DNA of 64,000 nt, from assembly GCF_038006205.1 (NCBI RefSeq), contig NZ_JBBOUU010000001.1:3412001-3476000 (forward strand), given 5' to 3'. The notes under the pieces are model-generated. The model had not been told where the DNA came from and did no database searches. It saw only the letters and a list, made by a program, of their open reading frames with translations. The translations under genes were made by a program, and so were the position numbers. Source of the DNA: Solibacillus sp. FSL R7-0668. GTDB taxonomy: Bacteria; Bacillota; Bacilli; Bacillales_A; Planococcaceae. The stretch's first letter is position 1; each line of letters starts with the position of its first letter. This document shows positions 1 to 64,000 of the stretch, piece by piece.

Positions 1-415
1 TAACTGTGCCAAGTGCATGGGCGTTTTGTAGTAAATCCAAGCCACCAATCGCGCCTGATGGTAAATACAGTTTTTGATTATATTCGATTGCTATGTCATA
101 TAAGTGCTGCAATAACTGCTCATCTGCAAGTGCACCAATGCTTATGAGTACAACGGGCTTTTGCTTGAGAATCGTTGGAACGAATGCTTGTACTACTTCT
201 ATTGTTGCCGCTTCCACAACAATATCAATGTTTGACGCGAGAAATGCATCCAAATCCGTGTATAATATGATGCCAAATTGTTGTTCAAGCATCTTGTATT
301 TTTCTTTGTTGCGAACATAGACGCTTTTTATTTGTAGCGGACCTTGTTTATTTCCCTCTAACTCATGTAACAAAAAATGGGCAATGGCTCCTGCACCGAT
401 TAGTCCGATATTCAT
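1..415 (-). CDS. Aspartate dehydrogenase-like protein, 3' part outside window
   Basis: The reading frame begins at ATG 415 and runs leftward out of the window, so only about 138 N-terminal residues are visible. It opens with a Rossmann dinucleotide-binding motif (MNIGLIGAGAIAHFLL) and continues with IDIVVEAAT, VVLISIGALAD and LPSGAIGGLD. This order is typical of the L-aspartate dehydrogenase family (NadX/DUF108), which oxidises aspartate to iminoaspartate with NAD(P), in some bacteria for NAD synthesis. AAGGAGTT lies 7 nt before the ATG. The C-terminal catalytic half is not seen, so the substrate is inferred. A related oxidoreductase of the same fold is the alternative. Confidence 0.75.
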   Translation of the reverse strand, partial: MNIGLIGAGAIAHFLLHELEGNKQGPLQIKSVYVRNKEKYKMLEQQFGIILYTDLDAFLASNIDIVVEAATIEVVQAFVPTILKQKPVVLISIGALADEQLLQHLYDIAIEYNQKLYLPSGAIGGLDLLQNAHALGTV

Positions 416-679
416 TTGTATAACTCCTTCACTTCTGTTTGATATCTCCATCTTATAAGAAAACTCATGATAGATGTTAGCCTTAAGCGAACAAACTTTC
501 ATTTAAGAAAGTTCTGTTAATTTCTAGAAAAACGCTTTCAATGAGCAGAAAATAGGCAAGTTCATTTTGCTGACATATTGTGAACGTTTTCATGTTTTTT
601 TCGCAGCATTTCCTTTGAGGTCTGACGTCTATTCATTGTATAGTAGCTATAGAAAATAACATTTTAGGAGATGACATAG

Positions 680-859
680 ATGGGCACAGAAATTCTAAAT
701 TACGTAGAAAAAATGGAAGCCGCAGTATTAAATAATTTAGTAACAACAGACACTTCAGATATTTATGAAATCGCAACGGATATGATTGCACAGGACCAAG
801 CCGCTTTCGAACATATTTGCCAAGCTTACGAAATTGTAAAACATAACTTAGTAGGTTAA
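680..859 (+). CDS. Small hypothetical protein (59 aa)
   Basis: ATG 680 is preceded by AGGAG with 9-nt spacing, and the frame stays open for 59 residues to TAA. The product is acidic and helical-looking, with no transmembrane segment and no motif I recognise (it starts MGTEILNYVEKMEAAVLNNL). A terminator hairpin should follow directly. Its left arm is present, but the loop is now occupied by the IS3-family element. The gene is transcribed divergently from the aspartate dehydrogenase gene across about 265 bp. The strong ribosome site and clean frame suggest a real gene of unknown function. Confidence 0.55.
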   Translation: MGTEILNYVEKMEAAVLNNLVTTDTSDIYEIATDMIAQDQAAFEHICQAYEIVKHNLVG

Positions 860-872
860 TGCCAACATAATC

Positions 873-897
873 TAAAAACCCAATCCATCCCCTAAAA
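873..897 (+). terminator. Left arm of a terminator hairpin split by the IS element
   Basis: The arm AAAAACCCAATCCA (874-887) is the exact reverse complement of TGGATTGGGTTTTT at 2358-2371, on the other side of the insertion sequence. Joined, the arms would form a terminator stem with a T-run on either strand, just after the stop codon of the 59-aa gene. The insertion therefore sits in the loop of what was probably one terminator. Confidence 0.6.
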
Positions 898-899
898 TG

Positions 900-949
900 T
901 ACCCTATAAGATAGACACTTTGAAAAAGTCTATCCTATAGGGTATTTTT
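900..949 (+). terminator. Hairpin at the IS left end
   Basis: Arms 900-916 and 928-944 pair over about 17 bp with one mismatch and are followed by TTTTT. This is a Rho-independent terminator just inside the IS, placed to stop read-through transcription from the upstream 59-aa gene into the transposase. Confidence 0.65.
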
Positions 950-986
950 ATTTATAGTGAGAAAAAAGATGTCGGAGTGGAATCAA

Positions 987-1406
987 ATGACGAAAGAATT
1001 ATTTACAAAAAAAGAACAAGAACAACTAAAATGCAATCCTAATGTGCAAGCTGTTAGTGAGAGATCAATTACATATACAGATGAATTTAAACGTCATTTT
1101 ATTGCGGAGTATGAGAAAGGGAAGCTTCCTAGAGAGATTTTTGAAGATGTTGGTTTAAATGTTGAATTAATCGGTTTAGAGCGTATTAATTCAGCTCGAA
1201 AACGTTGGCGTGCAGCCTATCGTAAATCAGGTGTGGCAGGTCTACAAGATACTCGAAAAACCAATTCTGGTAGACCTTCAGAACGTGAATTAACATTAGA
1301 AGAAAAAATCACTCGGCTAGAAGTGAAAAATCGTATATTAGCAGCGGAGAACGAATTACTAAAAAAGCTCGATTTACTCGAAAGGCAGATGTTAAAGAAG
1401 AAGTAA
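987..1406 (+). CDS. IS3-family transposase OrfA (HTH subunit)
   Basis: Start ATG 987 is chosen because CGGAGTGG lies 6 nt upstream; the frame is open from a GTG at 957. The 139-aa product has a helix-turn-helix region (YTDEFKRHFIAEYEKGKLPREIFEDVG, then SARKRWRAAYRKSG). A C-terminal leucine-zipper-like segment (LEEKITRLEVKNRILAAENE) is typical of OrfA and mediates multimerisation. It binds the terminal repeats. Near its end the codons CTA-AAA-AAG form a -1 slippery site (1361-1367), so a fraction of ribosomes should continue as an OrfAB fusion, the active transposase. Confidence 0.85.
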   Translation: MTKELFTKKEQEQLKCNPNVQAVSERSITYTDEFKRHFIAEYEKGKLPREIFEDVGLNVELIGLERINSARKRWRAAYRKSGVAGLQDTRKTNSGRPSERELTLEEKITRLEVKNRILAAENELLKKLDLLERQMLKKK

Positions 1407-1471
1407 AAATTACACCAGAATTAAAGTTCGAACTCATCCAGCATACGATAAAAAAATACAAATTAAAGCGC

Positions 1472-2317
1472 ATGGTGAGCTATTTATGTAACATAATGGG
1501 CGTATCTCGTTCAGGTTACTACAATTACTTCACGGAAAAATCAGCACAAAAGCGCGCAATTAAAGCGGAAATAGATGAAGAAGTAAAGGATATCATTTTA
1601 AAGGCGTATCATTTCCGAGGACGCAAAAAAGGAGCACGCCAAATTAAAATGACCTTAGAAAATCAATACCAAATTACATATAACTTAAAGCGTATTCGCC
1701 GCATAATGAAAAAATTTTCGATTATATGTCCAATTCGTAAAGCAAATCCATATCGTCGCATGGCGAAAGCAACGAAAGAACATCGCACATGTCAGAACAA
1801 ACTACAACGTCAATTTAAACAAGGTGAAGCAGGTAAAGTTCTGTTAACAGATATCACTTATTTAACGTATAAAGGTGGAAAACGCGCTTATTTATCAACG
1901 ATTAAAGACGCCGAAACGAATGAGATTTTAGCGTATGAAGTATCCCCTTCATTACATCTAGAGATTGCGCTCAATACGCTTCACAAACTGAAGAAACACC
2001 GCCATTTAACAGAAGGCGCCTTTATTCATTCGGATCAAGGTTTCCATTATACGAGTCCGCAATTTCAAAAGCTCGTAAAGAAAATGGGGTTAGGTCAATC
2101 GATGTCACGTCGGGGAAACTGTTGGGATAATGCGCCCCAAGAATCATTCTTTGGGCATTTTAAAGATGAAACGAATCTAAAAGAATGTGAAACGCTAGAA
2201 GAAGTAAAACGAGAAGTTAAGAGTTATATGACGTATTACAATCATTATCGTGGCCAGTGGAATTTAAAAAAGCTGCCGCCTGTAAAATACAGACAGCAGC
2301 TTCAACAAGTTGCCTAG
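1472..2317 (+). CDS. IS3-family transposase OrfB (DDE catalytic domain)
   Basis: This frame is open from the slippery heptamer at 1361 onward, so the natural product is probably the frameshifted OrfAB; ATG/GTG codons near 1472 give the stand-alone numbering. It carries the HTH_21-like start, then an rve integrase core. The DDE residues are visible as LLTDITYL, FIHSDQGFHYTS and ESFFGHFKDE. The C-terminus YYNHYRGQWNLKKLPPVKYR is classic IS150 subgroup. No stop or frameshift interrupts the catalytic core. Its function is cut-and-paste or circle-type transposition of this element. Confidence 0.88.
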   Translation: MVSYLCNIMGVSRSGYYNYFTEKSAQKRAIKAEIDEEVKDIILKAYHFRGRKKGARQIKMTLENQYQITYNLKRIRRIMKKFSIICPIRKANPYRRMAKATKEHRTCQNKLQRQFKQGEAGKVLLTDITYLTYKGGKRAYLSTIKDAETNEILAYEVSPSLHLEIALNTLHKLKKHRHLTEGAFIHSDQGFHYTSPQFQKLVKKMGLGQSMSRRGNCWDNAPQESFFGHFKDETNLKECETLEEVKREVKSYMTYYNHYRGQWNLKKLPPVKYRQQLQQVA

Positions 2318-2433
2318 GCTTTTCAAAATGTCCTTTACAAAGGGTACACTTTACCCCTGGATTGGGTTTTTATTTCTATGTGTAATACTATTCCGAATAG
2401 TTCTACCTCTAATTTAACAAGAACGAATTCCAA

Positions 2434-3441
2434 CTACCGAATAGTCGCTTTTTTAAATCCGTCATATACAGAAATCGCAGCACTAAATATAAAGATCATA
2501 ATCGCCCCACCAATTACCCACATGTTCAATTGACCCTTTGTTATATTAAATATTTCCGTCAAATAGATAATAAAATCTGGGTTCATTAAATTTGGATTCA
2601 CTAAAATAATGATAAAGACAATGGTTGAAATTACTTGAAGTACCGCATTACCAATGGCCATTCTTTTTGTCCATTGTGCTTTGATTAGCTTATATAACGC
2701 CAGTATTACTTCAAATCCAACTAAAACAACTACAAGCGGCCAATATTTTAAAAGCACCTCCTGATTTAAAGCGGGTATGACAAATTCTAATCGGCCTCCG
2801 CTTCCTTCATATACTCCTACTAGCTGGTTGGCATAAAAATAAAGCGTTGCCCAAATCGCCGTCCACATTAAGCTCCCAAAAACCTCGAACTTTGAAATGG
2901 CCTTTTTCTTAGGTATATAAGCAACCTTTTTCAAATCATCAGCAGTCCATTTTTCCAAGCTTGAAGTTAAAGGCTGTTGCTCCTTGTCCTTATCAAATCT
3001 TTCAATTAGCGCAAAAGTTAATGTGAGCCAGAAAAACACCTGGATCCCTACCTCGATTATCGTCGCAATTCCATTACCAAGCATTGAAAGCACAACCGTT
3101 AAAATGGCCTCTTCCCCGTTGTAGTCGATAAAATATTGGGTAATTATTGTGATACATGCAATCACAGTGGCTATCGGTACAATCATTTTCAATAGCGACA
3201 TATATACATCAAAATAACGGGGACCTATGAGGTGCATTGGCTGGTCCTTGTAGCCGTTTGCCAATACTACTGGACTTCCTAATTGATTGAGTACCTCTTT
3301 AACATCCTGTTCATTATAATGATCGGGCAACATATCTTCAATTGTTGAACGTAACTCGAGCGCAATATCCGCTCGAAGTTTTTCAGGTAGCCTGCGCGTG
3401 ACCTCTTGAATATATATTTCAATTAACTTCATCTTCTTCAT
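2434..3441 (-). CDS. HAAS-domain membrane protein
   Basis: The protein has 335 residues. The N-terminal 60 residues (IEIYIQEVTRRLPEKLRADIALELRS ... VLNQLGSPVVLANGY) match the HAAS signalling domain that commonly accompanies PadR regulators. Six or so hydrophobic segments follow (around residues 80-100, 115-140, 190-205, 235-250, 265-285 and 305-325), giving a polytopic membrane protein. Its start overlaps the end of the PadR gene by 23 bp, so the two are translationally coupled. By family precedent the HAAS domain senses or transmits an envelope signal together with PadR; the actual signal is unknown. Confidence 0.8.
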   Translation of the reverse strand: MKKMKLIEIYIQEVTRRLPEKLRADIALELRSTIEDMLPDHYNEQDVKEVLNQLGSPVVLANGYKDQPMHLIGPRYFDVYMSLLKMIVPIATVIACITIITQYFIDYNGEEAILTVVLSMLGNGIATIIEVGIQVFFWLTLTFALIERFDKDKEQQPLTSSLEKWTADDLKKVAYIPKKKAISKFEVFGSLMWTAIWATLYFYANQLVGVYEGSGGRLEFVIPALNQEVLLKYWPLVVVLVGFEVILALYKLIKAQWTKRMAIGNAVLQVISTIVFIIILVNPNLMNPDFIIYLTEIFNITKGQLNMWVIGGAIMIFIFSAAISVYDGFKKATIR

Positions 3442-3766
3442 CTCCTCTTAATAGAGCATAAAGTTCATTCGAATTGTTAAACCATTCTGTTTTTAACTGT
3501 AGGAAAATTTCTAAACCATATTCACTCAATACATAGTACTTACGGGGTCTACTCTCTGAAGTATCCCAGCTGCTTGAAACCAACTCTTGCTTTTCTAATC
3601 GACGGAGCAATGGATAGAGCGTACTTTGATCAATGGAAATTCCTGATTGCTCCAATAACTGTACGAGCGAATAGCCATACTGAGGTGTCCTTAATTGACT
3701 TAAAACCGCTAACGTCAATGTTCCTCTTCTCAGTTCTGTCGTTAACGAATTTAATAAATTGTTCAT
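3419..3766 (-). CDS. PadR-family transcriptional regulator
   Basis: The 115-aa winged-helix protein has the standard PadR core: LRRGTLTLAVLSQL, YGYSLVQLL, ISIDQSTLYPLLRRLEKQELVSS and SRPRKYYVLSEYG. ATG 3766 is preceded by GGGGGTG. It lacks the long C-terminal dimer helix, as in PadR subfamily 2. It is the first gene of a two-gene operon with the HAAS membrane protein. Repeated ATACT/AGTAT elements in the 70 bp upstream fit autorepression, the usual arrangement for PadR-HAAS pairs. The physiological inducer cannot be told from sequence. Confidence 0.88.
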   Translation of the reverse strand: MNNLLNSLTTELRRGTLTLAVLSQLRTPQYGYSLVQLLEQSGISIDQSTLYPLLRRLEKQELVSSSWDTSESRPRKYYVLSEYGLEIFLQLKTEWFNNSNELYALLRGDEEDEVN

Positions 3767-3789
3767 TGATACACCCCCAACCTCAATAT

Positions 3790-3834
3790 TGTATGTCGTA
3801 CAGTATTTATTTTATACTATGCATCATACAGTAT
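3790..3834. promoter_or_regulatory. Probable PadR operator region
   Basis: The region upstream of padR contains ATACT (3814-3818) and AGTAT (3830-3834) as an inverted pair separated by 11 bp, and a second partial palindrome GTATGTCGTACAGTAT at 3791-3806. PadR proteins typically bind ATAC/GTAT inverted repeats over their own promoter. The motifs are seen directly; binding is inferred. Confidence 0.5.
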
Positions 3835-3870
3835 TATTGATAGGAAATCAATTTCCAATTATTTAAACAC

Positions 3871-3907
3871 AAAAAAAATCACAGATTAGACACGTCTAAA
3901 CGGTGAT
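3871..3907 (-). terminator. Intrinsic terminator after the 285-aa gene
   Basis: On the minus strand ATCACCG-TTTAGAC-GTGTCTAA-TCTGTGAT forms a stem (ATCAC/GTGAT plus TTAGAC/GTCTAA) followed by eight Ts. It lies about 75 bp after the stop codon of the gene at 3984-4841. Confidence 0.7.
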
Positions 3908-3983
3908 CTTCATTTCCCACTATCAAGCTACTGCCTTTAGACACGAAAAAGAACAAATCTCATTCCCAGAATCCATCCTTATG

Positions 3984-4841
3984 CTAGTTTTCAGCTCTAG
4001 ACAGTCCTTGATAATTCGGCAACTCTTGCACGATTATTCGATTCATTTTACAAAAATGTTTTAAAAATTGATTTGCTTGCTCGCGTTCCTTTGGGTTACT
4101 TTTAAGCAAAGCTATATCAAGCAAAATTTGAGCCATCCATGAATTATGAAAATAGCGGTATTTTCCAGTATTCCAAGAGGTTTTTTTAGAGGCATTTTTA
4201 TTTAGATACGTATCCCATGAAGGCAGTGCGTAGGATTCTTGTTCGGTGAGTTGAAGTTGATATTTTGAGTGAGCAGGAATATACCCATCCTCACAAAGCT
4301 TCCCGATAAACTCCTCCTTCACCATATAAACGCCTAAAATCCGCCTTTCTGCTCCAGGCATATTCGAATTTTTTTCTGTTAATAAAACAGCGCTATTTTG
4401 GTGTAAGCGAATGGGCTTGTTCGGTTTTCCTTTGTCATTTCCGCTCTTTACCACACCTGAAAAAACTCGCCATTCTGAAAAGGAACTCGTCTTTTCTTCA
4501 GCGTCACACCAAAAAACCAGTTGTGATTCAGGATGGAGTTTAAATTGATTCATTAGTCTTTCATGCTCCAAACGAAGCTCTTGTTTCATTCGTTGCAATT
4601 GTCTTTCTTCTTCTTTTTGCTTTTCTTTCTTTTCTTGCTCAGCTTCTTTTTTTTGAATAATTTCTTTCATGAATATAGCGGCACCTTGATCATGCAACTC
4701 TAAGTGCTTACCGAAGACATCCGGAAAAACAAATAATTTATTTTCCGTGGCAAAATTGATTTCTACGCTCGATTCAGTTTGTTTCACTATGCTCCCCATG
4801 CCGAAAAATTTGTGCGTAACCTTCTTATTAATTAAATTCAA
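3984..4841 (-). CDS. Hypothetical protein with central coiled coil
   Basis: The start is a TTG at 4841 with AGGAGG 9 nt upstream; the protein has 285 residues. Residues 1-50 (KKVTHKFFGMGSIVKQ ... LFVFPDVFGKHLEL) resemble a small beta domain seen at the ends of several bacterial proteins. Residues 60-95 are a charged EKK/EEE coiled coil. The C-terminal part (SEWRVFSGVVKSGNDKGKPNKP, then ERRILGVYMVKEEF) has no motif I can assign. There are no membrane segments. It is monocistronic with its own terminator. Function unknown. Confidence 0.6.
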   Translation of the reverse strand: MNLINKKVTHKFFGMGSIVKQTESSVEINFATENKLFVFPDVFGKHLELHDQGAAIFMKEIIQKKEAEQEKKEKQKEEERQLQRMKQELRLEHERLMNQFKLHPESQLVFWCDAEEKTSSFSEWRVFSGVVKSGNDKGKPNKPIRLHQNSAVLLTEKNSNMPGAERRILGVYMVKEEFIGKLCEDGYIPAHSKYQLQLTEQESYALPSWDTYLNKNASKKTSWNTGKYRYFHNSWMAQILLDIALLKSNPKEREQANQFLKHFCKMNRIIVQELPNYQGLSRAEN

Positions 4842-4940
4842 TCGTCAAATCCTCCTAGTATAGAATTACTTGTTTTTTCCCAATAATTATAGAGTGCCCT
4901 CATATTAGAAATTCAATACTAATAATCACTTTCTAAAAAA

Positions 4941-5432
4941 GAAACAGTCGGTCGGCTAGATGCACCTGAAAAACAAGTGAAGCTTGCAGTGAAAGCCTTT
5001 CTAGCAGCAGCGCTTTCCGATTGAGAATTTCGTTTAGTGAGGCCTATGTCAGAAGAATTTAGATAGCCCGTTCGCTGACCAGATCATCCTTTTAGGGCCA
5101 ATCTCTAATAAATATTTGTTAGAGCAAGATTATCGACAAGCGAAAATATTTTGCCTTACCTCTACAGTAGAATGCTATGCCCACATGTTTGCCGAGCAGC
5201 AAAAAATGGGGGATATATCATTAGCACCCATGTGGATGGTGCTTCGGACATCATACAAAATCAACGCTTCGGCAAAATTCATCCAACATATGATTGGGAA
5301 CATATTGTGTTAGAATTAAAAAAGGCGGCCGCACAACTAGATGTACTGGCCGATACGTGTGACAAGCTACAAAAATTTGCACGTGCTGAATTGAAGTGGA
5401 ATTGTGAAGAAAATTGCGGACTTACTAGATGA
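4941..5432 (+). pseudogene. Decayed glycosyltransferase (GT-B, C-terminal half)
   Basis: Pieces of one GT-B (family 4-like) glycosyltransferase can be read across several frames. TVGRLDAPEKQVKLAVKAFL is at 4944 onward and is followed by a stop. GPISNKYLLEQDYRQAKIFC continues in a second frame from about 5095, and YIISTHVDGASDI ... FGKIHPTYDWEHI in a third. The frameshift near 5205-5212 lies in a run of A and G. The N-terminal half is absent. Together the fragments carry the conserved GRLDxPEK and ISTxVDGAxDI signatures, so the family call is reasonable, but the gene cannot make a working enzyme. Confidence 0.6.
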
Positions 5433-5454
5433 AAAAAAGACTGTTTAAATAGTG

Positions 5455-5578
5455 CAAAAAAAGAGCGTGTCCGAGAAAAATTCTGGGACACGCTCTTTGC
5501 GCCGGGGAAGGATGCTAGCATGAAGCTCCGATCACCACTGCAGCACCGCCTCAAGCGGATGATTTGAATACGAGTTTT
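5455..5578. repeat. Intergenic hairpin element, copy 1
   Basis: A stem (AGAGCGTGTCC at 5462-5472 with GGACACGCTCT at 5486-5496) encloses GAGAAAAATTCTG and is followed at once by TTGCGCC and a GC-rich tail with CCACTGCAGCACCGCC and AAGCGGATGATT. A second copy lies at 8355-8580. The inner 26 nt are nearly identical while the outer stem differs by compensating changes (GAGCG/CGCTC against GGGGG/CCCCC). It could be a small RNA, a bidirectional terminator family or a MITE-like repeat. Confidence 0.6.
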
Positions 5579-5583
5579 AGTAT

Positions 5584-6789
5584 TTAAGAAACGGTTACAG
5601 ATTCATTTTGGTTAGCAGGCACCAAAGCTGGTCCCATTGCATTTGTGATAATTTGTTTAATATCTTCAAGAGTTGCTTTTCGTGGGTTTGTCGCTGCGCA
5701 AACATCTAACATCGCGTTTTTAGCTAAGATTTCAATATCTTCGTCTTTCGCACCAAGCTCACGGAAGCCACTTGGAATATTTAAGTCTTTTGCTAACGCT
5801 TCAATCACTGAAATTGCTTTTTCAGCTGCATCGCGCTTGCTTAGCCCTTCAATGTTTGCCCCTAATAACTCAGCGATTTTTGCAAAGCGTTCTTGGCGCG
5901 CTGTTAAGTTGAAACGGCAAACATGTGGTAATAAAATCGCGTTACATACACCATGTGGTAGGTTATAGAAGCCACCTAATTGATGGGCAATGGCATGTAC
6001 ATAACCTAATGATGCGTTGTTGAACGCCATTCCTGCTAAAAATTGAGCGTACACCATTTGCTCGCGTGCTTCTAAATCTGCACCGTTTGCATAAGCACGC
6101 GGTAAATACTCAGGAATTAATTGCAGTACTTTTTCGCCACAAGCATCTGTAATTGGCGTTGCATTTGTTGAAACAAATGCTTCGATTGCATGTGTTAATG
6201 CATCTAAGCCAGTTGCTGCCGTTAGTGCTGGTGGTAAACCAATCATTAACTCAGGGTCATTAATTGATACAAGAGGGGTAACATGTTTGTCAACAATCGC
6301 CATTTTTACTTTACGCGCTGTATCCGTAATAATTGTAAAGCGTGTCATTTCGCTTGCTGTGCCAGCCGTTGTATTGATCGCAATTAATGGAACTAGTGGA
6401 TTTTGTGTTTGATCTACGCCTTCATAATCATGAATACGTCCACCATTCGAAGCAATAATACCGATTCCTTTTGCTGCATCGTGTGCACTACCGCCTCCAA
6501 GCGATACAATGGAATCACAGTTCTCGGCAATATAAGCCGCGATACCATCTTCAATATTTTTATCTGTTGGATTTGGTTCTGCTTTCGGGAAAATTGCCAC
6601 TTCAACACCTGCAGCTGTAATGATGTTAGCAATTTGTGCTGAGAGCCCTAATTTGTGTAAGCCCTCATCTGTTACGATCAATGTCTTCTTCACTTCTAAC
6701 TCTTTTAGTTTTTTACCAACCTCTTGAATTGCTCCTGGCCCAAATAAGTTTGATGATGGCATGACAAATTGCTTTAGAATGTCTGACAT
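5584..6789 (-). CDS. Iron-containing (group III) alcohol dehydrogenase
   Basis: I place the start at ATG 6789 (AAGGGG, 8-nt spacing), giving 401 residues; an in-frame upstream codon would add 17 residues without a ribosome site. The protein has the Fe-ADH NAD motif (DSIVSLGGGSAHDAAKGIG) and the TTAGTASEMT loop. The metal-ligand region is intact (GLDALTHAIEAF, then GYVHAIAHQLGGFYNLPHG). It should interconvert alcohols and aldehydes with NAD(H) in the cytoplasm; group III members act on ethanol, butanol or 1,3-propanediol. It appears monocistronic, and hairpin element copy 1 lies immediately downstream. Exact substrate is not deducible. Confidence 0.88.
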   Translation of the reverse strand: MSDILKQFVMPSSNLFGPGAIQEVGKKLKELEVKKTLIVTDEGLHKLGLSAQIANIITAAGVEVAIFPKAEPNPTDKNIEDGIAAYIAENCDSIVSLGGGSAHDAAKGIGIIASNGGRIHDYEGVDQTQNPLVPLIAINTTAGTASEMTRFTIITDTARKVKMAIVDKHVTPLVSINDPELMIGLPPALTAATGLDALTHAIEAFVSTNATPITDACGEKVLQLIPEYLPRAYANGADLEAREQMVYAQFLAGMAFNNASLGYVHAIAHQLGGFYNLPHGVCNAILLPHVCRFNLTARQERFAKIAELLGANIEGLSKRDAAEKAISVIEALAKDLNIPSGFRELGAKDEDIEILAKNAMLDVCAATNPRKATLEDIKQIITNAMGPALVPANQNESVTVS

Positions 6790-7071
6790 GTTTCCAACCC
6801 CTTTTCCAATGTTAAAAATTGCTTGAATGGCGAAAATCACCCTTCAAAATATCCTATTCTATCAACTTTTGAAAAATACTCGGGGTTATTTAATTAAATG
6901 TATATTTTTAGTGAACGTTATTATTGAATAATTTACAAATCTAATTATTTTTAAAATACATTTGGTTTTGAGCTAACTACATTATGGTTTTCTTATTCCT
7001 TAAAATGAATGCCCTCCGCTATCTGTCATAGATTTTCTTCTGATTCAACAAAAAATTGAGTGACTTCATCG

Positions 7072-7981
7072 TTATGAGTCACTTAATAATTGAAGAATCC
7101 ACTTCTTCACATCAACAAACCGATTAAATGGAGGGAATTCATTTGTTCCTGTAACAATCATTGGCACAAGGGAATCTACTTTATGAAGGCTACCATGTGC
7201 GCCACCTCCTGCATGATTGTGACTATGTTCTTCAATAAACTCATATGAAGGTTTTGCATCTACAATAATAACACGGCCTTCCTGTGAATGAAGCGCTCCA
7301 TGTAGCCTTGCTAGAGCATCTGGATAGTCTTGATACTCAATATGTCCTTCATTCGTAACTTTCAAATCTAAAATGGAAGTATTCCCGGAAATTTCCCATG
7401 ATTGTTCATAGTCATCAACATACGTACCCATTGGTGAAAATGTAAATTCCCCATCACTTAGTGAATTTACAACATAGTTTGTTTGGTCATCTTTCCAGGC
7501 AATAAAGCCAATTCGCTCGTCCTCTTTTAAAATGTTCACGATTTCTGAGATTTCAACTTGTTGATCGTTGACGTAAATGTATGCCATGCGCTCATTAATC
7601 GCGATGGCAAGTTGGGCATCCCTTTTATTGCCTTCCCAAAACGTATATTTCTTCAATGAATGATTTAAATCAATTAAAGAAGTTTTTTTATCTTTATTTA
7701 CGAATGATTGACCGCTATCTCCGAGTACAATCCACGTTACCTCTTGAATTGCTTCTTCCCACGATGCAAAGCTATTGAATAGGTCTTGTAGTGCCTGATC
7801 TGCTTTTTCAATCCCCTTCAAATCTTCAGGACCATGTTTGTGTATAGAAGCATCTGCATCCGGTAAATAGGCAAGCGTAAAGGATGGTAATTTCTTTTGT
7901 TAGCGTTATAGAAATTACTAGCACAAGTCCAGTACAGATAACAAGAAATATTATAATCGCCGGTACCATTTTTCTTTTCAT
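7072..7981 (-). pseudogene. Alkaline phosphatase-superfamily protein with internal deletion
   Basis: The N-terminus starts at ATG 7981 (AAGGTGA upstream) and encodes a signal anchor (MKRKMVPAIIIFLVICTGLV), then runs out of frame near 7890. In another frame the sequence resumes as FTLAYLPDADASIHKHGP and continues as the 249-aa frame 7072-7821, ending with the HSHNHAGGGAHGSL metal-ligand region. These are the C-terminal signatures of type I phosphodiesterase/alkaline phosphatase proteins. The N-terminal half with the nucleophile is missing, so a deletion has joined signal anchor to C-domain. A short in-frame restart could make a fragment, but not an enzyme. Confidence 0.7.
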
Positions 7982-8354
7982 CGACTCACCTTCAAATCAA
8001 TTTATTTACATTAGTATGGTTAAAAATTTATTAATACATGTAAATGAAGGTGAGCTCATCTAAATAACCAATATATTCCGTTTCTTTTTTTCACTCTTTA
8101 ATCGTTCCATTAGTTCAAATCAACATCAATAAGCAATAAAAAAACGATTTTGAGTGTATTAAACATAAAAATCGACCTATACTATTAAAGATTTCACTTT
8201 CAAACTAAGTGACTAGGAGGGTTAACCCGATGAGTGCGAATGATCGCTTAATCTGAATAACCATCAACTGAATGCTCAAGCACGGTTGTCTTAGGTTATT
8301 CTTAAGAATCAATGCTTAAAGTATGACAGTGTGTCATGAAGAAAATGTAAGTGT
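7982..8354. other. Intergenic region with short leader-like ORF and hairpin
   Basis: About 370 bp without a normal gene. AGGAGGG followed by ATG at 8230 opens an 8-codon ORF (MSANDRLI, stop at 8256). It is followed at once by an inverted repeat, GAATAACC (8255-8262) with GGTTATTC (8294-8301). This resembles a leader peptide plus hairpin or the stump of a deleted gene; no downstream gene remains to be regulated before the hairpin element. Confidence 0.35.
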
Positions 8355-8580
8355 CATCAAGGGGGGTGTCCGAGAAGTGATTCTGGGACACCCCCTTGCG
8401 CCGAGGATGGAGGCCAGCACGATGCTGGTCATGAATGCGTTGACTCGCGTCGTGACGATTTTAGCATTCGTACCTATTTCGACCACCGCGAAAAGCAGCC
8501 TGCAGCGGATAATTAATACACGAACGAAGCACTGCGCTAAAAGTATTTACTTTTGGCGTAGCTCCTTTTTATTTTTGCTC
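8355..8580. repeat. Intergenic hairpin element, copy 2 (longer form)
   Basis: The stem AGGGGGGTGTCC (8360-8371) pairs with GGGACACCCCCT and is followed by TTGCGCC (8396-8402). A second small hairpin (GCCAGCA/TGCTGG) comes next. The tail has ACCACCGC, GCAGCCTGCAGCGGATAATT and AAAAGTATTT. The order of blocks matches copy 1 at 5455-5578, which lacks the middle part. The stem bases differ in a compensating way between copies. Confidence 0.6.
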
Positions 8581-8616
8581 TACAAATTGTTTTAGCTTTA
8601 ATGGTCGATAACATAA

Positions 8617-8659
8617 GAAAAACCCCATACATCTCCTATCTAGAGCGTGTATCGGGGTT
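8617..8659 (-). terminator. Intrinsic terminator after the 53-aa gene
   Basis: On the minus strand AACCCCGATACA pairs with TGTATGGGGTT, followed by TTTTTC. It lies 18 bp after the stop codon of the gene at 8677-8838. Confidence 0.75.
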
Positions 8660-8676
8660 GGTCTTATATAAAAATG

Positions 8677-8838
8677 TTAAAGATTTTTTTGAATTTGATT
8701 TTGAATTTCATTTCGATTGAAGTTTATTTCCTCAGCGAACTCTTCCCTGTTTTTACGCTCTCTGTTGGCATTTTGATTTTGGTTTTGCTGTTTTTTGTTA
8801 TCCTGCGTTTTATTGTTTTTATGTTTATTACTACCCAT
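8677..8838 (-). CDS. Small Asn/Gln-rich protein, possible gamma-type SASP
   Basis: ATG 8838 has an excellent ribosome site (GGAGGTGA, 6-nt spacing) and the 53-codon frame ends in front of a terminator. Only the minus strand makes sense here. The product is very hydrophilic and rich in N, Q and K. It has one segment, EEFAEEINFNRNEIQNQIQ, that recalls the EFASETN...QQ repeats of gamma-type small acid-soluble spore proteins (SspE family), which serve as amino-acid stores in spores. Only one such unit is present, so the family call is tentative. It appears monocistronic. Confidence 0.6.
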   Translation of the reverse strand: MGSNKHKNNKTQDNKKQQNQNQNANRERKNREEFAEEINFNRNEIQNQIQKNL

Positions 8839-8985
8839 TTTCACTCACCTCCACTATTAGTGTGAGTGAAAAATATTTTTTTATCCGCTTTTCTCCCATT
8901 GCCTAGAGTCAAGCAGGTTTTTTATCTTATTGCTAAACAGCATTACTAATAATCTACCTCTTTATCCATGGCCTCTTTTGGAATT

Positions 8986-9837
8986 CTAATTTTCTATTCC
9001 TGCAATTCCAAAACATCCTGGTCCGGCGTGGGTGGAAATCGCTGCACCCGCTTGTATCCATGTTACATTTTCAAAGCCTGTCTCCCTGGCACTATTCTCC
9101 ATTCTCCTCTTAATACTTTCATCAAGCCCAATAGAATAAATTAAAAATAGCTGTTTTCGATCAATGTCGTATTGGTTTAAATAATCTTGCATTAGTTTTT
9201 CCGCAACATTACTCATTTTCCCTCGGTATTTTTTAGTTGGAACAAGCTTCCCTTCTTTTATTTCGATGCAGGGCTTTATTTTTAACCATGCCCCTCCAAT
9301 AAAAGCAATATTGCTTACCCGTCCACCCGCTCTTAGAAATTCTAAAGTATTAGGAATAAAAGCTAGCCTTGTTTTAGAAACAACAGATTCTATTTTTTCT
9401 ATTAGATGAATAGGGTCAATCGCAGGCTCTTCTTCAAGCAAAGCAATCGCGTACATTACAATGGCAGCCAATCCACCTGTCACGTTTAGCGTATCAATTG
9501 GAAAAAGATCATCGAAATCTTCCGCTGCAATTAACGCACTTTGAAAGGACGCAGATGCTTTTGACGTATAACCAATGTGAATAATGATGCTATCAGGAAA
9601 TTCTATTCTAATTTTCGAAAATAAATCATGGTATTCCTGTACATTCATTGCGGTTGTAGTTGGTATTTTTTTAGTGCGATCATAATAATCAAAAATGCCC
9701 GCTACAGATAGCTCACTCTCTAAATAATCCTTCCCATCCATAATGACGTGAATCGGTATTATTTGTATGGGGTATTTTTCAATCAGTTCTTTCGGTAAAT
9801 CCGCTACACTCTCTGTCGATAAAATAATACGTCTCAT
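8986..9837 (-). CDS. DegV-family fatty-acid-binding protein
   Basis: The 283-aa protein has the full DegV pattern: STESVADLPKELIEKYPIQIIPIHV at the start, TTTAMNVQEYHDLF, and IIIHIGYTSKASASFQSA. Later come DTLNVTGGLAAIVMYA, LEFLRAGGRVSNIAF, and a C-terminal THAGPGCFGIAG. The family binds single fatty acids; some members (FakB) present host or exogenous fatty acids to the kinase FakA. Several DegV paralogues per genome are usual in Firmicutes. ATG 9837 is preceded by GGAAGGGATG. No fakA is nearby, so a FakB role is inferred only. Confidence 0.88.
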   Translation of the reverse strand: MRRIILSTESVADLPKELIEKYPIQIIPIHVIMDGKDYLESELSVAGIFDYYDRTKKIPTTTAMNVQEYHDLFSKIRIEFPDSIIIHIGYTSKASASFQSALIAAEDFDDLFPIDTLNVTGGLAAIVMYAIALLEEEPAIDPIHLIEKIESVVSKTRLAFIPNTLEFLRAGGRVSNIAFIGGAWLKIKPCIEIKEGKLVPTKKYRGKMSNVAEKLMQDYLNQYDIDRKQLFLIYSIGLDESIKRRMENSARETGFENVTWIQAGAAISTHAGPGCFGIAGIEN

Positions 9838-10061
9838 TGTACATCCCTTCCAACTATTCTAGTCATTCCTGCATATTGATTAATTTACTTTATATGCAGT
9901 AAAGAGGAAGATTATCCATTAGAATATTCACGAAAATTTCCCCATTTGATGCGCTATATTACATCTGCTGTAACATACATCTCTTTTCTAGTGAGAAATT
10001 AACTAAATCGTATACATTGCATAAAATAGATATGAAAGATTAAAAAAGGGTGATGTATAAA

Positions 10062-10208
10062 ATGACAGTGTTAACATGGAGGCTTTTAATGGAAACAACT
10101 GGTCTCCTACCTAATCCCGGAGAAATAACTGACAACTGGGATATTGATCGTTGGGAGAATGATGGCGGCAGAAGTTTTAGTAAACTACATGTACACCGTT
10201 GTGATTAG
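10062..10208 (+). CDS. Short hypothetical ORF (48 aa)
   Basis: ATG 10062 lies about 9 nt after an AAGGGTGAT ribosome site. The frame encodes MTVLTWRLLMETTG ... followed by a polar, aspartate-rich segment and stops at TAG 10208. It has one weakly hydrophobic start and no recognised motif. It may be a real small gene or the 5' stump of a longer one, since the region downstream is non-coding. Confidence 0.3.
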   Translation: MTVLTWRLLMETTGLLPNPGEITDNWDIDRWENDGGRSFSKLHVHRCD

Positions 10209-10256
10209 AAACGTAATGGTGCTGTTAGAAATTATTATCTGTGCGTTTTTTGTTGA

Positions 10257-10280
10257 AAAGGGAGGCAGCTGTCTCCCTTT
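10257..10280. terminator. Near-perfect 24-bp palindrome
   Basis: AAAGGGAGGCAGCTGTCTCCCTTT can form a stem with one G-T wobble and lies 48 bp after the 48-aa ORF. It may be a weak terminator or a protein-binding palindrome; it has no clear T-run. Confidence 0.4.
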
Positions 10281-10334
10281 CACTTATTTCAGTAGATTCT
10301 TTTTGTACCGAAAGCAAAGCGACAGGTACAAAAA

Positions 10335-10361
10335 TCCCCCTACTTACTATAAGTGGGGGGA
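10335..10361. repeat. 12-bp stem, 3-nt loop hairpin
   Basis: TCCCCCTACTTA pairs with TAAGTGGGGGGA around the loop CTA, with one G-T wobble. It is followed by TGAATGC. There is no T-run and no flanking gene it would terminate. Hairpins of this shape occur at ends of IS200/IS605 elements, but no tnpA or tnpB is present, so this is at most an orphan end. Confidence 0.35.
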
Positions 10362-10502
10362 TGAATGCTACATATGCAATTCTATTCACCGAGTGTTCAA
10401 CTCAGGCTAAGTCTAGTAAAATAAACTGAGTATTTTACGATTTCGTTAGATGGTCATAAAATTGTAGCTATGAGCTCGTAGAAATTATTTTTCAACTATA
10501 TC

Positions 10503-12404
10503 TTAGTAATAATACCCATTTTTTATCGCACTATTATAATCCGTAATTGCATTGTTTAAACGATTGATAGCATCTGTAATTTCATATTGCGTAGCGTAGT
10601 TATTATACAAAACCGCTTGAGCGACTGAAACTTCATACACCAATGCGTCCTTTTCGACTTGCGTTGTCCAAGGTGTATTAGGTGGTAAATTATTTCCATA
10701 CCAAGAAACTGTTACATATATATATTCAACTGAATTAATGAGTGATGTTAGGGAAGATTTATCCCCATAATACCCATTTCCATTTGAACCATATTTATAG
10801 GCATTCTTATAATTCGTAATAGCATAGTTTAAATTATTGATCGCATTGGTAATTTCATATTGTGAAGCGGCGTAATTATACAATACCGCTTGAGCATTTG
10901 AAATTGCATAATCCAATGTATCCTTATCTGCCTGTGTTGTCCAAGGCATATTATATGGTACATCATAGCCATTCCAAGAAACCGTTACATATTGAACCGA
11001 ATTAATAAGTGATGTTAGGGTCGCTTTGTCACCATTATAGCTAGACAGCCCATATTTTTGCGCGTTTTTATATGTTGTAATGGCACTTTCTAAATTATTC
11101 AGTGCATTCACAATCTGATCCTGTGTGGCATAGTAATTATTGACAACCGATTGCGCAGTTGAAACTGCATAGACTAATGCATCCTTTTCGGCTTGTGTTG
11201 TCCATGCTGTGCTTGAAGATAAGCCACTGCCATTATTCCAAGAAACTGTTACATATTGAATACTATTAATCAACGCTGTGATTGTCGCTTTATCGCCCGT
11301 TGTATGCTTTTTACCATTCTTTTGAGCAGCCTTGTACGTTGCTAATGCGCTCGTTAACTGCGTATGTGCAGCATTCACTTGCTCTTGTGTAGATTTCGGA
11401 TTATTTGCCACAGTTTGAGCACTGTTTAAGATGGCTTCAAAAGCCGTTTTTTCTGCCTGTGTTGTCCATCTTTCAGTAGAAACAACGTCATGACCTGTAA
11501 CAGATACTGCAACATAAGTAGATGCTGCAACTAATGTATTCAGCGCAGTTTTATCAACGATTGTCACAAGTACATTTGCATTTTTATCATCAATTTGTAC
11601 ATTTTTAAATTGGTGGTAAGATTCTAAATCAACCTTTTTACCTTTTTTCACCGTTACCTGTTGAACGATCCCATCTCCAAGAAGACTGAAATCCTTCTTC
11701 ACATCAATCACTAGTTTTTCAATATCTGATTCCACTTTTAATTGTGGTACATCATCGGTTACATGAATACTTGCAAGCGATTTGTCCGAAATAAGGGATA
11801 GCTTGTTTCGCTGTGTCGTAATTTTTACGTTTGGCATATTCGTAAGTGACACATTTAACCAGCTAATTTTTTTCATGCGTAATGGCTGAAATTTAATCGT
11901 ACTTCCAACTGAAACATTATTCAGTGTAAGCCCTTTCTTAACACGGTTAGAGACAATTAGCTCCTTTGTCACCTTTACATTTTGAACCTTTGTATAGTCG
12001 GCAGCTACCGTTAAATTACCAGAAATCGTAGCCTGTCCTCCATCGAAAACTATTGGTTTTTTAGACGTACCCTTTTTGGATAATGTTAGCGCTGTAATGC
12101 TTGTAATTTTTCCATTTTCCACAGATACGGTTGCTTGTGCATTCGTAAGTGCGGCATGGTTATCGGATTTAAAAATAGGCTTTAATGCCTCGCTAATTTT
12201 CAGCTGGCCACTAGAAGTATAGATCAAATCATTAGAAAAGCTTGTAATGGTAAGTGACACTTTCCCTGAAGGTATTGCTTTTCCTTGCTCGGCCACCACG
12301 ATTGGTTGTTCTGATGGAGCCGAAGCATTAGCCGTTGCAACGGGTAACACAAGAGATGCCGTCAGAGCAGTTGCCATAAACGTATTGAATGTCTTTTTCT
12401 TCAA
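10503..12404 (-). CDS. Secreted FIVAR-repeat protein
   Basis: I favour the TTG at 12404, where AGGAG is 8 nt upstream; the ATG at 12410 is too close to it. Starting there the protein is about 633 aa, with a classical signal peptide (KKKTFNTFMATALTASLVLPVATANA). Residues 30-300 form a beta-rich region with many V/T-K repeats (TLNNVSVGSTIKF). Then four copies of an approximately 88-aa FIVAR-type helical repeat follow, each with DKxxLxxLI, a VxVSW or VAVSV strand, PWTTQxEKDAL and INxLNxAIxxY. The last copies are rich in Y and N. Such repeats occur in surface adhesion and matrix-binding proteins. No LPXTG or S-layer homology motif is seen, so it is probably released or wall-associated. Confidence 0.75.
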   Translation of the reverse strand: MKKKTFNTFMATALTASLVLPVATANASAPSEQPIVVAEQGKAIPSGKVSLTITSFSNDLIYTSSGQLKISEALKPIFKSDNHAALTNAQATVSVENGKITSITALTLSKKGTSKKPIVFDGGQATISGNLTVAADYTKVQNVKVTKELIVSNRVKKGLTLNNVSVGSTIKFQPLRMKKISWLNVSLTNMPNVKITTQRNKLSLISDKSLASIHVTDDVPQLKVESDIEKLVIDVKKDFSLLGDGIVQQVTVKKGKKVDLESYHQFKNVQIDDKNANVLVTIVDKTALNTLVAASTYVAVSVTGHDVVSTERWTTQAEKTAFEAILNSAQTVANNPKSTQEQVNAAHTQLTSALATYKAAQKNGKKHTTGDKATITALINSIQYVTVSWNNGSGLSSSTAWTTQAEKDALVYAVSTAQSVVNNYYATQDQIVNALNNLESAITTYKNAQKYGLSSYNGDKATLTSLINSVQYVTVSWNGYDVPYNMPWTTQADKDTLDYAISNAQAVLYNYAASQYEITNAINNLNYAITNYKNAYKYGSNGNGYYGDKSSLTSLINSVEYIYVTVSWYGNNLPPNTPWTTQVEKDALVYEVSVAQAVLYNNYATQYEITDAINRLNNAITDYNSAIKNGYYY

Positions 12405-12527
12405 AGTCATCACTCCTAATCGAAATATTCTGTAATTAATATACCACATTTATCAAATATTTGGTAATTAATGAAGGATTATTCAATATTTTGTGGTTTA
12501 TTTTATATTAAAATAAAGACAATACGA

Positions 12528-12570
12528 AAAGAAGAACAAATTCTGCTACGAGAAATCTGTTCTTCTTTCA
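12528..12570 (-). terminator. Intrinsic terminator downstream of the ATPase gene
   Basis: Minus strand GAAGAACAGATTTCT ... AGAATTTGTTCTTC forms a long stem with TTTT after it, 11 bp past the stop of the gene at 12581-13675. Confidence 0.65.
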
Positions 12571-12580
12571 TTACGCTAAC

Positions 12581-13675
12581 TTAGTTGTTCTCTATTTTTA
12601 GTTCTAATAGGTTTTGGAATAACTTCGCTGTTCGTTTATCAAATTCCTCTACATTTAGTGCGGCATCAATTGCTTCCCGCACTTTTCTTTCTTCCTCGAC
12701 GAATAACTTGGCAAAACGTGTAGCCTCAGCGATGGAGGCCTTATACTTAGCCGCAACCTCTTTAATAGTCGCTTCTTCTGCCTCTGTTGGGTGGCAATGC
12801 TTGGCGATATCGAAAATCTCATCGCCGGCACGATTTTCGTCTGGAAAATACACATGGGGCTCTGTGCTATCAAAGATACAAAACTTTAATTCAGGTAAAA
12901 TCACCATATCAATGGAACTGGCGTCTAGCCCACACCACACAAGCTGGACATCGTATCCGCGCTGTAAGGCTTCGTTCGCTAGCTTTTTCATCATCGAAGA
13001 CTTTCCTGTACCTGGATAGCCTTTGATGAACAGTCGTTTTTCAAGATTTTGCGTAATGCTTGGCACGGTATCACGCGCCCCTGCTGCTGTTAATGTTCCC
13101 AGCAAGCGATGTGTTAATTTGCCGGGCTTCTCTAATTGATGCTCTCCAAAAAGCTGCTTTTTTAAATCCGCATATTGTTGATTTAACCCATGCCAATTCA
13201 TACTTTTTCTCGTTTCAACTTCCCAAGCATCATGAATGTGGATAGCTTTTGAAAGGGCGGCAAAGCATTTTTCATAATAGGCTTGCTTTAATTCGGTTAT
13301 CGCGGGCATCGACAGTTTGGAAGATACCTTTTGCTCATCCAAACACTCATAGAGCGAAATGACAATGTCTCGCTCACCAATCCTTATTGGCTCAATTGCT
13401 GGATTGGATGCAGCAAGAAATAATATTTCAAAAGGTGCTTTTACCAAGGTCGCTTCAATGACTTCTTCAAACAAAGGGTCATGAAAATATTCAATCTCCG
13501 CGCCTTGTTCATGATAGTAAATGCCGAGTTTTTGAAGTAGCTCCGATATTTTAAACCCATGTGCACCTTTCAAAAGATACACCGTTTTTACTTCATTCAT
13601 TATTTCCCGATAAACATTTTTCATCCCCTGCCCATTCATTGCCTGCCCGTAAAAATGGGTAATTGTACTACTCAA
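12581..13675 (-). CDS. P-loop ATPase of unknown role (PRK06851-like)
   Basis: The start is TTG 13675 with AAGGATGG upstream; the protein has 364 residues. A clear Walker A (KRLFIKGYPGTGKSSMMKKLA) is at about residues 213-233 and an LKFCIFDSTEPHV segment follows. The N-terminal half contains KTVYLLKGAHGFKISELLQKLG, which lines up with the same P-loop strand and helix but has lost the GxGKS residues. The protein therefore looks like a duplicated nucleotide-binding fold with one dead copy. Conserved hypothetical proteins of this plan are common in Bacillus; I recall no defined function. Monocistronic. Confidence 0.65.
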   Translation of the reverse strand: MSSTITHFYGQAMNGQGMKNVYREIMNEVKTVYLLKGAHGFKISELLQKLGIYYHEQGAEIEYFHDPLFEEVIEATLVKAPFEILFLAASNPAIEPIRIGERDIVISLYECLDEQKVSSKLSMPAITELKQAYYEKCFAALSKAIHIHDAWEVETRKSMNWHGLNQQYADLKKQLFGEHQLEKPGKLTHRLLGTLTAAGARDTVPSITQNLEKRLFIKGYPGTGKSSMMKKLANEALQRGYDVQLVWCGLDASSIDMVILPELKFCIFDSTEPHVYFPDENRAGDEIFDIAKHCHPTEAEEATIKEVAAKYKASIAEATRFAKLFVEEERKVREAIDAALNVEEFDKRTAKLFQNLLELKIENN

Positions 13676-13738
13676 AACGCCATCCTTCCATCACCTTAGT
13701 ATTCTTATTTTTATGTTAAATGCCTAAAAAAGGTGCCG

Positions 13739-13867
13739 TCAAAAAATTAATGAATAAAAGCCCCATGAATAAGAAGCCTTTTTAAAAGCTTTCGAATCAT
13801 TTCTATACAAGTTTTCCAGCTCATGCGGGTTATTCCTATGTTCAATGATCAACTTGGCCATGCCCAT
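13739..13867 (-). CDS. Short ORF after the YozG-like gene, possibly truncated
   Basis: ATG 13867 begins 3 bp after the stop of the HTH gene and the frame runs 42 codons to TGA (MGMAKLIIEHRNNPHELENLYRNDSKAF ...). The first 30 residues look like the start of a normal protein; the end (SYSWGFYSLIF) looks accidental. It may be the 5' stub of a third operon gene destroyed by deletion. Confidence 0.3.
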   Translation of the reverse strand: MGMAKLIIEHRNNPHELENLYRNDSKAFKKASYSWGFYSLIF

Positions 13868-13869
13868 CC

Positions 13870-14082
13870 CTATTCCTCATCACTTTTGTATTCTAAAATA
13901 TCTCCCGGCTGACAGTCTAAAGCTTTACAAATTGCCTCTAAAGTGGTGAATCGAATTGCCTTGGCCTTGCCGTTTTTCAATATTGAAAGGTTTGCCATTG
14001 TGATGCCCACCTTTTCAGTAAGCTCGGTTACGCTCATCTTCCTTTTTGCTAGCATGACATCAATATTAATAATAATCGCCAT
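13870..14082 (-). CDS. HTH transcriptional regulator, YozG-like
   Basis: The 70-aa protein is almost entirely a Cro/C1-type helix-turn-helix: MLAKRKMSVTELTEKVGITMANLSILKNGKAKAIRFTTLEAICKALDCQPGDIL. GGTGAG lies upstream of ATG 14082. It follows the DUF2975 membrane protein gene by 11 bp, the arrangement seen for yoaS-yozG in Bacillus subtilis. It probably represses its own operon. No second domain is present. Confidence 0.85.
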   Translation of the reverse strand: MAIIINIDVMLAKRKMSVTELTEKVGITMANLSILKNGKAKAIRFTTLEAICKALDCQPGDILEYKSDEE

Positions 14083-14093
14083 TTTTTCTCACC

Positions 14094-14576
14094 TCAGACC
14101 GTTAAATCATTTTCTACTTTGATATCAATTGCTTCTTTTAAAAGCTTTTGGAGAACCGCTGCAAATACAGCAATGACTAATGAAGCAAAAGGTACAACTA
14201 AGCCGACAATAATTACCCCTGGTGCGTCGTCCAACTCTGCAAAGATGTAGAAAAGTGGCAAGACGAGCAGATGCAAAATGCTAATTGTGACAGCACAGTA
14301 TTTGATTTTCTTTAACGCACTCACAGATAAACTTGAGAAAGCTTGGTTTTTGTCAATATAGCGTAAAAGCTTGAACGCCTGATACAAAGCAAAGTAAAAA
14401 GGAATTGCCGAAGCATCAAGTGCAAAATAAACGAAATAACTGATATAACTAAAGTTCGGGACTAACTCCGCTGCAAAATTGGCCATCTCAGGCACTAAAA
14501 AGATGCACAAAGCTAGAACGGGAATTGCTAGAAGTATGACAGCGATTTTTAAAAACATCGTTGTAATTCTATCCAT
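14094..14576 (-). CDS. DUF2975 membrane protein, YoaS-like
   Basis: Start ATG 14576 is chosen because GAGGTG lies just upstream; an in-frame GTG four codons earlier overlaps that site. The 160-aa product has four hydrophobic segments (around residues 8-30, 45-70, 95-115 and 120-145), the plan of DUF2975 proteins. It is co-transcribed with the YozG-like regulator. The pair is widespread in Firmicutes, but the process it controls is not established. Confidence 0.8.
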   Translation of the reverse strand: MDRITTMFLKIAVILLAIPVLALCIFLVPEMANFAAELVPNFSYISYFVYFALDASAIPFYFALYQAFKLLRYIDKNQAFSSLSVSALKKIKYCAVTISILHLLVLPLFYIFAELDDAPGVIIVGLVVPFASLVIAVFAAVLQKLLKEAIDIKVENDLTV

Positions 14577-14697
14577 AAAAAACACCTCACCTATTTATTG
14601 TGATTTTGATTTTAATATATAATTTATCGATTTACAATAAATATATATCAAATTAAATAAAATATTTATTGCATTGTTTAATTTTAGGCAAAGTAAA

Positions 14698-14729
14698 AAG
14701 CATTTCTTACATGAAGAAATGCGCTTAAA
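14698..14729. terminator. Hairpin between the lipoprotein gene and the DUF2975 operon
   Basis: AAGCATTTCTT and AAGAAATGC pair around ACATG with A/T-rich flanks. A very similar hairpin occurs at 15708-15735. It may terminate transcripts from the lipoprotein gene. Confidence 0.45.
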
Positions 14730-14951
14730 GTGGCAATCATTCTACTTGGTTACAAAATTACTGTCATACACATAAATAGGTCTCTATAGATTCATTCCCT
14801 TTACATCGATTTGACTGTACAAAAAAATGCCAAAACGTTGATTTAATAACATTTTGACACCTTAGTAATTTTATTTTATTAGAATACTACCCATTTTACT
14901 TTCGTTTGATGAATGGCTGTTAATTGTGTGAGTTCCAGTTTCCCATGAGCC

Positions 14952-15560
14952 TTATTGCAATTCAATTTTATATCGATAGTTTTCTGATATGGATAAACCA
15001 TCTTTAAATGGTGCGGGAACGTTCAATAGTAGTGAAGTGAACGGCATAGAAGCATCCACGAGAAAATACAAGTAGCCTTTATCCATATCCTTTACTTTTC
15101 CGCCACTTATAGATACCTTATCACTATATGTGGTATCTGCCGCCACTTCTTTACCTTGTACATCGACTGTAGCATGATCAATATAGAATGTTATTTCGTC
15201 TTTTTCATATGCATCTTTTTCGGCATTTAATTCAACACCAACTTTAATGTACGTATTTTTTCCATCTGCATCTGCTAATTCTTCATATGTGCTACGATTA
15301 CTCTCGTTAACAAGCACCTTACCATATTCAACTGAAGTAATCGTTAACCCAATACCATTCTCTTCATGTGTCTCTTCTATTTCATCATTTAAATAATAGG
15401 CTTCCAAGTTTCCAAGTTCCGTGTCGTATGTCTTCACAATTGTTAACTCTTCTGATTGCACTGTGACATTTGATGAATTATTTTCTACAACCTTTTTTTC
15501 ATTACAACCCGTGACTAAAAGTGCAGCACCAAAGACAAGTGGAAAAATTATTTTTTTCAA
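14952..15560 (-). CDS. Secreted lipoprotein, hypothetical
   Basis: The start is taken as TTG 15560, where AGGAGAG lies 5-6 nt upstream, instead of the longer frame from 15584. The resulting 202-aa protein begins MKKIIFPLVFGAALLVTGC, a textbook lipoprotein signal with lipobox Cys19. The mature part is acidic and beta-rich (GIGLTITSVEYGKVLVNE, then NTYIKVGVELNAEKD). This resembles DUF4352/DUF5068-type immunoglobulin-like domains of Bacillus lipoproteins. It should be anchored on the outer face of the membrane. Function unknown. Confidence 0.7.
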   Translation of the reverse strand: MKKIIFPLVFGAALLVTGCNEKKVVENNSSNVTVQSEELTIVKTYDTELGNLEAYYLNDEIEETHEENGIGLTITSVEYGKVLVNESNRSTYEELADADGKNTYIKVGVELNAEKDAYEKDEITFYIDHATVDVQGKEVAADTTYSDKVSISGGKVKDMDKGYLYFLVDASMPFTSLLLNVPAPFKDGLSISENYRYKIELQ

Positions 15561-15707
15561 ACGTTCTCTCCTATAATATGACATTCAATTAAATTATAGG
15601 CATTACTATAATTTTATAAAATTAGACATTTTAATCATTTTTCTGAAAGAGGTTAGTTATTTGGTGATATAAAGGAGTAGGTCTTGTTCCATAGATATAA
15701 AAACAAA

Positions 15708-15735
15708 AAGCATTTCTCACGCAAAGAAATGCTTT
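15708..15735. terminator. Hairpin AAAGCATTTCT / AGAAATGCTTT
   Basis: An 11-bp perfect stem with a 6-nt loop lies between the thiamine operon and the lipoprotein gene. Flanking A- and T-rich sequence would let it act on the minus strand behind the thiE terminator. Confidence 0.5.
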
Positions 15736-15743
15736 AAAACAAA

Positions 15744-15780
15744 TTGGATGCAATGATGCCGAGGCATGAATTGCGTCCAA
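15744..15780 (-). terminator. Terminator of the thiM-thiE operon
   Basis: TTGGATGCAAT/ATTGCGTCCAA with the inner ATGCC/GGCAT stem forms a long hairpin, 26 bp after the thiE stop codon. T-rich sequence follows on either strand. Confidence 0.7.
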
Positions 15781-15806
15781 ATTTTTATTAAGTTAAACAG
15801 ATTGTT

Positions 15807-16511
15807 TTATCTAGCTATATTACGATTCCAAGCATTCACCAAATTCGCTGCCTCTAGCTTTGGATTTTCGGCCTCCGTTACTGCGGAAACAACGAAAAAT
15901 CCATCAACGCCTGTTTGTGTAAGAGCTGGGAGATCTGCTAACTTTACGCCACCGCCAACAACTACTGGAATCGAACTTGCTTCAGCGACTTTTGTAATTT
16001 CCTCAATATTTCTTGTGATGACCTTGCCATCTTTACCCATTCCGCAATCTGGCTTTGTTTGCGTTTCATGAAGTGGTCCCACACCAAAATAATCAATTTG
16101 AGAAACATCCTCTGTTTTTATATATTCTAACAATTCATCTGTGCGAGCAGATAAGCCGACAATGGCATCCTCCCCTAAATATTCGCGACAAACAGCTACC
16201 GGAATATCTGATTGCCCGACATGAATGCCGTCCACTTTAATCCCTTGCTTTCTTGCGGCTAAAACGACATCTAATCGGTCATTAACAACTAATGTAACGT
16301 GCTGAGATTTGCCAGCCTTTTCAATCACATCTGCTGCTTGACGTGTGAGCTCGATTAATTCTCGCGCAGCCGCAACCTTTGAGCGAATTTGAATGCATGT
16401 AAAGCCCGACTCAATTGCATCTTGAATGATTGCCGCAACCGAGCGACCTTTTGTATTTTCGGGTCCTATTACTAAATAGGCTGAGATATCTACTTTTTGA
16501 ACAGTATTCAT
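15807..16511 (-). CDS. thiE: Thiamine-phosphate synthase
   Basis: This 234-aa TIM-barrel protein joins hydroxymethylpyrimidine diphosphate and hydroxyethylthiazole phosphate to make thiamine phosphate. Visible signatures are FTCIQIRSK, VNDRLDVVLA, GIHVGQSDIPV, IVGLSART, YFGVGPLHETQTKPD and a phosphate-binding VVVGGGVKL. The TKPD segment replaces the usual TKxD/TKKN loop conservatively. ATG 16511 follows TAGGAGG. It is the last gene of a riboswitch-controlled salvage operon (thiM, a small thiamine-binding-like protein, thiE), each separated by only 1-3 bp. Confidence 0.93.
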   Translation of the reverse strand: MNTVQKVDISAYLVIGPENTKGRSVAAIIQDAIESGFTCIQIRSKVAAARELIELTRQAADVIEKAGKSQHVTLVVNDRLDVVLAARKQGIKVDGIHVGQSDIPVAVCREYLGEDAIVGLSARTDELLEYIKTEDVSQIDYFGVGPLHETQTKPDCGMGKDGKVITRNIEEITKVAEASSIPVVVGGGVKLADLPALTQTGVDGFFVVSAVTEAENPKLEAANLVNAWNRNIAR

Positions 16512-16512
16512 A

Positions 16513-16812
16513 TTATCCTCCTAAAATATCGTTTACTTTATCGATTTTTGAATTGATTGTATTGACATGGCCTGGGCGAATATCTGCCTTTAAAACAACC
16601 TCTGTTCGAATGCCCTTTTCAGCGAGGACAAAGGTTGCTTGCTTAACCACGGCCATTACTTCATCCCATTCACCTTCTATTTCTGTAAACATCGCGGTCG
16701 TTCGATTTGGTAATCCTGATTCTCGAATAATTTTTACGACCTCGGCTACTTCCTGTGCAAGCTCATTGCCTACACCAAAAGGCGCAATCGCAACTGCTAT
16801 TAATGTATTCAT
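16513..16812 (-). CDS. MTH1187/UPF0045 family thiamine-binding-like protein
   Basis: The 99-aa protein has the MTH1187 plan: IAVAIAPFGVGNELAQEVAEVVKIIRESGLPNRTTAMFTEIEG with WDEVMAVVKQA and a C-terminal TEVVLKADIRPGHVNTI. Members of this ferredoxin-like family (PF01910) bind thiamine or its pyrimidine moiety, and YkoF is a related two-domain form. Sitting between thiM and thiE under a TPP riboswitch supports a role in thiamine precursor handling. It is separated by 1 bp from thiE and 3 bp from thiM. Confidence 0.8.
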   Translation of the reverse strand: MNTLIAVAIAPFGVGNELAQEVAEVVKIIRESGLPNRTTAMFTEIEGEWDEVMAVVKQATFVLAEKGIRTEVVLKADIRPGHVNTINSKIDKVNDILGG

Positions 16813-16815
16813 CGA

Positions 16816-17652
16816 TTAAATCTCCTCAATTTCAAATGGATTGTTTGCGATTTCTTCAGGTGTTGCTTTATATAATTCATCTAAAAACTGTACTTGGAAG
16901 CTACCAGGGCCATCCACCTTCAGCTCCGCGCGTTTTGCGGCTACATTGTATACCGCAGTCGCCGTAAGTGCCGCAATAAATGGGGATGATGCTGTTGCGT
17001 ACACCGCGACAACGCCACCTAGCGAGCAGCCTGCACCTGTAATTTTCTCCATAAAATGCGAACCTCCATAGGAAATTGCCATCAACTTACCATCTGTTAT
17101 CAAATCCGTTTCACCAGACACTGCAACAGCGCCACCTGTCCACTTCGCAAGTGCAATCGCGGCTGTTTTCGCGGCATTGACCGAATCCGTAGAATCTACA
17201 CCTCGCACATTGGATTCAGCTGTTCCCCCGTCTAGCTCCCATAAGCCTGCTAGTGCAATGATTTCAGAAGCATTTCCTCGGATAATGGTTGGTTTATAGT
17301 CCTTAAATTGTTGTAATAGCTGCGTCCGAAGAGAGCCAATCCCCACCGCAACAGGGTCTAACACCCATGGCTTACCCGTTTCGTGCAATACCTTTGCGGC
17401 ACAGGGTAACGTTTCCTCATAAATCGGAAATAATGTGCCGACATTGATATAAGTTGCTCCACCTGCACCCGCTAAAAACTCGGCTTCATCTGGTAAGTAC
17501 ACCATCGCGGCAGATCCCCCAACAGCAAGCTGCGCATTTGCCACAAAATTAATGGTCACCGTATTCGTAATTGAACCTGCCATTGGATTTGTTCGTTTTA
17601 CCGTTTCAACTGCCTGTATCATTTCACTTTGAATCGCTTGCTTACTCACCAT
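16816..17652 (-). CDS. thiM: Hydroxyethylthiazole kinase
   Basis: The 278-aa ribokinase-fold protein phosphorylates hydroxyethylthiazole to feed ThiE. Motifs include TNTVTINFVANAQLAVGGSAAMVYLPDEAEFLAGAGGATYINVGTL, WVLDPVAVGIGSLRTQL, IIRGNASEIIALAG, GVDSTD and the catalytic anion-hole region ITGAGCSLGG. The KITGAGC cysteine is the typical ThiM active-site residue. It is the first gene of the operon, about 85 bp after the riboswitch terminator, with AAGGGTGAAGG before its ATG. Confidence 0.94.
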   Translation of the reverse strand: MVSKQAIQSEMIQAVETVKRTNPMAGSITNTVTINFVANAQLAVGGSAAMVYLPDEAEFLAGAGGATYINVGTLFPIYEETLPCAAKVLHETGKPWVLDPVAVGIGSLRTQLLQQFKDYKPTIIRGNASEIIALAGLWELDGGTAESNVRGVDSTDSVNAAKTAAIALAKWTGGAVAVSGETDLITDGKLMAISYGGSHFMEKITGAGCSLGGVVAVYATASSPFIAALTATAVYNVAAKRAELKVDGPGSFQVQFLDELYKATPEEIANNPFEIEEI

Positions 17653-17735
17653 TTTACCTTCACCCTTCTATTTGAATTCTTCCTTCAAATGAATAGATAT
17701 TAAGACTGGGGTTTTATATTTGAGTTCATTAGAAC

Positions 17736-17780
17736 AAAAAAAAGTGCTCTCCTATTCAATAAAAATAAATAGGAAAGCAC
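17736..17780 (-). terminator. Riboswitch expression-platform terminator
   Basis: On the minus strand GTGCTTTCCTATT pairs with AATAGGAGAGCAC and is followed by eight Ts. It lies between the TPP aptamer and thiM, so ligand-bound aptamer should allow this terminator to form and switch the operon off. Confidence 0.85.
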
Positions 17781-17805
17781 AATTCAGCTATTGCTTAAAA
17801 ATATA

Positions 17806-17892
17806 ATGAATCGCTTCCCTACACCAGTGTTAACTGACAGGTTCAAAGAGTCAGGTTTTAACCTTCTCAACTCCAAAGAGTCCCCCCGCAAT
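17806..17892 (-). promoter_or_regulatory. TPP (THI-box) riboswitch aptamer
   Basis: Read on the minus strand the region gives GCGGGGGGACTCTT, GAGTTGAGAAGG, GACTCTTTGAACCTGTCAG, TTAACACTGGTGTAGGGAAGC. These are the conserved blocks of the THI element: GGGG, CTGAGA-like, ACCYTTTGAACCTG and TAATACTGGCGTAGGGAA. It precedes a strong terminator and then thiM. Control is by transcription attenuation in response to thiamine pyrophosphate. Confidence 0.93.
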
Positions 17893-17964
17893 AATGCTAT
17901 TCAATTTTATCCCATACTATCAACTGCTACTTTGGATGTCAATGGTGGATTCGTCACTTTTCGA

Positions 17965-18861
17965 TTACTCTTTTTTCGCCAAAACTAATTCACATATACA
18001 ATTATCAAACTGCTCTGCTAGTTCAGCATTGATTTGATTCGTTATATTTCCCAATGTTTCAACATGTAAATAGTCTTTTTTCACCGCAAAGTAAATCGAT
18101 ATCCACATTCTTCTTCCCGTACGAGTCACATCATAAAAGACGGCATGTAAATCGGTGTCTTGTAATACATTTTCACTAATCTCTTTTACTTTCTCCATCA
18201 CTTCTTTTTCAGGCGAGAATAAAAATACGTCTTTAATTGCACGTACTAGCATTTTTAAAGCTTCCGGCAGCATAAATAAAATAATGAATACCGCAATAAT
18301 TTGGTCAAAATAAGGTGAAATAAAGGCTAGCTTTGTCCCTTCTAAGAACGTAGAGGCAAAGAAGGCAACACCCATCCCAATACTGTATACGACATCAATT
18401 TTCCAACCATAAATCTCTAAATTAATAATTGGTGAAGACAATGAGCGATTAATGCGCATCATAAAATAAAGTACCGCTAAACTGGCAATTGCAATTATAA
18501 ATTGGAAAATTGACACCAGCTTACCATCAACAATATTTCCTCCAGATAATGCAATTTCTACACTATTCGCAGACAGCCCCAATGTTACCGCGAGAAGCAT
18601 AAAGCCCTTAATAATGACTAAAAACGATTCGATTTGCCCATAACCAAAAGGATGCTTTTCAGAAACAGGTCGATGAAACAAAGGGATTAAAAATAAAGTC
18701 AAACCAATCATTAATAATTCGGATGCATCATAGGCAGCATCCATCAGCACAGACTGTGATTTCGTATAAATCGCAATCATAAATTCAAAAATCACAAAAA
18801 ACAAACCTGTACTCAGGGATATCCATAATATCTTTCTTTCTAATTTTTGTTGCTTTGACAT
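17965..18861 (-). CDS. Cation diffusion facilitator transporter
   Basis: I start at ATG 18861; a GTG seven codons earlier has a poorer context. The 298-aa protein has a CDF transmembrane core. TM2 carries the SVLMDAAYDASELL ligand region, then come HPFGYGQIESF, and TM5 with DVVYSIG. About six membrane helices are visible, followed by a cytoplasmic C-terminal domain (residues ~215-298). CDF proteins export Zn, Mn, Fe or Co ions in exchange for protons. Metal choice cannot be set from these motifs; DxxxD here reads as DAAYD in TM2 and DVVYS in TM5. Monocistronic. Confidence 0.8.
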   Translation of the reverse strand: MSKQQKLERKILWISLSTGLFFVIFEFMIAIYTKSQSVLMDAAYDASELLMIGLTLFLIPLFHRPVSEKHPFGYGQIESFLVIIKGFMLLAVTLGLSANSVEIALSGGNIVDGKLVSIFQFIIAIASLAVLYFMMRINRSLSSPIINLEIYGWKIDVVYSIGMGVAFFASTFLEGTKLAFISPYFDQIIAVFIILFMLPEALKMLVRAIKDVFLFSPEKEVMEKVKEISENVLQDTDLHAVFYDVTRTGRRMWISIYFAVKKDYLHVETLGNITNQINAELAEQFDNCICELVLAKKE

Positions 18862-19010
18862 TTTCCCAAATCCTATCTTCACTTTTCTATTTATTATACA
18901 GGACCTGGCTGTGTGCAGGGGAGAATTTGCATTTGGGGTAGATATGATTATAGTAAAAGGCTATGCGATTTTTGATACGTGTCCAAACGTTCATTTCGGT
19001 GCTTTATCTT

Positions 19011-19493
19011 TTATTTTTCTATTACTAAGCAATACTGTTGTTTATAGTTTTCATCGTTCCAATTGTACAGTTGTAACAGATAACCTAGCGTTAACTCGTT
19101 ATAAGTGAGCCTACTATATGGGATATTTTGCGCATCATCACCAATCCATACTCGCCACAGCTCGATTATTTGATCTACTTTTATATTGCTCGTTAAGTAA
19201 TCTAATAATTGCTTTGCTCTTGATTCTGAATAGCTAAAATCTACTTGATAGATGAATGGATAGTTTGTATATTCGCTTACATTATAGTAACAGTCCTTTG
19301 TAATCGTTAACTCATTTAGATCCTCTTCATTTTCAGCAATTAGTACTTGAGCATTCGGGTCCATCTTCTCCCAGGGCATCAACTCATGAGGTTTTATTTT
19401 TAATTCAATAGCTTCTTTCACTGTAATATGCTTTTCCTTGGACTCTATTTTAGGCATTTCAAAATTTGTTGCGATGAATGAACACGAGCTCAT
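19011..19493 (-). CDS. Hypothetical protein (160 aa)
   Basis: ATG 19493 has GGAGGTTATT upstream. The cytoplasmic-looking protein has HITVKEAIELKIKPHELMPWEKMDPNAQVLIAENEEDLNEL in its first third and VDQIIELWRVWIGDD in the middle. I recognise no catalytic motif. It lies at the border between core genes and the decayed mobile sequences at 19.5 kb. Function unknown. Confidence 0.55.
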   Translation of the reverse strand: MSSCSFIATNFEMPKIESKEKHITVKEAIELKIKPHELMPWEKMDPNAQVLIAENEEDLNELTITKDCYYNVSEYTNYPFIYQVDFSYSESRAKQLLDYLTSNIKVDQIIELWRVWIGDDAQNIPYSRLTYNELTLGYLLQLYNWNDENYKQQYCLVIEK

Positions 19494-19510
19494 AATAACC
19501 TCCGAAATTT

Positions 19511-19759
19511 ATGTTTGAGAATATCGATATAATACCATTCTTAAAACGTTATCAATTTCATCCTTGTGGTGTCGTTGCAAAAATCGCTAAGACCGTGATT
19601 GTACGAGAAGAAGCGATGATTCATACCATTTATTCACCCTTCTCGAATGGCATTATGGAAGGCACAAATAATAAAATTAAACTCATCAAAAGACGTGGAT
19701 TTGGTTATCGAAATGATGCCCATCTGTTCCTTCGATTACGATTGGAAACAGGGCATTGA
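19511..19759 (+). pseudogene. ISL3-family transposase, C-terminal remnant
   Basis: The frame encodes IHTIYSPFSNGIMEGTNNKIKLIKRRGFGYRNDAHLFLRLRLE, the highly conserved C-terminal end of ISL3-family DDE transposases (SN..EG.NNKIK.IKR...GY.N...F..R). Everything upstream, including the first two catalytic residues, is missing and no terminal inverted repeat is evident. It marks an old insertion at the left edge of the accessory region. Confidence 0.8.
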
Positions 19760-19769
19760 TTTTGTCATC

Positions 19770-20276
19770 CCCGACTTATGGTGATGAGCCAAAAAAGGCT
19801 ATTTTTGCAAGTTATAAACGACTGTTAGAAATCTTGAAATTACACACTACAGAATAAAATATCGTATTGAAATCTCAGAAGTACTCGGTGTTCATACAAC
19901 CTCACATAATCAGAATGGCAGAATTCCTGAAGATATCATTTTTCTTTTAAAGGAACTACGAAATGCCGTTGCACATAATGGTGTCGTGTTTGATTGCCGC
20001 TTCAAAAAAACAACCCCCCCTGGTCGCTTAACTGCCTATATCGAAAGTGAGACTAAAATAGCTAACATTACATTTAACACCATCATAGATTACTTTATTT
20101 TAATGATAATAATCTTAAAAAAATTAGAAACGCCTAAACGAGAACTGCAAAAACTTCTTCGTGATTTAGAGAATCATTCTGAGCATTTAAGATCTCAAAT
20201 CCCTGTATCAGTACATTCATCAATAATGGGTTCTGATTTTAGGAAAAAGCTAACAAAAACAAAAAGTTATATCTAA
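19770..20276 (+). pseudogene. Abi family (Abi_2-like HEPN) protein, truncated and frameshifted
   Basis: Two frames read as one protein: PKKAIFASYKRLLEILKLHTTE ends at a stop near 19858, and YRIEISEVLGVHTTSHNQNGRIPEDIIFLLKELRNAVAHNGVVFD continues in another frame to TAA 20276. LRNAVAHN is an R-x4-6-H HEPN-type ribonuclease motif; the surrounding pattern is that of Abi/AbiF abortive-infection proteins. The N-terminal two thirds are missing, replaced by the ISL3 remnant. As it stands it should not be functional, unless a short HEPN domain is made from an internal start (GTG 19986 lies after the motif). Confidence 0.72.
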
Positions 20277-20286
20277 CATTTCTACC

Positions 20287-20316
20287 TTGTAGTACTACAT
20301 CGATGTATGCTAAAAT
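20287..20316 (+). promoter_or_regulatory. Sigma-A-like promoter for the small RNA
   Basis: TTGTAG (20287-20292) and TAAAAT (20311-20316) are separated by 18 bp, just after the Abi remnant and about 7-10 bp before the hairpin-rich RNA. There is no ORF downstream on this strand. Confidence 0.5.
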
Positions 20317-20322
20317 ATAATT

Positions 20323-20392
20323 AACTAATAGCGGTGCACTGCTTCGGCTTGCACTTAAGGGAACCAGATGCGTCTGGTTCTCTTTTATTTTA
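20323..20392 (+). ncRNA. Short structured RNA beside the Abi remnant (abiF-type RNA candidate)
   Basis: From the predicted start the transcript would be about 70 nt. It has a hairpin GTGCA-CTGCTTCGGCT-TGCAC (20334-20354, with a GC-TTCG-GC tip), then a 20-nt perfect stem-loop (20361-20380) and a T-rich tail. Abi_2/AbiF genes are known to be accompanied by short non-coding RNAs. Size, position next to an Abi HEPN gene and terminator structure fit that class, but the assignment is inference. Confidence 0.5.
20361..20390. terminator. Terminator of the small RNA, facing the hsdR 3' end
   Basis: GAACCAGATG/CGTCTGGTTC is a clean stem followed by TCTTTTATTTT on the plus strand. It sits immediately next to the hsdR stop codon and could also serve that convergent gene. 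Confidence 0.75.
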
Positions 20393-23380
20393 TTGATTCA
20401 CTTCCCCATAAACCTCATGCATCATATCTTCCATGATGTACGTTTTAAACTCATCATTCTCCAGTATTTTCATAAAGAAGTCTTGGTTGCTGCTCATACG
20501 GTCGATGACGAAATCCATGAATGTTTTTTCGAAAGCGAATTTAAAGTTTTCTTTTGTATTGTTTGCTGCTTTCTGGCGAAGGTCTTCGTCATTCAGCATA
20601 TCCTCTTTCACTTGCTCACGTGATAAGAAATCAGTTTCTGTGAATTGTGTGCCAAAACGGTCATTCAACTTCTCTAAAATCGTTGATAAACGCACCTTTT
20701 CATCTTCCACCGCACCACCAGCACCGTGCTTTTGTGGGTCAAGCTCCACGCCACCTGTTTTCTCCAGCTCGATGCTACCTTCAAAAACTTTTTGATTGCG
20801 ATAGTATTCAAGGGCGACATCATCTGCTAGATATACGTCCTTATCCTCTTTACCACGTGGTAGCTTGCGCAGTAAGTACGTTAAATAAATGTAGAGCTTG
20901 TGCAAGTCTAAATCAATGAACGTCACGACTTGTAGTACGAAGCCATATGTACGAGTGAATTTTGTCGCTGCCTGTTTAAAGGCAAGCTGTTCCTCCTCCG
21001 ATAGCCTCTTGTAGCGCTCCACGCCTTTATCAAGAAGAGCATTTAATTCTGTCTGTGCTTTCGTTGATTTCTTTGCACCACCGGTTACTTCAAGCTCATT
21101 TACTCGTTGTACCTCATCTTCTGTGAACAATTGATACGGCTCAATTTCAGCTTGCATATCATATAAAATATTCGGGTCGGTAATTTCAGATAAGCTTGTT
21201 GACTCGTAATACGGCTGGAAGGATTCTTTCATATCCTCTGGGTCATTAACGAAATCAAGTACGAAGGTATCTTCTTTTCCAGGACAAGTACGATTTAAAC
21301 GTGATAAAGTTTGGACAGCTTTAATACCGCTTAAAGGCTTATCGACATACATTGTGTGCAGCAGTGGTTCATCAAAACCTGTTTGATATTTTTCTGCTAC
21401 GAGTAGCACCTTATATTCATCTGAATTAAATTTTTCAGGCAGTTCTTTTTCAGAGAAGCCGTTCATGTCTGGCTCGGTATATGGCAGTTCGCAGTCTTTT
21501 ACAATTCCTGAGAAAGCAACAACTGTTTTTAAATCGTCATAGCCCATTTCATTAATGTACTTATCAAAAGCAATTTTGTAGCGTACTGCATGTAATCGGC
21601 TTGCTGTAACAACCATCGCCTTTGCGCGGCCGCCAATTTTACGCTGTACGAAATTGCGATAATGCTCGATAATGATTTCTGTTTTTTGTGCAATGCTATG
21701 CGGATGCAGTGACACATATTGTGCTAGCTTTTTCGTTGCTTGCTTTTGTGATACTTCTGGGTCATCATCTACTGTTTTGGCAATCTTCCAAAATGTATTA
21801 TATGTTGTGTAATTTTCTAACACATCTAAAATAAAGCCTTCTTCAATCGCTTGGCGCATCGTGTATTGATGGAATGCAGCTGGCTTACCATCGATGCCGA
21901 TTGTACCAAACTTCTCTAACGTCTTCGGCTTTGGTGTTGCGGTAAATGCAAAGAACGAAACGTTATCTTGCTTCCCACTTTTCATGATGGCTTCCACGAT
22001 TTTCTCATCTACATCATCTAAATTTTCTTCTGCAATACGGTCTTCCTCATAGGCTGCTTCTAACGTTTTGTCTGATAATACATTCGTTAATGCAGTAGAT
22101 GCTTTACCACCTTGCGATGAATGCGCCTCATCAATAATAACCGCATATTTTTTACGCTCTAAGCCAGCGACCTTTTCTAAAATGAACGGAAACTTTTGAA
22201 GCGTCGTAATAATAATGCGTGTTTCACTATTAATGGCACGTGCTAGTTGCTCCGAATCTTTATCAACTGGCTCTACCATTCCTGCTTTATGTTCCAGCTG
22301 ATACACCGCATCTTGTAACTGCTTATCTAACACTCGGCGGTCCGTAATAACAATAACACTACTAAAAATAGATTCGTTGGCCTCGTTATGTAGCTTTGCT
22401 AAACGGTGTGCAAGCCATGAAATCGAATTTGTTTTACCTGAACCTGCACTATGTTGAATTAAATAGTTATAGCCAACTTGCTTTTGCTCTACATCTGCTT
22501 CTAGCTTACGTACAACATCTAACTGATGGAAACGAGGGAAGATGAGCATTTGACGTTCACCAATCGTTTCACCATTAGAATCTTTAATATCATCTTTCTT
22601 AATAAAGATAAAGCGGTATAAAATGTCGAGTAAGCTATCTGGCGCTAATATTTCTTCCCATAAATAATGTGTACGGTAATTATCACCATAGGCTAAAGGA
22701 TTACCCTTGCCGCCATTGTTACCTTTATTAAAAGGCAGGAAATAGGTTTTTCCTTTAGCCAGCTTTGTCGTCATAAACACTTCATCTGTATCCACCGCAA
22801 AATAAACCGCAACACGCTCATTAAATTTAAACAGCTGCTCACGTGGATCACGATCAAACTTTAGCTGCTTCATCGCATGCTCGACCGTTTGATTCGTTAA
22901 TGGATTTTTCAGCTCCATCACCACGAGCGGCAAGCCGTTTAAAAAAAGCACCATATCCAAGCTATTGTTATGCTTATCACTGTAATACACTTGGCGAGCC
23001 ACGTTAAAACGGTTCTTTGCATAGTGCTCATTTAATGTCTTGTTCATATCCGTAGGTGGCTTATTATATGCAAGCTGTAACGTCACACCACGATCTTTAA
23101 TACCTTTACGTAAGCACTCTACCAATCCTTGCTTATGTAGCTGGTCTTTAATACGCTTTAACACTTCTTCTTTATAAGAAGGACCATACGACTTCTCAAG
23201 CGTACGCATGCGTTTTTCCTGCGTATCTTCTAAAAACGTAAATAGTTCCTCTACGTCAATGGCATGCTGTTTAAAAACGCTACTCGCATCACCTTCAAGC
23301 ACACGCTTTTTATAGCCACGCACAATTAAATCTGCTTCAATATTCGTTTCAAACCCTTTTTCCGAAGTATCCAATGCCAT
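20390..23380 (-). CDS. hsdR: Type I restriction endonuclease subunit R (system 1)
   Basis: HsdR of 996 aa, complete. The N-terminal nuclease has the PD-(D/E)xK residues Asp142 and E156-L-K158 (DMVLFLNGLPLVVMELKNP). The translocase has Walker A HSAGSGKTNSISWLA near residue 303 and DEAH (VIIDEAHSSQGG). It also has SFFAFTATP and a motif VI-like VQTLSRLNR. It pumps DNA past the bound complex and cuts at a distance when the target is unmethylated. ATG 23380 is preferred over the preceding GTG because AGGTGAG is 5 nt away. It lies 15 bp after hsdS and is last in the operon. Confidence 0.95.
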   Translation of the reverse strand: MALDTSEKGFETNIEADLIVRGYKKRVLEGDASSVFKQHAIDVEELFTFLEDTQEKRMRTLEKSYGPSYKEEVLKRIKDQLHKQGLVECLRKGIKDRGVTLQLAYNKPPTDMNKTLNEHYAKNRFNVARQVYYSDKHNNSLDMVLFLNGLPLVVMELKNPLTNQTVEHAMKQLKFDRDPREQLFKFNERVAVYFAVDTDEVFMTTKLAKGKTYFLPFNKGNNGGKGNPLAYGDNYRTHYLWEEILAPDSLLDILYRFIFIKKDDIKDSNGETIGERQMLIFPRFHQLDVVRKLEADVEQKQVGYNYLIQHSAGSGKTNSISWLAHRLAKLHNEANESIFSSVIVITDRRVLDKQLQDAVYQLEHKAGMVEPVDKDSEQLARAINSETRIIITTLQKFPFILEKVAGLERKKYAVIIDEAHSSQGGKASTALTNVLSDKTLEAAYEEDRIAEENLDDVDEKIVEAIMKSGKQDNVSFFAFTATPKPKTLEKFGTIGIDGKPAAFHQYTMRQAIEEGFILDVLENYTTYNTFWKIAKTVDDDPEVSQKQATKKLAQYVSLHPHSIAQKTEIIIEHYRNFVQRKIGGRAKAMVVTASRLHAVRYKIAFDKYINEMGYDDLKTVVAFSGIVKDCELPYTEPDMNGFSEKELPEKFNSDEYKVLLVAEKYQTGFDEPLLHTMYVDKPLSGIKAVQTLSRLNRTCPGKEDTFVLDFVNDPEDMKESFQPYYESTSLSEITDPNILYDMQAEIEPYQLFTEDEVQRVNELEVTGGAKKSTKAQTELNALLDKGVERYKRLSEEEQLAFKQAATKFTRTYGFVLQVVTFIDLDLHKLYIYLTYLLRKLPRGKEDKDVYLADDVALEYYRNQKVFEGSIELEKTGGVELDPQKHGAGGAVEDEKVRLSTILEKLNDRFGTQFTETDFLSREQVKEDMLNDEDLRQKAANNTKENFKFAFEKTFMDFVIDRMSSNQDFFMKILENDEFKTYIMEDMMHEVYGEVNQ

Positions 23381-23395
23381 CACAACTCACCTCAC

Positions 23396-24658
23396 TTAAT
23401 CAAGTTCCAACTCACGTACATCGATTTTGCCTGTTACTGCTTCGTAGATTAGGGATTGGCGGTATTCTTTTAGTTTTTCGATTTGTGATTTCACATTAAC
23501 AATCAAACTTTCAATTTTTAACGTCTCATCATCTAAATATTTAGCTATCTCCTGTTGCTCTTTTAATGGAGGAAGTAAAACCTTAAATTTCTTTATGTCT
23601 GCTTGGAACAAGTGTGGCACACCCATTCCATCTTTAATTTGGTTAATAGTATCTTGTATATAGGTTGATTTCAAATAGTAGTAGAAATAAACGCTATCAA
23701 TTTTTTGTGTAGGACGCAGAACAGCAATAGAGCTATTCACAGTAGTGGGAATAGGTAATCCTCTCACCACATTAACAATACCTAATGTACTTCCATCTTT
23801 CGCTAATAATACATCACCGAGTTCTAACATAATTTCCGGAGATTCTAAATATCTTTCTTCTGTAATATAGTTAACGTTGTTAAAGTCGATATCTCGATAT
23901 TTTAGGTTAGGCGTTGATAGAAATGCATAACCTTCATCCACGTATTCTTCAGCTTTCAATCCTTTCCACCCTAATCGAGCTTTAACTCGTGAAACAAAAT
24001 CGATTCGTGTTTTTTCCCAATGTTCAGGAATCTCACCAATCCACTCAACACCTGAATCTTTCATTTTCACATTCGGATTTAAACCTTTTGTAACAGCTTC
24101 TGTGATGATGGATTGGCGTTGTTGTTCTAATACAGTAATATACTTTTCTTTAGACTCGATTAGATAACTTATTTGAGTTACCTTTTGGTCTAAAAATTTC
24201 ACTAGTTTTTCTTGAGTACTTATATTCGGGAATACTACTGGAAACTCTGAAAGCATAGGTCTTCTAAGAGAATCAACTGTTGATTTAGCTCCGCCCATTA
24301 AAACTTCAAATTTTAAATTAGACAATAAATAATAATAGAGATATTTACCCATTACATTTTTAAATTTTGTAAATACATATACCCTTTGATGCGCAGCAAA
24401 TTTACCTTCATAATAATGAAATACTTTACCAACACCCACACCATCTCCCGCTGTCATTACCGCTTCTTCATCATGTGTAAACTCATTTAGTCTTTCAACA
24501 TTAGGGGACCTTACAAAAAACGGGAATTCTCCTTCAGGGAGTTTATCTTGAGTATCTTTACTCCCTGTATTAATGTCACATAAATATTTCAGTTTTAATA
24601 TTCTCCAATCTTCTGGTACAACACCCAACCATTGAACATCCAATTCTTTGAAACTCAT
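23396..24658 (-). CDS. hsdS: Type I restriction specificity subunit S (system 1)
   Basis: The 420-aa protein has two target-recognition domains separated by conserved helices. TRD1 begins at KELDVQWLGVVPEDWRILKL and TRD2 at MKDSGVEWIGEIPEHWEKTRI. Each is followed by a helical spacer (KLVKFLDQKVTQISYLIESKEKYITVLEQQRQSIITEAVTKG and EIAKYLDDETLKIESLIVNVKSQIEKLKEYRQSLIYEAVTG). Together they read a bipartite DNA site. Its ATG overlaps the hsdM stop codon (ATGA), so M and S are translationally coupled. The target sequence cannot be predicted by eye. Confidence 0.94.
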   Translation of the reverse strand: MSFKELDVQWLGVVPEDWRILKLKYLCDINTGSKDTQDKLPEGEFPFFVRSPNVERLNEFTHDEEAVMTAGDGVGVGKVFHYYEGKFAAHQRVYVFTKFKNVMGKYLYYYLLSNLKFEVLMGGAKSTVDSLRRPMLSEFPVVFPNISTQEKLVKFLDQKVTQISYLIESKEKYITVLEQQRQSIITEAVTKGLNPNVKMKDSGVEWIGEIPEHWEKTRIDFVSRVKARLGWKGLKAEEYVDEGYAFLSTPNLKYRDIDFNNVNYITEERYLESPEIMLELGDVLLAKDGSTLGIVNVVRGLPIPTTVNSSIAVLRPTQKIDSVYFYYYLKSTYIQDTINQIKDGMGVPHLFQADIKKFKVLLPPLKEQQEIAKYLDDETLKIESLIVNVKSQIEKLKEYRQSLIYEAVTGKIDVRELELD

Positions 24659-26667
24659 CCCATCACCTTCTTCAACTGCTCTGCAATCTCCACTTCCAAT
24701 GCACGAATCTCGTCCATGATTTCTACTGAGCTGCGTAGTGCTGTGTATTTGTAGAACTGGCGAGTAAAAGGAATTTCGTAACCAATCTTCGTTTTTGACT
24801 CATCAATCCATGCATCAGGTACATGTGGTAATACTTCACGTGCGAAGTAATCTTCGATGTTTTCATTTAACGGCACGTTCTCCGTATCACGTAAGTCTGT
24901 ATCTGGCTCGATGTCAGTTTTATTTTTCATGCATACACCTGCTGTTTCATCTTTTTCAGACAGCCCTGCTAAAATTGCTTTTAATACAGGTGCACCAATT
25001 GTAAGGTTTGCTTCTTTTAAAGCAGCTTTTACTACTTTCGTAAACTCCTCACGATTTTTATACACTGTATCGCTTGCTAACGTACGTAATACATATAAAA
25101 TTTGAGTTTGTAACTTCTTACCTTCTTCAATCTCAAAGTGACCTGCATCGCCTTTTTTCTTTGATGTCGCTAAGTTAGCAAAGCCTTTTTCCTCAACAAC
25201 ACGTGCAAGACGTTCTTCATTTACTTGGAAGTTTAAACGTAGTGGACGTTCTACCGTAATTTTCGAATAACCAAAGTCTTCATTATCAAAGATTTTCACG
25301 TACTCATGTGGCTGCGCGTCGCCATATAAACGAACGATTTCATTGATTTGGTCTTCTGTAATTTCATTACGCTTGCTTCCCATCGACTTTTTCATCTTTT
25401 TCGAGAAGTCTACCGCATTCACTAATCGTACTTTCCCTTTATGTAGAGGTGCTTTATTGTTCGTTAAAATCCAAATATATGTCGCAATGCCTGTGTTATA
25501 GAATAAATCGTTTGGTAGCGCTACGATGCCTTCTACTAAATCATTCTCCAGCACATATTTACGGATTTCACTTTCACCAGAGCCTGCATCGCCTGTAAAT
25601 AATGGTGAACCGTTCATAATGATTGCTAAACGAGAGCCCTGTGGATTTTCTGCTGTTACTGGCTTCATTTTTGACAGTAAGTGCATTAAGAATAATAGTT
25701 GTCCATCACTCGTACGAGGTGTACCTGGACCGAAACGACCGTCAAATCCTTGTTTTTCATGCTCTTCTTTAATCGGCTTCTCATACGATTTCCAGTCTAC
25801 CCCGTATGGCGGGTTTGAAATTAAGTAATCAAATTTATTATTAGGGAATTGGTCATTTGATAATGTATTACCTAAACGAATGTTACGTGCATCTTCCCCT
25901 TTAATAAGTAAGTCTGCTTTACAGATTGCATACGATTCAGGGTTAATTTCTTGGCCAAAAAACTCTAAATGCGCTGTTGGATTTTGGTCGATTAAGTACT
26001 CTTGTGCGACCGAACCCATACCCCCTGTACCAGCTGCTGCGTCATATAATGTTTGTGTTAAGCCTGGCTTCGTTAAAATGCTCTCATCGTCATGAAGGAA
26101 TAATAAATGCGTCATTAAACGAATCACTTCACGTGGCGTATAGTGATCCCCTGCTTCTGCATTTTCGTTAAAGCGACGGATTAATTCCTCAAATACATAA
26201 CCCATCTCAATGTTTGATACAGTTTCAGGGTGTAAGTCGATTTCGCTAAAGCGTTTAATCGTTAAGTATAATAAGTTGTTTTGTTCGAGCTTATCAATTT
26301 GGCGGTCAAATTCAAAGTTGTCCATAATATCACGAGCCACTTTTGAAAAGCCGTTTATGTAGTCACGTAAGTTATCTGCAATATTATCTGAATCCGTTAA
26401 CAGCTTGTTGAAATCATATTTACTTATGTTATGGAAATTTTGCTTTGATTCACGATTTAAAATTGGCTCACGTGCTTCTTCTGAAAGCGCTTTAAATTGT
26501 TCCGCCTTCGCTAACACTTCTTCCTTTGTGCTTTCTAATACGCAGTCAAAGCGACGTAATACCGCTAATGGTAAAACAATTTTACCGTAATCTTCTGGCT
26601 TATATGGTCCACGCAAAATCTCTGCAATTGACCAAATGAAGCTTACTTTATCCTGGAAGTTAATCAT
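24655..26667 (-). CDS. hsdM: Type I N6-adenine DNA methyltransferase subunit M (system 1)
   Basis: This 670-aa HsdM methylates adenine in the site read by HsdS. The helical N-domain (IWSIAEILRGPYKPEDYGKIVLPLAVLRRFD) is followed by SAM-binding motif I (DAAAGTGGM, residues 209-217), motif IV NPPY (285-288) and FYNTGIATYIWIL. A C-terminal extension of about 150 residues resembles that of other long HsdM proteins. AAGGAGATT precedes ATG 26667. It is the first gene of an hsdMSR operon with a likely promoter in the 500 bp upstream. Confidence 0.95.
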   Translation of the reverse strand: MINFQDKVSFIWSIAEILRGPYKPEDYGKIVLPLAVLRRFDCVLESTKEEVLAKAEQFKALSEEAREPILNRESKQNFHNISKYDFNKLLTDSDNIADNLRDYINGFSKVARDIMDNFEFDRQIDKLEQNNLLYLTIKRFSEIDLHPETVSNIEMGYVFEELIRRFNENAEAGDHYTPREVIRLMTHLLFLHDDESILTKPGLTQTLYDAAAGTGGMGSVAQEYLIDQNPTAHLEFFGQEINPESYAICKADLLIKGEDARNIRLGNTLSNDQFPNNKFDYLISNPPYGVDWKSYEKPIKEEHEKQGFDGRFGPGTPRTSDGQLLFLMHLLSKMKPVTAENPQGSRLAIIMNGSPLFTGDAGSGESEIRKYVLENDLVEGIVALPNDLFYNTGIATYIWILTNNKAPLHKGKVRLVNAVDFSKKMKKSMGSKRNEITEDQINEIVRLYGDAQPHEYVKIFDNEDFGYSKITVERPLRLNFQVNEERLARVVEEKGFANLATSKKKGDAGHFEIEEGKKLQTQILYVLRTLASDTVYKNREEFTKVVKAALKEANLTIGAPVLKAILAGLSEKDETAGVCMKNKTDIEPDTDLRDTENVPLNENIEDYFAREVLPHVPDAWIDESKTKIGYEIPFTRQFYKYTALRSSVEIMDEIRALEVEIAEQLKKVMG

Positions 26668-27190
26668 CTTTGAATCTCCTTAGTTAAATAATATTATACT
26701 TCTTTCATATACAGCCCTCTGCTTGAGATAAATCAAGGAAAATTGAGCAATTCTATGAAATAGCTCGATACAGCATTCCTAGTTCTATTTTATCACTTAC
26801 CATCAGCGCTCACACCCAATAGCGTCATTCGCAAAATAACGCTACATTACCTACAATTATAAGTGTTGCAACAACAAAAAACACCAACCAATCTTAAACA
26901 ATCAAGCTAGAGAGTATAGGCCTTACTCCTACTTTATTAATAGTAATTTATTTTGGACAGTTTTATTTAGATAACTAGATGATAAGCCCTTATATAGCAA
27001 GGGTTTGAAGATTTATATACTGCAATTATTAACGAGAAGGAATGAGTACAGTTGAGAGAATTACAAGTAACGATCAATTTCCGTGCACCGGGTGCAAATA
27101 CAATTCTGACAATTCAGTACAATTCATAATAATTCACTAAATTCCCTTGAGCAATATAGCCACTTTGCTTTATTAGTAGAGTGTAACAGC
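26668..27190. other. Non-coding stretch upstream of hsdM (system 1)
   Basis: About 520 bp without a convincing gene. Short frames near 27040-27140 start with weak ribosome sites and are under 33 codons. TGCACCGGGTGCA near 27094 is a short palindrome. The hsdM promoter should lie at the left end, but I see no box pair strong enough to name. The stretch ends at the recombinase-tail repeat. Confidence 0.4.
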
Positions 27191-27247
27191 AAAAGCAGAC
27201 GGCCAATTAGAGGTGCATTATCGCACTTCTAAACCGTCTGCTTTTTA
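27191..27247. repeat. 57-bp exact copy of the serine recombinase 3' coding region
   Basis: These 57 bases are identical to 50319-50375 inside the large serine recombinase gene, and weaker similarity (TTTCTGA-AAT, AATTA) continues to about 27268. In the recombinase frame it reads KADGQLEVHYRTSKPSAF and then TAA. The sequence is itself a long quasi-palindrome (AAAAGCAGACGG ... CCGTCTGCTTTTT), so it can also act as a terminator. It marks a past recombination or insertion boundary about 23.1 kb from its twin. Confidence 0.85.
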
Positions 27248-27549
27248 AATTTCTGAAAATCTTTAATTAGGATAAATTGCATTTGGCAAAATCGTGTTTG
27301 TCCCTTTACGAGCTGAATATCTCGAATCTTCCCAGCAAATCGATAAATATCCTGAAACAAATGAAAATGTAATGTGCCTAACGACTTTGAAATAAAGCTC
27401 GTTATCTGATAATCACCTTGTTCAAATTGCAGTGCCCTTACCGTAAACACATATTGTTCAGCAACTTCTAGCTCCCCAAAATTAGTAGCCCCTACTAAAT
27501 TTTGTGCTAATAAGTACTGCTCATCTTCATCAAAATTATACTTTTCCAA
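27229..27549 (-). pseudogene. Fic-family toxin, truncated before the catalytic motif
   Basis: The frame starts at TTG 27549, overlapping the antitoxin stop, and encodes the N-terminal Fic region (EDEQYLLAQNLVGATNFGELEVAE ... LFQDIYRFAGKIRDIQLVKGQTRFC). The HPFxxGNGR AMP-transfer motif, which should follow, is absent. After QMQFI the frame enters the repeated recombinase tail and ends KKQTV-stop. Full Fic/Doc proteins of this type modify targets with AMP. Here only about 95 authentic residues remain, so the toxin is inactivated by the junction at about 27270. Confidence 0.75.
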
Positions 27550-27706
27550 GTTTCATCACTTCTTTAATCATTGCAACGGTCAACGGTGTTTTACTATTGA
27601 CTGTTTCAATTGCACGTAATGCCACTTGCTTATTAATTTTTATATTTTTAAGCGTCAAATTCTTCTCAACACGCTTATACATTTCTGATTCTAAATTAAT
27701 ATTCAT
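27536..27706 (-). CDS. Putative Fic antitoxin
   Basis: The 56-codon frame starts at ATG 27706 with AGAGGG 8 nt upstream, and its stop overlaps the start of the Fic remnant. The product is a small helical protein (MNINLESEMYKRVEKN ... LRAIETVNSKTPLTVAMIKEVMKLGKV). Position and size match the small antitoxins encoded immediately before Fic toxins. I cannot place the S/TxxxE inhibitory motif with confidence. With the toxin truncated, it is probably a relic. Confidence 0.6.
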   Translation of the reverse strand: MNINLESEMYKRVEKNLTLKNIKINKQVALRAIETVNSKTPLTVAMIKEVMKLGKV

Positions 27707-27737
27707 GCAACATACCCTCTGATAAATCCCATTTAAA

Positions 27738-27790
27738 TCAACCTAGCTCCAACCAAGCCACAGCCTCACAATGCCATGAGTGCTGAGCGT
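27738..27790 (-). pseudogene. 3'-end remnant of an rlmCD-like gene
   Basis: On the minus strand the codons read HSWHCEAVAWLELG-stop. The intact RlmCD at 50456 ends [13 protein letters not shown]-stop, so HCE-xx-AWLEL is shared at the extreme C-terminus while the nucleotides have diverged. No upstream part of the gene is present. Such displaced 3' tails are left when an element integrates at the end of a gene. This one pairs with the rlmCD gene at the right edge of the island. Confidence 0.5.
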
Positions 27791-27884
27791 GGACAGAATA
27801 TAATAAGGATGTAGTAGAATCACCTAAATCTCATTATTAAAAATAAATAGAAAAAGAACTATCCTAGAATAGATAGTTCAAAAA

Positions 27885-28076
27885 TTATGCTAATTGGAAT
27901 TTTTTAGACTGCTCGACTTCAATTACATTTGGATGACTTTTTAATAAATCCACCATACGATGTTCAACTTCCATAATTACAATATTTTTTAATTTAGCTA
28001 CATGTAAAACTACACCGTATTCAATTAAGTTATTGATATTATCTCTGTCTCGCACTTGAACTAGATATTCCTTCAT
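27885..28076 (-). CDS. Stand-alone I9-like protease inhibitor domain
   Basis: The 63-aa protein has its own ribosome site (GGAGGTGG, 6-nt spacing) and overlaps the end of the protease gene by 38 bp. It aligns over its whole length with residues 1-66 of the adjacent subtilisin-like protease. Both have a beta-alpha-beta pattern ending in nearly the same tail: EVEQSKKFQLA here, EVEKSKKFKLA there. Inhibitor I9 propeptides fold subtilases and then inhibit them, with the C-terminal residues lying in the active site. A free copy ending exactly at this tail is therefore a likely trans-acting inhibitor or immunity protein. That role is inference. Confidence 0.65.
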   Translation of the reverse strand: MKEYLVQVRDRDNINNLIEYGVVLHVAKLKNIVIMEVEHRMVDLLKSHPNVIEVEQSKKFQLA

Positions 28077-29097
28077 TAAAAGCCACCTCCGTAAATTTCT
28101 TTAAATCGATAAGGCCAAAACCTTGCTCATACTTAGTATACCCTAAATCAATACAAGTTTGATACATATAATTTATAGCATCATCTTTTCCTAATGTATG
28201 ATAAACCGCTGCTAATATACCTGTTACTACAGGAGCAGCAAATGATGTACCACTAGCAATTTTGTAATACTGATCAGAAATCACCTTCACAAATCCTGGC
28301 GCTAATATATTGGGTTTTAAAAAGGTTTGATCCCCTTTACTACTGGTTGAACTTAATTTATTTTCTTCATTTGTAGCACCAACTGTAATAGCCTTTTCAG
28401 CTCTTCCAGGACATCCAATACTAATTCCTTCATCTTCTCCTTGGTTACCTGCCGAACTAACTATTATCATGTCAGTCGCTTCTACTGCTGTATTTACATA
28501 ATCACATACTTTACAATTCCCCAAACATTCATTTCCGTAATCATCGTCCATCAATAGTTCGAGAGATATATTCAATATATTTATGTCTAAATCTACTGCT
28601 ATATCTATACTTTTTATAATTCTTCCGCTTGTAATATCTTCACCAAAGTGAGCAACCTTTATACTTGTTAATAATGCTCCTGGAGCAAAACCTTCAATAA
28701 TTTTACCAACTATAGTACCGTGTGTATTTCCTAAAGAATTTTTATATTCAGTAAGGTCAATTGTTTCAATTAGTTTGGCACAGTCTCCTTTCTTTATTCC
28801 AGAATCTATTATCCCTACAGAAACTTGCCATCCTAGACTTTGAGTACTTTTTAAATATCTCTTATCTATTTCGGTTTTAACTTGAAAATTGGTATCAACA
28901 TTTGCCAATTTAAACTTTTTAGACTTTTCAACTTCTAAAAATAATCCTGTAGATTCTAAAGCTTCTTTGGAATATGCCTCAACTACTAATAAATTATTAA
29001 ACTTTGCTTTATGAGTAATAGATAATACATCTTTATATTTCTTATTAACTTCTAGGACATCTAGTTTAGTTGTTTTAGCTATACAAATAAATTCCAC
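28039..29097 (-). CDS. Subtilisin-like (S8) serine protease, probably cytoplasmic
   Basis: The 352-aa protein has no signal peptide. Residues 1-66 form an I9-like prodomain. The S8 catalytic domain follows with Asp98 (VGIIDSG), His126 (NTHGTIVGKI), the oxyanion Asn218 (SSAGNQG) and Ser285 (ASGTSFAAPVV), so the triad is complete. A short insertion with three cysteines (CLGNCKVCD, 191-199) is unusual and could bind metal. It sits downstream of a Clp-type AAA+ ATPase and DUF6414 gene and upstream of a free inhibitor. ATPase plus subtilase is the plan of the IetAS toxin/defence locus. The likely role is a regulated suicide or anti-phage protease. Confidence 0.85.
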   Translation of the reverse strand: MEFICIAKTTKLDVLEVNKKYKDVLSITHKAKFNNLLVVEAYSKEALESTGLFLEVEKSKKFKLANVDTNFQVKTEIDKRYLKSTQSLGWQVSVGIIDSGIKKGDCAKLIETIDLTEYKNSLGNTHGTIVGKIIEGFAPGALLTSIKVAHFGEDITSGRIIKSIDIAVDLDINILNISLELLMDDDYGNECLGNCKVCDYVNTAVEATDMIIVSSAGNQGEDEGISIGCPGRAEKAITVGATNEENKLSSTSSKGDQTFLKPNILAPGFVKVISDQYYKIASGTSFAAPVVTGILAAVYHTLGKDDAINYMYQTCIDLGYTKYEQGFGLIDLKKFTEVAFNEGISSSSARQR

Positions 29098-29220
29098 ATT
29101 ATCACCATCTTCTAAACCACCAATTTTACATTATCTTACACTAAAAAACCTAGCATTTCTATAGTCAATTTCTTAGTAATAAATTTCTTGTATACATTTA
29201 TTAACCTATTTATTTTCAGT

Positions 29221-29536
29221 GGATAGGCTACACTAAGTTAGACAGAATAAATGAGGGGTTGTAAACTTAGACTACTAACTAAAGGGAGCGTGCTAATATG
29301 CCACGTCGACGTCGAAGTGGTATGGCAACACTTTTGGTCAACTTTTATAGGAAGACTCTTAAAGCATAAGGGGGCGTACAAGTTGCTTGACATGGAGCCT
29401 ATATGGGCATGACTCCTTGCGCCAGAAAGCCAGCAATATCAGGCTGGCTTAGCCAATCAAGGCTATCATGCCCATTGCTCCACGTAAAGTTCTTCTTCGT
29501 TGATAGGCTTAGTGTCCAGCTAAATATAGCCTATCC
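29221..29536. mobile_element. 316-bp MITE-like element with structured interior
   Basis: Imperfect terminal inverted repeats of about 24 bp bound the element. The left end GGATAGGCTACACTAAGTTA matches the right end in reverse (GGATAGGCTATATTTAGCTG), and both continue with GACA. No transposase remains: a frame from ATG 29299 (MPRRRRSGMATLLVNFYRKTLKA) stops after 23 codons. The interior is rich in nested stems: TGGAGC/GCTCCA, TGGGCATGA/TCATGCCCA, AAGCCAGC/GCTGGCTT and AGCC/GGCT. It contains CCTTGCGCC, also found after the hairpins at 5.5 and 8.4 kb. It separates the ATPase gene from the protease gene. Confidence 0.6.
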
Positions 29537-29800
29537 AGAATGTAACACCACATCAAATGATTAAAGAAATTGAGGAATTACTTAAATAAAAGTCATATTA
29601 CATACTTTCACTACATAATTTTGTTAAATATATTTAACACTTAAAATTAAAATTTAAGGAGTATGTTAAATCGATTGACTTAAACATAATCCTTTTAAAT
29701 TCCATTTCTTATTATAGCTGCTTTTTAAGCTTTTTAAGCAGCCTAATTAACACTTTCAAGGGTAACATAATACCGAGACTAAATAACGTCTTTAAAGCAC
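29537..29800. other. AT-rich spacer between the mobile element and the ATPase gene
   Basis: The plus strand has a short coding-like tail at 29559-29590 (MIKEIEELLK and stop), possibly the end of a lost gene. GCTGCTTTTTAAGC...TTAAGCAGC near 29719-29745 can form a stem after the ATPase stop codon. Nothing else is recognisable. Confidence 0.35.
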
Positions 29801-30886
29801 CTACAAATTTTCTATTAAAACATACGACATAGTCTGAACCATTACTTTTCTTATTTCCCTTGCATTTCTCATTGAATCCACTTTTTCCTTCAACTTTTCT
29901 TTGATGTTTTTCTCTTGTATTAATACTTGATCAATCTTACTGAACTTCTTTATTTCTTCATCATATATACTCTCGATTATGGACAATTTCGCCTCTTTTT
30001 CAAGTTCGTTAAAACTAATAAAATGATCAAATCTCGAATAAATAGGATCCCCTAAACTTTTCCGAATTTCCTTCTCGTCTAAATAATTTGAAGTACAGAA
30101 TATTATAGTATTTTCTAAACAAACTTCATAATATTTGTCTGTATAAATCCCTTCATCAAACAATTGATAAAATGCGCTGTAGAACATGGGGTGCGCTTTA
30201 TCAAATTCGTCTAATAAAATTATATTTGTTTCCCTATCTAATAAATCTTTGGCAAATGAATTACTTTTATCCCCAAAAATATAATTCATAAATTTTTCGT
30301 TGTGAAACATTGAAAGTTGTTTACGAAATAATTGCCCAGTAGGATTTATAATAGAATTTATTAATTTCGCTGTTTCAGTTTTACCTACACTAGAAGGTCC
30401 ATATAGCATAATTACGGTAGGTTTATGAGTACCTTTATTGGTAAGGCTATATAACGAGGCCAATAGCTCCCTTTTCACTTTAGGTTGTCCGAATATTATT
30501 TTTTCGAAGTCTTCTTTTATCTTTTTTAAATGACGTTTTTTTAGATTAGAATAGCTATAATTATGGATTTGAACGAATTTTGACTCCTTAATACTCGCTA
30601 GTTGTTGCTTAACTTTCGCTGGAGGATTTTGCATGATTATTTTTTCATAACCCAAAATTTTTGCATATAAAGAGCTATATGTTAAAAAACCTTCAATAAA
30701 AAAATCTGCAACACCTGAATATTCATCAGAAAATATTACTAATGCTTCATAATTAGCTTCAACTTCGGGAACAAATTCTTCTTTAGGGCTAATAATTCTT
30801 ACTAGGCTAGATAATGTCAAGATTTTTTCAGTAGGTAATCTTTTTTCAAATTCACTTTTAGGACCATTAAATACTTCATATATCAA
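29801..30886 (-). CDS. AAA+ ATPase of the Clp type (AAA_2), partner of the S8 protease
   Basis: TTG 30886 overlaps the stop of the DUF6414 gene (TTGA), so the two are coupled. The 361-aa protein has an N-domain of about 120 residues unlike known Clp adaptors. A single AAA module follows: Walker A GPSSVGKT (163-170), Walker B NIILLDEFDKAH (221-232), sensor 1 in IIFCTSN, an arginine-finger-like YSRFDH and sensor 2 NAREIRKVM. These match the C-terminal AAA domain of ClpA/ClpB. It lacks the ClpP-docking IGF loop as far as I can see. By analogy with IetA it may restrain or activate the neighbouring protease. Confidence 0.8.
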   Translation of the reverse strand: MIYEVFNGPKSEFEKRLPTEKILTLSSLVRIISPKEEFVPEVEANYEALVIFSDEYSGVADFFIEGFLTYSSLYAKILGYEKIIMQNPPAKVKQQLASIKESKFVQIHNYSYSNLKKRHLKKIKEDFEKIIFGQPKVKRELLASLYSLTNKGTHKPTVIMLYGPSSVGKTETAKLINSIINPTGQLFRKQLSMFHNEKFMNYIFGDKSNSFAKDLLDRETNIILLDEFDKAHPMFYSAFYQLFDEGIYTDKYYEVCLENTIIFCTSNYLDEKEIRKSLGDPIYSRFDHFISFNELEKEAKLSIIESIYDEEIKKFSKIDQVLIQEKNIKEKLKEKVDSMRNAREIRKVMVQTMSYVLIENL

Positions 30887-31656
30887 TTCCCTCTCACCTC
30901 TACGCCTGCGAGAATCACATCATATATTTTTAATATTGGCTCATTCTGATAACCGCTATATTCTTCATCTTCAAGTACATCTGCTGCTGAAATCCGAACA
31001 CTTTGTCGATTAACGTCCATTTCATTTTGAATATCTAATTCTTTTTCAGAAGCTGCTCCTACCTCGATTGCGTAATAATTGAGGCCCATTCTCGGTAAGT
31101 CCATCAAACTATACGCGTTTTTAAAAGCATTAATATTAAACCTGAATATGGCTTTAATTTCTCCGTTATATGCTAATAACTCATAATAGCCTTTTGCGCT
31201 TAGTAATATTTCATCGAAATTATGTATATCAAAATCACGCATATCTGCCATTAACGGGGAATCTTCTTTAATAATTTTCATATAAGGGGTGTACATTTTC
31301 ATAAATGAAAATGAATTTTTAATTGGACTCACCTTAAAATTTTCAAAACAATTAATTTTTTTCGAATCTATAAGTGCATGTCTTAAATTATAAAAATCAG
31401 ATAAAATTGTATTAGATATAGTTTTAGTAACTAATGAGTCACTTGTCTTTGAAGCATTTGTATTTATCTTAGTATTAAAAGCAGCCTTAATAGCCGTGAA
31501 TAGATTTATTTTCCCACCTGCTTCACCTACTAACTCAACACTTCCACCAAAATGTACAATGCCCTTTTCTTCATCTATTGAAATTAATTCTCCACCATAC
31601 TCGATTTGTAGAATGTCTGTTGCGGAACCCTCATCAAAATATATAATTTTTTGCAT
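30883..31656 (-). CDS. DUF6414-like protein
   Basis: ATG 31656 follows GGGAGGAG at 8 nt; the frame is open 18 codons further upstream without a site. The 257-aa protein begins MQKIIYFDEGSATDILQIEYGGELISID, a start I associate with DUF6414 proteins found in accessory islands, many linked to defence. Next comes a small glycine-rich segment and a helical middle. The C-terminal half is beta-rich (YYELLAYNGEIKAIFRFNINAFKN). It is first in the operon with the ATPase (4-bp overlap) and, across a mobile element, the protease and inhibitor. It may be the sensor; that is inference. Confidence 0.65.
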   Translation of the reverse strand: MQKIIYFDEGSATDILQIEYGGELISIDEEKGIVHFGGSVELVGEAGGKINLFTAIKAAFNTKINTNASKTSDSLVTKTISNTILSDFYNLRHALIDSKKINCFENFKVSPIKNSFSFMKMYTPYMKIIKEDSPLMADMRDFDIHNFDEILLSAKGYYELLAYNGEIKAIFRFNINAFKNAYSLMDLPRMGLNYYAIEVGAASEKELDIQNEMDVNRQSVRISAADVLEDEEYSGYQNEPILKIYDVILAGVEVRGN

Positions 31657-31897
31657 AGTAGTTTCTCCTCCCGTTATTTGTATTTTAAATATATAAAAAC
31701 AAACCGCCAAAATACGAACGTTTATTCTATTTTATTTTAACGAAGTTTAATTAGCAAGGAAAAGACTTAATATTCTTTTTATTCACACCCCTACCAATTC
31801 ACCCAAATGTTAAATGCACCCGAAAAGGGATTTTACTTATTTGATAAAAAAACCTGTATGGAAGTATATATCCACACAGGTATAAAAACTATTTAAA

Positions 31898-34800
31898 TTA
31901 GATTTGCGCTCGAAACCATTTATATAAATCTTTTGCAATTAAAGAATACACAGTTTTATAATAACTATCCTCTGCTCCTACTAGTTTACTAAATGCAGCT
32001 TGGTCTTCTGCATAATGGTCAAGTATCACATCCTGGAAAATATCCTTAAACAAATTATTCTCAAACATTTCCGTGCTATTATTTTTGGCCATATTAACTA
32101 ATTTTAAATCCGGGTTCTGCTTAAATGATTTATAAAGCCTTTCAAGTAACACTCGGTCAGCGTCTGTAAAATCATTTGGGAAACGTTCGTTTACACGATG
32201 TATAATTTCTTCTAATGAATCACGCTCTTCTGGTGGCTTAATCCCAGCATTAATTTGCTTTGGATTACTTAATACACCTGGCTGTTCAGCTACAAGTGAG
32301 ATTTCTCCTTCAAAATCCTTTTGCAGCTTGTAATATTCCAATTTCACTTTATCCGATACATCGATTTTTTCACGCGTCTCTTTTGGAATGAATTTCAGTA
32401 AATAGTTCGTAAAAATATTTTCCTCTAATAATTCCATATCAAAGGTACGGTCTAATTGCGAAACATAGTTATACCATTTCCCAAAATTACGTAACGTCAC
32501 TCGGAATTCATATTGCGTATCCTTAGCAAGTTCGTTATAACGCTGAATGATTGGCTTAAATGAGCTTGAGATGCGCCCTAACAGACGTTCATCTTGCTTA
32601 TTTTGTGCTTGCTTAACTAGCTTCATCACTTGATCAATATCATCCTGATTGTAAATATTATATTTACGTAGCTTACTCTGTGTATCATAAATAAGATTAA
32701 TGTTAATCTCATTATCTAGAGTGGTTACTTCATAAAAGGGTTGGAAAGCTGCCAAAATTTCTTCTTCTGAATTTACAAAATCTAAAATAAACGTATCCTT
32801 TTTACCTTGCATTGTACGATTAAGTCGTGATAATGTTTGTACTGCCTTGACACCACTCAGCTTCTTATCGACAAACATAGTATGCAATAACGGCTCATCA
32901 AATCCTGTTTGGTACTTCTCTGCAACGATTAAAAGATTGAAATCTTCAGTATTAAATACTTCTTTTAATTGATTTTCCTTTACTCGCTCACCGTCTTTTG
33001 TCACATTCATCGATGGTTCTGTATAATCTACCCCATCATCACGTACAGTACCAGAAAATGCTACTAGCACATCTAAGTCTTTATATCCCTGTTCTGCTAT
33101 ATATGCCTTAAACTCCTGCATATATCGTACAGCATGTAAACGAGAAGGTGTGACAACCATTGCTTTTGCTTTGCCACCAATTGCCTTCTTCGTTAATGCA
33201 CGGAACTGTTCAATCATCACTTCTGTTTTTTGTCGTAACACCCACGGATGGAATGATTGATAGCTAGCAATAGCACGAACAGCTTCTGTTTTCGGAAGTT
33301 CTGGATTATCCTCAATTTCTTTTGCAATTCGGTATGAGGTTTTGTACGTCATATAGTTTTTCAATACATCTAAAATAAATTCTTCTTCAATTGCTTGACG
33401 CATACTGTAAACGTGGAAAGGTGCAAAACTGCCATCCATTTTCTTCGTGCCAAACATTTCGATTGTTTTTTCTTTTGGTGTAGCTGTAAACGCAAAGAAG
33501 CTTAAATTCTGATGACGTCCTTGTGCTAATAAAGTTTTCACTAATTCATCCTGATCATCTAACGTTGTCATTTCAATTTCTTCTTCAATATCTTGGTATT
33601 CTTTTAGAGTTACTTCTTTATCAGCTAAGGCTGCTTTTAATTTTTGAGCGCTATTACCCGTTTGAGACGAATGCGCTTCATCAACAATGACTGCAAAATT
33701 TCGTCCATTAGAAGCATCTACTTCTTCATAAATGACCGGGAACTTTTGCAATGTCGTAATAATAATTTTTTTACCATCATTAATTGCATTTTTTAAATCT
33801 TGAGAGGTCTTTCGATCGTCAATAATTTCTACTTGTCCCGTAGTATGGTCAAAACTCATTATTGTTTTTTGCAGCTGACGATCTAATACAGTACGGTCTG
33901 TCACAATGATAGTTGAGGCAAAAATTGGCGTATCTTCATCATTATGAATCGAGGCAAGGTGATATGCTAACCATGCAATACTGTTGGACTTGCCTGACCC
34001 AGCACTATGTTGAATTAAATAGTTTTCTCCACTGCCCTTTTCCTTCACATCTGCAATCAACTTACGTACAACATCTAATTGATGATAACGAGGGAATATA
34101 AGTGTTTTCTTCGCTTCATCATAATTCATGAAACGTTGTAATATATCCATGACATTATCGCGATGCAACACCTGTTCCCAAAGATATGCTGTAGGATATC
34201 CTTCTGCATTTACTGGATTCCCTTTACCGCCAACATTGCCTGCACCATTAGAACCTTGATTAAACGGTAAAAAATATGTTTTTCGACCTGCTAACTTCGT
34301 TGTCATAAATACTTCATAATGATCCACTGCAAAGTACACTAAAAAACGAGTATTCAACTGAAAAGCTAATTCTTTAGGATCACGGTTTTCTCGGAATTGA
34401 ATTTTTGCATGTTCAACAGATTGACCAGTATATTGATTTTTTAATTCTAACGCAATAATCGGAATCCCGTTTAACATCAATACCATATCAATTGTATTGT
34501 GGTTATTTGGGCTATATGCAAATTGGCGAACACACGTAAACTGATTAGCTTCGTATCTCGCTAATACGTCGTAATTCAATCCAGAGACAGGTTTGAAATA
34601 CGCAATCTTTAATGAAACGCCACGATCTTTTATGCCATGACGTAATACATGTAGTAATCCATGCATTTGTATTTCTTCGTTAAATCGCTTCAAAAATTTC
34701 CGAAGAACATCTTCTTTATAAATCTTTTCATAACGTTCCCATTGCTTCGGTTGTGTCTTTTGAATAAAGGTAATTAACTTATCTAAATCAAGTCCCATAC

Positions 34801-34906
34801 TAGCATCATAGCCACAGTGCTGAAACTTTTCACTAGTCCATCCACCTTGGCCTGTTAAAACTGATTCAATATCTTGTTCAAAGCGAATCTCCTTCAGTTC
34901 AACCAA
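31898..34906 (-). CDS. hsdR: Type I restriction endonuclease subunit R (system 2)
   Basis: This 1002-aa HsdR is collinear with that of system 1 but clearly diverged. Nuclease residues are Asp140 and E154-L-K156 (NTIDMVLMLNGIPIIALELKN). The motor has HSAGSGKSNSIAWLA, VIVDEAHSSQTG, SFFAFTATPKE and VQTLSRLNR. The start is a TTG at 34906 behind GGGGGGAT. It follows hsdS by 11 bp. It restricts unmodified DNA together with the HsdM and HsdS upstream. The similarity of the two R subunits suggests the same type I family, but independent acquisition. Confidence 0.95.
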   Translation of the reverse strand: MVELKEIRFEQDIESVLTGQGGWTSEKFQHCGYDASMGLDLDKLITFIQKTQPKQWERYEKIYKEDVLRKFLKRFNEEIQMHGLLHVLRHGIKDRGVSLKIAYFKPVSGLNYDVLARYEANQFTCVRQFAYSPNNHNTIDMVLMLNGIPIIALELKNQYTGQSVEHAKIQFRENRDPKELAFQLNTRFLVYFAVDHYEVFMTTKLAGRKTYFLPFNQGSNGAGNVGGKGNPVNAEGYPTAYLWEQVLHRDNVMDILQRFMNYDEAKKTLIFPRYHQLDVVRKLIADVKEKGSGENYLIQHSAGSGKSNSIAWLAYHLASIHNDEDTPIFASTIIVTDRTVLDRQLQKTIMSFDHTTGQVEIIDDRKTSQDLKNAINDGKKIIITTLQKFPVIYEEVDASNGRNFAVIVDEAHSSQTGNSAQKLKAALADKEVTLKEYQDIEEEIEMTTLDDQDELVKTLLAQGRHQNLSFFAFTATPKEKTIEMFGTKKMDGSFAPFHVYSMRQAIEEEFILDVLKNYMTYKTSYRIAKEIEDNPELPKTEAVRAIASYQSFHPWVLRQKTEVMIEQFRALTKKAIGGKAKAMVVTPSRLHAVRYMQEFKAYIAEQGYKDLDVLVAFSGTVRDDGVDYTEPSMNVTKDGERVKENQLKEVFNTEDFNLLIVAEKYQTGFDEPLLHTMFVDKKLSGVKAVQTLSRLNRTMQGKKDTFILDFVNSEEEILAAFQPFYEVTTLDNEININLIYDTQSKLRKYNIYNQDDIDQVMKLVKQAQNKQDERLLGRISSSFKPIIQRYNELAKDTQYEFRVTLRNFGKWYNYVSQLDRTFDMELLEENIFTNYLLKFIPKETREKIDVSDKVKLEYYKLQKDFEGEISLVAEQPGVLSNPKQINAGIKPPEERDSLEEIIHRVNERFPNDFTDADRVLLERLYKSFKQNPDLKLVNMAKNNSTEMFENNLFKDIFQDVILDHYAEDQAAFSKLVGAEDSYYKTVYSLIAKDLYKWFRAQI

Positions 34907-34917
34907 AACTATCCCCC

Positions 34918-36174
34918 CTAGACTTCTTTTTTGCCTGTTACGTATTCGTAAATTAAAGATTTTTTATATTGCTCTAATTCTTGAATTACTTTTTCCTTAT
35001 CATTAATAATGATGTTAATACCACTCAATTTATCATTCAAATAACTTACAATTTGATTTTGTTCAAATCGATTTGGTAACACAATAATTAGATTTGACAA
35101 TTCCTCTCTGTTTATTTTTGGCATTTTAACCCTATCTGCTGTAATCATACTAACTTGATGTTTAAAATAATATGACATCATTAAGTAAATAATAAATTCA
35201 CTATTTTCTGTTGTATCAATTGGATACATATCAGCGCTACAAAGACCATCAAAAGGTGCAATTACGACTTTATTAAGTTTTGGACGAATTTTAGAATATA
35301 AAATTTGCCCCTTATAAAAATAATAATTACTACTAGAAACTCCGGACTCTTTAACGGTTTTAAATTTTATTAATTTGGCTGTATCTTTTTCTATATCATC
35401 TGGAGAAACTTGTTGAAAATTAGGAAAATCATTAGGATTCACTAGATTGGATTTTATATTTATAACATTACCAAATTTCAAAACGCTCCATTTAACAGGT
35501 ATATATCCCATCCACTCAATCCCACTGTCCTTCATCTCACCATTTTTATCTAACCCTTTTGTTACTACTTCTGTAATTAACGTTTCCTTGTATTTTTTTA
35601 ATTCTTCGATGGATTGTTGGGTGTCTTTTATTAATTTAGAAATACGATTCAATTTTTCATTTAAAAACTGAACAATTTTTTCTTGTTCTTCTTTAGATGG
35701 ATAAACTATTGGAAAATTTTTTATCGTTTCATCGTTTAAAGTCCATCTATTTTCATAAGAAACTCCTTTACCATGTGTAAAAAAAGATCCTAGCCAATAT
35801 TGTAATTTAAAATAATAATTATAAAAATAAGGATTTGTATCTTTATTAGCTTGAAGATTTACATATGCAGGACTAATAACACCACAAACTTCTGATATAT
35901 TAGAATTGTCACCACTAACTAAATCCATAGGGTTAATTAAAATGTCACCTGGTGCAACTGGATTATAATTTGAATAATCAGCAGCAATTTGTCCTTCCCC
36001 TGTCGAAATATCCCTAATTTTAATTCCACTTCTAGCTAAAGTTAATATATCGAAATTTTCACTGTTAGGTTTTCCTTTTTTTCTAAAGAAATTATGCTTA
36101 ACCTTTTTCACTTGCCAATTAATTGGTATTTCACCAATCCACTTGACACCTGAGTCTTTCATTAGTCTAGTCAA
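34918..36174 (-). CDS. hsdS: Type I restriction specificity subunit S (system 2)
   Basis: TTG 36174 is used because AGGATG lies 9 nt before it and it overlaps hsdM by 8 bp; an ATG four codons later lacks a site. The 418-aa protein has two TRDs, each opened by an MKDSGxxW-G-IP-x-W block (residues ~5-18 and ~213-228). Helical spacers follow (EEQEKIVQFLNEKLNRISKLI and EQNQIVSYLNDKLSGINIII). The TRDs differ from those of system 1, so a different target is expected. Confidence 0.93.
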   Translation of the reverse strand: MTRLMKDSGVKWIGEIPINWQVKKVKHNFFRKKGKPNSENFDILTLARSGIKIRDISTGEGQIAADYSNYNPVAPGDILINPMDLVSGDNSNISEVCGVISPAYVNLQANKDTNPYFYNYYFKLQYWLGSFFTHGKGVSYENRWTLNDETIKNFPIVYPSKEEQEKIVQFLNEKLNRISKLIKDTQQSIEELKKYKETLITEVVTKGLDKNGEMKDSGIEWMGYIPVKWSVLKFGNVINIKSNLVNPNDFPNFQQVSPDDIEKDTAKLIKFKTVKESGVSSSNYYFYKGQILYSKIRPKLNKVVIAPFDGLCSADMYPIDTTENSEFIIYLMMSYYFKHQVSMITADRVKMPKINREELSNLIIVLPNRFEQNQIVSYLNDKLSGINIIINDKEKVIQELEQYKKSLIYEYVTGKKEV

Positions 36175-37951
36175 CGTTACTCACATCCTTGCCTGATAAT
36201 GCTTCGAAGTTTGCTACGATAGATTCCTCAAGTTTTTTGATTCGTTCTGCAATTGCTTCTGACGGTTCTGGTGCTGAGTATTTGTAGAATAGTCGTGTAA
36301 ATGGTATTTCGTAACCCATTTTGTCTTTGCTACGATCTATCCATGCATCTGGATTAAACGGCAATACTTCTCGTTCAAAGTAATCCTGGATGTCTTCTTT
36401 TAACGGAATGTCTTCTGTATCACGTAAGCTTGTATCTGCTACTGGTTTGCCTTTTTTTAATATGATATTGCCTTGTTCATCGCGTTGAGAGCTTTCGATT
36501 GTCACTTTTGTAAAGCCAAAATCAGCATTATCAAAGATTTTTGATTCTACTACTTTATCGCCTACGATATATTCTTTATTATCAAACTCACCATACGCTT
36601 GTACAATAACATCACGGCATTTCCCATCAATATCAACTCGTTTATTCCCTATATTTTTACGGCGTTTTATAAACATTTTTGATGCGTCAAGTAGTTGAAC
36701 TTTGCCTTGTCTTTGTGCTGATTTATTTTTTGTTAAAATCCAGACATACGTAGAAATTCCTGTGTTATAGAATAAATCCGTTGGGAGTTGAACGATTGCT
36801 TCTAGCCAATCATTTTCAATCACATATTGTCTAATTGCACTCTCGCCACCACCTGCATTACCTGAGAACAATGCTGAACCGTTGTGTACAATCGCCATGC
36901 GTCCTGTTTCTTTTAATTTAGAAAGTCCATTTAATTGGAATAATAATTGACCATCGCTAATTTTAGGCAAGCCAACACCAAAGCGACCGTTTTCACCTTT
37001 TTGATGTTCTTCCTCTACCTTTTGCTTGTCTTTTTTCCAATCAATACCAAAAGGTGGGTTAGAAATGCAGTAATCAAACGTGTAGCCTTCAAATTGGTCG
37101 TTAGATAATGTACTACCTAATGCCATGTTGTCTGGATTACCACCACGAATCATTGTATCGGCTTTTGCTATAGCATACGTTTCAGGATTTAACTCTTGTC
37201 CAAAAGTTACAACTTCCGCATGACTATTGAAATCATGAATACGCTCCATCATAGCTGACAGCATTTGAGACGTCCCCATCGTTTGGTCATACACTGTTTT
37301 TACAACATCTTGACCTGTTAATGTACTTTGATCTTCAACTAACAATAAATCCGTCATTAAATAAATGACATCACGGCTCGTAAAGTGCGCCCCAGCTTCT
37401 TCGTTATAGCTTTCCGAAAATTTTCGAACAAGTTCTTCGAAAATATACCCCATATCCGTACTCGTTACTTTATCTGGTCCTAAGTACGAATCTTTTTTAT
37501 TAAACTCTTGAATGACATGGTATAAAGCATCGTTCTCTGCCATCGTTGTTATCTCAATATCAAATTTAAAGTTCGCTAAAATATCCTGCATGTTATCAGA
37601 AAAACCATTTAAGTATTTTCGGAAGTTTTCTTCGATATTTGCAGGATCTGCAAGTAATTTATCAAAAGTATATTCACTTGTGTTGTAAAAAGAATAACCC
37701 GCAGCTTTTTCTAACATACGTTTTTGCATCGCATCATTCATATTTTTGCATTGTTCTACAGCTGCCCATACTTTTTCACGCGAAGGCATTAGCGTGTCGT
37801 GTAAACGCTTTATAACGGTCATAGGAAGAATCACTTTTCCATATTCGTGAGGCTTGTATAACCCTCTTAAAATATCCGCTACGTTCCAAATTAAATTGGC
37901 TTGTTTTTGGACATTTTGCGTTGTCTGTTGATTTCTGTTTAATTCACTCAT
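36167..37951 (-). CDS. hsdM: Type I N6-adenine DNA methyltransferase subunit M (system 2)
   Basis: ATG 37951 (AAGGAG 7 nt upstream) is preferred over the frame start at 37981, giving 594 aa. The N-terminal helical domain (IWNVADILRGLYKPHEYGKVILPMTVIKRLHD) is close to system 1. Motif I reads VYDQTMGTSQM (219-230), departing from GTGG, and motif IV is NPPF (298-301). FYNTGISTYVWIL and RDTEDIPL are conserved. It lies 72 bp after the fused methylase-specificity gene and overlaps hsdS. All catalytic features except the motif I glycine pair look normal. Confidence 0.93.
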   Translation of the reverse strand: MSELNRNQQTTQNVQKQANLIWNVADILRGLYKPHEYGKVILPMTVIKRLHDTLMPSREKVWAAVEQCKNMNDAMQKRMLEKAAGYSFYNTSEYTFDKLLADPANIEENFRKYLNGFSDNMQDILANFKFDIEITTMAENDALYHVIQEFNKKDSYLGPDKVTSTDMGYIFEELVRKFSESYNEEAGAHFTSRDVIYLMTDLLLVEDQSTLTGQDVVKTVYDQTMGTSQMLSAMMERIHDFNSHAEVVTFGQELNPETYAIAKADTMIRGGNPDNMALGSTLSNDQFEGYTFDYCISNPPFGIDWKKDKQKVEEEHQKGENGRFGVGLPKISDGQLLFQLNGLSKLKETGRMAIVHNGSALFSGNAGGGESAIRQYVIENDWLEAIVQLPTDLFYNTGISTYVWILTKNKSAQRQGKVQLLDASKMFIKRRKNIGNKRVDIDGKCRDVIVQAYGEFDNKEYIVGDKVVESKIFDNADFGFTKVTIESSQRDEQGNIILKKGKPVADTSLRDTEDIPLKEDIQDYFEREVLPFNPDAWIDRSKDKMGYEIPFTRLFYKYSAPEPSEAIAERIKKLEESIVANFEALSGKDVSNVD

Positions 37952-38023
37952 TTTCAGTCTCCTTAATAATACATATTTCACTAGAAACCCTTTAATAAAG
38001 GGCTTCTTACCATTTAAAAATAT

Positions 38024-39898
38024 TTATAACTTAGTTACAGCTTGAAATGCTGCGGTTAACCCCATTTTCTCATAAAGATCATAGTAATTGGCATTATATT
38101 TTTCCTTCGCCAATCGAATTGCATCTTCTAATTCGTTATCTGCATTCAAAAATTTCTTACCTAATGCTCGCTGTATATCAGCATCTATTTTTGGAACAAG
38201 AATTGATTCAATATCCTTCACACTCAATACCGTCACAGCAGTTCCCTTTTGCTTGGAAGTTATATAATACGTACCAATTGGACTTTCTAAAAACGATTTA
38301 ATGAAATAAGAATTCACATCGTTATTAGGTCGAATAATTATAAAATTATGCGATGCAACAAGCTTTCTATCTAACTGCGGTACAACAGCAATCTTAATAG
38401 CACTACCTCGACTAGATAATAAAATATCTCCCTCTATCACTTCATAAGCATTTGCCTTTTCTGGATCTAAATCAATTGCATTTAACTGCTCGAACTGAAT
38501 TTTGCCATCTTGAACATCCGCTAATTGAAGTAATTGGTATTCTCCATCCTGCTGCTCTAATTCTTTTTTGGGCGGCGTATTCATCCCCCTAATGATCTTT
38601 GCTAATTGCTTCATACTAACTTTTGGTTCTGGTGAATTTTCATAAGCATTTTTATTAACTAAAACTTCTCCAAAAATACTTTCCACATCGTCAACAGTAA
38701 AATAATTTCCGATATTTAAGTTAGCATCTTCAATATCCTCAATAGAAACAAACATGCTATATTGTTTAATTTCTTCAGCATTATAATATGCATTTATAAT
38801 TTTTTCTTGATCCTCTAACCTTAAAATGTTTTGCCCACGTGATTTTTCTACATGGTCTTGCGCATTAATAAATTGAATTTTACCTTTACGTTCAGATGAC
38901 TTGTTTTTATTTAAAATAAGAATAACTACAGGGATATTAGTAGTAGCAAATAGATTTTGCGGAAGACCAATAACTGCTTCAATTAAATCTTCATCTATAA
39001 GTGCTTGCCTAATCTTCTTATCTGCACCGCCTCTAAATAGAGTACCATGTGTAACGACAAGTGCAGCTTTCCCATCTTCTTTTAATGATGCTAATGCGTG
39101 CTGTATAAATGCCATATCCGCATTAGAATTACTCGGAATGCCGTACTTATACCGATTGTACAGGTCATATTCAGCATTTTCACTGCCCCAGTTTTTTAGC
39201 ATAAATGGGAAATTCATAAGCACATAATCAAACTTTTTAAGTTGCCCTTCAACAAATGCAGGTTCTAATAAAGTATCTCCCAATACATATTTAAAATCGA
39301 ATCCTTGAATTATTAAATTCATTTTACCTAGAGCATAGGTTGATGGGTTTATTTCTTGACCAAATAGTTGAACACTTTGTCCATGCTTATTTGCATATTT
39401 AGCTGCCTCTGTTAAAAGTAATCCGATACCTGCTGTACCATCATATACAGAACCAGACTTAATATTTAATAGCGGTGGGAGTAACGTAGTAATAGAATTC
39501 GGTGTGATAGACTCACCACCCGCTTTACCTTCTTGAGAAGCTAGAAAATATAACGTGTCTTGAAATAACTTTGGTGTAATTTGAATTTTATTGATAAGCG
39601 ATACTAATCTCTCGACAGTTTTATCATCTAAATCCATGATTTCTTGTATAGCAAATAAACCTTTTAACTCTGGATTTTTACTTTCAATATCTAATATGGC
39701 CTTTACTAACTTGTCTTTCAATTCCTGATTGGAAAAAATAATATTACTCCATTTAGTCAGCTTTGGAACTTTAAAACGATCATCACCTTCCAAAAACTTC
39801 ACCATCATTGTTGAAGTTACTATTTTCTTTTGTGTACTTGTATCTACTTCGCCTCTTAAAACATCAAAAGCTTTCCATACACCATTTAAATCCTCCAT
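38024..39898 (-). CDS. Fused HsdM-like methyltransferase with HsdS-like C-domain
   Basis: The 624-aa protein starts at ATG 39898 with AGGAGG. Residues 1-120 are helical and unlike the other two HsdM proteins. SAM motif I is YDGTAGIG (152-159). Motif IV is MNFPF (228-232), where N-x-P-F is kept but the first proline is Phe. Residues ~425-600 form one target-recognition domain (KVSMKQLAKIIRG ... YEVIEGDILLSSRGSAIKIAVV ... SVKDIESILVPKI). One TRD fused to a methylase is a half-S arrangement, so a dimer could read a palindromic site. As first gene of the system 2 operon it may be an extra modification enzyme or a regulator. Confidence 0.8.
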   Translation of the reverse strand: MEDLNGVWKAFDVLRGEVDTSTQKKIVTSTMMVKFLEGDDRFKVPKLTKWSNIIFSNQELKDKLVKAILDIESKNPELKGLFAIQEIMDLDDKTVERLVSLINKIQITPKLFQDTLYFLASQEGKAGGESITPNSITTLLPPLLNIKSGSVYDGTAGIGLLLTEAAKYANKHGQSVQLFGQEINPSTYALGKMNLIIQGFDFKYVLGDTLLEPAFVEGQLKKFDYVLMNFPFMLKNWGSENAEYDLYNRYKYGIPSNSNADMAFIQHALASLKEDGKAALVVTHGTLFRGGADKKIRQALIDEDLIEAVIGLPQNLFATTNIPVVILILNKNKSSERKGKIQFINAQDHVEKSRGQNILRLEDQEKIINAYYNAEEIKQYSMFVSIEDIEDANLNIGNYFTVDDVESIFGEVLVNKNAYENSPEPKVSMKQLAKIIRGMNTPPKKELEQQDGEYQLLQLADVQDGKIQFEQLNAIDLDPEKANAYEVIEGDILLSSRGSAIKIAVVPQLDRKLVASHNFIIIRPNNDVNSYFIKSFLESPIGTYYITSKQKGTAVTVLSVKDIESILVPKIDADIQRALGKKFLNADNELEDAIRLAKEKYNANYYDLYEKMGLTAAFQAVTKL

Positions 39899-40184
39899 AA
39901 AAACCTCCTAATATGAATTACTCTAAAAAGTAATTCAATTAACTTTTTATTTATTTTTAAAAAAATAGGGCGGAAATTCAAACCAATTTTTTTACCTTAA
40001 TAAAAAGATAACAGTTTTGAAAAAGAAAGTAAAGTGTTTTTATTAAAAAGTTTTTAGTTTACCAAAAAAGTTAATGCAATTACTTTTATTTGTAGTTTAA
40101 TAATTGTTTCATTTCTTTTATTTTAATGAAAATAAAACGAACTATACTATCTCTTTAAAAAGATTCAAGTAATAGTTCGTCTTT
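39899..40184. other. AT-rich region upstream of the methylase fusion, with hairpin
   Basis: Very A/T-rich sequence containing TAATTCAATTAACTT-type repeats close to the start codon. A hairpin at 40138-40178 (CGAACTAT/ATAGTTCG) is followed by TTTTT on the plus strand. The promoter of the R-M operon should be here; no unambiguous boxes. Confidence 0.35.
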
Positions 40185-40298
40185 TTGATTGAAAGAATTT
40201 TTTATGTAATTAAAGTAATAAGCCCTCCAGGTTTAAAAGGATATGACTTATTAGAGCTTATTAATGGTCACCAATATGAGTATCTAATTGTATTTTAA
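40185..40298 (+). pseudogene. Short coding-like fragment
   Basis: A 37-codon frame from TTG 40185 reads LIERIFYVIKVISPPGLKGYDLLELINGHQYEYLIVF before TAA. It begins inside the T-run of a terminator-like hairpin and lacks a ribosome site. The composition looks like real protein, so it may be the C-terminal scrap of a lost gene. No family recognised. Confidence 0.2.
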
Positions 40299-40576
40299 CC
40301 ACTGTTAAGAGTACATTTCCTATAAAGTTCCTTTTATTAGTTACTATTAATATTGACTAAAAACTACTATGCAAACCCCCAGTAGCAGTAATGATTTTAA
40401 GCATTTACTAACTTCATGTCATCACTTATTAACAGTTGTAATTCAATCTTTTTGACATTGGTAACTATTTATAGTCACCACTTACGGTTTGTATATTATT
40501 TTTTGTCTTTCACAGATAAGATACGAATGTTATTTAAGTTATTCAATTCATTTTTTCAATAAGAATTTTCTTTAAC
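40299..40576. other. Non-coding spacer
   Basis: About 280 bp between the fragment and the stop of the HTH/coiled-coil gene. I see no gene, promoter or strong hairpin in it. Confidence 0.3.
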
Positions 40577-41536
40577 TTACTTTGCAAACACAATTTTTTT
40601 ACTCGCTAACAATACACTTTCTTTTGATGCCATTTGTTTTTTCAATTCGTTACGCTTTTCTTCAATATCTTTTTTTAGTGCAGCTAACTTAATTTCAAGT
40701 GCGACCAATTCAATCGATTTTTCCGTAACTTTCTCTTTTGATTTAGCTAACCTCTCCTCTACATCCAGATCAATTAACTCACTTATAGTGATATTAATTA
40801 TTTCATTTTGCTTTTTAAAGTAACTTTTTCTATCCCCAAGCATTTCAGTTAATAATCGATTCCACTTCACTTGATTTAAATCATTTCTAAATTCATTATT
40901 CAACAATGTGATTTCGTTTTCTAACTCGAAATATTTTATAGATGTAATCCGTTCTTCAGTTACTAGCTTTAGAAGCGAATCATTTAGCTTCAACATTTGT
41001 AATTCAATTTCAGAAATTTTTTGGGCAAATTCATAAAGCTTCAATAAATTACGACTTAACTCCAAATTTTTTGCATTTAAAATATCAATCTTTGCTTCCA
41101 ATATTTGAATCGTTTGCGTATTTAGTAAAAAATCATGCTCAATATCGCTTGCAACTTCAGAAGGGGTATTCTTACCCTTATGTACATCTTGTATAAGGCC
41201 TAGCGCAAATTTAACATCAGTATAATTAAACCCTTGTTTTGAGCAAATTAAATTCGCTAGAAATATTTTATAAACATCATATATATCTAACTTATAATTC
41301 CTACCAACTCTTGAATCAACAAGATATTCGTCCTTAATTAGTAACTTCATTATATTTCTTACGTCATTGTCATTTCTGTCAAGGATACGAGCTACATCTA
41401 TTGTTGAATATCTTCCTGCAACATTTAACGTTATCACTGACACAGGAAATAATTCTTCTTCATCTCTTTTTGTAACCAAATACTTATATAGTGGGTCCTC
41501 TTTAAACCTATTTAATAATAATTGTTTAATTTCCAT
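40577..41536 (-). CDS. Winged/MerR-like HTH protein with long coiled coil
   Basis: ATG 41536 is chosen (AGGAG 5 nt upstream) instead of a GTG six codons earlier. The 319-aa protein has an N-terminal DNA-binding region (YSTIDVARILDRNDNDVRNIMKLLIKDEYLVDSRVGRNYKLDIYDVYKIFL) and then mostly heptad-rich coiled coil from about residue 140 to the end. This plan (MerR-like HTH plus coiled coil) occurs in plasmid and ICE maintenance or partition proteins. Its neighbour is a replication-initiator-like gene transcribed in the same direction. A DNA-segregation or regulator role is plausible but unproven. Confidence 0.55.
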   Translation of the reverse strand: MEIKQLLLNRFKEDPLYKYLVTKRDEEELFPVSVITLNVAGRYSTIDVARILDRNDNDVRNIMKLLIKDEYLVDSRVGRNYKLDIYDVYKIFLANLICSKQGFNYTDVKFALGLIQDVHKGKNTPSEVASDIEHDFLLNTQTIQILEAKIDILNAKNLELSRNLLKLYEFAQKISEIELQMLKLNDSLLKLVTEERITSIKYFELENEITLLNNEFRNDLNQVKWNRLLTEMLGDRKSYFKKQNEIINITISELIDLDVEERLAKSKEKVTEKSIELVALEIKLAALKKDIEEKRNELKKQMASKESVLLASKKIVFAK

Positions 41537-41644
41537 AACTTCTCCTAACAGCACTCTTGCAGTGATTTAATATTAAGAGCATTCCTTAACGGTTAACCGA
41601 TTAACGAATGCTCTCGACTTTACAAAACTGATTATATTCTATAA

Positions 41645-42595
41645 TTAGAACTGTTCCCAACTAAATGTAGTCGTTGATGAATCCCACATAGCTTTAAATT
41701 CCTTCATAATATAGTTATAGAAATATTTAAACGACCAAATCCCAGCTGCTTGCTGGCCCGCCGCGTCCTCTTTAGTAATTTTGAGTTTGTAACACTCATC
41801 CATTAAGGTATATATATAACCGGGATCACCTACCACATTTAGAAGCTGGTCTATTAAACGTTCATCTTCTTTAGAAACAGCCACAGCATTACTTAAATAT
41901 AAGTAATGAAATTTAATTAATTCCTTTTCATCCTCGACATTGGATTGATGAATATTCTCTGTTAGTAATTTTTGATTAGTAATATTTGAAGTAATCTCTG
42001 GTATTGTTACTGACATATTACCAATTGAGACATCCTTATTTTCCACTTTAGGGTCCGAAAAAGGTTCGTTCAAAAGGACTTTTTGGCTCTTGGACATTGT
42101 CAAATTGGCCCCTACAAAGTGACCTTTTTCTTTCTCATAATGGTAATAATGCTTTGTCTCCGCAACAGTAAGGCTGAATTCTTCAAATCCTTCAAGCTGG
42201 TGTCCTATAAGATTCAGATCATCAATGATTTTTCGTAAGTTAACACGGTATTGGTACGTTCGATCAACTTTCCACATAGGATTGTTTCTTCTTAAAAGAA
42301 ATCCTTTATCAACTAAACTTTTTAAATACTTGCGAATCGTTTTCAAATTCGTATCAATCATTAATAACTCATTCTTTAATTCTTCCGCTGCCTTATAAAT
42401 CCAGCCCCCCTCAAATTCATTCACTTCTTGCTGCATCCTAGCTGATTCTTCACTTAAAAACTGATCATATGTTTTAGTTCTTGGTGTCCAGTATAAAAAC
42501 TGATTCAAAATTGCAGCTTCATCACGATGCATTGTTAAAATCACAAGTTCTTCCTTAATTACACTTCGTAGTAAAATATCGCGTTCTGATTTCAT
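41645..42595 (-). CDS. Replication initiator-like winged-helix protein
   Basis: The 316-aa protein starts after GGGGGC. Residues 1-125 contain a winged-helix region of the type seen in plasmid and phage initiators or replisome organisers. It reads DEAAILNQFLYWTPRTKTYDQFL ... GGWIYKAAEELKNELLMIDTNLKTIRKYLKSLVDKGFLLRRNNPMWKVDRTYQYRVN. The middle is a polar linker and the C-terminal 80 residues are helical. Its presence next to an integrase and recombinases suggests the island is, or was, an integrative element able to replicate transiently. No origin repeats are clear nearby. Confidence 0.6.
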   Translation of the reverse strand: MKSERDILLRSVIKEELVILTMHRDEAAILNQFLYWTPRTKTYDQFLSEESARMQQEVNEFEGGWIYKAAEELKNELLMIDTNLKTIRKYLKSLVDKGFLLRRNNPMWKVDRTYQYRVNLRKIIDDLNLIGHQLEGFEEFSLTVAETKHYYHYEKEKGHFVGANLTMSKSQKVLLNEPFSDPKVENKDVSIGNMSVTIPEITSNITNQKLLTENIHQSNVEDEKELIKFHYLYLSNAVAVSKEDERLIDQLLNVVGDPGYIYTLMDECYKLKITKEDAAGQQAAGIWSFKYFYNYIMKEFKAMWDSSTTTFSWEQF

Positions 42596-42760
42596 TTTTT
42601 AGCCCCCTCAAAAATTTCAAATCATCTTACACTCGGATTTTTCATTTTTTAAGGGCAAAACTAAAAAAAATCATTATTAGCTTCAAATGATTATAAAGAC
42701 CTAAATTATTCATATAAAAAGATAGAGCTAAAAATTCCGGCTCTATCTAAAAGCAAACAT

Positions 42761-43048
42761 TTATAGTTGAATACGAAAAGAACGTTTCTTACTACGATTT
42801 TTCGATTCAATTTTTTCATTGCTTATAAAATCAACATCCGATTTATCAGCATCTTCAACATAGTGTAAATCCGCTGCAACAATCGAAACATGATAGCCTT
42901 TTTCCTCCACTAACTTTCGAAGTTCTGCGAATAAATCAAAGTCTAAATTCTTATGAGCCTCATTACGTTCTTGAACTAAGTCATCATTAGCTTCAACTGT
43001 AGTAAATACTTGTAATGTGACTTCTCCACCATATAGCTTATTTTCCAT
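42761..43048 (-). CDS. Hypothetical protein (95 aa)
   Basis: ATG 43048 has AAAGGAG upstream. The acidic protein (VQERNEAHKNLDFDLFAELRKLVEEKGYHVSIVAADLHYVED) ends in a basic tail, KNRSKKRSFRIQL. No known domain. It lies between the replication-like gene and a small regulator-linked gene, both on the same strand, and is probably part of the element's control or maintenance block. Confidence 0.55.
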   Translation of the reverse strand: MENKLYGGEVTLQVFTTVEANDDLVQERNEAHKNLDFDLFAELRKLVEEKGYHVSIVAADLHYVEDADKSDVDFISNEKIESKNRSKKRSFRIQL

Positions 43049-43104
43049 TTCAAATCAAACTCCTTTTCCGAATCGTATTTTTAACTAAATACTGTTTATC
43101 CGTG

Positions 43105-43359
43105 TTAATTAGTTCTTCCTAGCTGTGAAAATAATTGATAAGCATCTTTGAATGCGTTTAAATACGTCATTTCATTTAATTGATGTATATAATTTTGGAT
43201 TGCTCTGACTGATTCAATACTTTGCTCATTATCATTCGTTTGATTTTGAAGTAACTCTTCAATTGATTTAAAAATAGCTTTACATTCATCTGTTTCATAT
43301 TGTGCATCTAATCGTTCAGCTATAAGAATAGCAAGTATAACTGATGTGTTATCTACCAC
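43105..43359 (-). CDS. Hypothetical protein (84 aa)
   Basis: A GTG start at 43359 follows GAGGTG. The helical, acidic product (MVDNTSVILAILIAERLDAQYETDECKAIFKSIEELLQNQ) has no recognised domain. It is transcribed divergently from the XRE-type regulator across an intergenic region with four copies of a 9-bp motif, so it is probably repressed by that regulator. Confidence 0.5.
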   Translation of the reverse strand: MVDNTSVILAILIAERLDAQYETDECKAIFKSIEELLQNQTNDNEQSIESVRAIQNYIHQLNEMTYLNAFKDAYQLFSQLGRTN

Positions 43360-43454
43360 AACACCACCTCTTTTTCTTTAAACGAAAATTTTCTTTTAAC
43401 TACAATTCAATATTATCATTAAAAATATTGCTTGTAAAATAAGAAAACGATAGT

Positions 43455-43505
43455 CTATTTATAACGGCTATTTATATTTCTATTTATAACTAGCTTTATA
43501 AATAG
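43455..43505. promoter_or_regulatory. Operator cluster: four copies of CTATTTATA
   Basis: CTATTTATA occurs at 43455-43463, 43468-43476 and 43480-43488 on the plus strand and once inverted (TATAAATAG) at 43497-43505. Spacing is 12-13 bp between direct copies. The cluster lies between two divergent genes and directly upstream of an XRE-family regulator, as expected for a phage-like repressor operator. Confidence 0.65.
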
Positions 43506-43520
43506 TGAGGTGAGTTCGTC

Positions 43521-43859
43521 TTGGATAACAAGGGGATAGGCATGCTAATCCGAAAAATACGACAAGAAAACGACTGGAAACTAATTGATTTAGCTGAGAA
43601 ATTGGATATTTCTTTCTCGTCATTATCGAAAATCGAGAATGGCACACAAGACATAACTTATACGATGTTGAGAAAAATTTGTAATCAGTTCGATTTATCA
43701 CTAAGTCAGTTTTTCAGGGAATTGGAGCATAGTATTAATATTGAAGCAGAAGCAAACGATTTAGAAGAAATCGACATATTATTGGAATTAACAAAAGAAA
43801 TTGAAAAACTTTCAGTTGTTCAACAAAAAGCTTTATATATTTTATTAAAACAACGCTAA
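43521..43859 (+). CDS. XRE-family transcriptional regulator
   Basis: TTG 43521 has GAGGTGAG upstream. The 112-aa protein has an N-terminal Cro/C1 helix-turn-helix: IGMLIRKIRQENDWKLIDLAEKLDISFSSLSKIENGTQDITYTMLRKICNQFDLSLSQFF. A helical C-terminal part (LEEIDILLELTKEIEKLSVVQQKALYILLKQ) follows, probably for dimerisation. It is the only plus-strand gene of this block and probably autoregulates through the CTATTTATA repeats. It likely governs the element's replication or excision genes. Confidence 0.8.
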   Translation: MDNKGIGMLIRKIRQENDWKLIDLAEKLDISFSSLSKIENGTQDITYTMLRKICNQFDLSLSQFFRELEHSINIEAEANDLEEIDILLELTKEIEKLSVVQQKALYILLKQR

Positions 43860-44285
43860 TTTTAATATTCATCTTTAGGAAGTTTGGTCCTAGACATAAT
43901 AATTATTTTATTTTGTAGCAGTCTTACTCCCCTTTTAATAAGAAATCAAAATTTATTTCATTTAAAAATACTTCTTCAGGTGTAATAAATAGAGCCAGCC
44001 AATATAATGAAGGCTGGCTTTAATTATTTATTTCAAAAAAGTTCATTATGCCCCTTAAAATTCCATGGACATGCTGTTATATTGTTTATGTTAGTAAATT
44101 CACTTATTTTTTATTGTTTTTTTATCCAACAATTGCGAGATGTTTTTCTAAACACTCTTCTAAAAATCCTTCTTCGAAATGAAATCAAGGCATCTATCAT
44201 GCGATTTCACCAACAAATTCAATCCATTCGCTTCAATTAATAATTCATTATTCGTAAACTAATATTCCCATTTTGATGGTTTCTA
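43860..44285. other. Intergenic region before the large structured RNA
   Basis: The regulator's terminator lies at 43993-44014. The rest (44030-44280) holds no convincing gene on the plus strand. On the minus strand EANGLNLLVKSHDRCLDFISKKDF and a stop are readable near 44160-44235, perhaps a gene scrap. Confidence 0.35.
43993..44014 (+). terminator. Terminator of the XRE regulator gene region
   Basis: AGCCAGCC and GGCTGGCT pair around AATATAATGAA and run into TTTAATTATTT. It lies about 130 bp past the regulator stop codon. Confidence 0.65.
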
Positions 44286-44291
44286 TATAAT
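44286..44291 (+). promoter_or_regulatory. TATAAT -10 box for the structured RNA
   Basis: A perfect TATAAT lies about 7 bp before the first helix of the RNA. The -35 region is weak (TTCCCA about 15 bp upstream), so the assignment rests on the -10 box and position. Confidence 0.45.
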
Positions 44292-44297
44292 AATTCA

Positions 44298-44868
44298 GCA
44301 TTACAGAACAAAATAGCTCGTCACTACTTGTTCTGCCAATTAATTGGCGATTTATATATAATGAAAATCCAATTGTAAATCGTGCCGTTGCCAAACTTTA
44401 CGTTGGTCTAATGCGCTAGCTGTTGCTCTGCATTAGTTAGAAATACCTTCTCCCCTTTAGCTAGGAGAAAAAATGATGATAACACATCTAAAAATGTAAG
44501 AAGCTAAATCAGTTGGACGGTCTGATCTATCGTCAAGTGCGTATGCGACTACGTCATCGTAGGTTTTTATAACTTTTGCCATTGGAATTTGTCTTAGGAC
44601 AACATTCTCACTTTTCATCTAGTTGAGGGATGAAATCTGTGGAATACAGATATAAGTGAGCCGCACCTGTCTAAAATGACAACAAGTCGTGTACTTGTAG
44701 TGTGCAACGAAAACTCACCGAAATACTAAAGTCTTTCTTTTACACCATATAGACAGAAAGAAAATATTTAGGAAAAGCCTTTATTTTCTTTAACTGGTGT
44801 AATGAACTTTATATAAATTCTATAAAGATCAGACTTTTTAGCAGCAGGCGAAGTCTGTCTTTTTTTAT
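44298..44868 (+). ncRNA. Large (~570 nt) highly structured non-coding RNA
   Basis: No ORF explains this stretch, but base pairing does. Simple helices: 44304-44310/44329-44335, 44336-44339/44344-44347, 44348-44354/44376-44382, 44408-44414/44430-44436, 44448-44453/44464-44469, 44549-44553/44558-44562, 44589-44593/44598-44602. Three-way junction 1: 44607-44613/44654-44660 with arms 44614-44619/44629-44634 and 44635-44640/44646-44651. Three-way junction 2: 44663-44666/44702-44705 with arms 44668-44671/44678-44681 and 44682-44687/44693-44698. Then 44740-44747/44795-44802 encloses 44757-44766/44782-44791, followed by 44807-44813/44821-44827. Loop 44456-44462 pairs with 44502-44508 as a 7-bp pseudoknot. 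Helix 44520-44527/44827-44834 closes the 3' domain. It ends at a terminator. Confidence 0.8.
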
Positions 44869-44874
44869 TTTTTT
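44830..44874 (+). terminator. Intrinsic terminator of the structured RNA
   Basis: CAGACTT (44830-44836) pairs with AAGTCTG (44851-44857), followed by TCTTTTTTTATTTTTTT. The left arm is also needed for the long-range helix with 44520-44527, so the two pairings are mutually exclusive. Confidence 0.85.
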
Positions 44875-44889
44875 GAAAGGAATGATTTT

Positions 44890-45870
44890 ATGCAACATAA
44901 ACGTGGATGGATTAAAACCGATGATGAAATTCGGGATTATGCAAATAAAGATGACGATTTGCACAACAAAGGGGCATACATTAATTTAATGACACAGCTA
45001 AATAAACTGGCTCGTCATAGTAAAGGCATTAGTGTTCATAAGTCGATGCAGCAATACTATCATCACGTTCACCTTTTCTGCTTATTTTTAGCAGATTATT
45101 TCAGTTTAAAAACATTAGCAAATATTCATGATAAACATATCGTCGCTTACGTCATCGAAAGACAAGATGAAGGAAAATCCGCTTCAACTATTAAAAATGA
45201 TTTAGCAGCGATTCGCTATTTTCATGACCAAATTCCAAACACTCGATATCGAATTAGTGACAATCAAAAATTGAAAGAAAAGTACCCTGAATTTGATTTA
45301 GAGCGAAGAAAGTTCGGTGGTGTTAATCGCCGCGCAACAGAGTATGAATATCAAGCATTAGTAGCACTTGCTGCAAATTCGAAGAATCCTAAATTATCGT
45401 ACATTATTCAATTAGCACGAGAGCTTGGACTACGTGTTCACGAAGCGGTAAAAGTCGACCGCGCTAATGCTAAGAAAGCTTTAAGAACAGGTCTATTAAC
45501 TGTGAAAGGAAAAGGCGGGTTAATCCGTAATGTTCCAATCAATAGTACTGCATCAACTATCTTGAAATCGGCTATGAGCGGCATTGAACGTGGTCATAAA
45601 CTATTCGTTCCAGTGCATTTGAAAACACATCAAGTGATTCAACAAATACAGGATTTCGTACGTAATAACCGCGATAAAGTACGTGATCCATTTAATGACC
45701 GAGCTGAGGGTGTTGAAATAACTATGCATAGTTTCAGACATAATTATGCAAAAGAACAGTTCGAATACTTTTTAGAGGAAGGACATGAGCCAGAAGATGC
45801 GAAAAGAAAAGTATCGAGGTTGATTGGTCACCATCGAGCAGATGTAACTGATATATATTTAGCAGACTAA
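44890..45870 (+). CDS. Tyrosine recombinase (integrase)
   Basis: The 326-aa protein has a SAM-like N-domain (residues ~30-130) and a tyrosine-recombinase catalytic domain. The first Arg is in LARELGLRVHEAV, Lys in LTVKGKGG, H-x-x-R in MHSFRHNYA, the second His in LIGHHRADVT and the nucleophile Tyr in DIYLAD near the C-terminus. ATG 44890 follows AAAGGAATG. It is preceded by the structured RNA's terminator and followed by a shared terminator, so it is a single-gene unit. The end is short after the Tyr, as in Integrase_1-type proteins. Such enzymes integrate elements or resolve multimers. Confidence 0.88.
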   Translation: MQHKRGWIKTDDEIRDYANKDDDLHNKGAYINLMTQLNKLARHSKGISVHKSMQQYYHHVHLFCLFLADYFSLKTLANIHDKHIVAYVIERQDEGKSASTIKNDLAAIRYFHDQIPNTRYRISDNQKLKEKYPEFDLERRKFGGVNRRATEYEYQALVALAANSKNPKLSYIIQLARELGLRVHEAVKVDRANAKKALRTGLLTVKGKGGLIRNVPINSTASTILKSAMSGIERGHKLFVPVHLKTHQVIQQIQDFVRNNRDKVRDPFNDRAEGVEITMHSFRHNYAKEQFEYFLEEGHEPEDAKRKVSRLIGHHRADVTDIYLAD

Positions 45871-45873
45871 CTA

Positions 45874-45912
45874 AAATAAGCCGGAACCTTTTACTTAGGT
45901 TCCGACTTATTT
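45874..45912. terminator. Bidirectional terminator between integrase and coiled-coil genes
   Basis: AAATAAGccGGAACCT pairs with AGGTTCCgaCTTATTTT. Convergent genes end 4 and 6 bp to either side. Confidence 0.85.
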
Positions 45913-45917
45913 TAATT

Positions 45918-46796
45918 CTACTTTTTATTTTCACGTAGTTGCATAATTTCATTTTGTAACTGTTCATTCATTGTCTGTTGTGATTTACGCAAACTTTCAA
46001 TTTCATCATATAATTTACGTACTTCTTCATTATGATTGGCTTTTCCCTCAACTAGCGCTTGTGCTTTCTCTAGTTTCTTTTGCTCTACTACAAACTCCAT
46101 TTCTTGCTGATGGTTCAGTTTTGTTTGCCTTAGTTCAACCTGTGTAGAAGTCAATTCACTTGTAATTGAAGTGATTTGTTCTTCTATAGTTTTTACTTGT
46201 TGTAGTAACACACTCTTTTCATTATTAAATTGTTCCTCATACAATTTCGACTTCCGAGTAAATTCTAATTTAATTCGTTCGTTTTCGTCAGCATATTCTT
46301 TATATTTCACAACTAAACCATTCAAAGTATCATTTTTTTCTTTATACTCTTCAATAAGTGCCTGATTGTTATTTAGTATGATTTGATTTTTTGCTAATTG
46401 GTTTTCTAATTCAACAACTGTATTCGAATGTTCTTGAACTAACAATACAATCGCTTTCAGTGAATCCTTAGTAGTTTGAAGCTTTTGCTGTAAGTTTATA
46501 ATTAAATCCCCTTTATTTTGAAGTTGATTAGATACTTCTTTAACAGCGTATTCTTCCAAAGAAACTGATTGCAGAATCATACTTACAATCCATTCATACA
46601 TACTTGCTATAGGTTGCTCTAGTACAGTCGAATCTTGCTTGTATTCGCTCCCCCACTCTTTAATTGCATCCGTTTGATCGAATGCAAAAGTACGCGCAAA
46701 TAATTCTTTATTCAACAACCCGCTTTCCTCGATTACTAACTTACCTTTTTCATAAAATTCTTCTCCTGCATTAAAGCCATTTGTTTTATCCGCCAT
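45918..46796 (-). CDS. Coiled-coil protein, possibly plasmid maintenance (KfrA-like)
   Basis: The 292-aa protein starts after AGGAAAGGTGATAG. The N-terminal 90 residues may be globular. From about residue 95 to the end it is a continuous coiled coil (KGDLIINLQQKLQTTKDSLKAIVLLVQEHSNTVVELENQL ... QNEIMQLRENKK). There is no signal or membrane segment. Similar small-head, long-coil proteins act in plasmid stability or as structural scaffolds. The family is not certain. Confidence 0.5.
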   Translation of the reverse strand: MADKTNGFNAGEEFYEKGKLVIEESGLLNKELFARTFAFDQTDAIKEWGSEYKQDSTVLEQPIASMYEWIVSMILQSVSLEEYAVKEVSNQLQNKGDLIINLQQKLQTTKDSLKAIVLLVQEHSNTVVELENQLAKNQIILNNNQALIEEYKEKNDTLNGLVVKYKEYADENERIKLEFTRKSKLYEEQFNNEKSVLLQQVKTIEEQITSITSELTSTQVELRQTKLNHQQEMEFVVEQKKLEKAQALVEGKANHNEEVRKLYDEIESLRKSQQTMNEQLQNEIMQLRENKK

Positions 46797-47047
46797 TCTA
46801 TCACCTTTCCTGTTAACATTTTTTTATCGAATTTTAATTTGCTTACTACGATAACTTTAAAAGAAAACCTGTTTTTTAGGAAATGAGAGTTTGAAATCGA
46901 TAACTACATTTCTGAACAATTTCAAACTATTATACTCACAGATTTTTCTATTATAAGAGGTAATTTTAATTTTCAATCATTATGGATTTAACTAGGAATA
47001 TAGAAAATCGAAGTTATACTGTTTTGAGAATGGAGGTGAAGGTCAAA

Positions 47048-47458
47048 ATGAATTTGGACCAAGCATTAAAACAAATCGAAGAGTTAAAGGCCGAATTAGC
47101 TCTATCTGAAAAGAAACTGATTAGCGAACAAAAACGACTACGAGAAATCATCGGAGCCTGGCGGAGAAAAGCTGAAGGCAAAGGTATATTCAAGGAAGAA
47201 ATTCGAGAAGGCTATAATGCAGTATCAGGTATGCATTACAAAACTTACACCATTTCGTTACCTGCTGATCTGCCAATAGAAGAAATTTTAAGTTATTTAA
47301 AGACTGAAAGTTTACCCAATCTATATCCGTATGTATTCAAAAAAATTGATTATCTACCTCGATCAAAAGCCTGGGCCTTCGAAGTTGAAATGGATTTAAA
47401 TTACGACATTCGTTTAGAAGAAGCATTTATAAAGCAATATTACGAAGAACATTTTTGA
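47048..47458 (+). CDS. Hypothetical protein with N-terminal coiled coil
   Basis: ATG 47048 has GGAGGTGAAGG 9 nt upstream; the longer frame from 46982 lacks a site. The 136-aa protein starts with a coiled coil (LDQALKQIEELKAELALSEKKLISEQKRLREIIGAW). A compact domain follows (GYNAVSGMHYKTYTISLPADLPIEEILSYLKTESLPNLYPYVFKKIDYLPRSKAWAFEVEMDL). No family recognised. It directly precedes the 110-bp hairpin repeats. It could bind them; that is only positional. Confidence 0.55.
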   Translation: MNLDQALKQIEELKAELALSEKKLISEQKRLREIIGAWRRKAEGKGIFKEEIREGYNAVSGMHYKTYTISLPADLPIEEILSYLKTESLPNLYPYVFKKIDYLPRSKAWAFEVEMDLNYDIRLEEAFIKQYYEEHF

Positions 47459-47480
47459 TGCAATCCCCCAAATTGAAGAG

Positions 47481-47750
47481 TGGTAAATTTGCCATGAAAA
47501 TACCTAGATGGTTTGGCGGTGAAACTTACCACCTTATTTTACCATCAACAACAAACGTTAGAACCACTTGGGTTCCAGCACTTTTTCAACTGGTAAGTTT
47601 GCTTCTAAAATACCTAGATAGTTTGGCGGCGAAACTTACCACCTTATTTTACCATCAACAACAAACGTTAGAGCCACTTGGGTTCCAGCACTTTTTCAAC
47701 TGGTAAGTTTACACCTTAAATACCTAGATAGTTTGGCGGCGAAACTTACC
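47481..47750 (+). repeat. Tandem 110-bp repeat: three hairpins of ~50 nt
   Basis: GGTAAGTTT ... AAACTTACC hairpins begin at 47481, 47591 and 47701, exactly 110 bp apart. Each encloses a conserved TACCTAGATAGTTTGGCGGC-type loop. The 60-bp spacers are also conserved and hold a second small hairpin, GAACC-ACTTG-GGTTC. In spacer 2 the stem becomes GAGCC/GGTTC, which keeps pairing through a G-U wobble. No gene is encoded. The function may be a protein-binding array, a repeat RNA or a recombination site cluster. Confidence 0.8.
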
Positions 47751-47867
47751 ACCTTTTTTCAACCACACCAAACCTCATCTAGCCTCAGATGTTTGTTCAT
47801 CCAAAAAAAATTAATTTTTTTTATAAAAAGTTGATTTTTGCTATTAAAATCTATTAAATCATTGAGT

Positions 47868-47932
47868 AGAATGTTTTCACTTTTAGCTAAAAGTATTTTT
47901 TACCACTAAACTTTACAGGAGGAAAACATTCT
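47868..47932 (+). promoter_or_regulatory. Hairpin leader flanking the ribosome site of the recombinase operon
   Basis: AGAATGTTTTC (47868-47878) is perfectly complementary to GAAAACATTCT (47922-47932), which lies between the AGGAGG (47917-47922) and the ATG at 47933. An inner palindrome ACTTTTAGCTAAAAGT (47879-47894) extends the fold. Closed, the 11-bp stem would end at the start codon and hinder initiation, so expression is probably controlled at translation. Confidence 0.65.
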
Positions 47933-48082
47933 ATGAAAATTGATCGTAAATTTGATAATGTCGCACCCGTAACTGCTATTCGTGTCACTCTTGAAGTGTT
48001 ATTTGACACATTTATCGCTCAGTATTATTCTGAAGATAAGGTGATTTCTACTGCATCTTCTTTTGTGAAGGAGGATGCATAA
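47933..48082 (+). CDS. Small protein at the head of the recombinase operon
   Basis: The 49-aa frame (MKIDRKFDNVAPVTAIRVTLEVLFDTFIAQYYSED ...) starts after AGGAGG. Its stop codon is 1 bp before the next start, and the next gene's GGAGG is inside its last codons. This is typical of translational coupling, so the small protein may serve mainly to gate expression of the two recombinase genes. No known domain. Confidence 0.65.
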   Translation: MKIDRKFDNVAPVTAIRVTLEVLFDTFIAQYYSEDKVISTASSFVKEDA

Positions 48083-48083
48083 A

Positions 48084-48872
48084 ATGAAATATGCAATCTA
48101 TATTCGAATCAATACAGCAACAGACAATGAAAATGTGTCTATCACGAATCAAGTTACGCTCTTTGAAAACTTCATGAAGAAAAACGGCATAGAGCTTTAT
48201 AAAATTTATTCCGATATCGCAGGTGGTTCAACTTTAGAGCGTGAAGGCATTCAACAATTGATGACAGATGCCAAGAAGAAAAAATTTGAAGGCGTTATCG
48301 TACAAGATTTAACTCGCATCTCGCGATTAGGTCATTTAACTCAATTAGTAACTGACGTTTTAAATACTAATCAAATTAAGTTAATTACTTTATCAGAGTT
48401 AAATACTGATAATTACCCGACACTAGCAGGTTTTATTAACGATACTAGTAATACGAGCGTAATGGATTATATACACCTAAATTCAAAGCGTTGTGCTATC
48501 TATGTCCGTACACCCAAGGATTCAAGTGAACATTTGATTTCAAATCAAATTAACCAGTTGAATAAACTTGCTGATGTTCTTAAATTAGAAATTGATAGTA
48601 TCTACATCGATGAAGGTTCAGGTTCCGAATTAAATCGAGAAGGTCTCCAAAAACTAATGTCTGATGCCCATGATAAAAAATTTGATGTGGTACTTGTACA
48701 AGGGCTATCACGCGTTTCACGTAATGCAGCAACAACTAAACAATTTATCAACTTATTGAATACTAATGAAATTGAGTTGCTATCTTTTGATGCTCAAAAA
48801 ATTCAATTTTTAAATGATATGTTCGAACATTCAAGTAATCTTCCAATTATGGAGGATGGCCGACATGTTTAA
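48084..48872 (+). CDS. Double resolvase-domain protein lacking both catalytic serines
   Basis: ATG 48084 follows GGAGG at 8-9 nt. The 262-aa product consists of two consecutive serine-recombinase N-domains and nothing else. Domain 1 (residues 1-~135) reads YAIYIRINTAT where active enzymes have YxRVST, so the nucleophile Ser is Asn. Domain 2 (~136-262) reads CAIYVRTPKDS, Ser to Pro. Other signatures survive: REGIQQLM/REGLQKLM, TRISR/SRVSR and DEGSGS. No DNA-binding domain follows. Its stop overlaps the intact recombinase by 8 bp. It probably heteromerises with that enzyme as a regulator or directionality partner; this is inference. Confidence 0.75.
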   Translation: MKYAIYIRINTATDNENVSITNQVTLFENFMKKNGIELYKIYSDIAGGSTLEREGIQQLMTDAKKKKFEGVIVQDLTRISRLGHLTQLVTDVLNTNQIKLITLSELNTDNYPTLAGFINDTSNTSVMDYIHLNSKRCAIYVRTPKDSSEHLISNQINQLNKLADVLKLEIDSIYIDEGSGSELNREGLQKLMSDAHDKKFDVVLVQGLSRVSRNAATTKQFINLLNTNEIELLSFDAQKIQFLNDMFEHSSNLPIMEDGRHV

Positions 48873-50448
48873 GCGAAAAAAAGGAAAAAAGAAGTTACGG
48901 GTTGTAGCTTATGTTCGTGTATCGACGAAATACGAAAGTCAGCAAACATCCATTTCTGCTCAAATCGCAATGATTAAAAATTTCGCAGATGAAATGGGTT
49001 GGGAACTTGTAGAAATTTATATTGATATCGAATCCGGAGCAAAGTCAAATCGTGAAGGTATTCAAAAATTGATGACAGATGCCAAAAACAAAAAATTTGA
49101 TGTAGTTGTGACCAAAGAGTTCTCTCGAGTATCGAGAAATAGTGCATTTTCATACGAGTTTTATGATGTCCTAATTCACAATCAAATTGATTTAGTAGCA
49201 CTCGATGGATCTGTTAATACACTAGAAGATAATTCTATGAACTTGGGGTTATATGTGTGGCTGTCTGAAAATGAATCTGTAAGAACTAGTAGACGAATTA
49301 AAGCAGCGTATGATACACGTGTAAAATTAGGTCGCTTTGATGAAGCGCCATTTGGCTACGATTTAAAGGATGGACGATTATATGTTTCTAGCGATGGTAG
49401 TGCAGAAGTTGTGAAACAAATTTTTGCAGATTATATTGCAGGTAAGAGCTTCGATGGAATAGCACGTGCCTTATATAAAGAGGATGTTCCTACCCCAGCA
49501 AAACGAAAAGGTCATCAAAATGCCGGCGAAGTTTGGCACGGCTCTTCTGTTCGACAAATTCTAGAACGTGAAATTTACACTGGTAAACTTGTTGCAAAGA
49601 AAACTTCAACAATTTCTCCTACAACAACAAAGCGAATTGTTAACGATGAAGAGGATTGGATTGTTCGAGAAAACACACATGAGGCAATTATCTCTAAGGA
49701 AGATTTCGAATTAGTACAGCAGCTTATTAAAGCTAGAAAACGTATTCGTTCCCAACAAACTATACACCTATTTACAGGACTACTCATTTGTGCTAATTGT
49801 GGTGCAGGTATGCACTTTAAACGTGATCGTTATGTTTGTGGATATCAAAATAAATATGGGAAAAAAGCCTGTTCAGAAAATTTCCGTCCCATCGAAACAA
49901 AATTAATCCAAGCAATTTTAGATGATTTAAATTCACTTTATTTTTCAAAAGTATCTCAAAATTCTATTGAGAAGCTTTTAGACAAACAAATCGAAAATTC
50001 ACAGACTAAAGTAAATAACGATTTAGAAAACTTCAACTTAAAATTAACTAGTCTACGAAAGAAAAAACAAAAGGCTTTAGAACTGTTCCTAGATGATAAA
50101 ATTGATCAAGATTCATTCAACAACCTTGCATTGACATTAAATCCCCAAATTGACGAATTGGTCGAAAAGATTAATTTGTTAGAGGTTGAAGAAGAAAATG
50201 AAACAACCATCAATGTTGATGAACTAAAGCAATATATTCGGCAAAAACTAAATCCTGAACAACCGTTAACAGAATTAACACCAGAAATTCTAGCACGATT
50301 TGTAAAGGTTATCAAAGTAAAAGCAGACGGCCAATTAGAGGTGCATTATCGCACTTCTAAACCGTCTGCTTTTTATGTTTCTGACAATATTAAATTAACT
50401 ATACCAAAGACGCATCCAAATAAAGCGTACGTTGAAAAACACGCTTAA
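48865..50448 (+). CDS. Large serine recombinase
   Basis: ATG 48865 has GGAGG 9 nt upstream; the earlier in-frame start lies inside the previous gene. The 527-aa protein has a catalytic resolvase domain with Ser20 (VVAYVRVSTKYES) and VTKEFSRVSRNSAFSYEF. Next is the recombinase domain (APFGYDLKDGRLYV ... GKSFDGIARALYKE ... GEVWHGSSVRQILEREIYTGKLV). A zinc ribbon begins at residue ~305 (LLICANCGAGM ... YVCGY ... KACSE), and a coiled coil and C-terminal beta domain follow. It should integrate or excise the island. Its last codons lie 8 bp from the rlmCD stop. A 57-bp piece of its 3' end is duplicated at 27191. Confidence 0.93.
   Translation: MFKRKKGKKKLRVVAYVRVSTKYESQQTSISAQIAMIKNFADEMGWELVEIYIDIESGAKSNREGIQKLMTDAKNKKFDVVVTKEFSRVSRNSAFSYEFYDVLIHNQIDLVALDGSVNTLEDNSMNLGLYVWLSENESVRTSRRIKAAYDTRVKLGRFDEAPFGYDLKDGRLYVSSDGSAEVVKQIFADYIAGKSFDGIARALYKEDVPTPAKRKGHQNAGEVWHGSSVRQILEREIYTGKLVAKKTSTISPTTTKRIVNDEEDWIVRENTHEAIISKEDFELVQQLIKARKRIRSQQTIHLFTGLLICANCGAGMHFKRDRYVCGYQNKYGKKACSENFRPIETKLIQAILDDLNSLYFSKVSQNSIEKLLDKQIENSQTKVNNDLENFNLKLTSLRKKKQKALELFLDDKIDQDSFNNLALTLNPQIDELVEKINLLEVEEENETTINVDELKQYIRQKLNPEQPLTELTPEILARFVKVIKVKADGQLEVHYRTSKPSAFYVSDNIKLTIPKTHPNKAYVEKHA
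50319..50375. repeat. 57-bp repeat (twin of 27191-27247), inside the recombinase gene
   Basis: Identical to 27191-27247. It is a quasi-palindrome with arms AAAGCAGACGG and CCGTCTGCTTT and an inner GTGC/GCAC stem, and here it encodes ADGQLEVHYRTSKPSAF of the recombinase. Confidence 0.85.
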
Positions 50449-50455
50449 ATAAGGA

Positions 50456-51823
50456 TTAGTCAGCTAGTTCAAGCCACGCACAGCATTCACAATGCGTCGT
50501 ATGTGGGAACATATCCACTGGCTGAACTTCCTGTGTTTTATACCCGCCGTCCTCTAAAATACGCAAATCACGGGCTAAAGTGGCAGGGTTACATGATACA
50601 TAAACAACACGTTTCGGCTTTTGCTCGATGATCGTATTTAATAACGCCTCATCACAGCCTTTACGTGGTGGGTCTACTACTAAGACGTCTGCAACTTTGC
50701 CCTCAGCGTACCAGCGTGGGATGACTTCCTCGGCTGGACCGGCTTCGAAATAGGTGTTTGTGAAGCCGTTTAGCTCGGCATTGCGTTTGGCGTCTTCAAT
50801 TGCTTGCTCGACAATTTCAACACCCATGACATGACCGGCTTTTTGTGCTAAAAATAGCGAGATGGAGCCGATACCGCAGTAGGCATCAATGACACATTCA
50901 TTGCCTTCAAGCTGTGCATAGTCCAGTGCTTGCTTGTAGAGCACTTCGGTTTGAAGCGGGTTTACTTGATAGAACGAACGTGCCGAAATTTCGAAGCGTA
51001 CGTTGCCGATTGTGTCTTCAATCGTATCTTTGCCCCATAGTGTGAACGTATCGTTACCGAAAATAACATTCGTTTTGTCGCTGTTTACGTTTTGGACAAT
51101 GGACGTCACATTTGGTACAAGTGCTCGGATTTTTGCGATGACTTCCTCTTTTTGTGGGAATTTTTTTGCTTTCGTGACAAGTACGACCATCACTTCGCCT
51201 GTTGCACGACCTTTACGCACAACAACATGGCGCAGCATTCCTTGGTGAGAGGCTTCGTCATATGGACGAACGCCTAATACCATAAGCTCATGCTTTAAAT
51301 CGGCCATCATCGTGTCGGCTTCACCTGTTTGAATTAAGCAGCGCTCCATGTTGACAATGTTATGCGATTTTGTTTTGTAAAAGCCTGCTACAATCTCGCC
51401 TGTTTCGGATTGTGCAAATGGGATTTGAGATTTATTGCGGTAATGCCATGGCTCGTCCATTCCCTTTACTGGATGAACAGGCGCATCGATTTTGCCTAAG
51501 CGCTTCATGGCATTTTCGACCATTGATTGCTTCCATTTGAGTTGTCCCTCATAGGAAAGATGCTGTAATTGGCAACCACCGCATTGTTCGAAATAGTCGC
51601 ATGGTGCATCTACACGGTCGGGTGATTTCGTTAAAATTTCTACGATTTTCGCAAAGCCGTAGTTTTTTAACGTTTTCAATACATGCACTTCCACTGTTTC
51701 ACCAGGCAGTGCCCCTTGAATAAATAATGGATAGCCATCGATTTTCGCAACGCCATTGCCATCATGTGTGAAATCTTCTATATAAACTGTTGTACGCTCA
51801 TTCTTTTTAATTGGTGCTGTCAT
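50456..51823 (-). CDS. rlmCD: 23S rRNA (uracil-C5) methyltransferase RlmCD
   Basis: The 455-aa TrmA-family enzyme methylates uridines in 23S rRNA; Firmicutes RlmCD does U747 and U1939. An N-terminal TRAM domain (residues 5-65, [30 protein letters not shown]) binds RNA. The iron-sulfur ligands are [11 protein letters not shown]. The SAM fold holds [14 protein letters not shown] and [11 protein letters not shown], and the nucleophile Cys is in [14 protein letters not shown]. It ends [13 protein letters not shown]. The gene is intact despite the island ending 8 bp past its stop codon, which identifies the 3' end as the insertion site. Confidence 0.93.
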
Positions 51824-52011
51824 TTGTAGAATCTTCCTCTCATTTCAATCTCTTCATTGTACCATGTCGCTTTAAAAATGTACTTCCTGAAATGTCGCCT
51901 TTTGATTCGAATAATTCTGTGTATTTTATTTTCTATGGTATTCTTTTCCTAATACTACTATAATTTATTATTACAAAATTAAGAAAAAATGATCAAAAGG
52001 AGGCTTAAACT

Positions 52012-53697
52012 ATGTCTGTTCGAAAGAAATTAAATTTAGGTTTTCTTACAATTGAAATGCTCATGCTCGTTACCGTTATTTTTGCAGCTGTTCAATTTTT
52101 CCGCATTGGCAACGATGTATCCGACGCAGTAGATGTGCAAATGGCGCAAATTCAGCGTATTGATGATATCCAGCAAAATCTATTATCGCAAAATATTTCT
52201 ACCCGCGCATATACAGTCGATCCATCTCAAAAAAATCTAGATGCCATTACGGCGCATTCGAGTAATCTGAATGAGCTCATTGCTGAGGTAGAAAAACAAA
52301 ACACCTTAAAGGATGCCAATACGCTCATTTTGAATTTACAGGATCAGCTCGCACTCATTAACGAGCAAATTTCAAAAATGACCGCGGCCATTCAAAACCG
52401 TGACGTAGCAACAGCACTTTCCATCGTTAATGGTGACTACAATTACACAAGCTCCTTTGCCCATGAATTAACGGAAAAAATTGTGGCACTTGAAAATACT
52501 CAGCTCGATACAATGGTAAACAATACGAAAACGGAAATTAATCGTTCAACCATCGTCTCGGTTGTCTTTATTTTCCTTACAATTATTATCGCAACAAGTT
52601 CGATGATTTACACAAGACGCGGTATCACAAAGCCACTTCAAATCATGTCAAAGGATTTAGAGCAAATGGCCAACGGAAATATCAAAATCGACCATAAGCC
52701 CCTCCAATCAAATGATGAAATGGGGAAGCTTTCGCGTGCTTTTATTACTTTGCAGCAAAACTTTGAGGAACTACTATCAAAAATCCAGCACAACTCTGAT
52801 GAACTCGCAAAATCCTCAGAGCAGCTAACACATAATAGCCAAGTTATTTCAAATGAAACGGTTCAAATTCAACAGCTGATCACGCACACTGCCAAAACAT
52901 CTGAAACAATGGCAATTGGCGCAAGTGAAGGTGCGGATGCAGTAGATGAAACATCCCAAGGCATTAATGAAATTGCGCGCGCGACACAGGAGCTGCATAA
53001 CGGTGCCATGACCTTAACTGAAGCTGCAACAACAGGAGTAACGATTGTTGAGGATGCGCAAAATCAGATGGCTACTATGCACAAATCAACACAGCATATT
53101 GCAACATTAACCCATATTCTAATCGAGCAATCCGAGCAAATAAGTGCCATCACAAATGCCATTACCGGTATTGCCGATCAAACGAATTTACTAGCACTAA
53201 ATGCCTCGATTGAAGCAGCGCGTGCCGGTGAGCATGGCAAAGGCTTTGCTGTTGTAGCTGACGAAGTACGTTTACTAGCCGAACAATCAAAACAATCCGC
53301 GGCACAAATTGTGGGCCTTACAAGCACCATTCAAGCTAACTCACAAAACGTGAACGATGCAGTCGAAAGCAGCTTACTTTGTGCAGACCAAAGTGTTACG
53401 GTGATTAACCGCGCAGGTCAGGCTTTCCATGAAATTTCGACGTATATTAAAGAAATGTCACAGCAGGTGGAGCAAATATCTGCAACGTCCGAAGAGATTT
53501 CTGCCAGCGCCGAGGAAGCTGCCGCGACCGTTATGGAAATTTCGCATGGGACAGAGCAAACAGCAAGTAACGTCGAGCAAATCGCCGAGGCAACAGATGA
53601 GCAAGCTACCGTCATTCAACAAGTTGACGCATTATCCGCTCGCCTTGCCGCTCAAGCAAACGAATTACAAAATAGCCTCCATAAATTTAACTTATAA
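52012..53697 (+). CDS. Methyl-accepting chemotaxis protein
   Basis: AAAGGAGG precedes ATG 52012. The 561-aa receptor has TM1 (residues ~12-32), a four-helix-bundle extracellular sensor (35-180), TM2 (~182-203), a HAMP domain ([25 protein letters not shown]) and a long signalling helix hairpin. The tip is the invariant [38 protein letters not shown]. It relays chemoeffector binding to CheA/CheW at the membrane. Its ligand is unknown, as the 4HB sensor is generic. It is monocistronic, ending in a strong terminator. Confidence 0.94.
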
Positions 53698-53703
53698 AAA
53701 AAC

Positions 53704-53743
53704 AAGCCTTCCTTCAGTAGTTTTCACCACTGAAAGAAGGCTT
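53704..53743. terminator. Bidirectional terminator between MCP and cydS
   Basis: AAGCCTTCCTTCAGT pairs with ACTGAAAGAAGGCTT around AGTTTTCACC, with A- and T-rich flanks on both sides of convergent genes. Confidence 0.85.
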
Positions 53744-53747
53744 AATT

Positions 53748-53852
53748 TTATTCACGCTCGCTTCTTTTATCCTTAGGCGCTACATAAAACGCGGCAAGTA
53801 ATGAGGCAATGACCACTAAAAACGGTGCAACAAATATGATAAATTCATTCAT
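53748..53852 (-). CDS. cydS: Cytochrome bd oxidase small subunit CydS-like
   Basis: The 34-aa frame (MNEFIIFVAPFLVVIASLLAAFYVAPKDK ...) has AGGGGGAA before ATG 53852 and follows cydB by 12 bp. It is a single transmembrane helix with a charged tail. Small one-helix subunits (CydS in Geobacillus, CydX in enterics) bind CydA and stabilise the haem groups. Position and topology strongly favour CydS; it is too short for routine gene calling. Confidence 0.8.
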   Translation of the reverse strand: MNEFIIFVAPFLVVIASLLAAFYVAPKDKRSERE

Positions 53853-53864
53853 TTTATATTCCCC

Positions 53865-54890
53865 CTATGCATGCTCATCATGCGCCCCTTTTACATATTC
53901 TTTATCAAATACAAATAGCTTAAACAGCAAGTAGAGCGATGGAATGAGTAACGCTGCTCCTAAAATAAAGGCAATGATAAGCGCAATCCCCATTTGGTAA
54001 TTTGTCACGCTATCATGAATTGTTAGGTACGGATACAGTAAATACGGATAATGCGAAATACCATACGCAAAAAAAGCACAGGCAAATTGGGTAAATAACA
54101 AAATAATCGCTAATCCGTAATTGCGCTTCATCCACAATAAATACGTCGTCACTAAAAATAGCACAGCCGAGATTGCAAACAACCACCATACATCCACGAT
54201 TCGTTCAAATCGAAATGGATTATGCCCTTTAAATTCAATGAGGATGCCCACAGCCGCAATCGCAAGTGGTGCCGACCAAATCAGGGCATATTTACGCATG
54301 AGGTTAGCTGCATTTTTATCTCCTGCTTTATGCGCATACCATGTCAAAAATACTGCTGAAATGTAAAGAACAGCTACAATGCTTAGAACAACGATGCTCC
54401 ACGTCAATGGGCTTGTAAATAATGCGTTATAATCCAGCTGTGGCACATCTCCAACCAACTCCACATAGCCACCCTCTGAAATCGTTAACACGACTGACAG
54501 CGACGCAGGAATAAGTAGCCCAGCAATCCCATAAGCCGTTGCATAGCCTTTATGCCCCGCCATGCCATAAGATTCAAATGCATAATACGCACCACGAATC
54601 GATAGTAAAATAAGCGAAACACTAACGGGCACTAATAGCACCGTTCCATAATAATAGGCAGTTTGCGGGAAGAAGCCGACAATCCCAACAAAGAAAAACA
54701 CTAAAAATACATTCGTTACTTCCCACACGGGCGACAAATAGCGCTTAATGACACCGCTCAAAATATCCGAGCGATTCGTCAGCACGCTATACGCATTATA
54801 AAAGCCTGCCCCAAAATCGATGGATGCAATAATGACATAGCCAAATAAAAATGCCCATAACACACAAATTCCAATCAATTCTAATGACAT
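53865..54890 (-). CDS. cydB: Cytochrome bd quinol oxidase subunit II
   Basis: The 341-aa membrane protein has about eight hydrophobic helices and CydB signatures near the N-terminus (WAFLFGYVIIASIDFGAGFYNA). PVWEVTNVFLVFFFVGIVGFFP follows, and a later QLDYNALFTSPLTWSIVVLS. It pairs with CydA in the membrane to reduce oxygen to water using quinol, conserving energy at low oxygen. It begins 2 bp after cydA and precedes cydS. Confidence 0.92.
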   Translation of the reverse strand: MSLELIGICVLWAFLFGYVIIASIDFGAGFYNAYSVLTNRSDILSGVIKRYLSPVWEVTNVFLVFFFVGIVGFFPQTAYYYGTVLLVPVSVSLILLSIRGAYYAFESYGMAGHKGYATAYGIAGLLIPASLSVVLTISEGGYVELVGDVPQLDYNALFTSPLTWSIVVLSIVAVLYISAVFLTWYAHKAGDKNAANLMRKYALIWSAPLAIAAVGILIEFKGHNPFRFERIVDVWWLFAISAVLFLVTTYLLWMKRNYGLAIILLFTQFACAFFAYGISHYPYLLYPYLTIHDSVTNYQMGIALIIAFILGAALLIPSLYLLFKLFVFDKEYVKGAHDEHA

Positions 54891-54891
54891 C

Positions 54892-56226
54892 TTACACCTC
54901 TCCTTTCGAAGAACGCGCTGCTATTTCTTTGGTGATTGGATTATTTTTAAACATGCGGTGCAACGTCACAATACTGCCAACCCCTAATATGAAATACAAA
55001 ATCGAAAACAAGATGAGCATAAAATCCACTTGCCCGCTTGTCGTTGCCCCTTCAGCTGTTGTCATATACCCACGTAATATCCAGGGCTGCCTTCCAACCT
55101 CCGCTAGCCACCAGCCTGCTTCTATCGCAATAATAGATAATGGTCCTCCTAAAACAACGATAAAGCGAAACCATTTTGAAGCGATAAATGACCATTTACG
55201 CCAAATGCCTACTAAATAGACAGCCGCAACAAACAGCATAAACATCCCTATAAACACCATGATATTAAAGTGATAATGAATACTATAAGGTGGATGTTCT
55301 TCAACTGGAAATTGGTCCAATCCAATAACCTCTTTTGTAAAACTATTATGTGCTAAAAAACTAAGCGCGTATGGAATTTCTAGTGCATACTTAATTTCAC
55401 CATCATCTAGTATGCCAAATAAAACTAACGGTGCATTTTCGCTCGTTTCAAAATGCCATTCTGCCGCTGCAAGCTTTTCTGGCTGATACTCGGCTAAATA
55501 CTTACCAGAATAATCACCAATCATGGCGGTTGCTACAGAAAAAATGAAGCCTAATTTCATCATTAAATACAGTGCTTTTTTATGGTAAATATGATTGGAA
55601 CCGCGCATTAATTTATAAGCAGCAATCGACGCTAATAAAAACGCACACGTCATATACGCTGTCACGAGCACATGCGCTACCTTTGTTGGCACTGCCGGAT
55701 TGAACATCGCCACAAGTGGTTGAATATTTACTAGCTGACCATCTACCATATCAAAACCTTGTGGCGCATTCATAAACGAATTCACGATCGTAATAAACAC
55801 CGCAGACATGGAAGCCCCTATCGCCACTGGAATCAGTAATAATAAATGCTTTTTCTGATTTTCGAAACGATCCCATGTGTATAAATAGATCCCTAAAAAG
55901 ATGGCTTCAAAGAAAAACGCAAATGTTTCCATAAAGAGAGGTAACGCAATTACCTTTCCTGCTACCTGCATAAAATTCGGCCAAAGTAACGATAGCTGCA
56001 AGCCAATAACCGTTCCTGTTACAACGCCAACAGCTACCGTTATCACAAAGCCCCTTGCCCAACGCCGTGCCATTAAAATATAGTGCTCATCCTTATTTTT
56101 AATGCCGACCCATTGGGCAATCATAATCATAATCGGTACGCCTACGCCAAGCGTTGCATAAACAATATGGAAAGAAAGGGTGACCTCCGTTAAAATACGA
56201 CTCCAATATACCGCAGACTCATTCAT
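54892..56226 (-). CDS. cydA: Cytochrome bd quinol oxidase subunit I
   Basis: Start ATG 56226 is chosen because GAGGAGG is 8 nt upstream; the frame is open 17 codons further. The 444-aa protein has nine helices and the haem ligand regions: SFHIVYATLGVG with the b595 His, MRxLxGSNH-like segments, and GLQLSLLWPNFM. The Q-loop between helices 6 and 7 is short, the CIO-like type common in Bacillales. It forms the operon cydA-cydB-cydS. No Rex site was identified with confidence. Confidence 0.9.
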   Translation of the reverse strand: MNESAVYWSRILTEVTLSFHIVYATLGVGVPIMIMIAQWVGIKNKDEHYILMARRWARGFVITVAVGVVTGTVIGLQLSLLWPNFMQVAGKVIALPLFMETFAFFFEAIFLGIYLYTWDRFENQKKHLLLLIPVAIGASMSAVFITIVNSFMNAPQGFDMVDGQLVNIQPLVAMFNPAVPTKVAHVLVTAYMTCAFLLASIAAYKLMRGSNHIYHKKALYLMMKLGFIFSVATAMIGDYSGKYLAEYQPEKLAAAEWHFETSENAPLVLFGILDDGEIKYALEIPYALSFLAHNSFTKEVIGLDQFPVEEHPPYSIHYHFNIMVFIGMFMLFVAAVYLVGIWRKWSFIASKWFRFIVVLGGPLSIIAIEAGWWLAEVGRQPWILRGYMTTAEGATTSGQVDFMLILFSILYFILGVGSIVTLHRMFKNNPITKEIAARSSKGEV

Positions 56227-56314
56227 AAAAAAATACCTCCTCACCAAACATGTCATTACCGTTACTATACCCAACAACTATTCTTTTGAACGTCCAACCA
56301 CATTCTCAATCAAA

Positions 56315-56353
56315 CAAAAAAACCTACAAGGTATAATCTTCCCTGTAGGCTCA
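56315..56353 (-). terminator. Terminator of dagK
   Basis: Minus strand GCCTACAGGG and CCTTGTAGG pair, followed by TTTTTTTG, directly after the dagK stop. Confidence 0.85.
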
Positions 56354-56362
56354 TTTTTATAA

Positions 56363-57283
56363 CTATTCTTCTAAAACATTAATTTCACCAATTTCATTTA
56401 ACGGTACAAATACTTCAATATGGCGTTTTAAGTTTTGGAATGTCGCTGGAACATCGCCACCATATTCGCCATCTAAGTTTAAGTGTACATCTTCTTCTGA
56501 AGTAACCTCAACACGACTCGCTTTACGATAAATGACACGCTCATCTGATAGATGCTCCCCGCGCAATGCTAAAGAGGCAATACGTACGAAATCCGCAATA
56601 TTACATTCCTTTAAAATCATGACCGTAAATAGCCCATCATTAATCGATGCATCGGGTGCAATTTTTTCAAACCCTCCCACTGAGTTTGTTAAACCACATA
56701 AAAACATCATCGCGTTGCCATCAAATTCTTCCCCGTCCATTTTAATCTTCATATGAGTGGATTTAATGGAAGGAATCATCTCAATCGCTTTTAAATAATA
56801 GGCCATTTGTCCAAGTATGGTTTTCATCTTACTTGGCACCTCATACGTCAATTCTGTAATACGTCCTCCTGCAGCGATGTTAATAAAATAACGTTCGTCA
56901 TTTAACAGCCCTACATCTACCGGAATGGTTTGACCACCTATGATGATTTCTACTGCTTCCTCAATATTGCGCGGAATATGCACGGCACGAGCAAAATCAT
57001 TCGTTGTGCCCATCGGAATTAAGCCAAGCTTTGGGCGATTTTCACATTGACTCACACCCGCTACCACTTCATTTAGTGTGCCATCTCCACCGACAGCAAT
57101 AACGACATCAAATTCACGCTTGACCGCTTCAATCGCTGCTTTTGTTGCATCTCCAGCACCAGTTGTAGCATGGCAAGACGTTTCGTAACCTGCAATTTCA
57201 AGTTTTTCTAATACTTCTGGTAAATGCTTTTTAAATGCTTCGCGACCAGAAGTTGGATTATAGATTATTCTCGCTCTTTTCAT
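56363..57283 (-). CDS. dagK: Diacylglycerol kinase
   Basis: ATG 57283 is preferred (AGGATGAG 7 nt upstream) over the ATG four codons earlier, giving 306 aa. Signatures of the DagK/DgkB family are present: RARIIYNPTSGRE at the start, VVIAVGGDGTLNEVVAG, LGLIPMGTTNDFARA and a C-terminal HLNLDGEYGGD. The soluble enzyme phosphorylates diacylglycerol released by lipoteichoic acid synthesis and returns it to phospholipid. In several Bacillales it neighbours rlmCD; here it lies 4.5 kb away beyond cyd and MCP genes. Monocistronic. Confidence 0.92.
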   Translation of the reverse strand: MKRARIIYNPTSGREAFKKHLPEVLEKLEIAGYETSCHATTGAGDATKAAIEAVKREFDVVIAVGGDGTLNEVVAGVSQCENRPKLGLIPMGTTNDFARAVHIPRNIEEAVEIIIGGQTIPVDVGLLNDERYFINIAAGGRITELTYEVPSKMKTILGQMAYYLKAIEMIPSIKSTHMKIKMDGEEFDGNAMMFLCGLTNSVGGFEKIAPDASINDGLFTVMILKECNIADFVRIASLALRGEHLSDERVIYRKASRVEVTSEEDVHLNLDGEYGGDVPATFQNLKRHIEVFVPLNEIGEINVLEE

Positions 57284-57390
57284 AAGTTTTCTCATCCTGA
57301 TCCATAATATTTGTCATTCTGTTCAAAGTATACTGTTGATTGATTTTGAAAAGCAATTAAATCTTCTTTACCTATACACGTCTCAAAACC

Positions 57391-57425
57391 AAAAAAGTTC
57401 CTACTATATTATATAGTAAGAACTT
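57391..57425 (-). terminator. Terminator of the thioredoxin-family gene
   Basis: AAGTTCTTACTATAT pairs with ATATAGTAGGAACTT on the minus strand, followed by TTTT. Confidence 0.8.
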
Positions 57426-57456
57426 AATGTAAAAAATAGGATGTTTCGACTTAAAT

Positions 57457-58014
57457 TTATAGAATTTGCGTTACTTTTTGTTTGAAGGATTCGTATACAT
57501 AAAGCCATAGCTTTTCATCTTCTACATATTGCGTGCGCATTTTATCATAAATTGCCTTTTGTGCCTCATCAAAGGCTGGATCCTCTTTTTCGGGCAAGGT
57601 TGCACGATAGTCCATAACAAGTTGCTGTAATTGTGGTGCGCGTGGGCCCCAAGTAGTCATCACTTCACCTGCTTCATTTAAAATTAAGTAGATTGGAATG
57701 GCACGACCACCGTTTGTTAAATAGCGATCGATTAAGTCTGTGTCTGCATCACGTAGCGCTGTACGCACTTCAACCTGAGCAGCCTCTGCAATTTTACGGA
57801 TGATCGGGTTATTAATCATCGCATCGCCACACCAATCCTCTGTAATCGCTAGAATATGCACATTTGCCTGTTGTAATTGCTCGATAAATGCGTCCTCCTG
57901 AGGTAAGGTAAAGCGTTCATAAATAGCCTCACTTTGCTCCTTTAATTGCGACATTCCCTTCATATAATCCTGTATTGTCTTACTCTCTTCAAAATACTGC
58001 TGTTCCGTTTTCAT
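57457..58014 (-). CDS. Thioredoxin-family protein (thioredoxin_9 type)
   Basis: The 185-aa protein has a thioredoxin-like fold around ANVHILAITEDWCGDAMINNPIIRKIAEAA and a cis-Pro loop GGRAIPIYLILNEAGEVMTTWGPR. The active-site motif is WCGD with a single Cys instead of CxxC, which as I recall is usual in this subfamily. It may bind partners or act as a monothiol reductase in the cytoplasm. AAAGGTGG precedes ATG 58014. Monocistronic, with its own terminator. Confidence 0.78.
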   Translation of the reverse strand: MKTEQQYFEESKTIQDYMKGMSQLKEQSEAIYERFTLPQEDAFIEQLQQANVHILAITEDWCGDAMINNPIIRKIAEAAQVEVRTALRDADTDLIDRYLTNGGRAIPIYLILNEAGEVMTTWGPRAPQLQQLVMDYRATLPEKEDPAFDEAQKAIYDKMRTQYVEDEKLWLYVYESFKQKVTQIL

Positions 58015-58368
58015 AAAATAACCACCTTTATAGTTCTACCTCCTAATTTTGCACTTTTTTTAGAAAAAAAGAAAGTTAAATATGTCTAAAATGTTAACGA
58101 AATATATAATTCTGAATTTTCAGTACATAGAGTTTTAAATAGAATTTCAGCTATATTTCGACAAAATTTTTAACTTTTTATTATTCTTGTATAAATTATT
58201 TATTAATTACAAACAATTAAGAATTTTAATAATTATTTAACTTATCAATAATAATAATAAATCAAGCCTATTAACTGTTCTTCATAAAACTTTTCTGATA
58301 TATTGTAGTAACGCATCAAAATATTATCAGAAAATTGTGTTTACATCATTTTCTAGGAGGATTTTAGA
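58015..58368. other. Divergent promoter region of oppA
   Basis: About 350 bp of very AT-rich sequence between the thioredoxin gene and oppA. It must contain the oppA promoter; CTAGGAGGATTTTAG is the ribosome site. I cannot single out -35/-10 boxes or a named operator such as CodY with confidence. Confidence 0.4.
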
Positions 58369-59994
58369 ATGAAAAAAAATAAAAAAGTCGCACTTACTGC
58401 AACAGCACTTTCATTATCAGCTATTTTAGCAGCATGTGGCGGAGAAGAAGAAAAATCAGCAACATCGTCGTCAACTGATGATGCAGAAAAGGTACTAGAC
58501 CTATTAATCACATCTGAGCCACCATCACTACACCCACAATTAGCTACAGATACAACTTCTGGTGCTATTTTAGAAAACACATTTGAAGGCTTAACAACAA
58601 TGAAAGACGGCGAGCCTGTATTAGCGGCTGCTGATGACTATGTTGTTTCTGAAGATTTATTAACATACACATTCACTTTACGTGACGCGCAATGGTCAAA
58701 CGGTGAAAAAGTAACTGCTCAAGATTTTGAATACGCTTGGAAATGGGCTTTAAATCCAGAAAACGCATCGGAGTATTCTACAATCCTTTACCCAATTAAA
58801 GGCGCTGAAGCATACAACAACGCTAAAGGTACTGCTGAAGAAGTAGGCGTTAAAGCAATCGATGAAAAAACATTAGAAGTAACATTAAATGCGCCAACTC
58901 CATATTTCTTAGAGTTAACAGCATTCAAAACATTCTTCCCTATTCATAAAGCAACAGCGGAAGCAAATCCAAAATGGTACACTGAAGCAGATTCATATGT
59001 AGGGAACGGTGCATTCACACTTGCTACATGGAACCACTCTGGTGACATCGTATTAGAAAAAAGCGAAACTTACTGGGATGCTGAAAATGTAGCCCTTGAA
59101 ACAGTAAACGTAGCAATGGTTGAGTCTGAAACAACTCAAATGACAATGTTTGACGCTGGCGAAATTGATTTCTTAGGTGCGCCATACGGTACAATCGCAC
59201 TTGATGCAATCGAGCGTTTAAAATCAGAAGATAAATTACAAGTATCAGACCTTTCAGGTATTTATTGGTACAAATTCAATACAAAAGATCCTGTAATGCA
59301 AAACGAAAACATCCGTAAAGCGTTAGCATTATCAATCGATCGTGAAGCATTAATTTCAAATATCGTTAAAGGTGAACAACAACCTGCATTAGGTATTGTT
59401 CCAAACTCAGTAGAAGGCTTTGGCGATGACGAAGGTTACTTCAAAGATGCTGACATCGAAGAAGCGAAAAAATATTTAGATGCTGGCTTAAAAGAATTAG
59501 GCTTAGCAAGTGCTGCTGATTTAGAAGTAAAAGTTTCATATAACACTTCTGAAGCTCACTCTGCAATCGCTCAATTCATCCAACAAGGCTGGACATCTAA
59601 CTTAGGTATTTCAGTTAAGCTTGACAATGCTGAATGGCAAGTTTATTTAGACAAGATCCAAGCTGGTGACTTCCAAGTTGGTCGTCTTGGTTGGGCAGCT
59701 GACTACAACGATGCTTACTCATTCTTAGAAATGTACAACTTACCAACAAATGGTAATAACCAAACTGGATGGTCTAACGAAGAGTACACGAAAATTTTAG
59801 AAGCTTCTACTACTGAAACAGACGCTGCAAAACGTACTGAACTATTATTACAAGCTGAAGAAATCATCATGGATGACATGCCAGTAGCACCGGTTTACTA
59901 CCAAACAAACTTATTCATCAAATCGGATGATGTAGAAAACATGGCACCGGATGCATTAGGTAACATCAACTTAAAATTCGTTGACGTTAAATAA
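58369..59994 (+). CDS. oppA: Oligopeptide ABC transporter substrate-binding lipoprotein
   Basis: The 541-aa protein begins with a lipoprotein signal ending ILAACGG (lipidated Cys23), after CTAGGAGG. The SBP_bac_5 family pattern is clear: VLDLLITSEPPSLHPQLATDTTSGAILENTFEGLTTM, FEYAWKWALNPENASEYSTILYPIKGAEAYNNAKG, NENIRKALALSIDREAL, and a C-terminal VYYQTNLFIKSDDVENM. It captures peptides outside the membrane for OppBCDF. It is followed by a hairpin and then oppB, so it is probably made in excess of the membrane parts. Confidence 0.93.
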   Translation: MKKNKKVALTATALSLSAILAACGGEEEKSATSSSTDDAEKVLDLLITSEPPSLHPQLATDTTSGAILENTFEGLTTMKDGEPVLAAADDYVVSEDLLTYTFTLRDAQWSNGEKVTAQDFEYAWKWALNPENASEYSTILYPIKGAEAYNNAKGTAEEVGVKAIDEKTLEVTLNAPTPYFLELTAFKTFFPIHKATAEANPKWYTEADSYVGNGAFTLATWNHSGDIVLEKSETYWDAENVALETVNVAMVESETTQMTMFDAGEIDFLGAPYGTIALDAIERLKSEDKLQVSDLSGIYWYKFNTKDPVMQNENIRKALALSIDREALISNIVKGEQQPALGIVPNSVEGFGDDEGYFKDADIEEAKKYLDAGLKELGLASAADLEVKVSYNTSEAHSAIAQFIQQGWTSNLGISVKLDNAEWQVYLDKIQAGDFQVGRLGWAADYNDAYSFLEMYNLPTNGNNQTGWSNEEYTKILEASTTETDAAKRTELLLQAEEIIMDDMPVAPVYYQTNLFIKSDDVENMAPDALGNINLKFVDVK

Positions 59995-60051
59995 ATTTAG
60001 TTTTTCTTTGTAAATGCAATTTGTATTTCTAATACAAGCGTATTTTTCATA

Positions 60052-60083
60052 GGAGGAGGTGTCTCAATAAATGAGACACCTCC
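60052..60083 (+). terminator. Hairpin between oppA and oppB
   Basis: GGAGGTGTCTC pairs perfectly with GAGACACCTCC around AATAAAT, followed by TTTACT. The T-run is short, so it may be a partial terminator and 3' stabiliser that raises OppA over OppBCDF, a common arrangement. Confidence 0.75.
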
Positions 60084-60134
60084 TTTACTACTATATAAGA
60101 ATTTTCAAAATAATATAAAAAGGAGGTTAGGACA

Positions 60135-61064
60135 TTGCTTAAATTCATTTTTAAACGATTACTTTATATCGTACTTGCAATGTACTTAATTATTACAGCG
60201 ACGTTCTTCTTAATGCAGCTAGCACCTGGTAGCCCGTTTGCCAGTGAGCGCGAATTACCACCTGCCATCGAAGAACAATTAAACGCAAAATATGGGCTCG
60301 ATAACCCGTGGTATATCCAATATAAAGACTACTTGGTCAATACAATTACCTTTGATTTTGGTGAATCCATGAAGTATAAGGGGCGCTCAACAAACGATAT
60401 TATCGCCGAGAGTTTCCCAGTTTCACTTGCTTTAGGTATACAGGCAATGATATTAGCCATTGGGATTGGGGTTTTACTAGGAGTAATTTCCGCGCTCTAC
60501 CACAATAAACTCCCAGATTACCTATCAACAATTGTAGCAATCTTAGGGATTTCGGTGCCGTCGTTCATTTTAGCTGGTTTACTACAATACTACTTAGCTT
60601 TCAAAGCAGGTTGGTTCCCGGTAAGTGGTTGGAAGGGCTTTAGCTATACAATCTTGCCTGCCTTTGCCATCGCATTAACACATGCTGGTTTCATCGCCAA
60701 GCTAACGCGTTCGAGTATGTTAGAGCAAAATAACTCAGAATACGTAAAATTAGCACGCGCCAAAGGTCTTGGTAAATGGACAATCGTCTTCAAGCACTCT
60801 TTACGTAATGCTTTACTACCCGTTGTGACGTATCTCGGCCCATTATTTGCTGGGGTTATTACAGGTAGTTTCATCGTCGAACAAATCTTTGCCGTACCAG
60901 GTCTTGGTCGCCACTTCGTAACATCGATTACGAACCGTGACTACACAGTTATTATGGGTACGACTGTATTCTATTCATTAATTTTATTATTAGCGGTTTT
61001 AGTTGTAGATATTTTATACAGCGTCATTGACCCTCGAATTAAATTGAAAGGAGCGAAAAAATAA
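60135..61064 (+). CDS. oppB: Oligopeptide ABC transporter permease OppB
   Basis: The start is TTG 60135 with AGGAGG 9 nt upstream. The 309-aa permease has six membrane helices. Its EAA cytoplasmic loop (YVKLARAKGLGKWTIVFKHSLRNALLPVVTYLG) docks on the ATPase subunits. The N-terminus FIFKRLLYIVLAMYLIITATFFLMQLAPGSPFASE and the FIVEQIFAVPGLGRHFV end are standard for DppB/OppB. Its TAA overlaps the oppC ATG. Confidence 0.93.
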   Translation: MLKFIFKRLLYIVLAMYLIITATFFLMQLAPGSPFASERELPPAIEEQLNAKYGLDNPWYIQYKDYLVNTITFDFGESMKYKGRSTNDIIAESFPVSLALGIQAMILAIGIGVLLGVISALYHNKLPDYLSTIVAILGISVPSFILAGLLQYYLAFKAGWFPVSGWKGFSYTILPAFAIALTHAGFIAKLTRSSMLEQNNSEYVKLARAKGLGKWTIVFKHSLRNALLPVVTYLGPLFAGVITGSFIVEQIFAVPGLGRHFVTSITNRDYTVIMGTTVFYSLILLLAVLVVDILYSVIDPRIKLKGAKK

Positions 61065-61996
61065 TGGCTCAAAACGAACAGCAAATTCCAAAAGTATCAC
61101 CTGATATGTTCGAAGTGGTTGGCCGTTCTGAAAATACGGACGCATTATCGAAAAAACAAGTGTCTTATTGGAAGGAAGTATTTTATCGCTTCTCTCATAA
61201 CAAATTAGCCGTAGTAGGCTTGTTCTTATTAGCGATTATTGCAGGCTTTGCGATTTTCGCACCGATGTTATCATCGTTTACGTATGAACAAAATGTAGGC
61301 TTATACAACTCCGCGCCATCTGCAACGAACTGGTTTGGTACAGATGACCTTGCACGTGATATTTATGTACGTGCCTGGGAAGGTGCTCGAATTTCTTTAT
61401 TCATCGGTATTACTGCTGCCGTGATTGACCTAATCATTGGTGTTTTGTGGGGTAGTATCGCAGGTCTTGCAGGCGGGCGCGTAGATAATATTATGATGCG
61501 TATTGCCGACGTCTTAACAGCGATTCCATACTTATTAGTCGTAATTATTTTACTTGTAATTATGGAGCCTGGTTTAGTGCCAATGATTATTGCCCTTTCG
61601 ATTACCGGCTGGGTAAATATGGCACGTATCGTTCGAAGTGAAGTATTAAAAATCAAAAACCAAGAGTATGTGCTTGCTGCGCGTACTTTAGGTGCAAATC
61701 AATGGCATATTATTAAGCGTCACTTAATCCCAAATGCTATGGGTGCCATTTTAGTAACAATGACTATGACAATTCCAAGTGCAATCTTCACAGAAAGTTT
61801 CTTAAGCTATTTAGGTTTAGGGGTTCAAGCACCTCTTGCCAGCTGGGGTACGATGGCCTCTGAAGGTTTCAAAGCACTTCAATCTGCTCCATGGCGATTA
61901 TTGTTCCCTGCTTTCTTAATCTCGATTACAATTTTCGCATTTAACGCAGTTGGAGACGGCTTACGTGACGCACTTGATCCGAAATTACGTAAATAA
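61064..61996 (+). CDS. oppC: Oligopeptide ABC transporter permease OppC
   Basis: The 310-aa permease overlaps oppB by 1 bp. An N-terminal cytoplasmic region (residues 1-45) precedes TM1 (LAVVGLFLLAIIAGFAIFAPML), then APSATNWFGTDDLARDIYVRAWEGARISLFIG, the OppC N-domain signature. The EAA loop (YVLAARTLGANQWHIIKRHLIPNAMGAILV) is intact. It pairs with OppB to form the channel. Confidence 0.94.
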   Translation: MAQNEQQIPKVSPDMFEVVGRSENTDALSKKQVSYWKEVFYRFSHNKLAVVGLFLLAIIAGFAIFAPMLSSFTYEQNVGLYNSAPSATNWFGTDDLARDIYVRAWEGARISLFIGITAAVIDLIIGVLWGSIAGLAGGRVDNIMMRIADVLTAIPYLLVVIILLVIMEPGLVPMIIALSITGWVNMARIVRSEVLKIKNQEYVLAARTLGANQWHIIKRHLIPNAMGAILVTMTMTIPSAIFTESFLSYLGLGVQAPLASWGTMASEGFKALQSAPWRLLFPAFLISITIFAFNAVGDGLRDALDPKLRK

Positions 61997-62010
61997 GGAG
62001 AGCGTACACT

Positions 62011-63063
62011 ATGAATATGAAGAAAAAAGTATTAGAAGTAAATGACTTACGCATCAATTTCAAAACGTACGCTGGTGTTGTACAAGCCGTACGTGGCGTT
62101 AGCTTTGAATTATTTGAAGGGGAAACACTCGCAATCGTTGGTGAATCAGGCTCTGGTAAATCCGTAACGAGTAACGCCTTAATGAAATTAATCCCTCAAC
62201 CACCTGGTATTTATGCCGGTGGTGAGATTAAATTCAACGGTCGCGATATCATTCCTCTAACAGAAAAAGAAATGATGCAAGTACGTGGGAATGATATCGC
62301 CATGATTTTCCAAGACCCAATGACGGCGCTTAACCCAACAATGCGCATCGGTAAGCAAATTACGGAAGTGATTTTAAAGCATAAAAAAGTCACTTCAAAA
62401 GATGAAGCAAAAAAACGCGCCATTGAGCTACTTGATCAAGTAGGGATTCCTTTCCCAGAGCGCCGCTACAAAGCATACCCACATGAATTATCTGGTGGTA
62501 TGCGTCAGCGTGTGGTAATCGCCATTGCCCTTGCAGCCGATCCAAAGCTATTAATCGCCGATGAGCCGACAACGGCACTGGACGTAACAATCCAAGCGCA
62601 AATTTTAGAGCTAATGAAAGAGCTTCAAAAGAAATCAAATACGTCGATTATTTTCATCACGCATGATTTAGGTGTTGTGGCAAACGTAGCAGACCGCGTA
62701 GCCGTTATGTACGCAGGCCAAATTGTGGAGTACGGTACAGTAGAGGATATTTTCTACAATCCACAGCATCCATATACTTGGGGCTTACTTGGCTCGATGC
62801 CAGACTTAAACAATTCAACGGATGAGCAATTAATGGCGATTCCTGGCTCACCGCCAAACTTAATTGACCCACCAAAAGGCGATGCATTTGCAGCTCGTAA
62901 CGAATTTGCAATGAAAATCGACTTTGAAATGGAGCCACCAATGTTTAAAGTATCGGATACACATTTTGCAAAAACATGGTTACTGCATCCAGATGCACCA
63001 CCAACTCCACTTCCTGATGCGGTAGCACGCCGTATTCAAGGCTACAACTTGGAGGGCAAATAA
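62011..63063 (+). CDS. oppD: Oligopeptide ABC transporter ATPase OppD
   Basis: The 350-aa ATPase has Walker [13 protein letters not shown]-loop [13 protein letters not shown], signature [17 protein letters not shown], Walker [15 protein letters not shown] and the switch His ([10 protein letters not shown]). The C-terminal oligo_HPY region ([17 protein letters not shown]) is present but ends without the cysteine cluster of Fe-S-containing OppD proteins. It powers peptide import with OppF. GGAGAG precedes ATG 62011. Confidence 0.95.
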
Positions 63064-63064
63064 G

Positions 63065-63973
63065 ATGGCAAACAAAATTTTAGAAGTAAAAGGCTTAAAA
63101 CAATATTTTGGATCTGCGAAAGCCCCGATTAAAGCAATTGACGGGATTTCATTTGATGTTTATGAAGGCGAAACATTAGGTTTAGTTGGGGAGTCTGGCT
63201 GTGGTAAATCCACAACAGGCCGCTCAATTATCCGCCTTTATGACATTACAGAGGGCCAAATTAACTTTAAAGGTCGCGACATCTCAGAGCTAAAATCTCG
63301 CAAAGAATTATTACAATTCAACCGTGAAATGCAAATGATATTCCAAGACCCATACGCTTCATTAAATCCGCGTATGACGGCTGGCGAATTAATCGCAGAA
63401 GGCTTTGAAATTCATGGGCTTTATAAAAACAAAAAAGAACGTCAAGAACGCGTTGGTGAATTGCTTGAAGCAGTTGGTTTAACACGCGAGCACGCCAACC
63501 GCTATGCCCACGAATTCTCTGGTGGTCAACGTCAACGTATCGGTATTGCACGCGCACTTAGCCTAAATCCAAGCTTTATCATTGCCGATGAGCCAATTTC
63601 AGCACTTGACGTTTCGATCCAAGCGCAAGTCGTTAACTTATTAAAGCAGCTACAAAAAGAACGTGGCTTAACATATTTATTCATCGCCCATGATTTATCG
63701 ATGGTTAAATACATTTCAGATCGTATTGCCGTGATGTACCGCGGGAAGATTTTAGAGCTTGGTTCGGCGGATGAGATTTACAATAATCCAATCCACCCGT
63801 ACACAAAATCGTTATTATCTGCTGTCCCTCAGCCAAACCCTGAGTATGAGCGCAGCCGTGTGCGTATTCCATACAAGCATGTCGATCACGATCCAGCAGC
63901 GCAAGTAATTGAAGCGCGTCCAGGTCACTTCGTCTTCGGTACAGAAGCACAAGTGAAGGAATGGGTAAAATAA
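63065..63973 (+). CDS. oppF: Oligopeptide ABC transporter ATPase OppF
   Basis: The 302-aa second ATPase follows oppD by 1 bp. Walker A GESGCGKSTTG, Q-loop IFQDPYASLNPRM, signature HEFSGGQRQRIGIARAL, Walker B FIIADEPISALDVS and YLFIAHDLSMVKYISD are all intact. The C-terminal oligo_HPY segment (NPIHPYTKSLLSAVPQPNPEYER) is complete. This makes the five-gene oppABCDF locus entire within the window. It is somewhat shorter than typical OppF. Confidence 0.94.
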   Translation: MANKILEVKGLKQYFGSAKAPIKAIDGISFDVYEGETLGLVGESGCGKSTTGRSIIRLYDITEGQINFKGRDISELKSRKELLQFNREMQMIFQDPYASLNPRMTAGELIAEGFEIHGLYKNKKERQERVGELLEAVGLTREHANRYAHEFSGGQRQRIGIARALSLNPSFIIADEPISALDVSIQAQVVNLLKQLQKERGLTYLFIAHDLSMVKYISDRIAVMYRGKILELGSADEIYNNPIHPYTKSLLSAVPQPNPEYERSRVRIPYKHVDHDPAAQVIEARPGHFVFGTEAQVKEWVK

Positions 63974-64000
63974 TTTAGACAAAAGTAAAACTCCTTCACG

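What the first reader, a model, noticed from the sequence alone, without database searches (positions are those of the whole stretch)
44298..44868. A roughly 570-nt multi-domain structured RNA in the mobile island
Between an XRE regulator and a tyrosine recombinase, about 570 bases without a credible ORF fold almost completely into perfect helices. Two three-way junctions are adjacent (44607-44660 and 44663-44705). A 7-bp loop pseudoknot joins 44456-44462 and 44502-44508. A 16-mer-sized hairpin (44757-44791) is nested in an 8-bp stem. An 8-bp long-range helix joins 44520-44527 to 44827-44834. A TATAAT lies just upstream and an intrinsic terminator ends it. The last arm is shared by the long-range helix and the terminator, which would allow a switch. 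Size and mobile-element context resemble the large ornate RNAs ROOL and GOLLD, but I cannot confirm membership.
Basis: partly seen in the sequence, partly recalled or inferred. Interest (0 to 1): 0.92.

Follow-up and report, generated by a model that had tools for sequence, protein, structure and literature searches.

The report
Unknown RNA paired with plasmid recombinase
Next to one family of DNA-cutting-and-joining enzymes on plasmids and mobile islands of many bacteria lies a large, elaborately folded stretch, probably an RNA of no described family, whose constant company suggests that enzyme and RNA work together.

Summary
It has homologues directly upstream of the same tyrosine recombinase in five other genomes of the window's family (Lysinibacillus, Rummeliibacillus). 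Their alignment folds far better than column-shuffled controls (z -8.9, SCI 1.17; coding control z -1.2), with compensatory changes in most helices. No Rfam family matches. Following the recombinase outward to other Bacilli, Clostridium, Oscillospiraceae and small plasmids shows a common anatomy: a three-way junction, a UACUnAAC box, a GAGAC box (often in a 13-28 bp hairpin) and a 3' pairing motif. A covariance model of the junction matches beside the recombinase only (3 of 299 genomes of the class; it misses the window's own clade). In one Alicyclobacillus locus the element lies convergently downstream of the recombinase, so it is not merely a leader. Best reading: a new RNA class, a separate gene that works with a Xer/integron-like tyrosine recombinase as regulator or RNP partner. 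Transcription, strand and function are inferred, not shown.

The parts
44298..44868 (+). structured RNA element (5' end uncertain: near 44298, or about 44369 if the TATAAT at 44357 is used)
   Evidence: six-genome alignment, alifold z -8.85, SCI 1.17; homologues
44304..44335 (+). P1 hairpin (44304-44311 x 44328-44335); possibly upstream of the transcript
   Evidence: 43 of 44 cells paired, 4 both-side changes
44369..44406 (+). P2 hairpin; CYGUUGCC in its loop in all six sequences
   Evidence: inner part 29 of 30 cells, 6 both-side changes
44408..44436 (+). P3 hairpin with inner AGC-UGUU-GCU
   Evidence: 28 of 42 cells; only the outer pairs keep register
44448..44508 (+). P4 hairpin (44448-44469) whose loop 44456-44462 forms a pseudoknot with 44502-44508
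   Evidence: P4 36 of 36 cells, 8 both-side changes; pseudoknot 37 of 42 cells
44475..44488 (+). P5 hairpin GAUG/CAUC
   Evidence: 24 of 24 cells
44508..44526 (+). P6 hairpin whose loop 44515-44520 pairs with 44855-44860 at the 3' end (PK2)
   Evidence: P6 29 of 30, PK2 30 of 30 cells (hand alignment; only 12 of 30 and 19 of 36 on the automatic alignment)
44530..44534 (+). pairs with 44847-44851 (P6b); with PK2 it holds both arms of the terminator-like hairpin
   Evidence: 27 of 30 cells; 23 of 24, 3 both-side changes
44549..44562 (+). P7 hairpin
   Evidence: 27 of 30 cells
44607..44660 (+). three-way junction 1 (P9, P10, P11)
   Evidence: P9 42 of 42; P11 30 of 30 with 7 both-side changes (19 of 36 on the automatic alignment)
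44660..44731 (+). three-way junction 2 (P12-P14) and the box that follows (either AACUCACC ending at 44719 or AUACUAAAG ending at 44731); the module shared across Bacilli and Clostridia
   Evidence: the best family-model match in the window locus falls on 44662-44719, at an insignificant score
44745..44756 (+). CCAUAUAGACAG box (GAGAC-box equivalent), not in a long stem in this clade, in a long hairpin in many others
   Evidence: only exact copy in the window; family survey
44844..44866 (+). 3' motif: terminator-like hairpin 44844-44858 and T-run, or long-range partner of the P6 loop and of 44530-44534
44890..45870 (+). tyrosine recombinase, 326 aa, six active-site residues intact
46982..47458 (+). 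158-aa protein of unknown function, conserved downstream in relatives

Best explanation
The element is a separate gene for a structured RNA of about 500-570 nt, a member of a previously undescribed RNA class that travels with one family of Xer/integron-like tyrosine recombinases on plasmids and islands of Bacillota. I think the RNA acts on the recombinase system itself: it folds into a compact core (pseudoknots, two three-way junctions), presents the UACUnAAC and GAGAC boxes, and either binds the recombinase (or its DNA complex) or controls when it is made. Its 3' end can either pair back into the core or form a terminator-like hairpin before a U-tract, which would also set read-through into the recombinase gene where the RNA lies upstream of it. 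Shown here: conserved structure, strict association, the convergent arrangement in one locus, intact active site. Inferred: transcription, strand, binding, any effect on recombination.
For: Conserved structure: alifold -165.9 against -100.9 (sd 7.4) for 60 column shuffles, z -8.85, SCI 1.17; recombinase coding control z -1.15, SCI 0.84. Automatic consensus: 115 pairs, 36 with a both-side change. Junction module: 98.4% of 249 cells paired, 13 of 13 pairs with both-side changes, score 0.858 against at most 0.130 when slid (alignment fitted to the model). Association: 24 model matches at E<=5 in 23 of 43 sources; 23 of 24 on the sense strand upstream of a recombinase, 1 convergent beside it. In 8 plasmid loci not used to build the model the best match lay upstream of the recombinase in 8 of 8, E 8e-5 to 1.2; they are 6 distinct elements, and one (L078) is a 97% copy of L045, which is in the model. 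299 genomes of the class gave 3 matches, each at a recombinase locus already known. GAGAC-type box 85-190 nt upstream in 37 of 46 recombinase genes, shuffles mean 4.4, max 9; stricter box 34 of 46, shuffles mean 0.7, max 4. Not only a leader: in Alicyclobacillus ferrooxydans (L043) the only junction match lies on the opposite strand downstream of the recombinase, pointing at its 3' end. Gaps before the recombinase: 12 of 12 annotated plasmid loci at least 546 nt, median 1286; 79 other gaps median 196, 13 of at least 500, maximum 868 (gene tables incomplete). R182, K208, H280, R283, H314, Y323 invariant in 26 of 26 (catalytic roles recalled).
Against: No transcript data. The minus strand of the six-genome alignment folds as well as the plus strand (-162.8, z -10.9), so the strand rests on G-U asymmetry (5 G-U, 2 other, 0 A-C mismatches in 18 stems; 9, 4 and 0 in 20 if the two near-copy Alicyclobacillus stems of another hairpin are kept), the T-tract and orientation. 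The convergent case is a single locus. The family model scores the window's own clade insignificantly (window E 4.5 at the right place; Rummeliibacillus not at the right place) and missed 20 of 43 sources, the window clade among them; the link from the window to the wider family rests on the sequence profile (Sutcliffiella plasmid E 8e-12, four others 6e-5 to 4e-3), the order of features and the homologous recombinase. The box is also found on the antisense strand of 23 of 46 regions (loose) or 16 of 46 (strict), in part because of the palindromic hairpins.
Confidence: 0.5

Rival explanations
1. Purely cis-acting leader: a very long attenuator or riboswitch whose 3' arm switches between long-range pairing (read-through) and terminator hairpin (stop), controlling recombinase expression only.
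For: Sense-strand position upstream of the gene in 23 of 24 model matches. Both arms of the terminator-like hairpin are complementary to separate upstream segments in the six genomes (P6b 23 of 24, PK2 30 of 30 cells). In several Oscillospiraceae loci the 3' motif runs into a T-rich stretch complementary to the Shine-Dalgarno region (my reading).
Against: L043 carries the element convergently downstream. In the Paenibacillus plasmids the 3' motif ends 143, 144 and 506 nt before the gene (L079, L083, L028), against 30 in the window. The local hairpin has 6 pairs in the window and looks weaker by eye in the relatives.
Confidence: 0.25
2. The conserved unit is DNA: a folded single-strand recombination substrate (as integron attC) or a resolution site bound by the recombinase.
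For: Closest solved fold is the integron integrase, which acts on folded single strands (2a3v, E 5e-7; its substrate recalled). The GAGAC boxes in palindromic arms look like paired binding sites. Both strands fold equally well.
Against: The loop between the two arms varies from 3 to 79 nt and the left copy is missing in several clades, unlike the fixed spacers of recombination sites (recalled). Mismatches in the stems are G-U on the sense strand, never A-C. Foldseek values for XerH, lambda Int and Cre are not far behind, so the integron match is not distinctive.
Confidence: 0.12
3. A plasmid replication, copy-number or segregation RNA that sits beside the recombinase by chance of plasmid architecture.
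For: 14 plasmid records carry the recombinase, several with ParA or Rep genes nearby.
Against: The neighbours change while RNA and recombinase stay together, also in chromosomal islands and as two complete units on one Clostridium contig.
Confidence: 0.08

Closest known systems
IS110-family recombinase with bridge RNA
   Same: a mobile-element recombinase with a dedicated structured RNA encoded beside it (abstract start of PMC11208158 in the listing)
   Different: unrelated recombinase type (that IS110 is not a tyrosine recombinase of this fold is recalled); no guide-like match between RNA and its own flanking DNA found
HEARO / RAGATH-18 RNAs, later found to guide IscB and IS607 TnpB
   Same: conserved RNA noticed by its constant neighbour in mobile DNA (RAGATH-18: abstract start of PMC11061315 in the listing; HEARO recalled)
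   Different: no Rfam match at the element; partner is not a nuclease of that kind
ColE1 cer site and its Rcd RNA with XerCD
   Same: RNA encoded at a plasmid tyrosine-recombination locus (passages of PMC5357621)
   Different: Rcd is 70 nt and made from the recombination site; here about 500-570 nt, family-wide structure and a plasmid-coded recombinase
STAXI motif
   Same: structured motif often near XerDC-type integrases and other DNA proteins (passages of PMC2864571)
   Different: repeated pseudoknots near varied genes; no Rfam match here; our element is tied to one recombinase family
ROOL and GOLLD RNAs
   Same: large ornate RNAs of mobile DNA with pseudoknots (passages of PMC12286853)
   Different: ROOL and GOLLD lie in phages and prophages, often near tRNA islands; no Rfam match here
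Integron integrase IntI / XerH
   Same: closest solved folds of the protein
   Different: 15-18% identity in the top matches; no RNA partner known to me (recalled)

Membership tests
ROOL | match to the Rfam covariance model | tested here: not met
GOLLD | match to the Rfam covariance model | tested here: not met
ROOL/GOLLD | phage or prophage setting, often near tRNA genes | tested here: not met
   0 tRNA genes in the window; relatives lie on plasmids and islands; two distant relatives are on IMG/VR contigs
OLE, HEARO, raiA, RAGATH-18, STAXI, Bacillus-plasmid and other Rfam 15 families | gathering-threshold match at the element | tested here: not met
   window; 28 related loci scanned whole (14, 14): 5 matches, none at the element; below threshold only hits to unrelated families. 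Not scanned: among others L040, L041, L042, L046, L067, L068, L078-L085
IS110 bridge RNA system | recombinase of the IS110 family | tested here: not met
   tyrosine recombinase domains and residues
IS110 bridge RNA system | guide loops matching donor and target DNA | tested here: inconclusive
   longest RNA-to-flank exact matches in 17 loci lie within the range of 20 shuffles each; targets elsewhere not examined
Transcription attenuator / riboswitch leader | always 5' of the controlled gene, same strand | tested here: not met
   23 of 24 matches yes, L043 no
Transcription attenuator / riboswitch leader | mutually exclusive terminator and antiterminator | tested here: inconclusive
   compatible pairings conserved in a hand alignment; local hairpin found in the window, weaker by eye elsewhere
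Tyrosine recombinase superfamily | catalytic R-K-H-R-H-Y set and fold | tested here: met
XerC/XerD equivalog | NCBIfam cut-off | tested here: not met
   49-53 bits against cut-offs of 330-335
Integron attC-type substrate | cleavage of the folded strand by the integrase | not testable with these tools
   needs biochemistry

The most novel reading that the evidence does not exclude
An RNA-dependent tyrosine recombinase: the RNA is an obligate component that assembles or aims the recombinase, with the GAGAC and UACUnAAC boxes as the working surface and the long hairpin as a removable mask. It would be the first tyrosine recombinase known to work with an RNA, as far as I recall and as far as the listings show.
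Probability: 0.2. Interest if true: 0.97.

Novelty: categorically new. Interest (0 to 1): 0.88.

Why it matters
A structured RNA class spread over Bacilli and Clostridia with a single constant protein partner is rare; earlier cases of that pattern turned out to be guide RNAs. Tyrosine recombinases are thought of as protein-only enzymes (recalled). If the partnership is real, it adds RNA control to a central class of DNA-rearranging enzymes and gives a compact system (one RNA, one protein of about 300-330 aa, plasmids as small as 8 kb) in which it can be tested at once.

Tried and rejected
Blastn of the window element against plasmids and phages: no match at E 0.01; only the protein route opened the family. 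The hit in G019 is a 26-base match with no such recombinase among the ORFs of the 8 kb read. A canonical recombination site for the palindrome was considered and put low because the loop varies and one half is missing in several clades. The 12-mer at 44745 has no second exact copy in the window; in the genome a 15-mer around it has 6 matches with up to 2 mismatches, 1 exact (itself) and 1 with one mismatch. A guide-target match inside the same element was sought and not found. Strand choice by consensus energy failed: both strands fold equally.

MAFFT on unequal junction sequences misaligned them (and two rows); the models were therefore started from a trimmed, N-padded alignment of 15 segments chosen by eye (A7), which is circular; the pair counts on A7 are not used as evidence. 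The blind part of the test is L043, L040, the second L051 unit, L055 and plasmids L078-L085, whose junctions I had not read before the search; of these L078 is a 97% copy of L045, L080/L084 are 96% alike and L083/L085 identical, L080 is 69% like L030 over 262 nt, L040 72% like L039 and L046 over parts. L038, L018 and L035 were in A7 yet not found. In one search the automatic arm look-up placed P2out, P3b and P14 wrongly; the PK1 row (10 of 30) has a register error and drops the window. I cite PK1, and P2in, P4, P6, PK2, P6b, P11, P13 and P14; the hand alignment favours pairing. In one search a GAGAC-type box was found 88-316 nt upstream in 40 of 46 recombinase genes; misses L028 (box further upstream), L043 (other strand), L047 (variant box), L045 and L078 (only a box at -37 in another hairpin), L056 (none). 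Left out of the 46: L025 (copy of L030), L085 (copy of L083), L021 and L023 (contig ends), L057 and L060-L062 (weak relatives).

The 2017 paper on 224 RNAs is not held. No paper on an RNA linked to a tyrosine recombinase turned up in the searches, of which I saw listings only, apart from the passages named in the full report; absence from a partly held literature proves little.

Full report
Observation. The stretch 44298-44868 lies between an XRE regulator (43521-43859) and a tyrosine recombinase (44890-45870) and carries no ORF of 60 aa or more. It folds better than 100 of 100 shuffles, z -3.41. No Rfam family reaches its threshold there, and a permissive scan of 44100-45000 gave only four sub-threshold hits to unrelated families.

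Homologues of the window copy. Searching by the recombinase in 261 genomes of the family gave 10 genomes at E<=1e-40. The six-sequence alignment gives an RNAalifold consensus of 115 pairs, 36 with at least one both-side change. On a second alignment the consensus energy is -165.9 against -100.9 (sd 7.4) for 60 column shuffles, z -8.85, SCI 1.17; the first 600 nt of the recombinase gene from the same six give z -1.15, SCI 0.84. The minus strand scores equally (-162.8, z -10.9), so energy alone does not tell the strand.

Which helices hold. Counted on the automatic alignment: P1 43 of 44 cells, P5 24 of 24, P8 24 of 24, P9 42 of 42, P12 23 of 23, P6b 27 of 30, P7 27 of 30, pseudoknot PK1 37 of 42; P6 (12 of 30), PK2 (19 of 36), P10 (16 of 27), P11 (19 of 36) and P13 (16 of 24) are out of register there. 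Counted on a hand alignment, which favours pairing: P4 36 of 36 with 8 both-side changes, P11 30 of 30 with 7, P13 28 of 28 with 10, P14 28 of 28 with 9, P6 29 of 30 with 5, P2 inner 29 of 30 with 6, P10 21 of 24 with 2. In its place, the loop of P6 (44515-44520) pairs with 44855-44860 in 30 of 30 cells and 44530-44534 pairs with 44847-44851 in 23 of 24; these two segments overlap the two arms of the terminator-like hairpin at 44844-44858, so the idea of a shared 3' arm survives in another form.

The wider family. The recombinase has relatives on 14 plasmid records, in 27 loci of the GTDB species genomes (five of them are the Lysinibacillus and Rummeliibacillus loci already named) and in 5 viral contigs, 3 of them weak. 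A profile of the window clade plus Lentibacillus finds the element at the right place in a Sutcliffiella plasmid (E 8e-12) and weakly in four loci of Brevibacillus and Paenibacillus (E 6e-5 to 4e-3). Reading the upstream regions shows a common order: a three-way junction, UACUnAAC or GUGCUAAAC, a GAGAC-type box, and in Bacilli and Oscillospiraceae a 3' motif close to GCCAAYGGGUGAAnUCUGYCC, often with Ts after it (no clear 3' motif in Clostridium). A covariance model of the junction (R1, 15 trimmed segments) found 22 matches in 46 sources, 494 kb, all beside a recombinase. The second model (R2, from those 22 real sequences) has 98.4% of 249 cells paired and both-side changes in 13 of 13 pairs, score 0.858 against at most 0.130 when slid. 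It matches 23 of 43 sources at E<=5. In 8 plasmid loci outside the model the best match is upstream of the recombinase in 8 of 8 (E 8e-5, 0.003 twice, 0.024 twice, 0.25, 0.76, 1.2), but these are 6 distinct elements and L078 is a 97% copy of L045. It matches 3 of 299 genomes of the class, all three known loci of this recombinase (strict filters, and two recombinase genomes of the window clade in that set, G000 and G118, gave no match). On the window clade and two bridging loci, unfiltered, the top match in the window locus falls on 44662-44719 but at E 4.5; the expected place was also matched in Lentibacillus and the four Lysinibacillus loci at E 1.1 to 7.9, in one of them below an antisense match; not in Rummeliibacillus; in Sutcliffiella only in part.

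The GAGAC box. In 37 of 46 recombinase genes such a box lies 85-190 nt upstream, against a mean of 4.4 (maximum 9) in 200 sets of shuffled regions; with a stricter pattern 34 of 46 against 0.7 (maximum 4). Of 21 loci chosen for a closer look, 19 have the box or a variant in a stem of 13-28 pairs found by plain DNA complementarity, with loops of 3-79 nt; in 18 of these stems (14 pairs or more) the mismatches are 5 G-U, 2 other and 0 A-C on the recombinase's sense strand (L045 and L078 gave another hairpin, with 2 G-U and 1 other each). In the window clade, Oscillospiraceae and some others the left arm is missing, so the right-hand copy is what is kept. The variable loop and missing arm argue against an ordinary recombination site; the G-U excess, though small in number, argues for a folded sense strand, as RNA.

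Not just a leader. In Alicyclobacillus ferrooxydans L043 the only junction match lies on the minus strand at 5130-5078, followed by the hairpin (5065-5017) and a GAACTATGCCC motif near 4900, pointing at the 3' end of the recombinase gene that ends at 4882. A Clostridium contig carries two complete units.

The protein. The recombinase has integrase domains, falls far below XerC/XerD cut-offs, has R182, K208, H280, R283, H314 and Y323 invariant in 26 of 26 sequences (catalytic roles recalled), and a model of mean pLDDT 89.4, pTM 0.62 closest to an integron integrase (2a3v), then XerH, Tn1549 integrase, lambda integrase and Cre. No solved relative by sequence at E<=0.1.

Function. The strict company of RNA and recombinase, the separate gene in L043 and the size of the structure favour a partner or regulator acting on the recombinase system over a plain leader; the bistable 3' end would add control of read-through. 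A guide function is open: exact matches between RNA and its own flanks are no longer than in shuffles in 17 loci. Transcription, binding and effect remain untested.

Literature. From search listings, abstract starts and passages only: bridge RNA (PMC11208158, listing), RAGATH-18 RNAs guiding TnpB (PMC11061315, listing), ROOL/GOLLD setting (PMC12286853, passages), Rcd at cer (PMC5357621, passages), STAXI (PMC2864571, passages), a 67-bp microbiome RNA candidate often near integrases (PMC8040213, passages), and PMC8632094 (passages: no mention of integrase or recombinase). In what I saw, none describes this element.

Noticed in passing
window 34918-39898 and 48075-51823; L004 1-9832: The window island and the Rummeliibacillus island both sit beside a rumA-like gene (my reading) with large serine recombinases, but carry different defence cargo: type I restriction-modification with two HsdM-like genes here, Gabija there.
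   Followed up: partly
L045 about 3160-3500; L078 upstream of 3992; L043 minus strand near 5580: Alicyclobacillus copies carry repeats like GGAGTAGC..AAGAAGC in the 5' part of the element; no explanation.
   Followed up: no
L051 2683-4010 and 6574-7754: Two complete RNA-recombinase units on one Clostridium weizhouense contig, with what looks like an IS110-type transposase gene in two ORFs between them (the transposase name is my reading).
   Followed up: partly
window 46982-47458: A 158-aa protein without a Pfam, PHROGs or NCBIfam match is conserved just downstream of the recombinase in Lysinibacillus, Rummeliibacillus and Ectobacillus.
   Followed up: no
window 17798-17897 (-), 8414-8480 (-): TPP riboswitch and Bacillaceae-1 RNA.
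   Followed up: no
L017 5495-5560 (-), L027 959-1042, L038 881-1176: RAGATH-18, skipping-rope and BsrG RNAs near some of the related loci, none at the element.
   Followed up: no
window 48075-48872: A 265-aa ORF that seems to hold two copies of a serine-recombinase N-terminal part and no more, just before a full-length serine recombinase.
   Followed up: no
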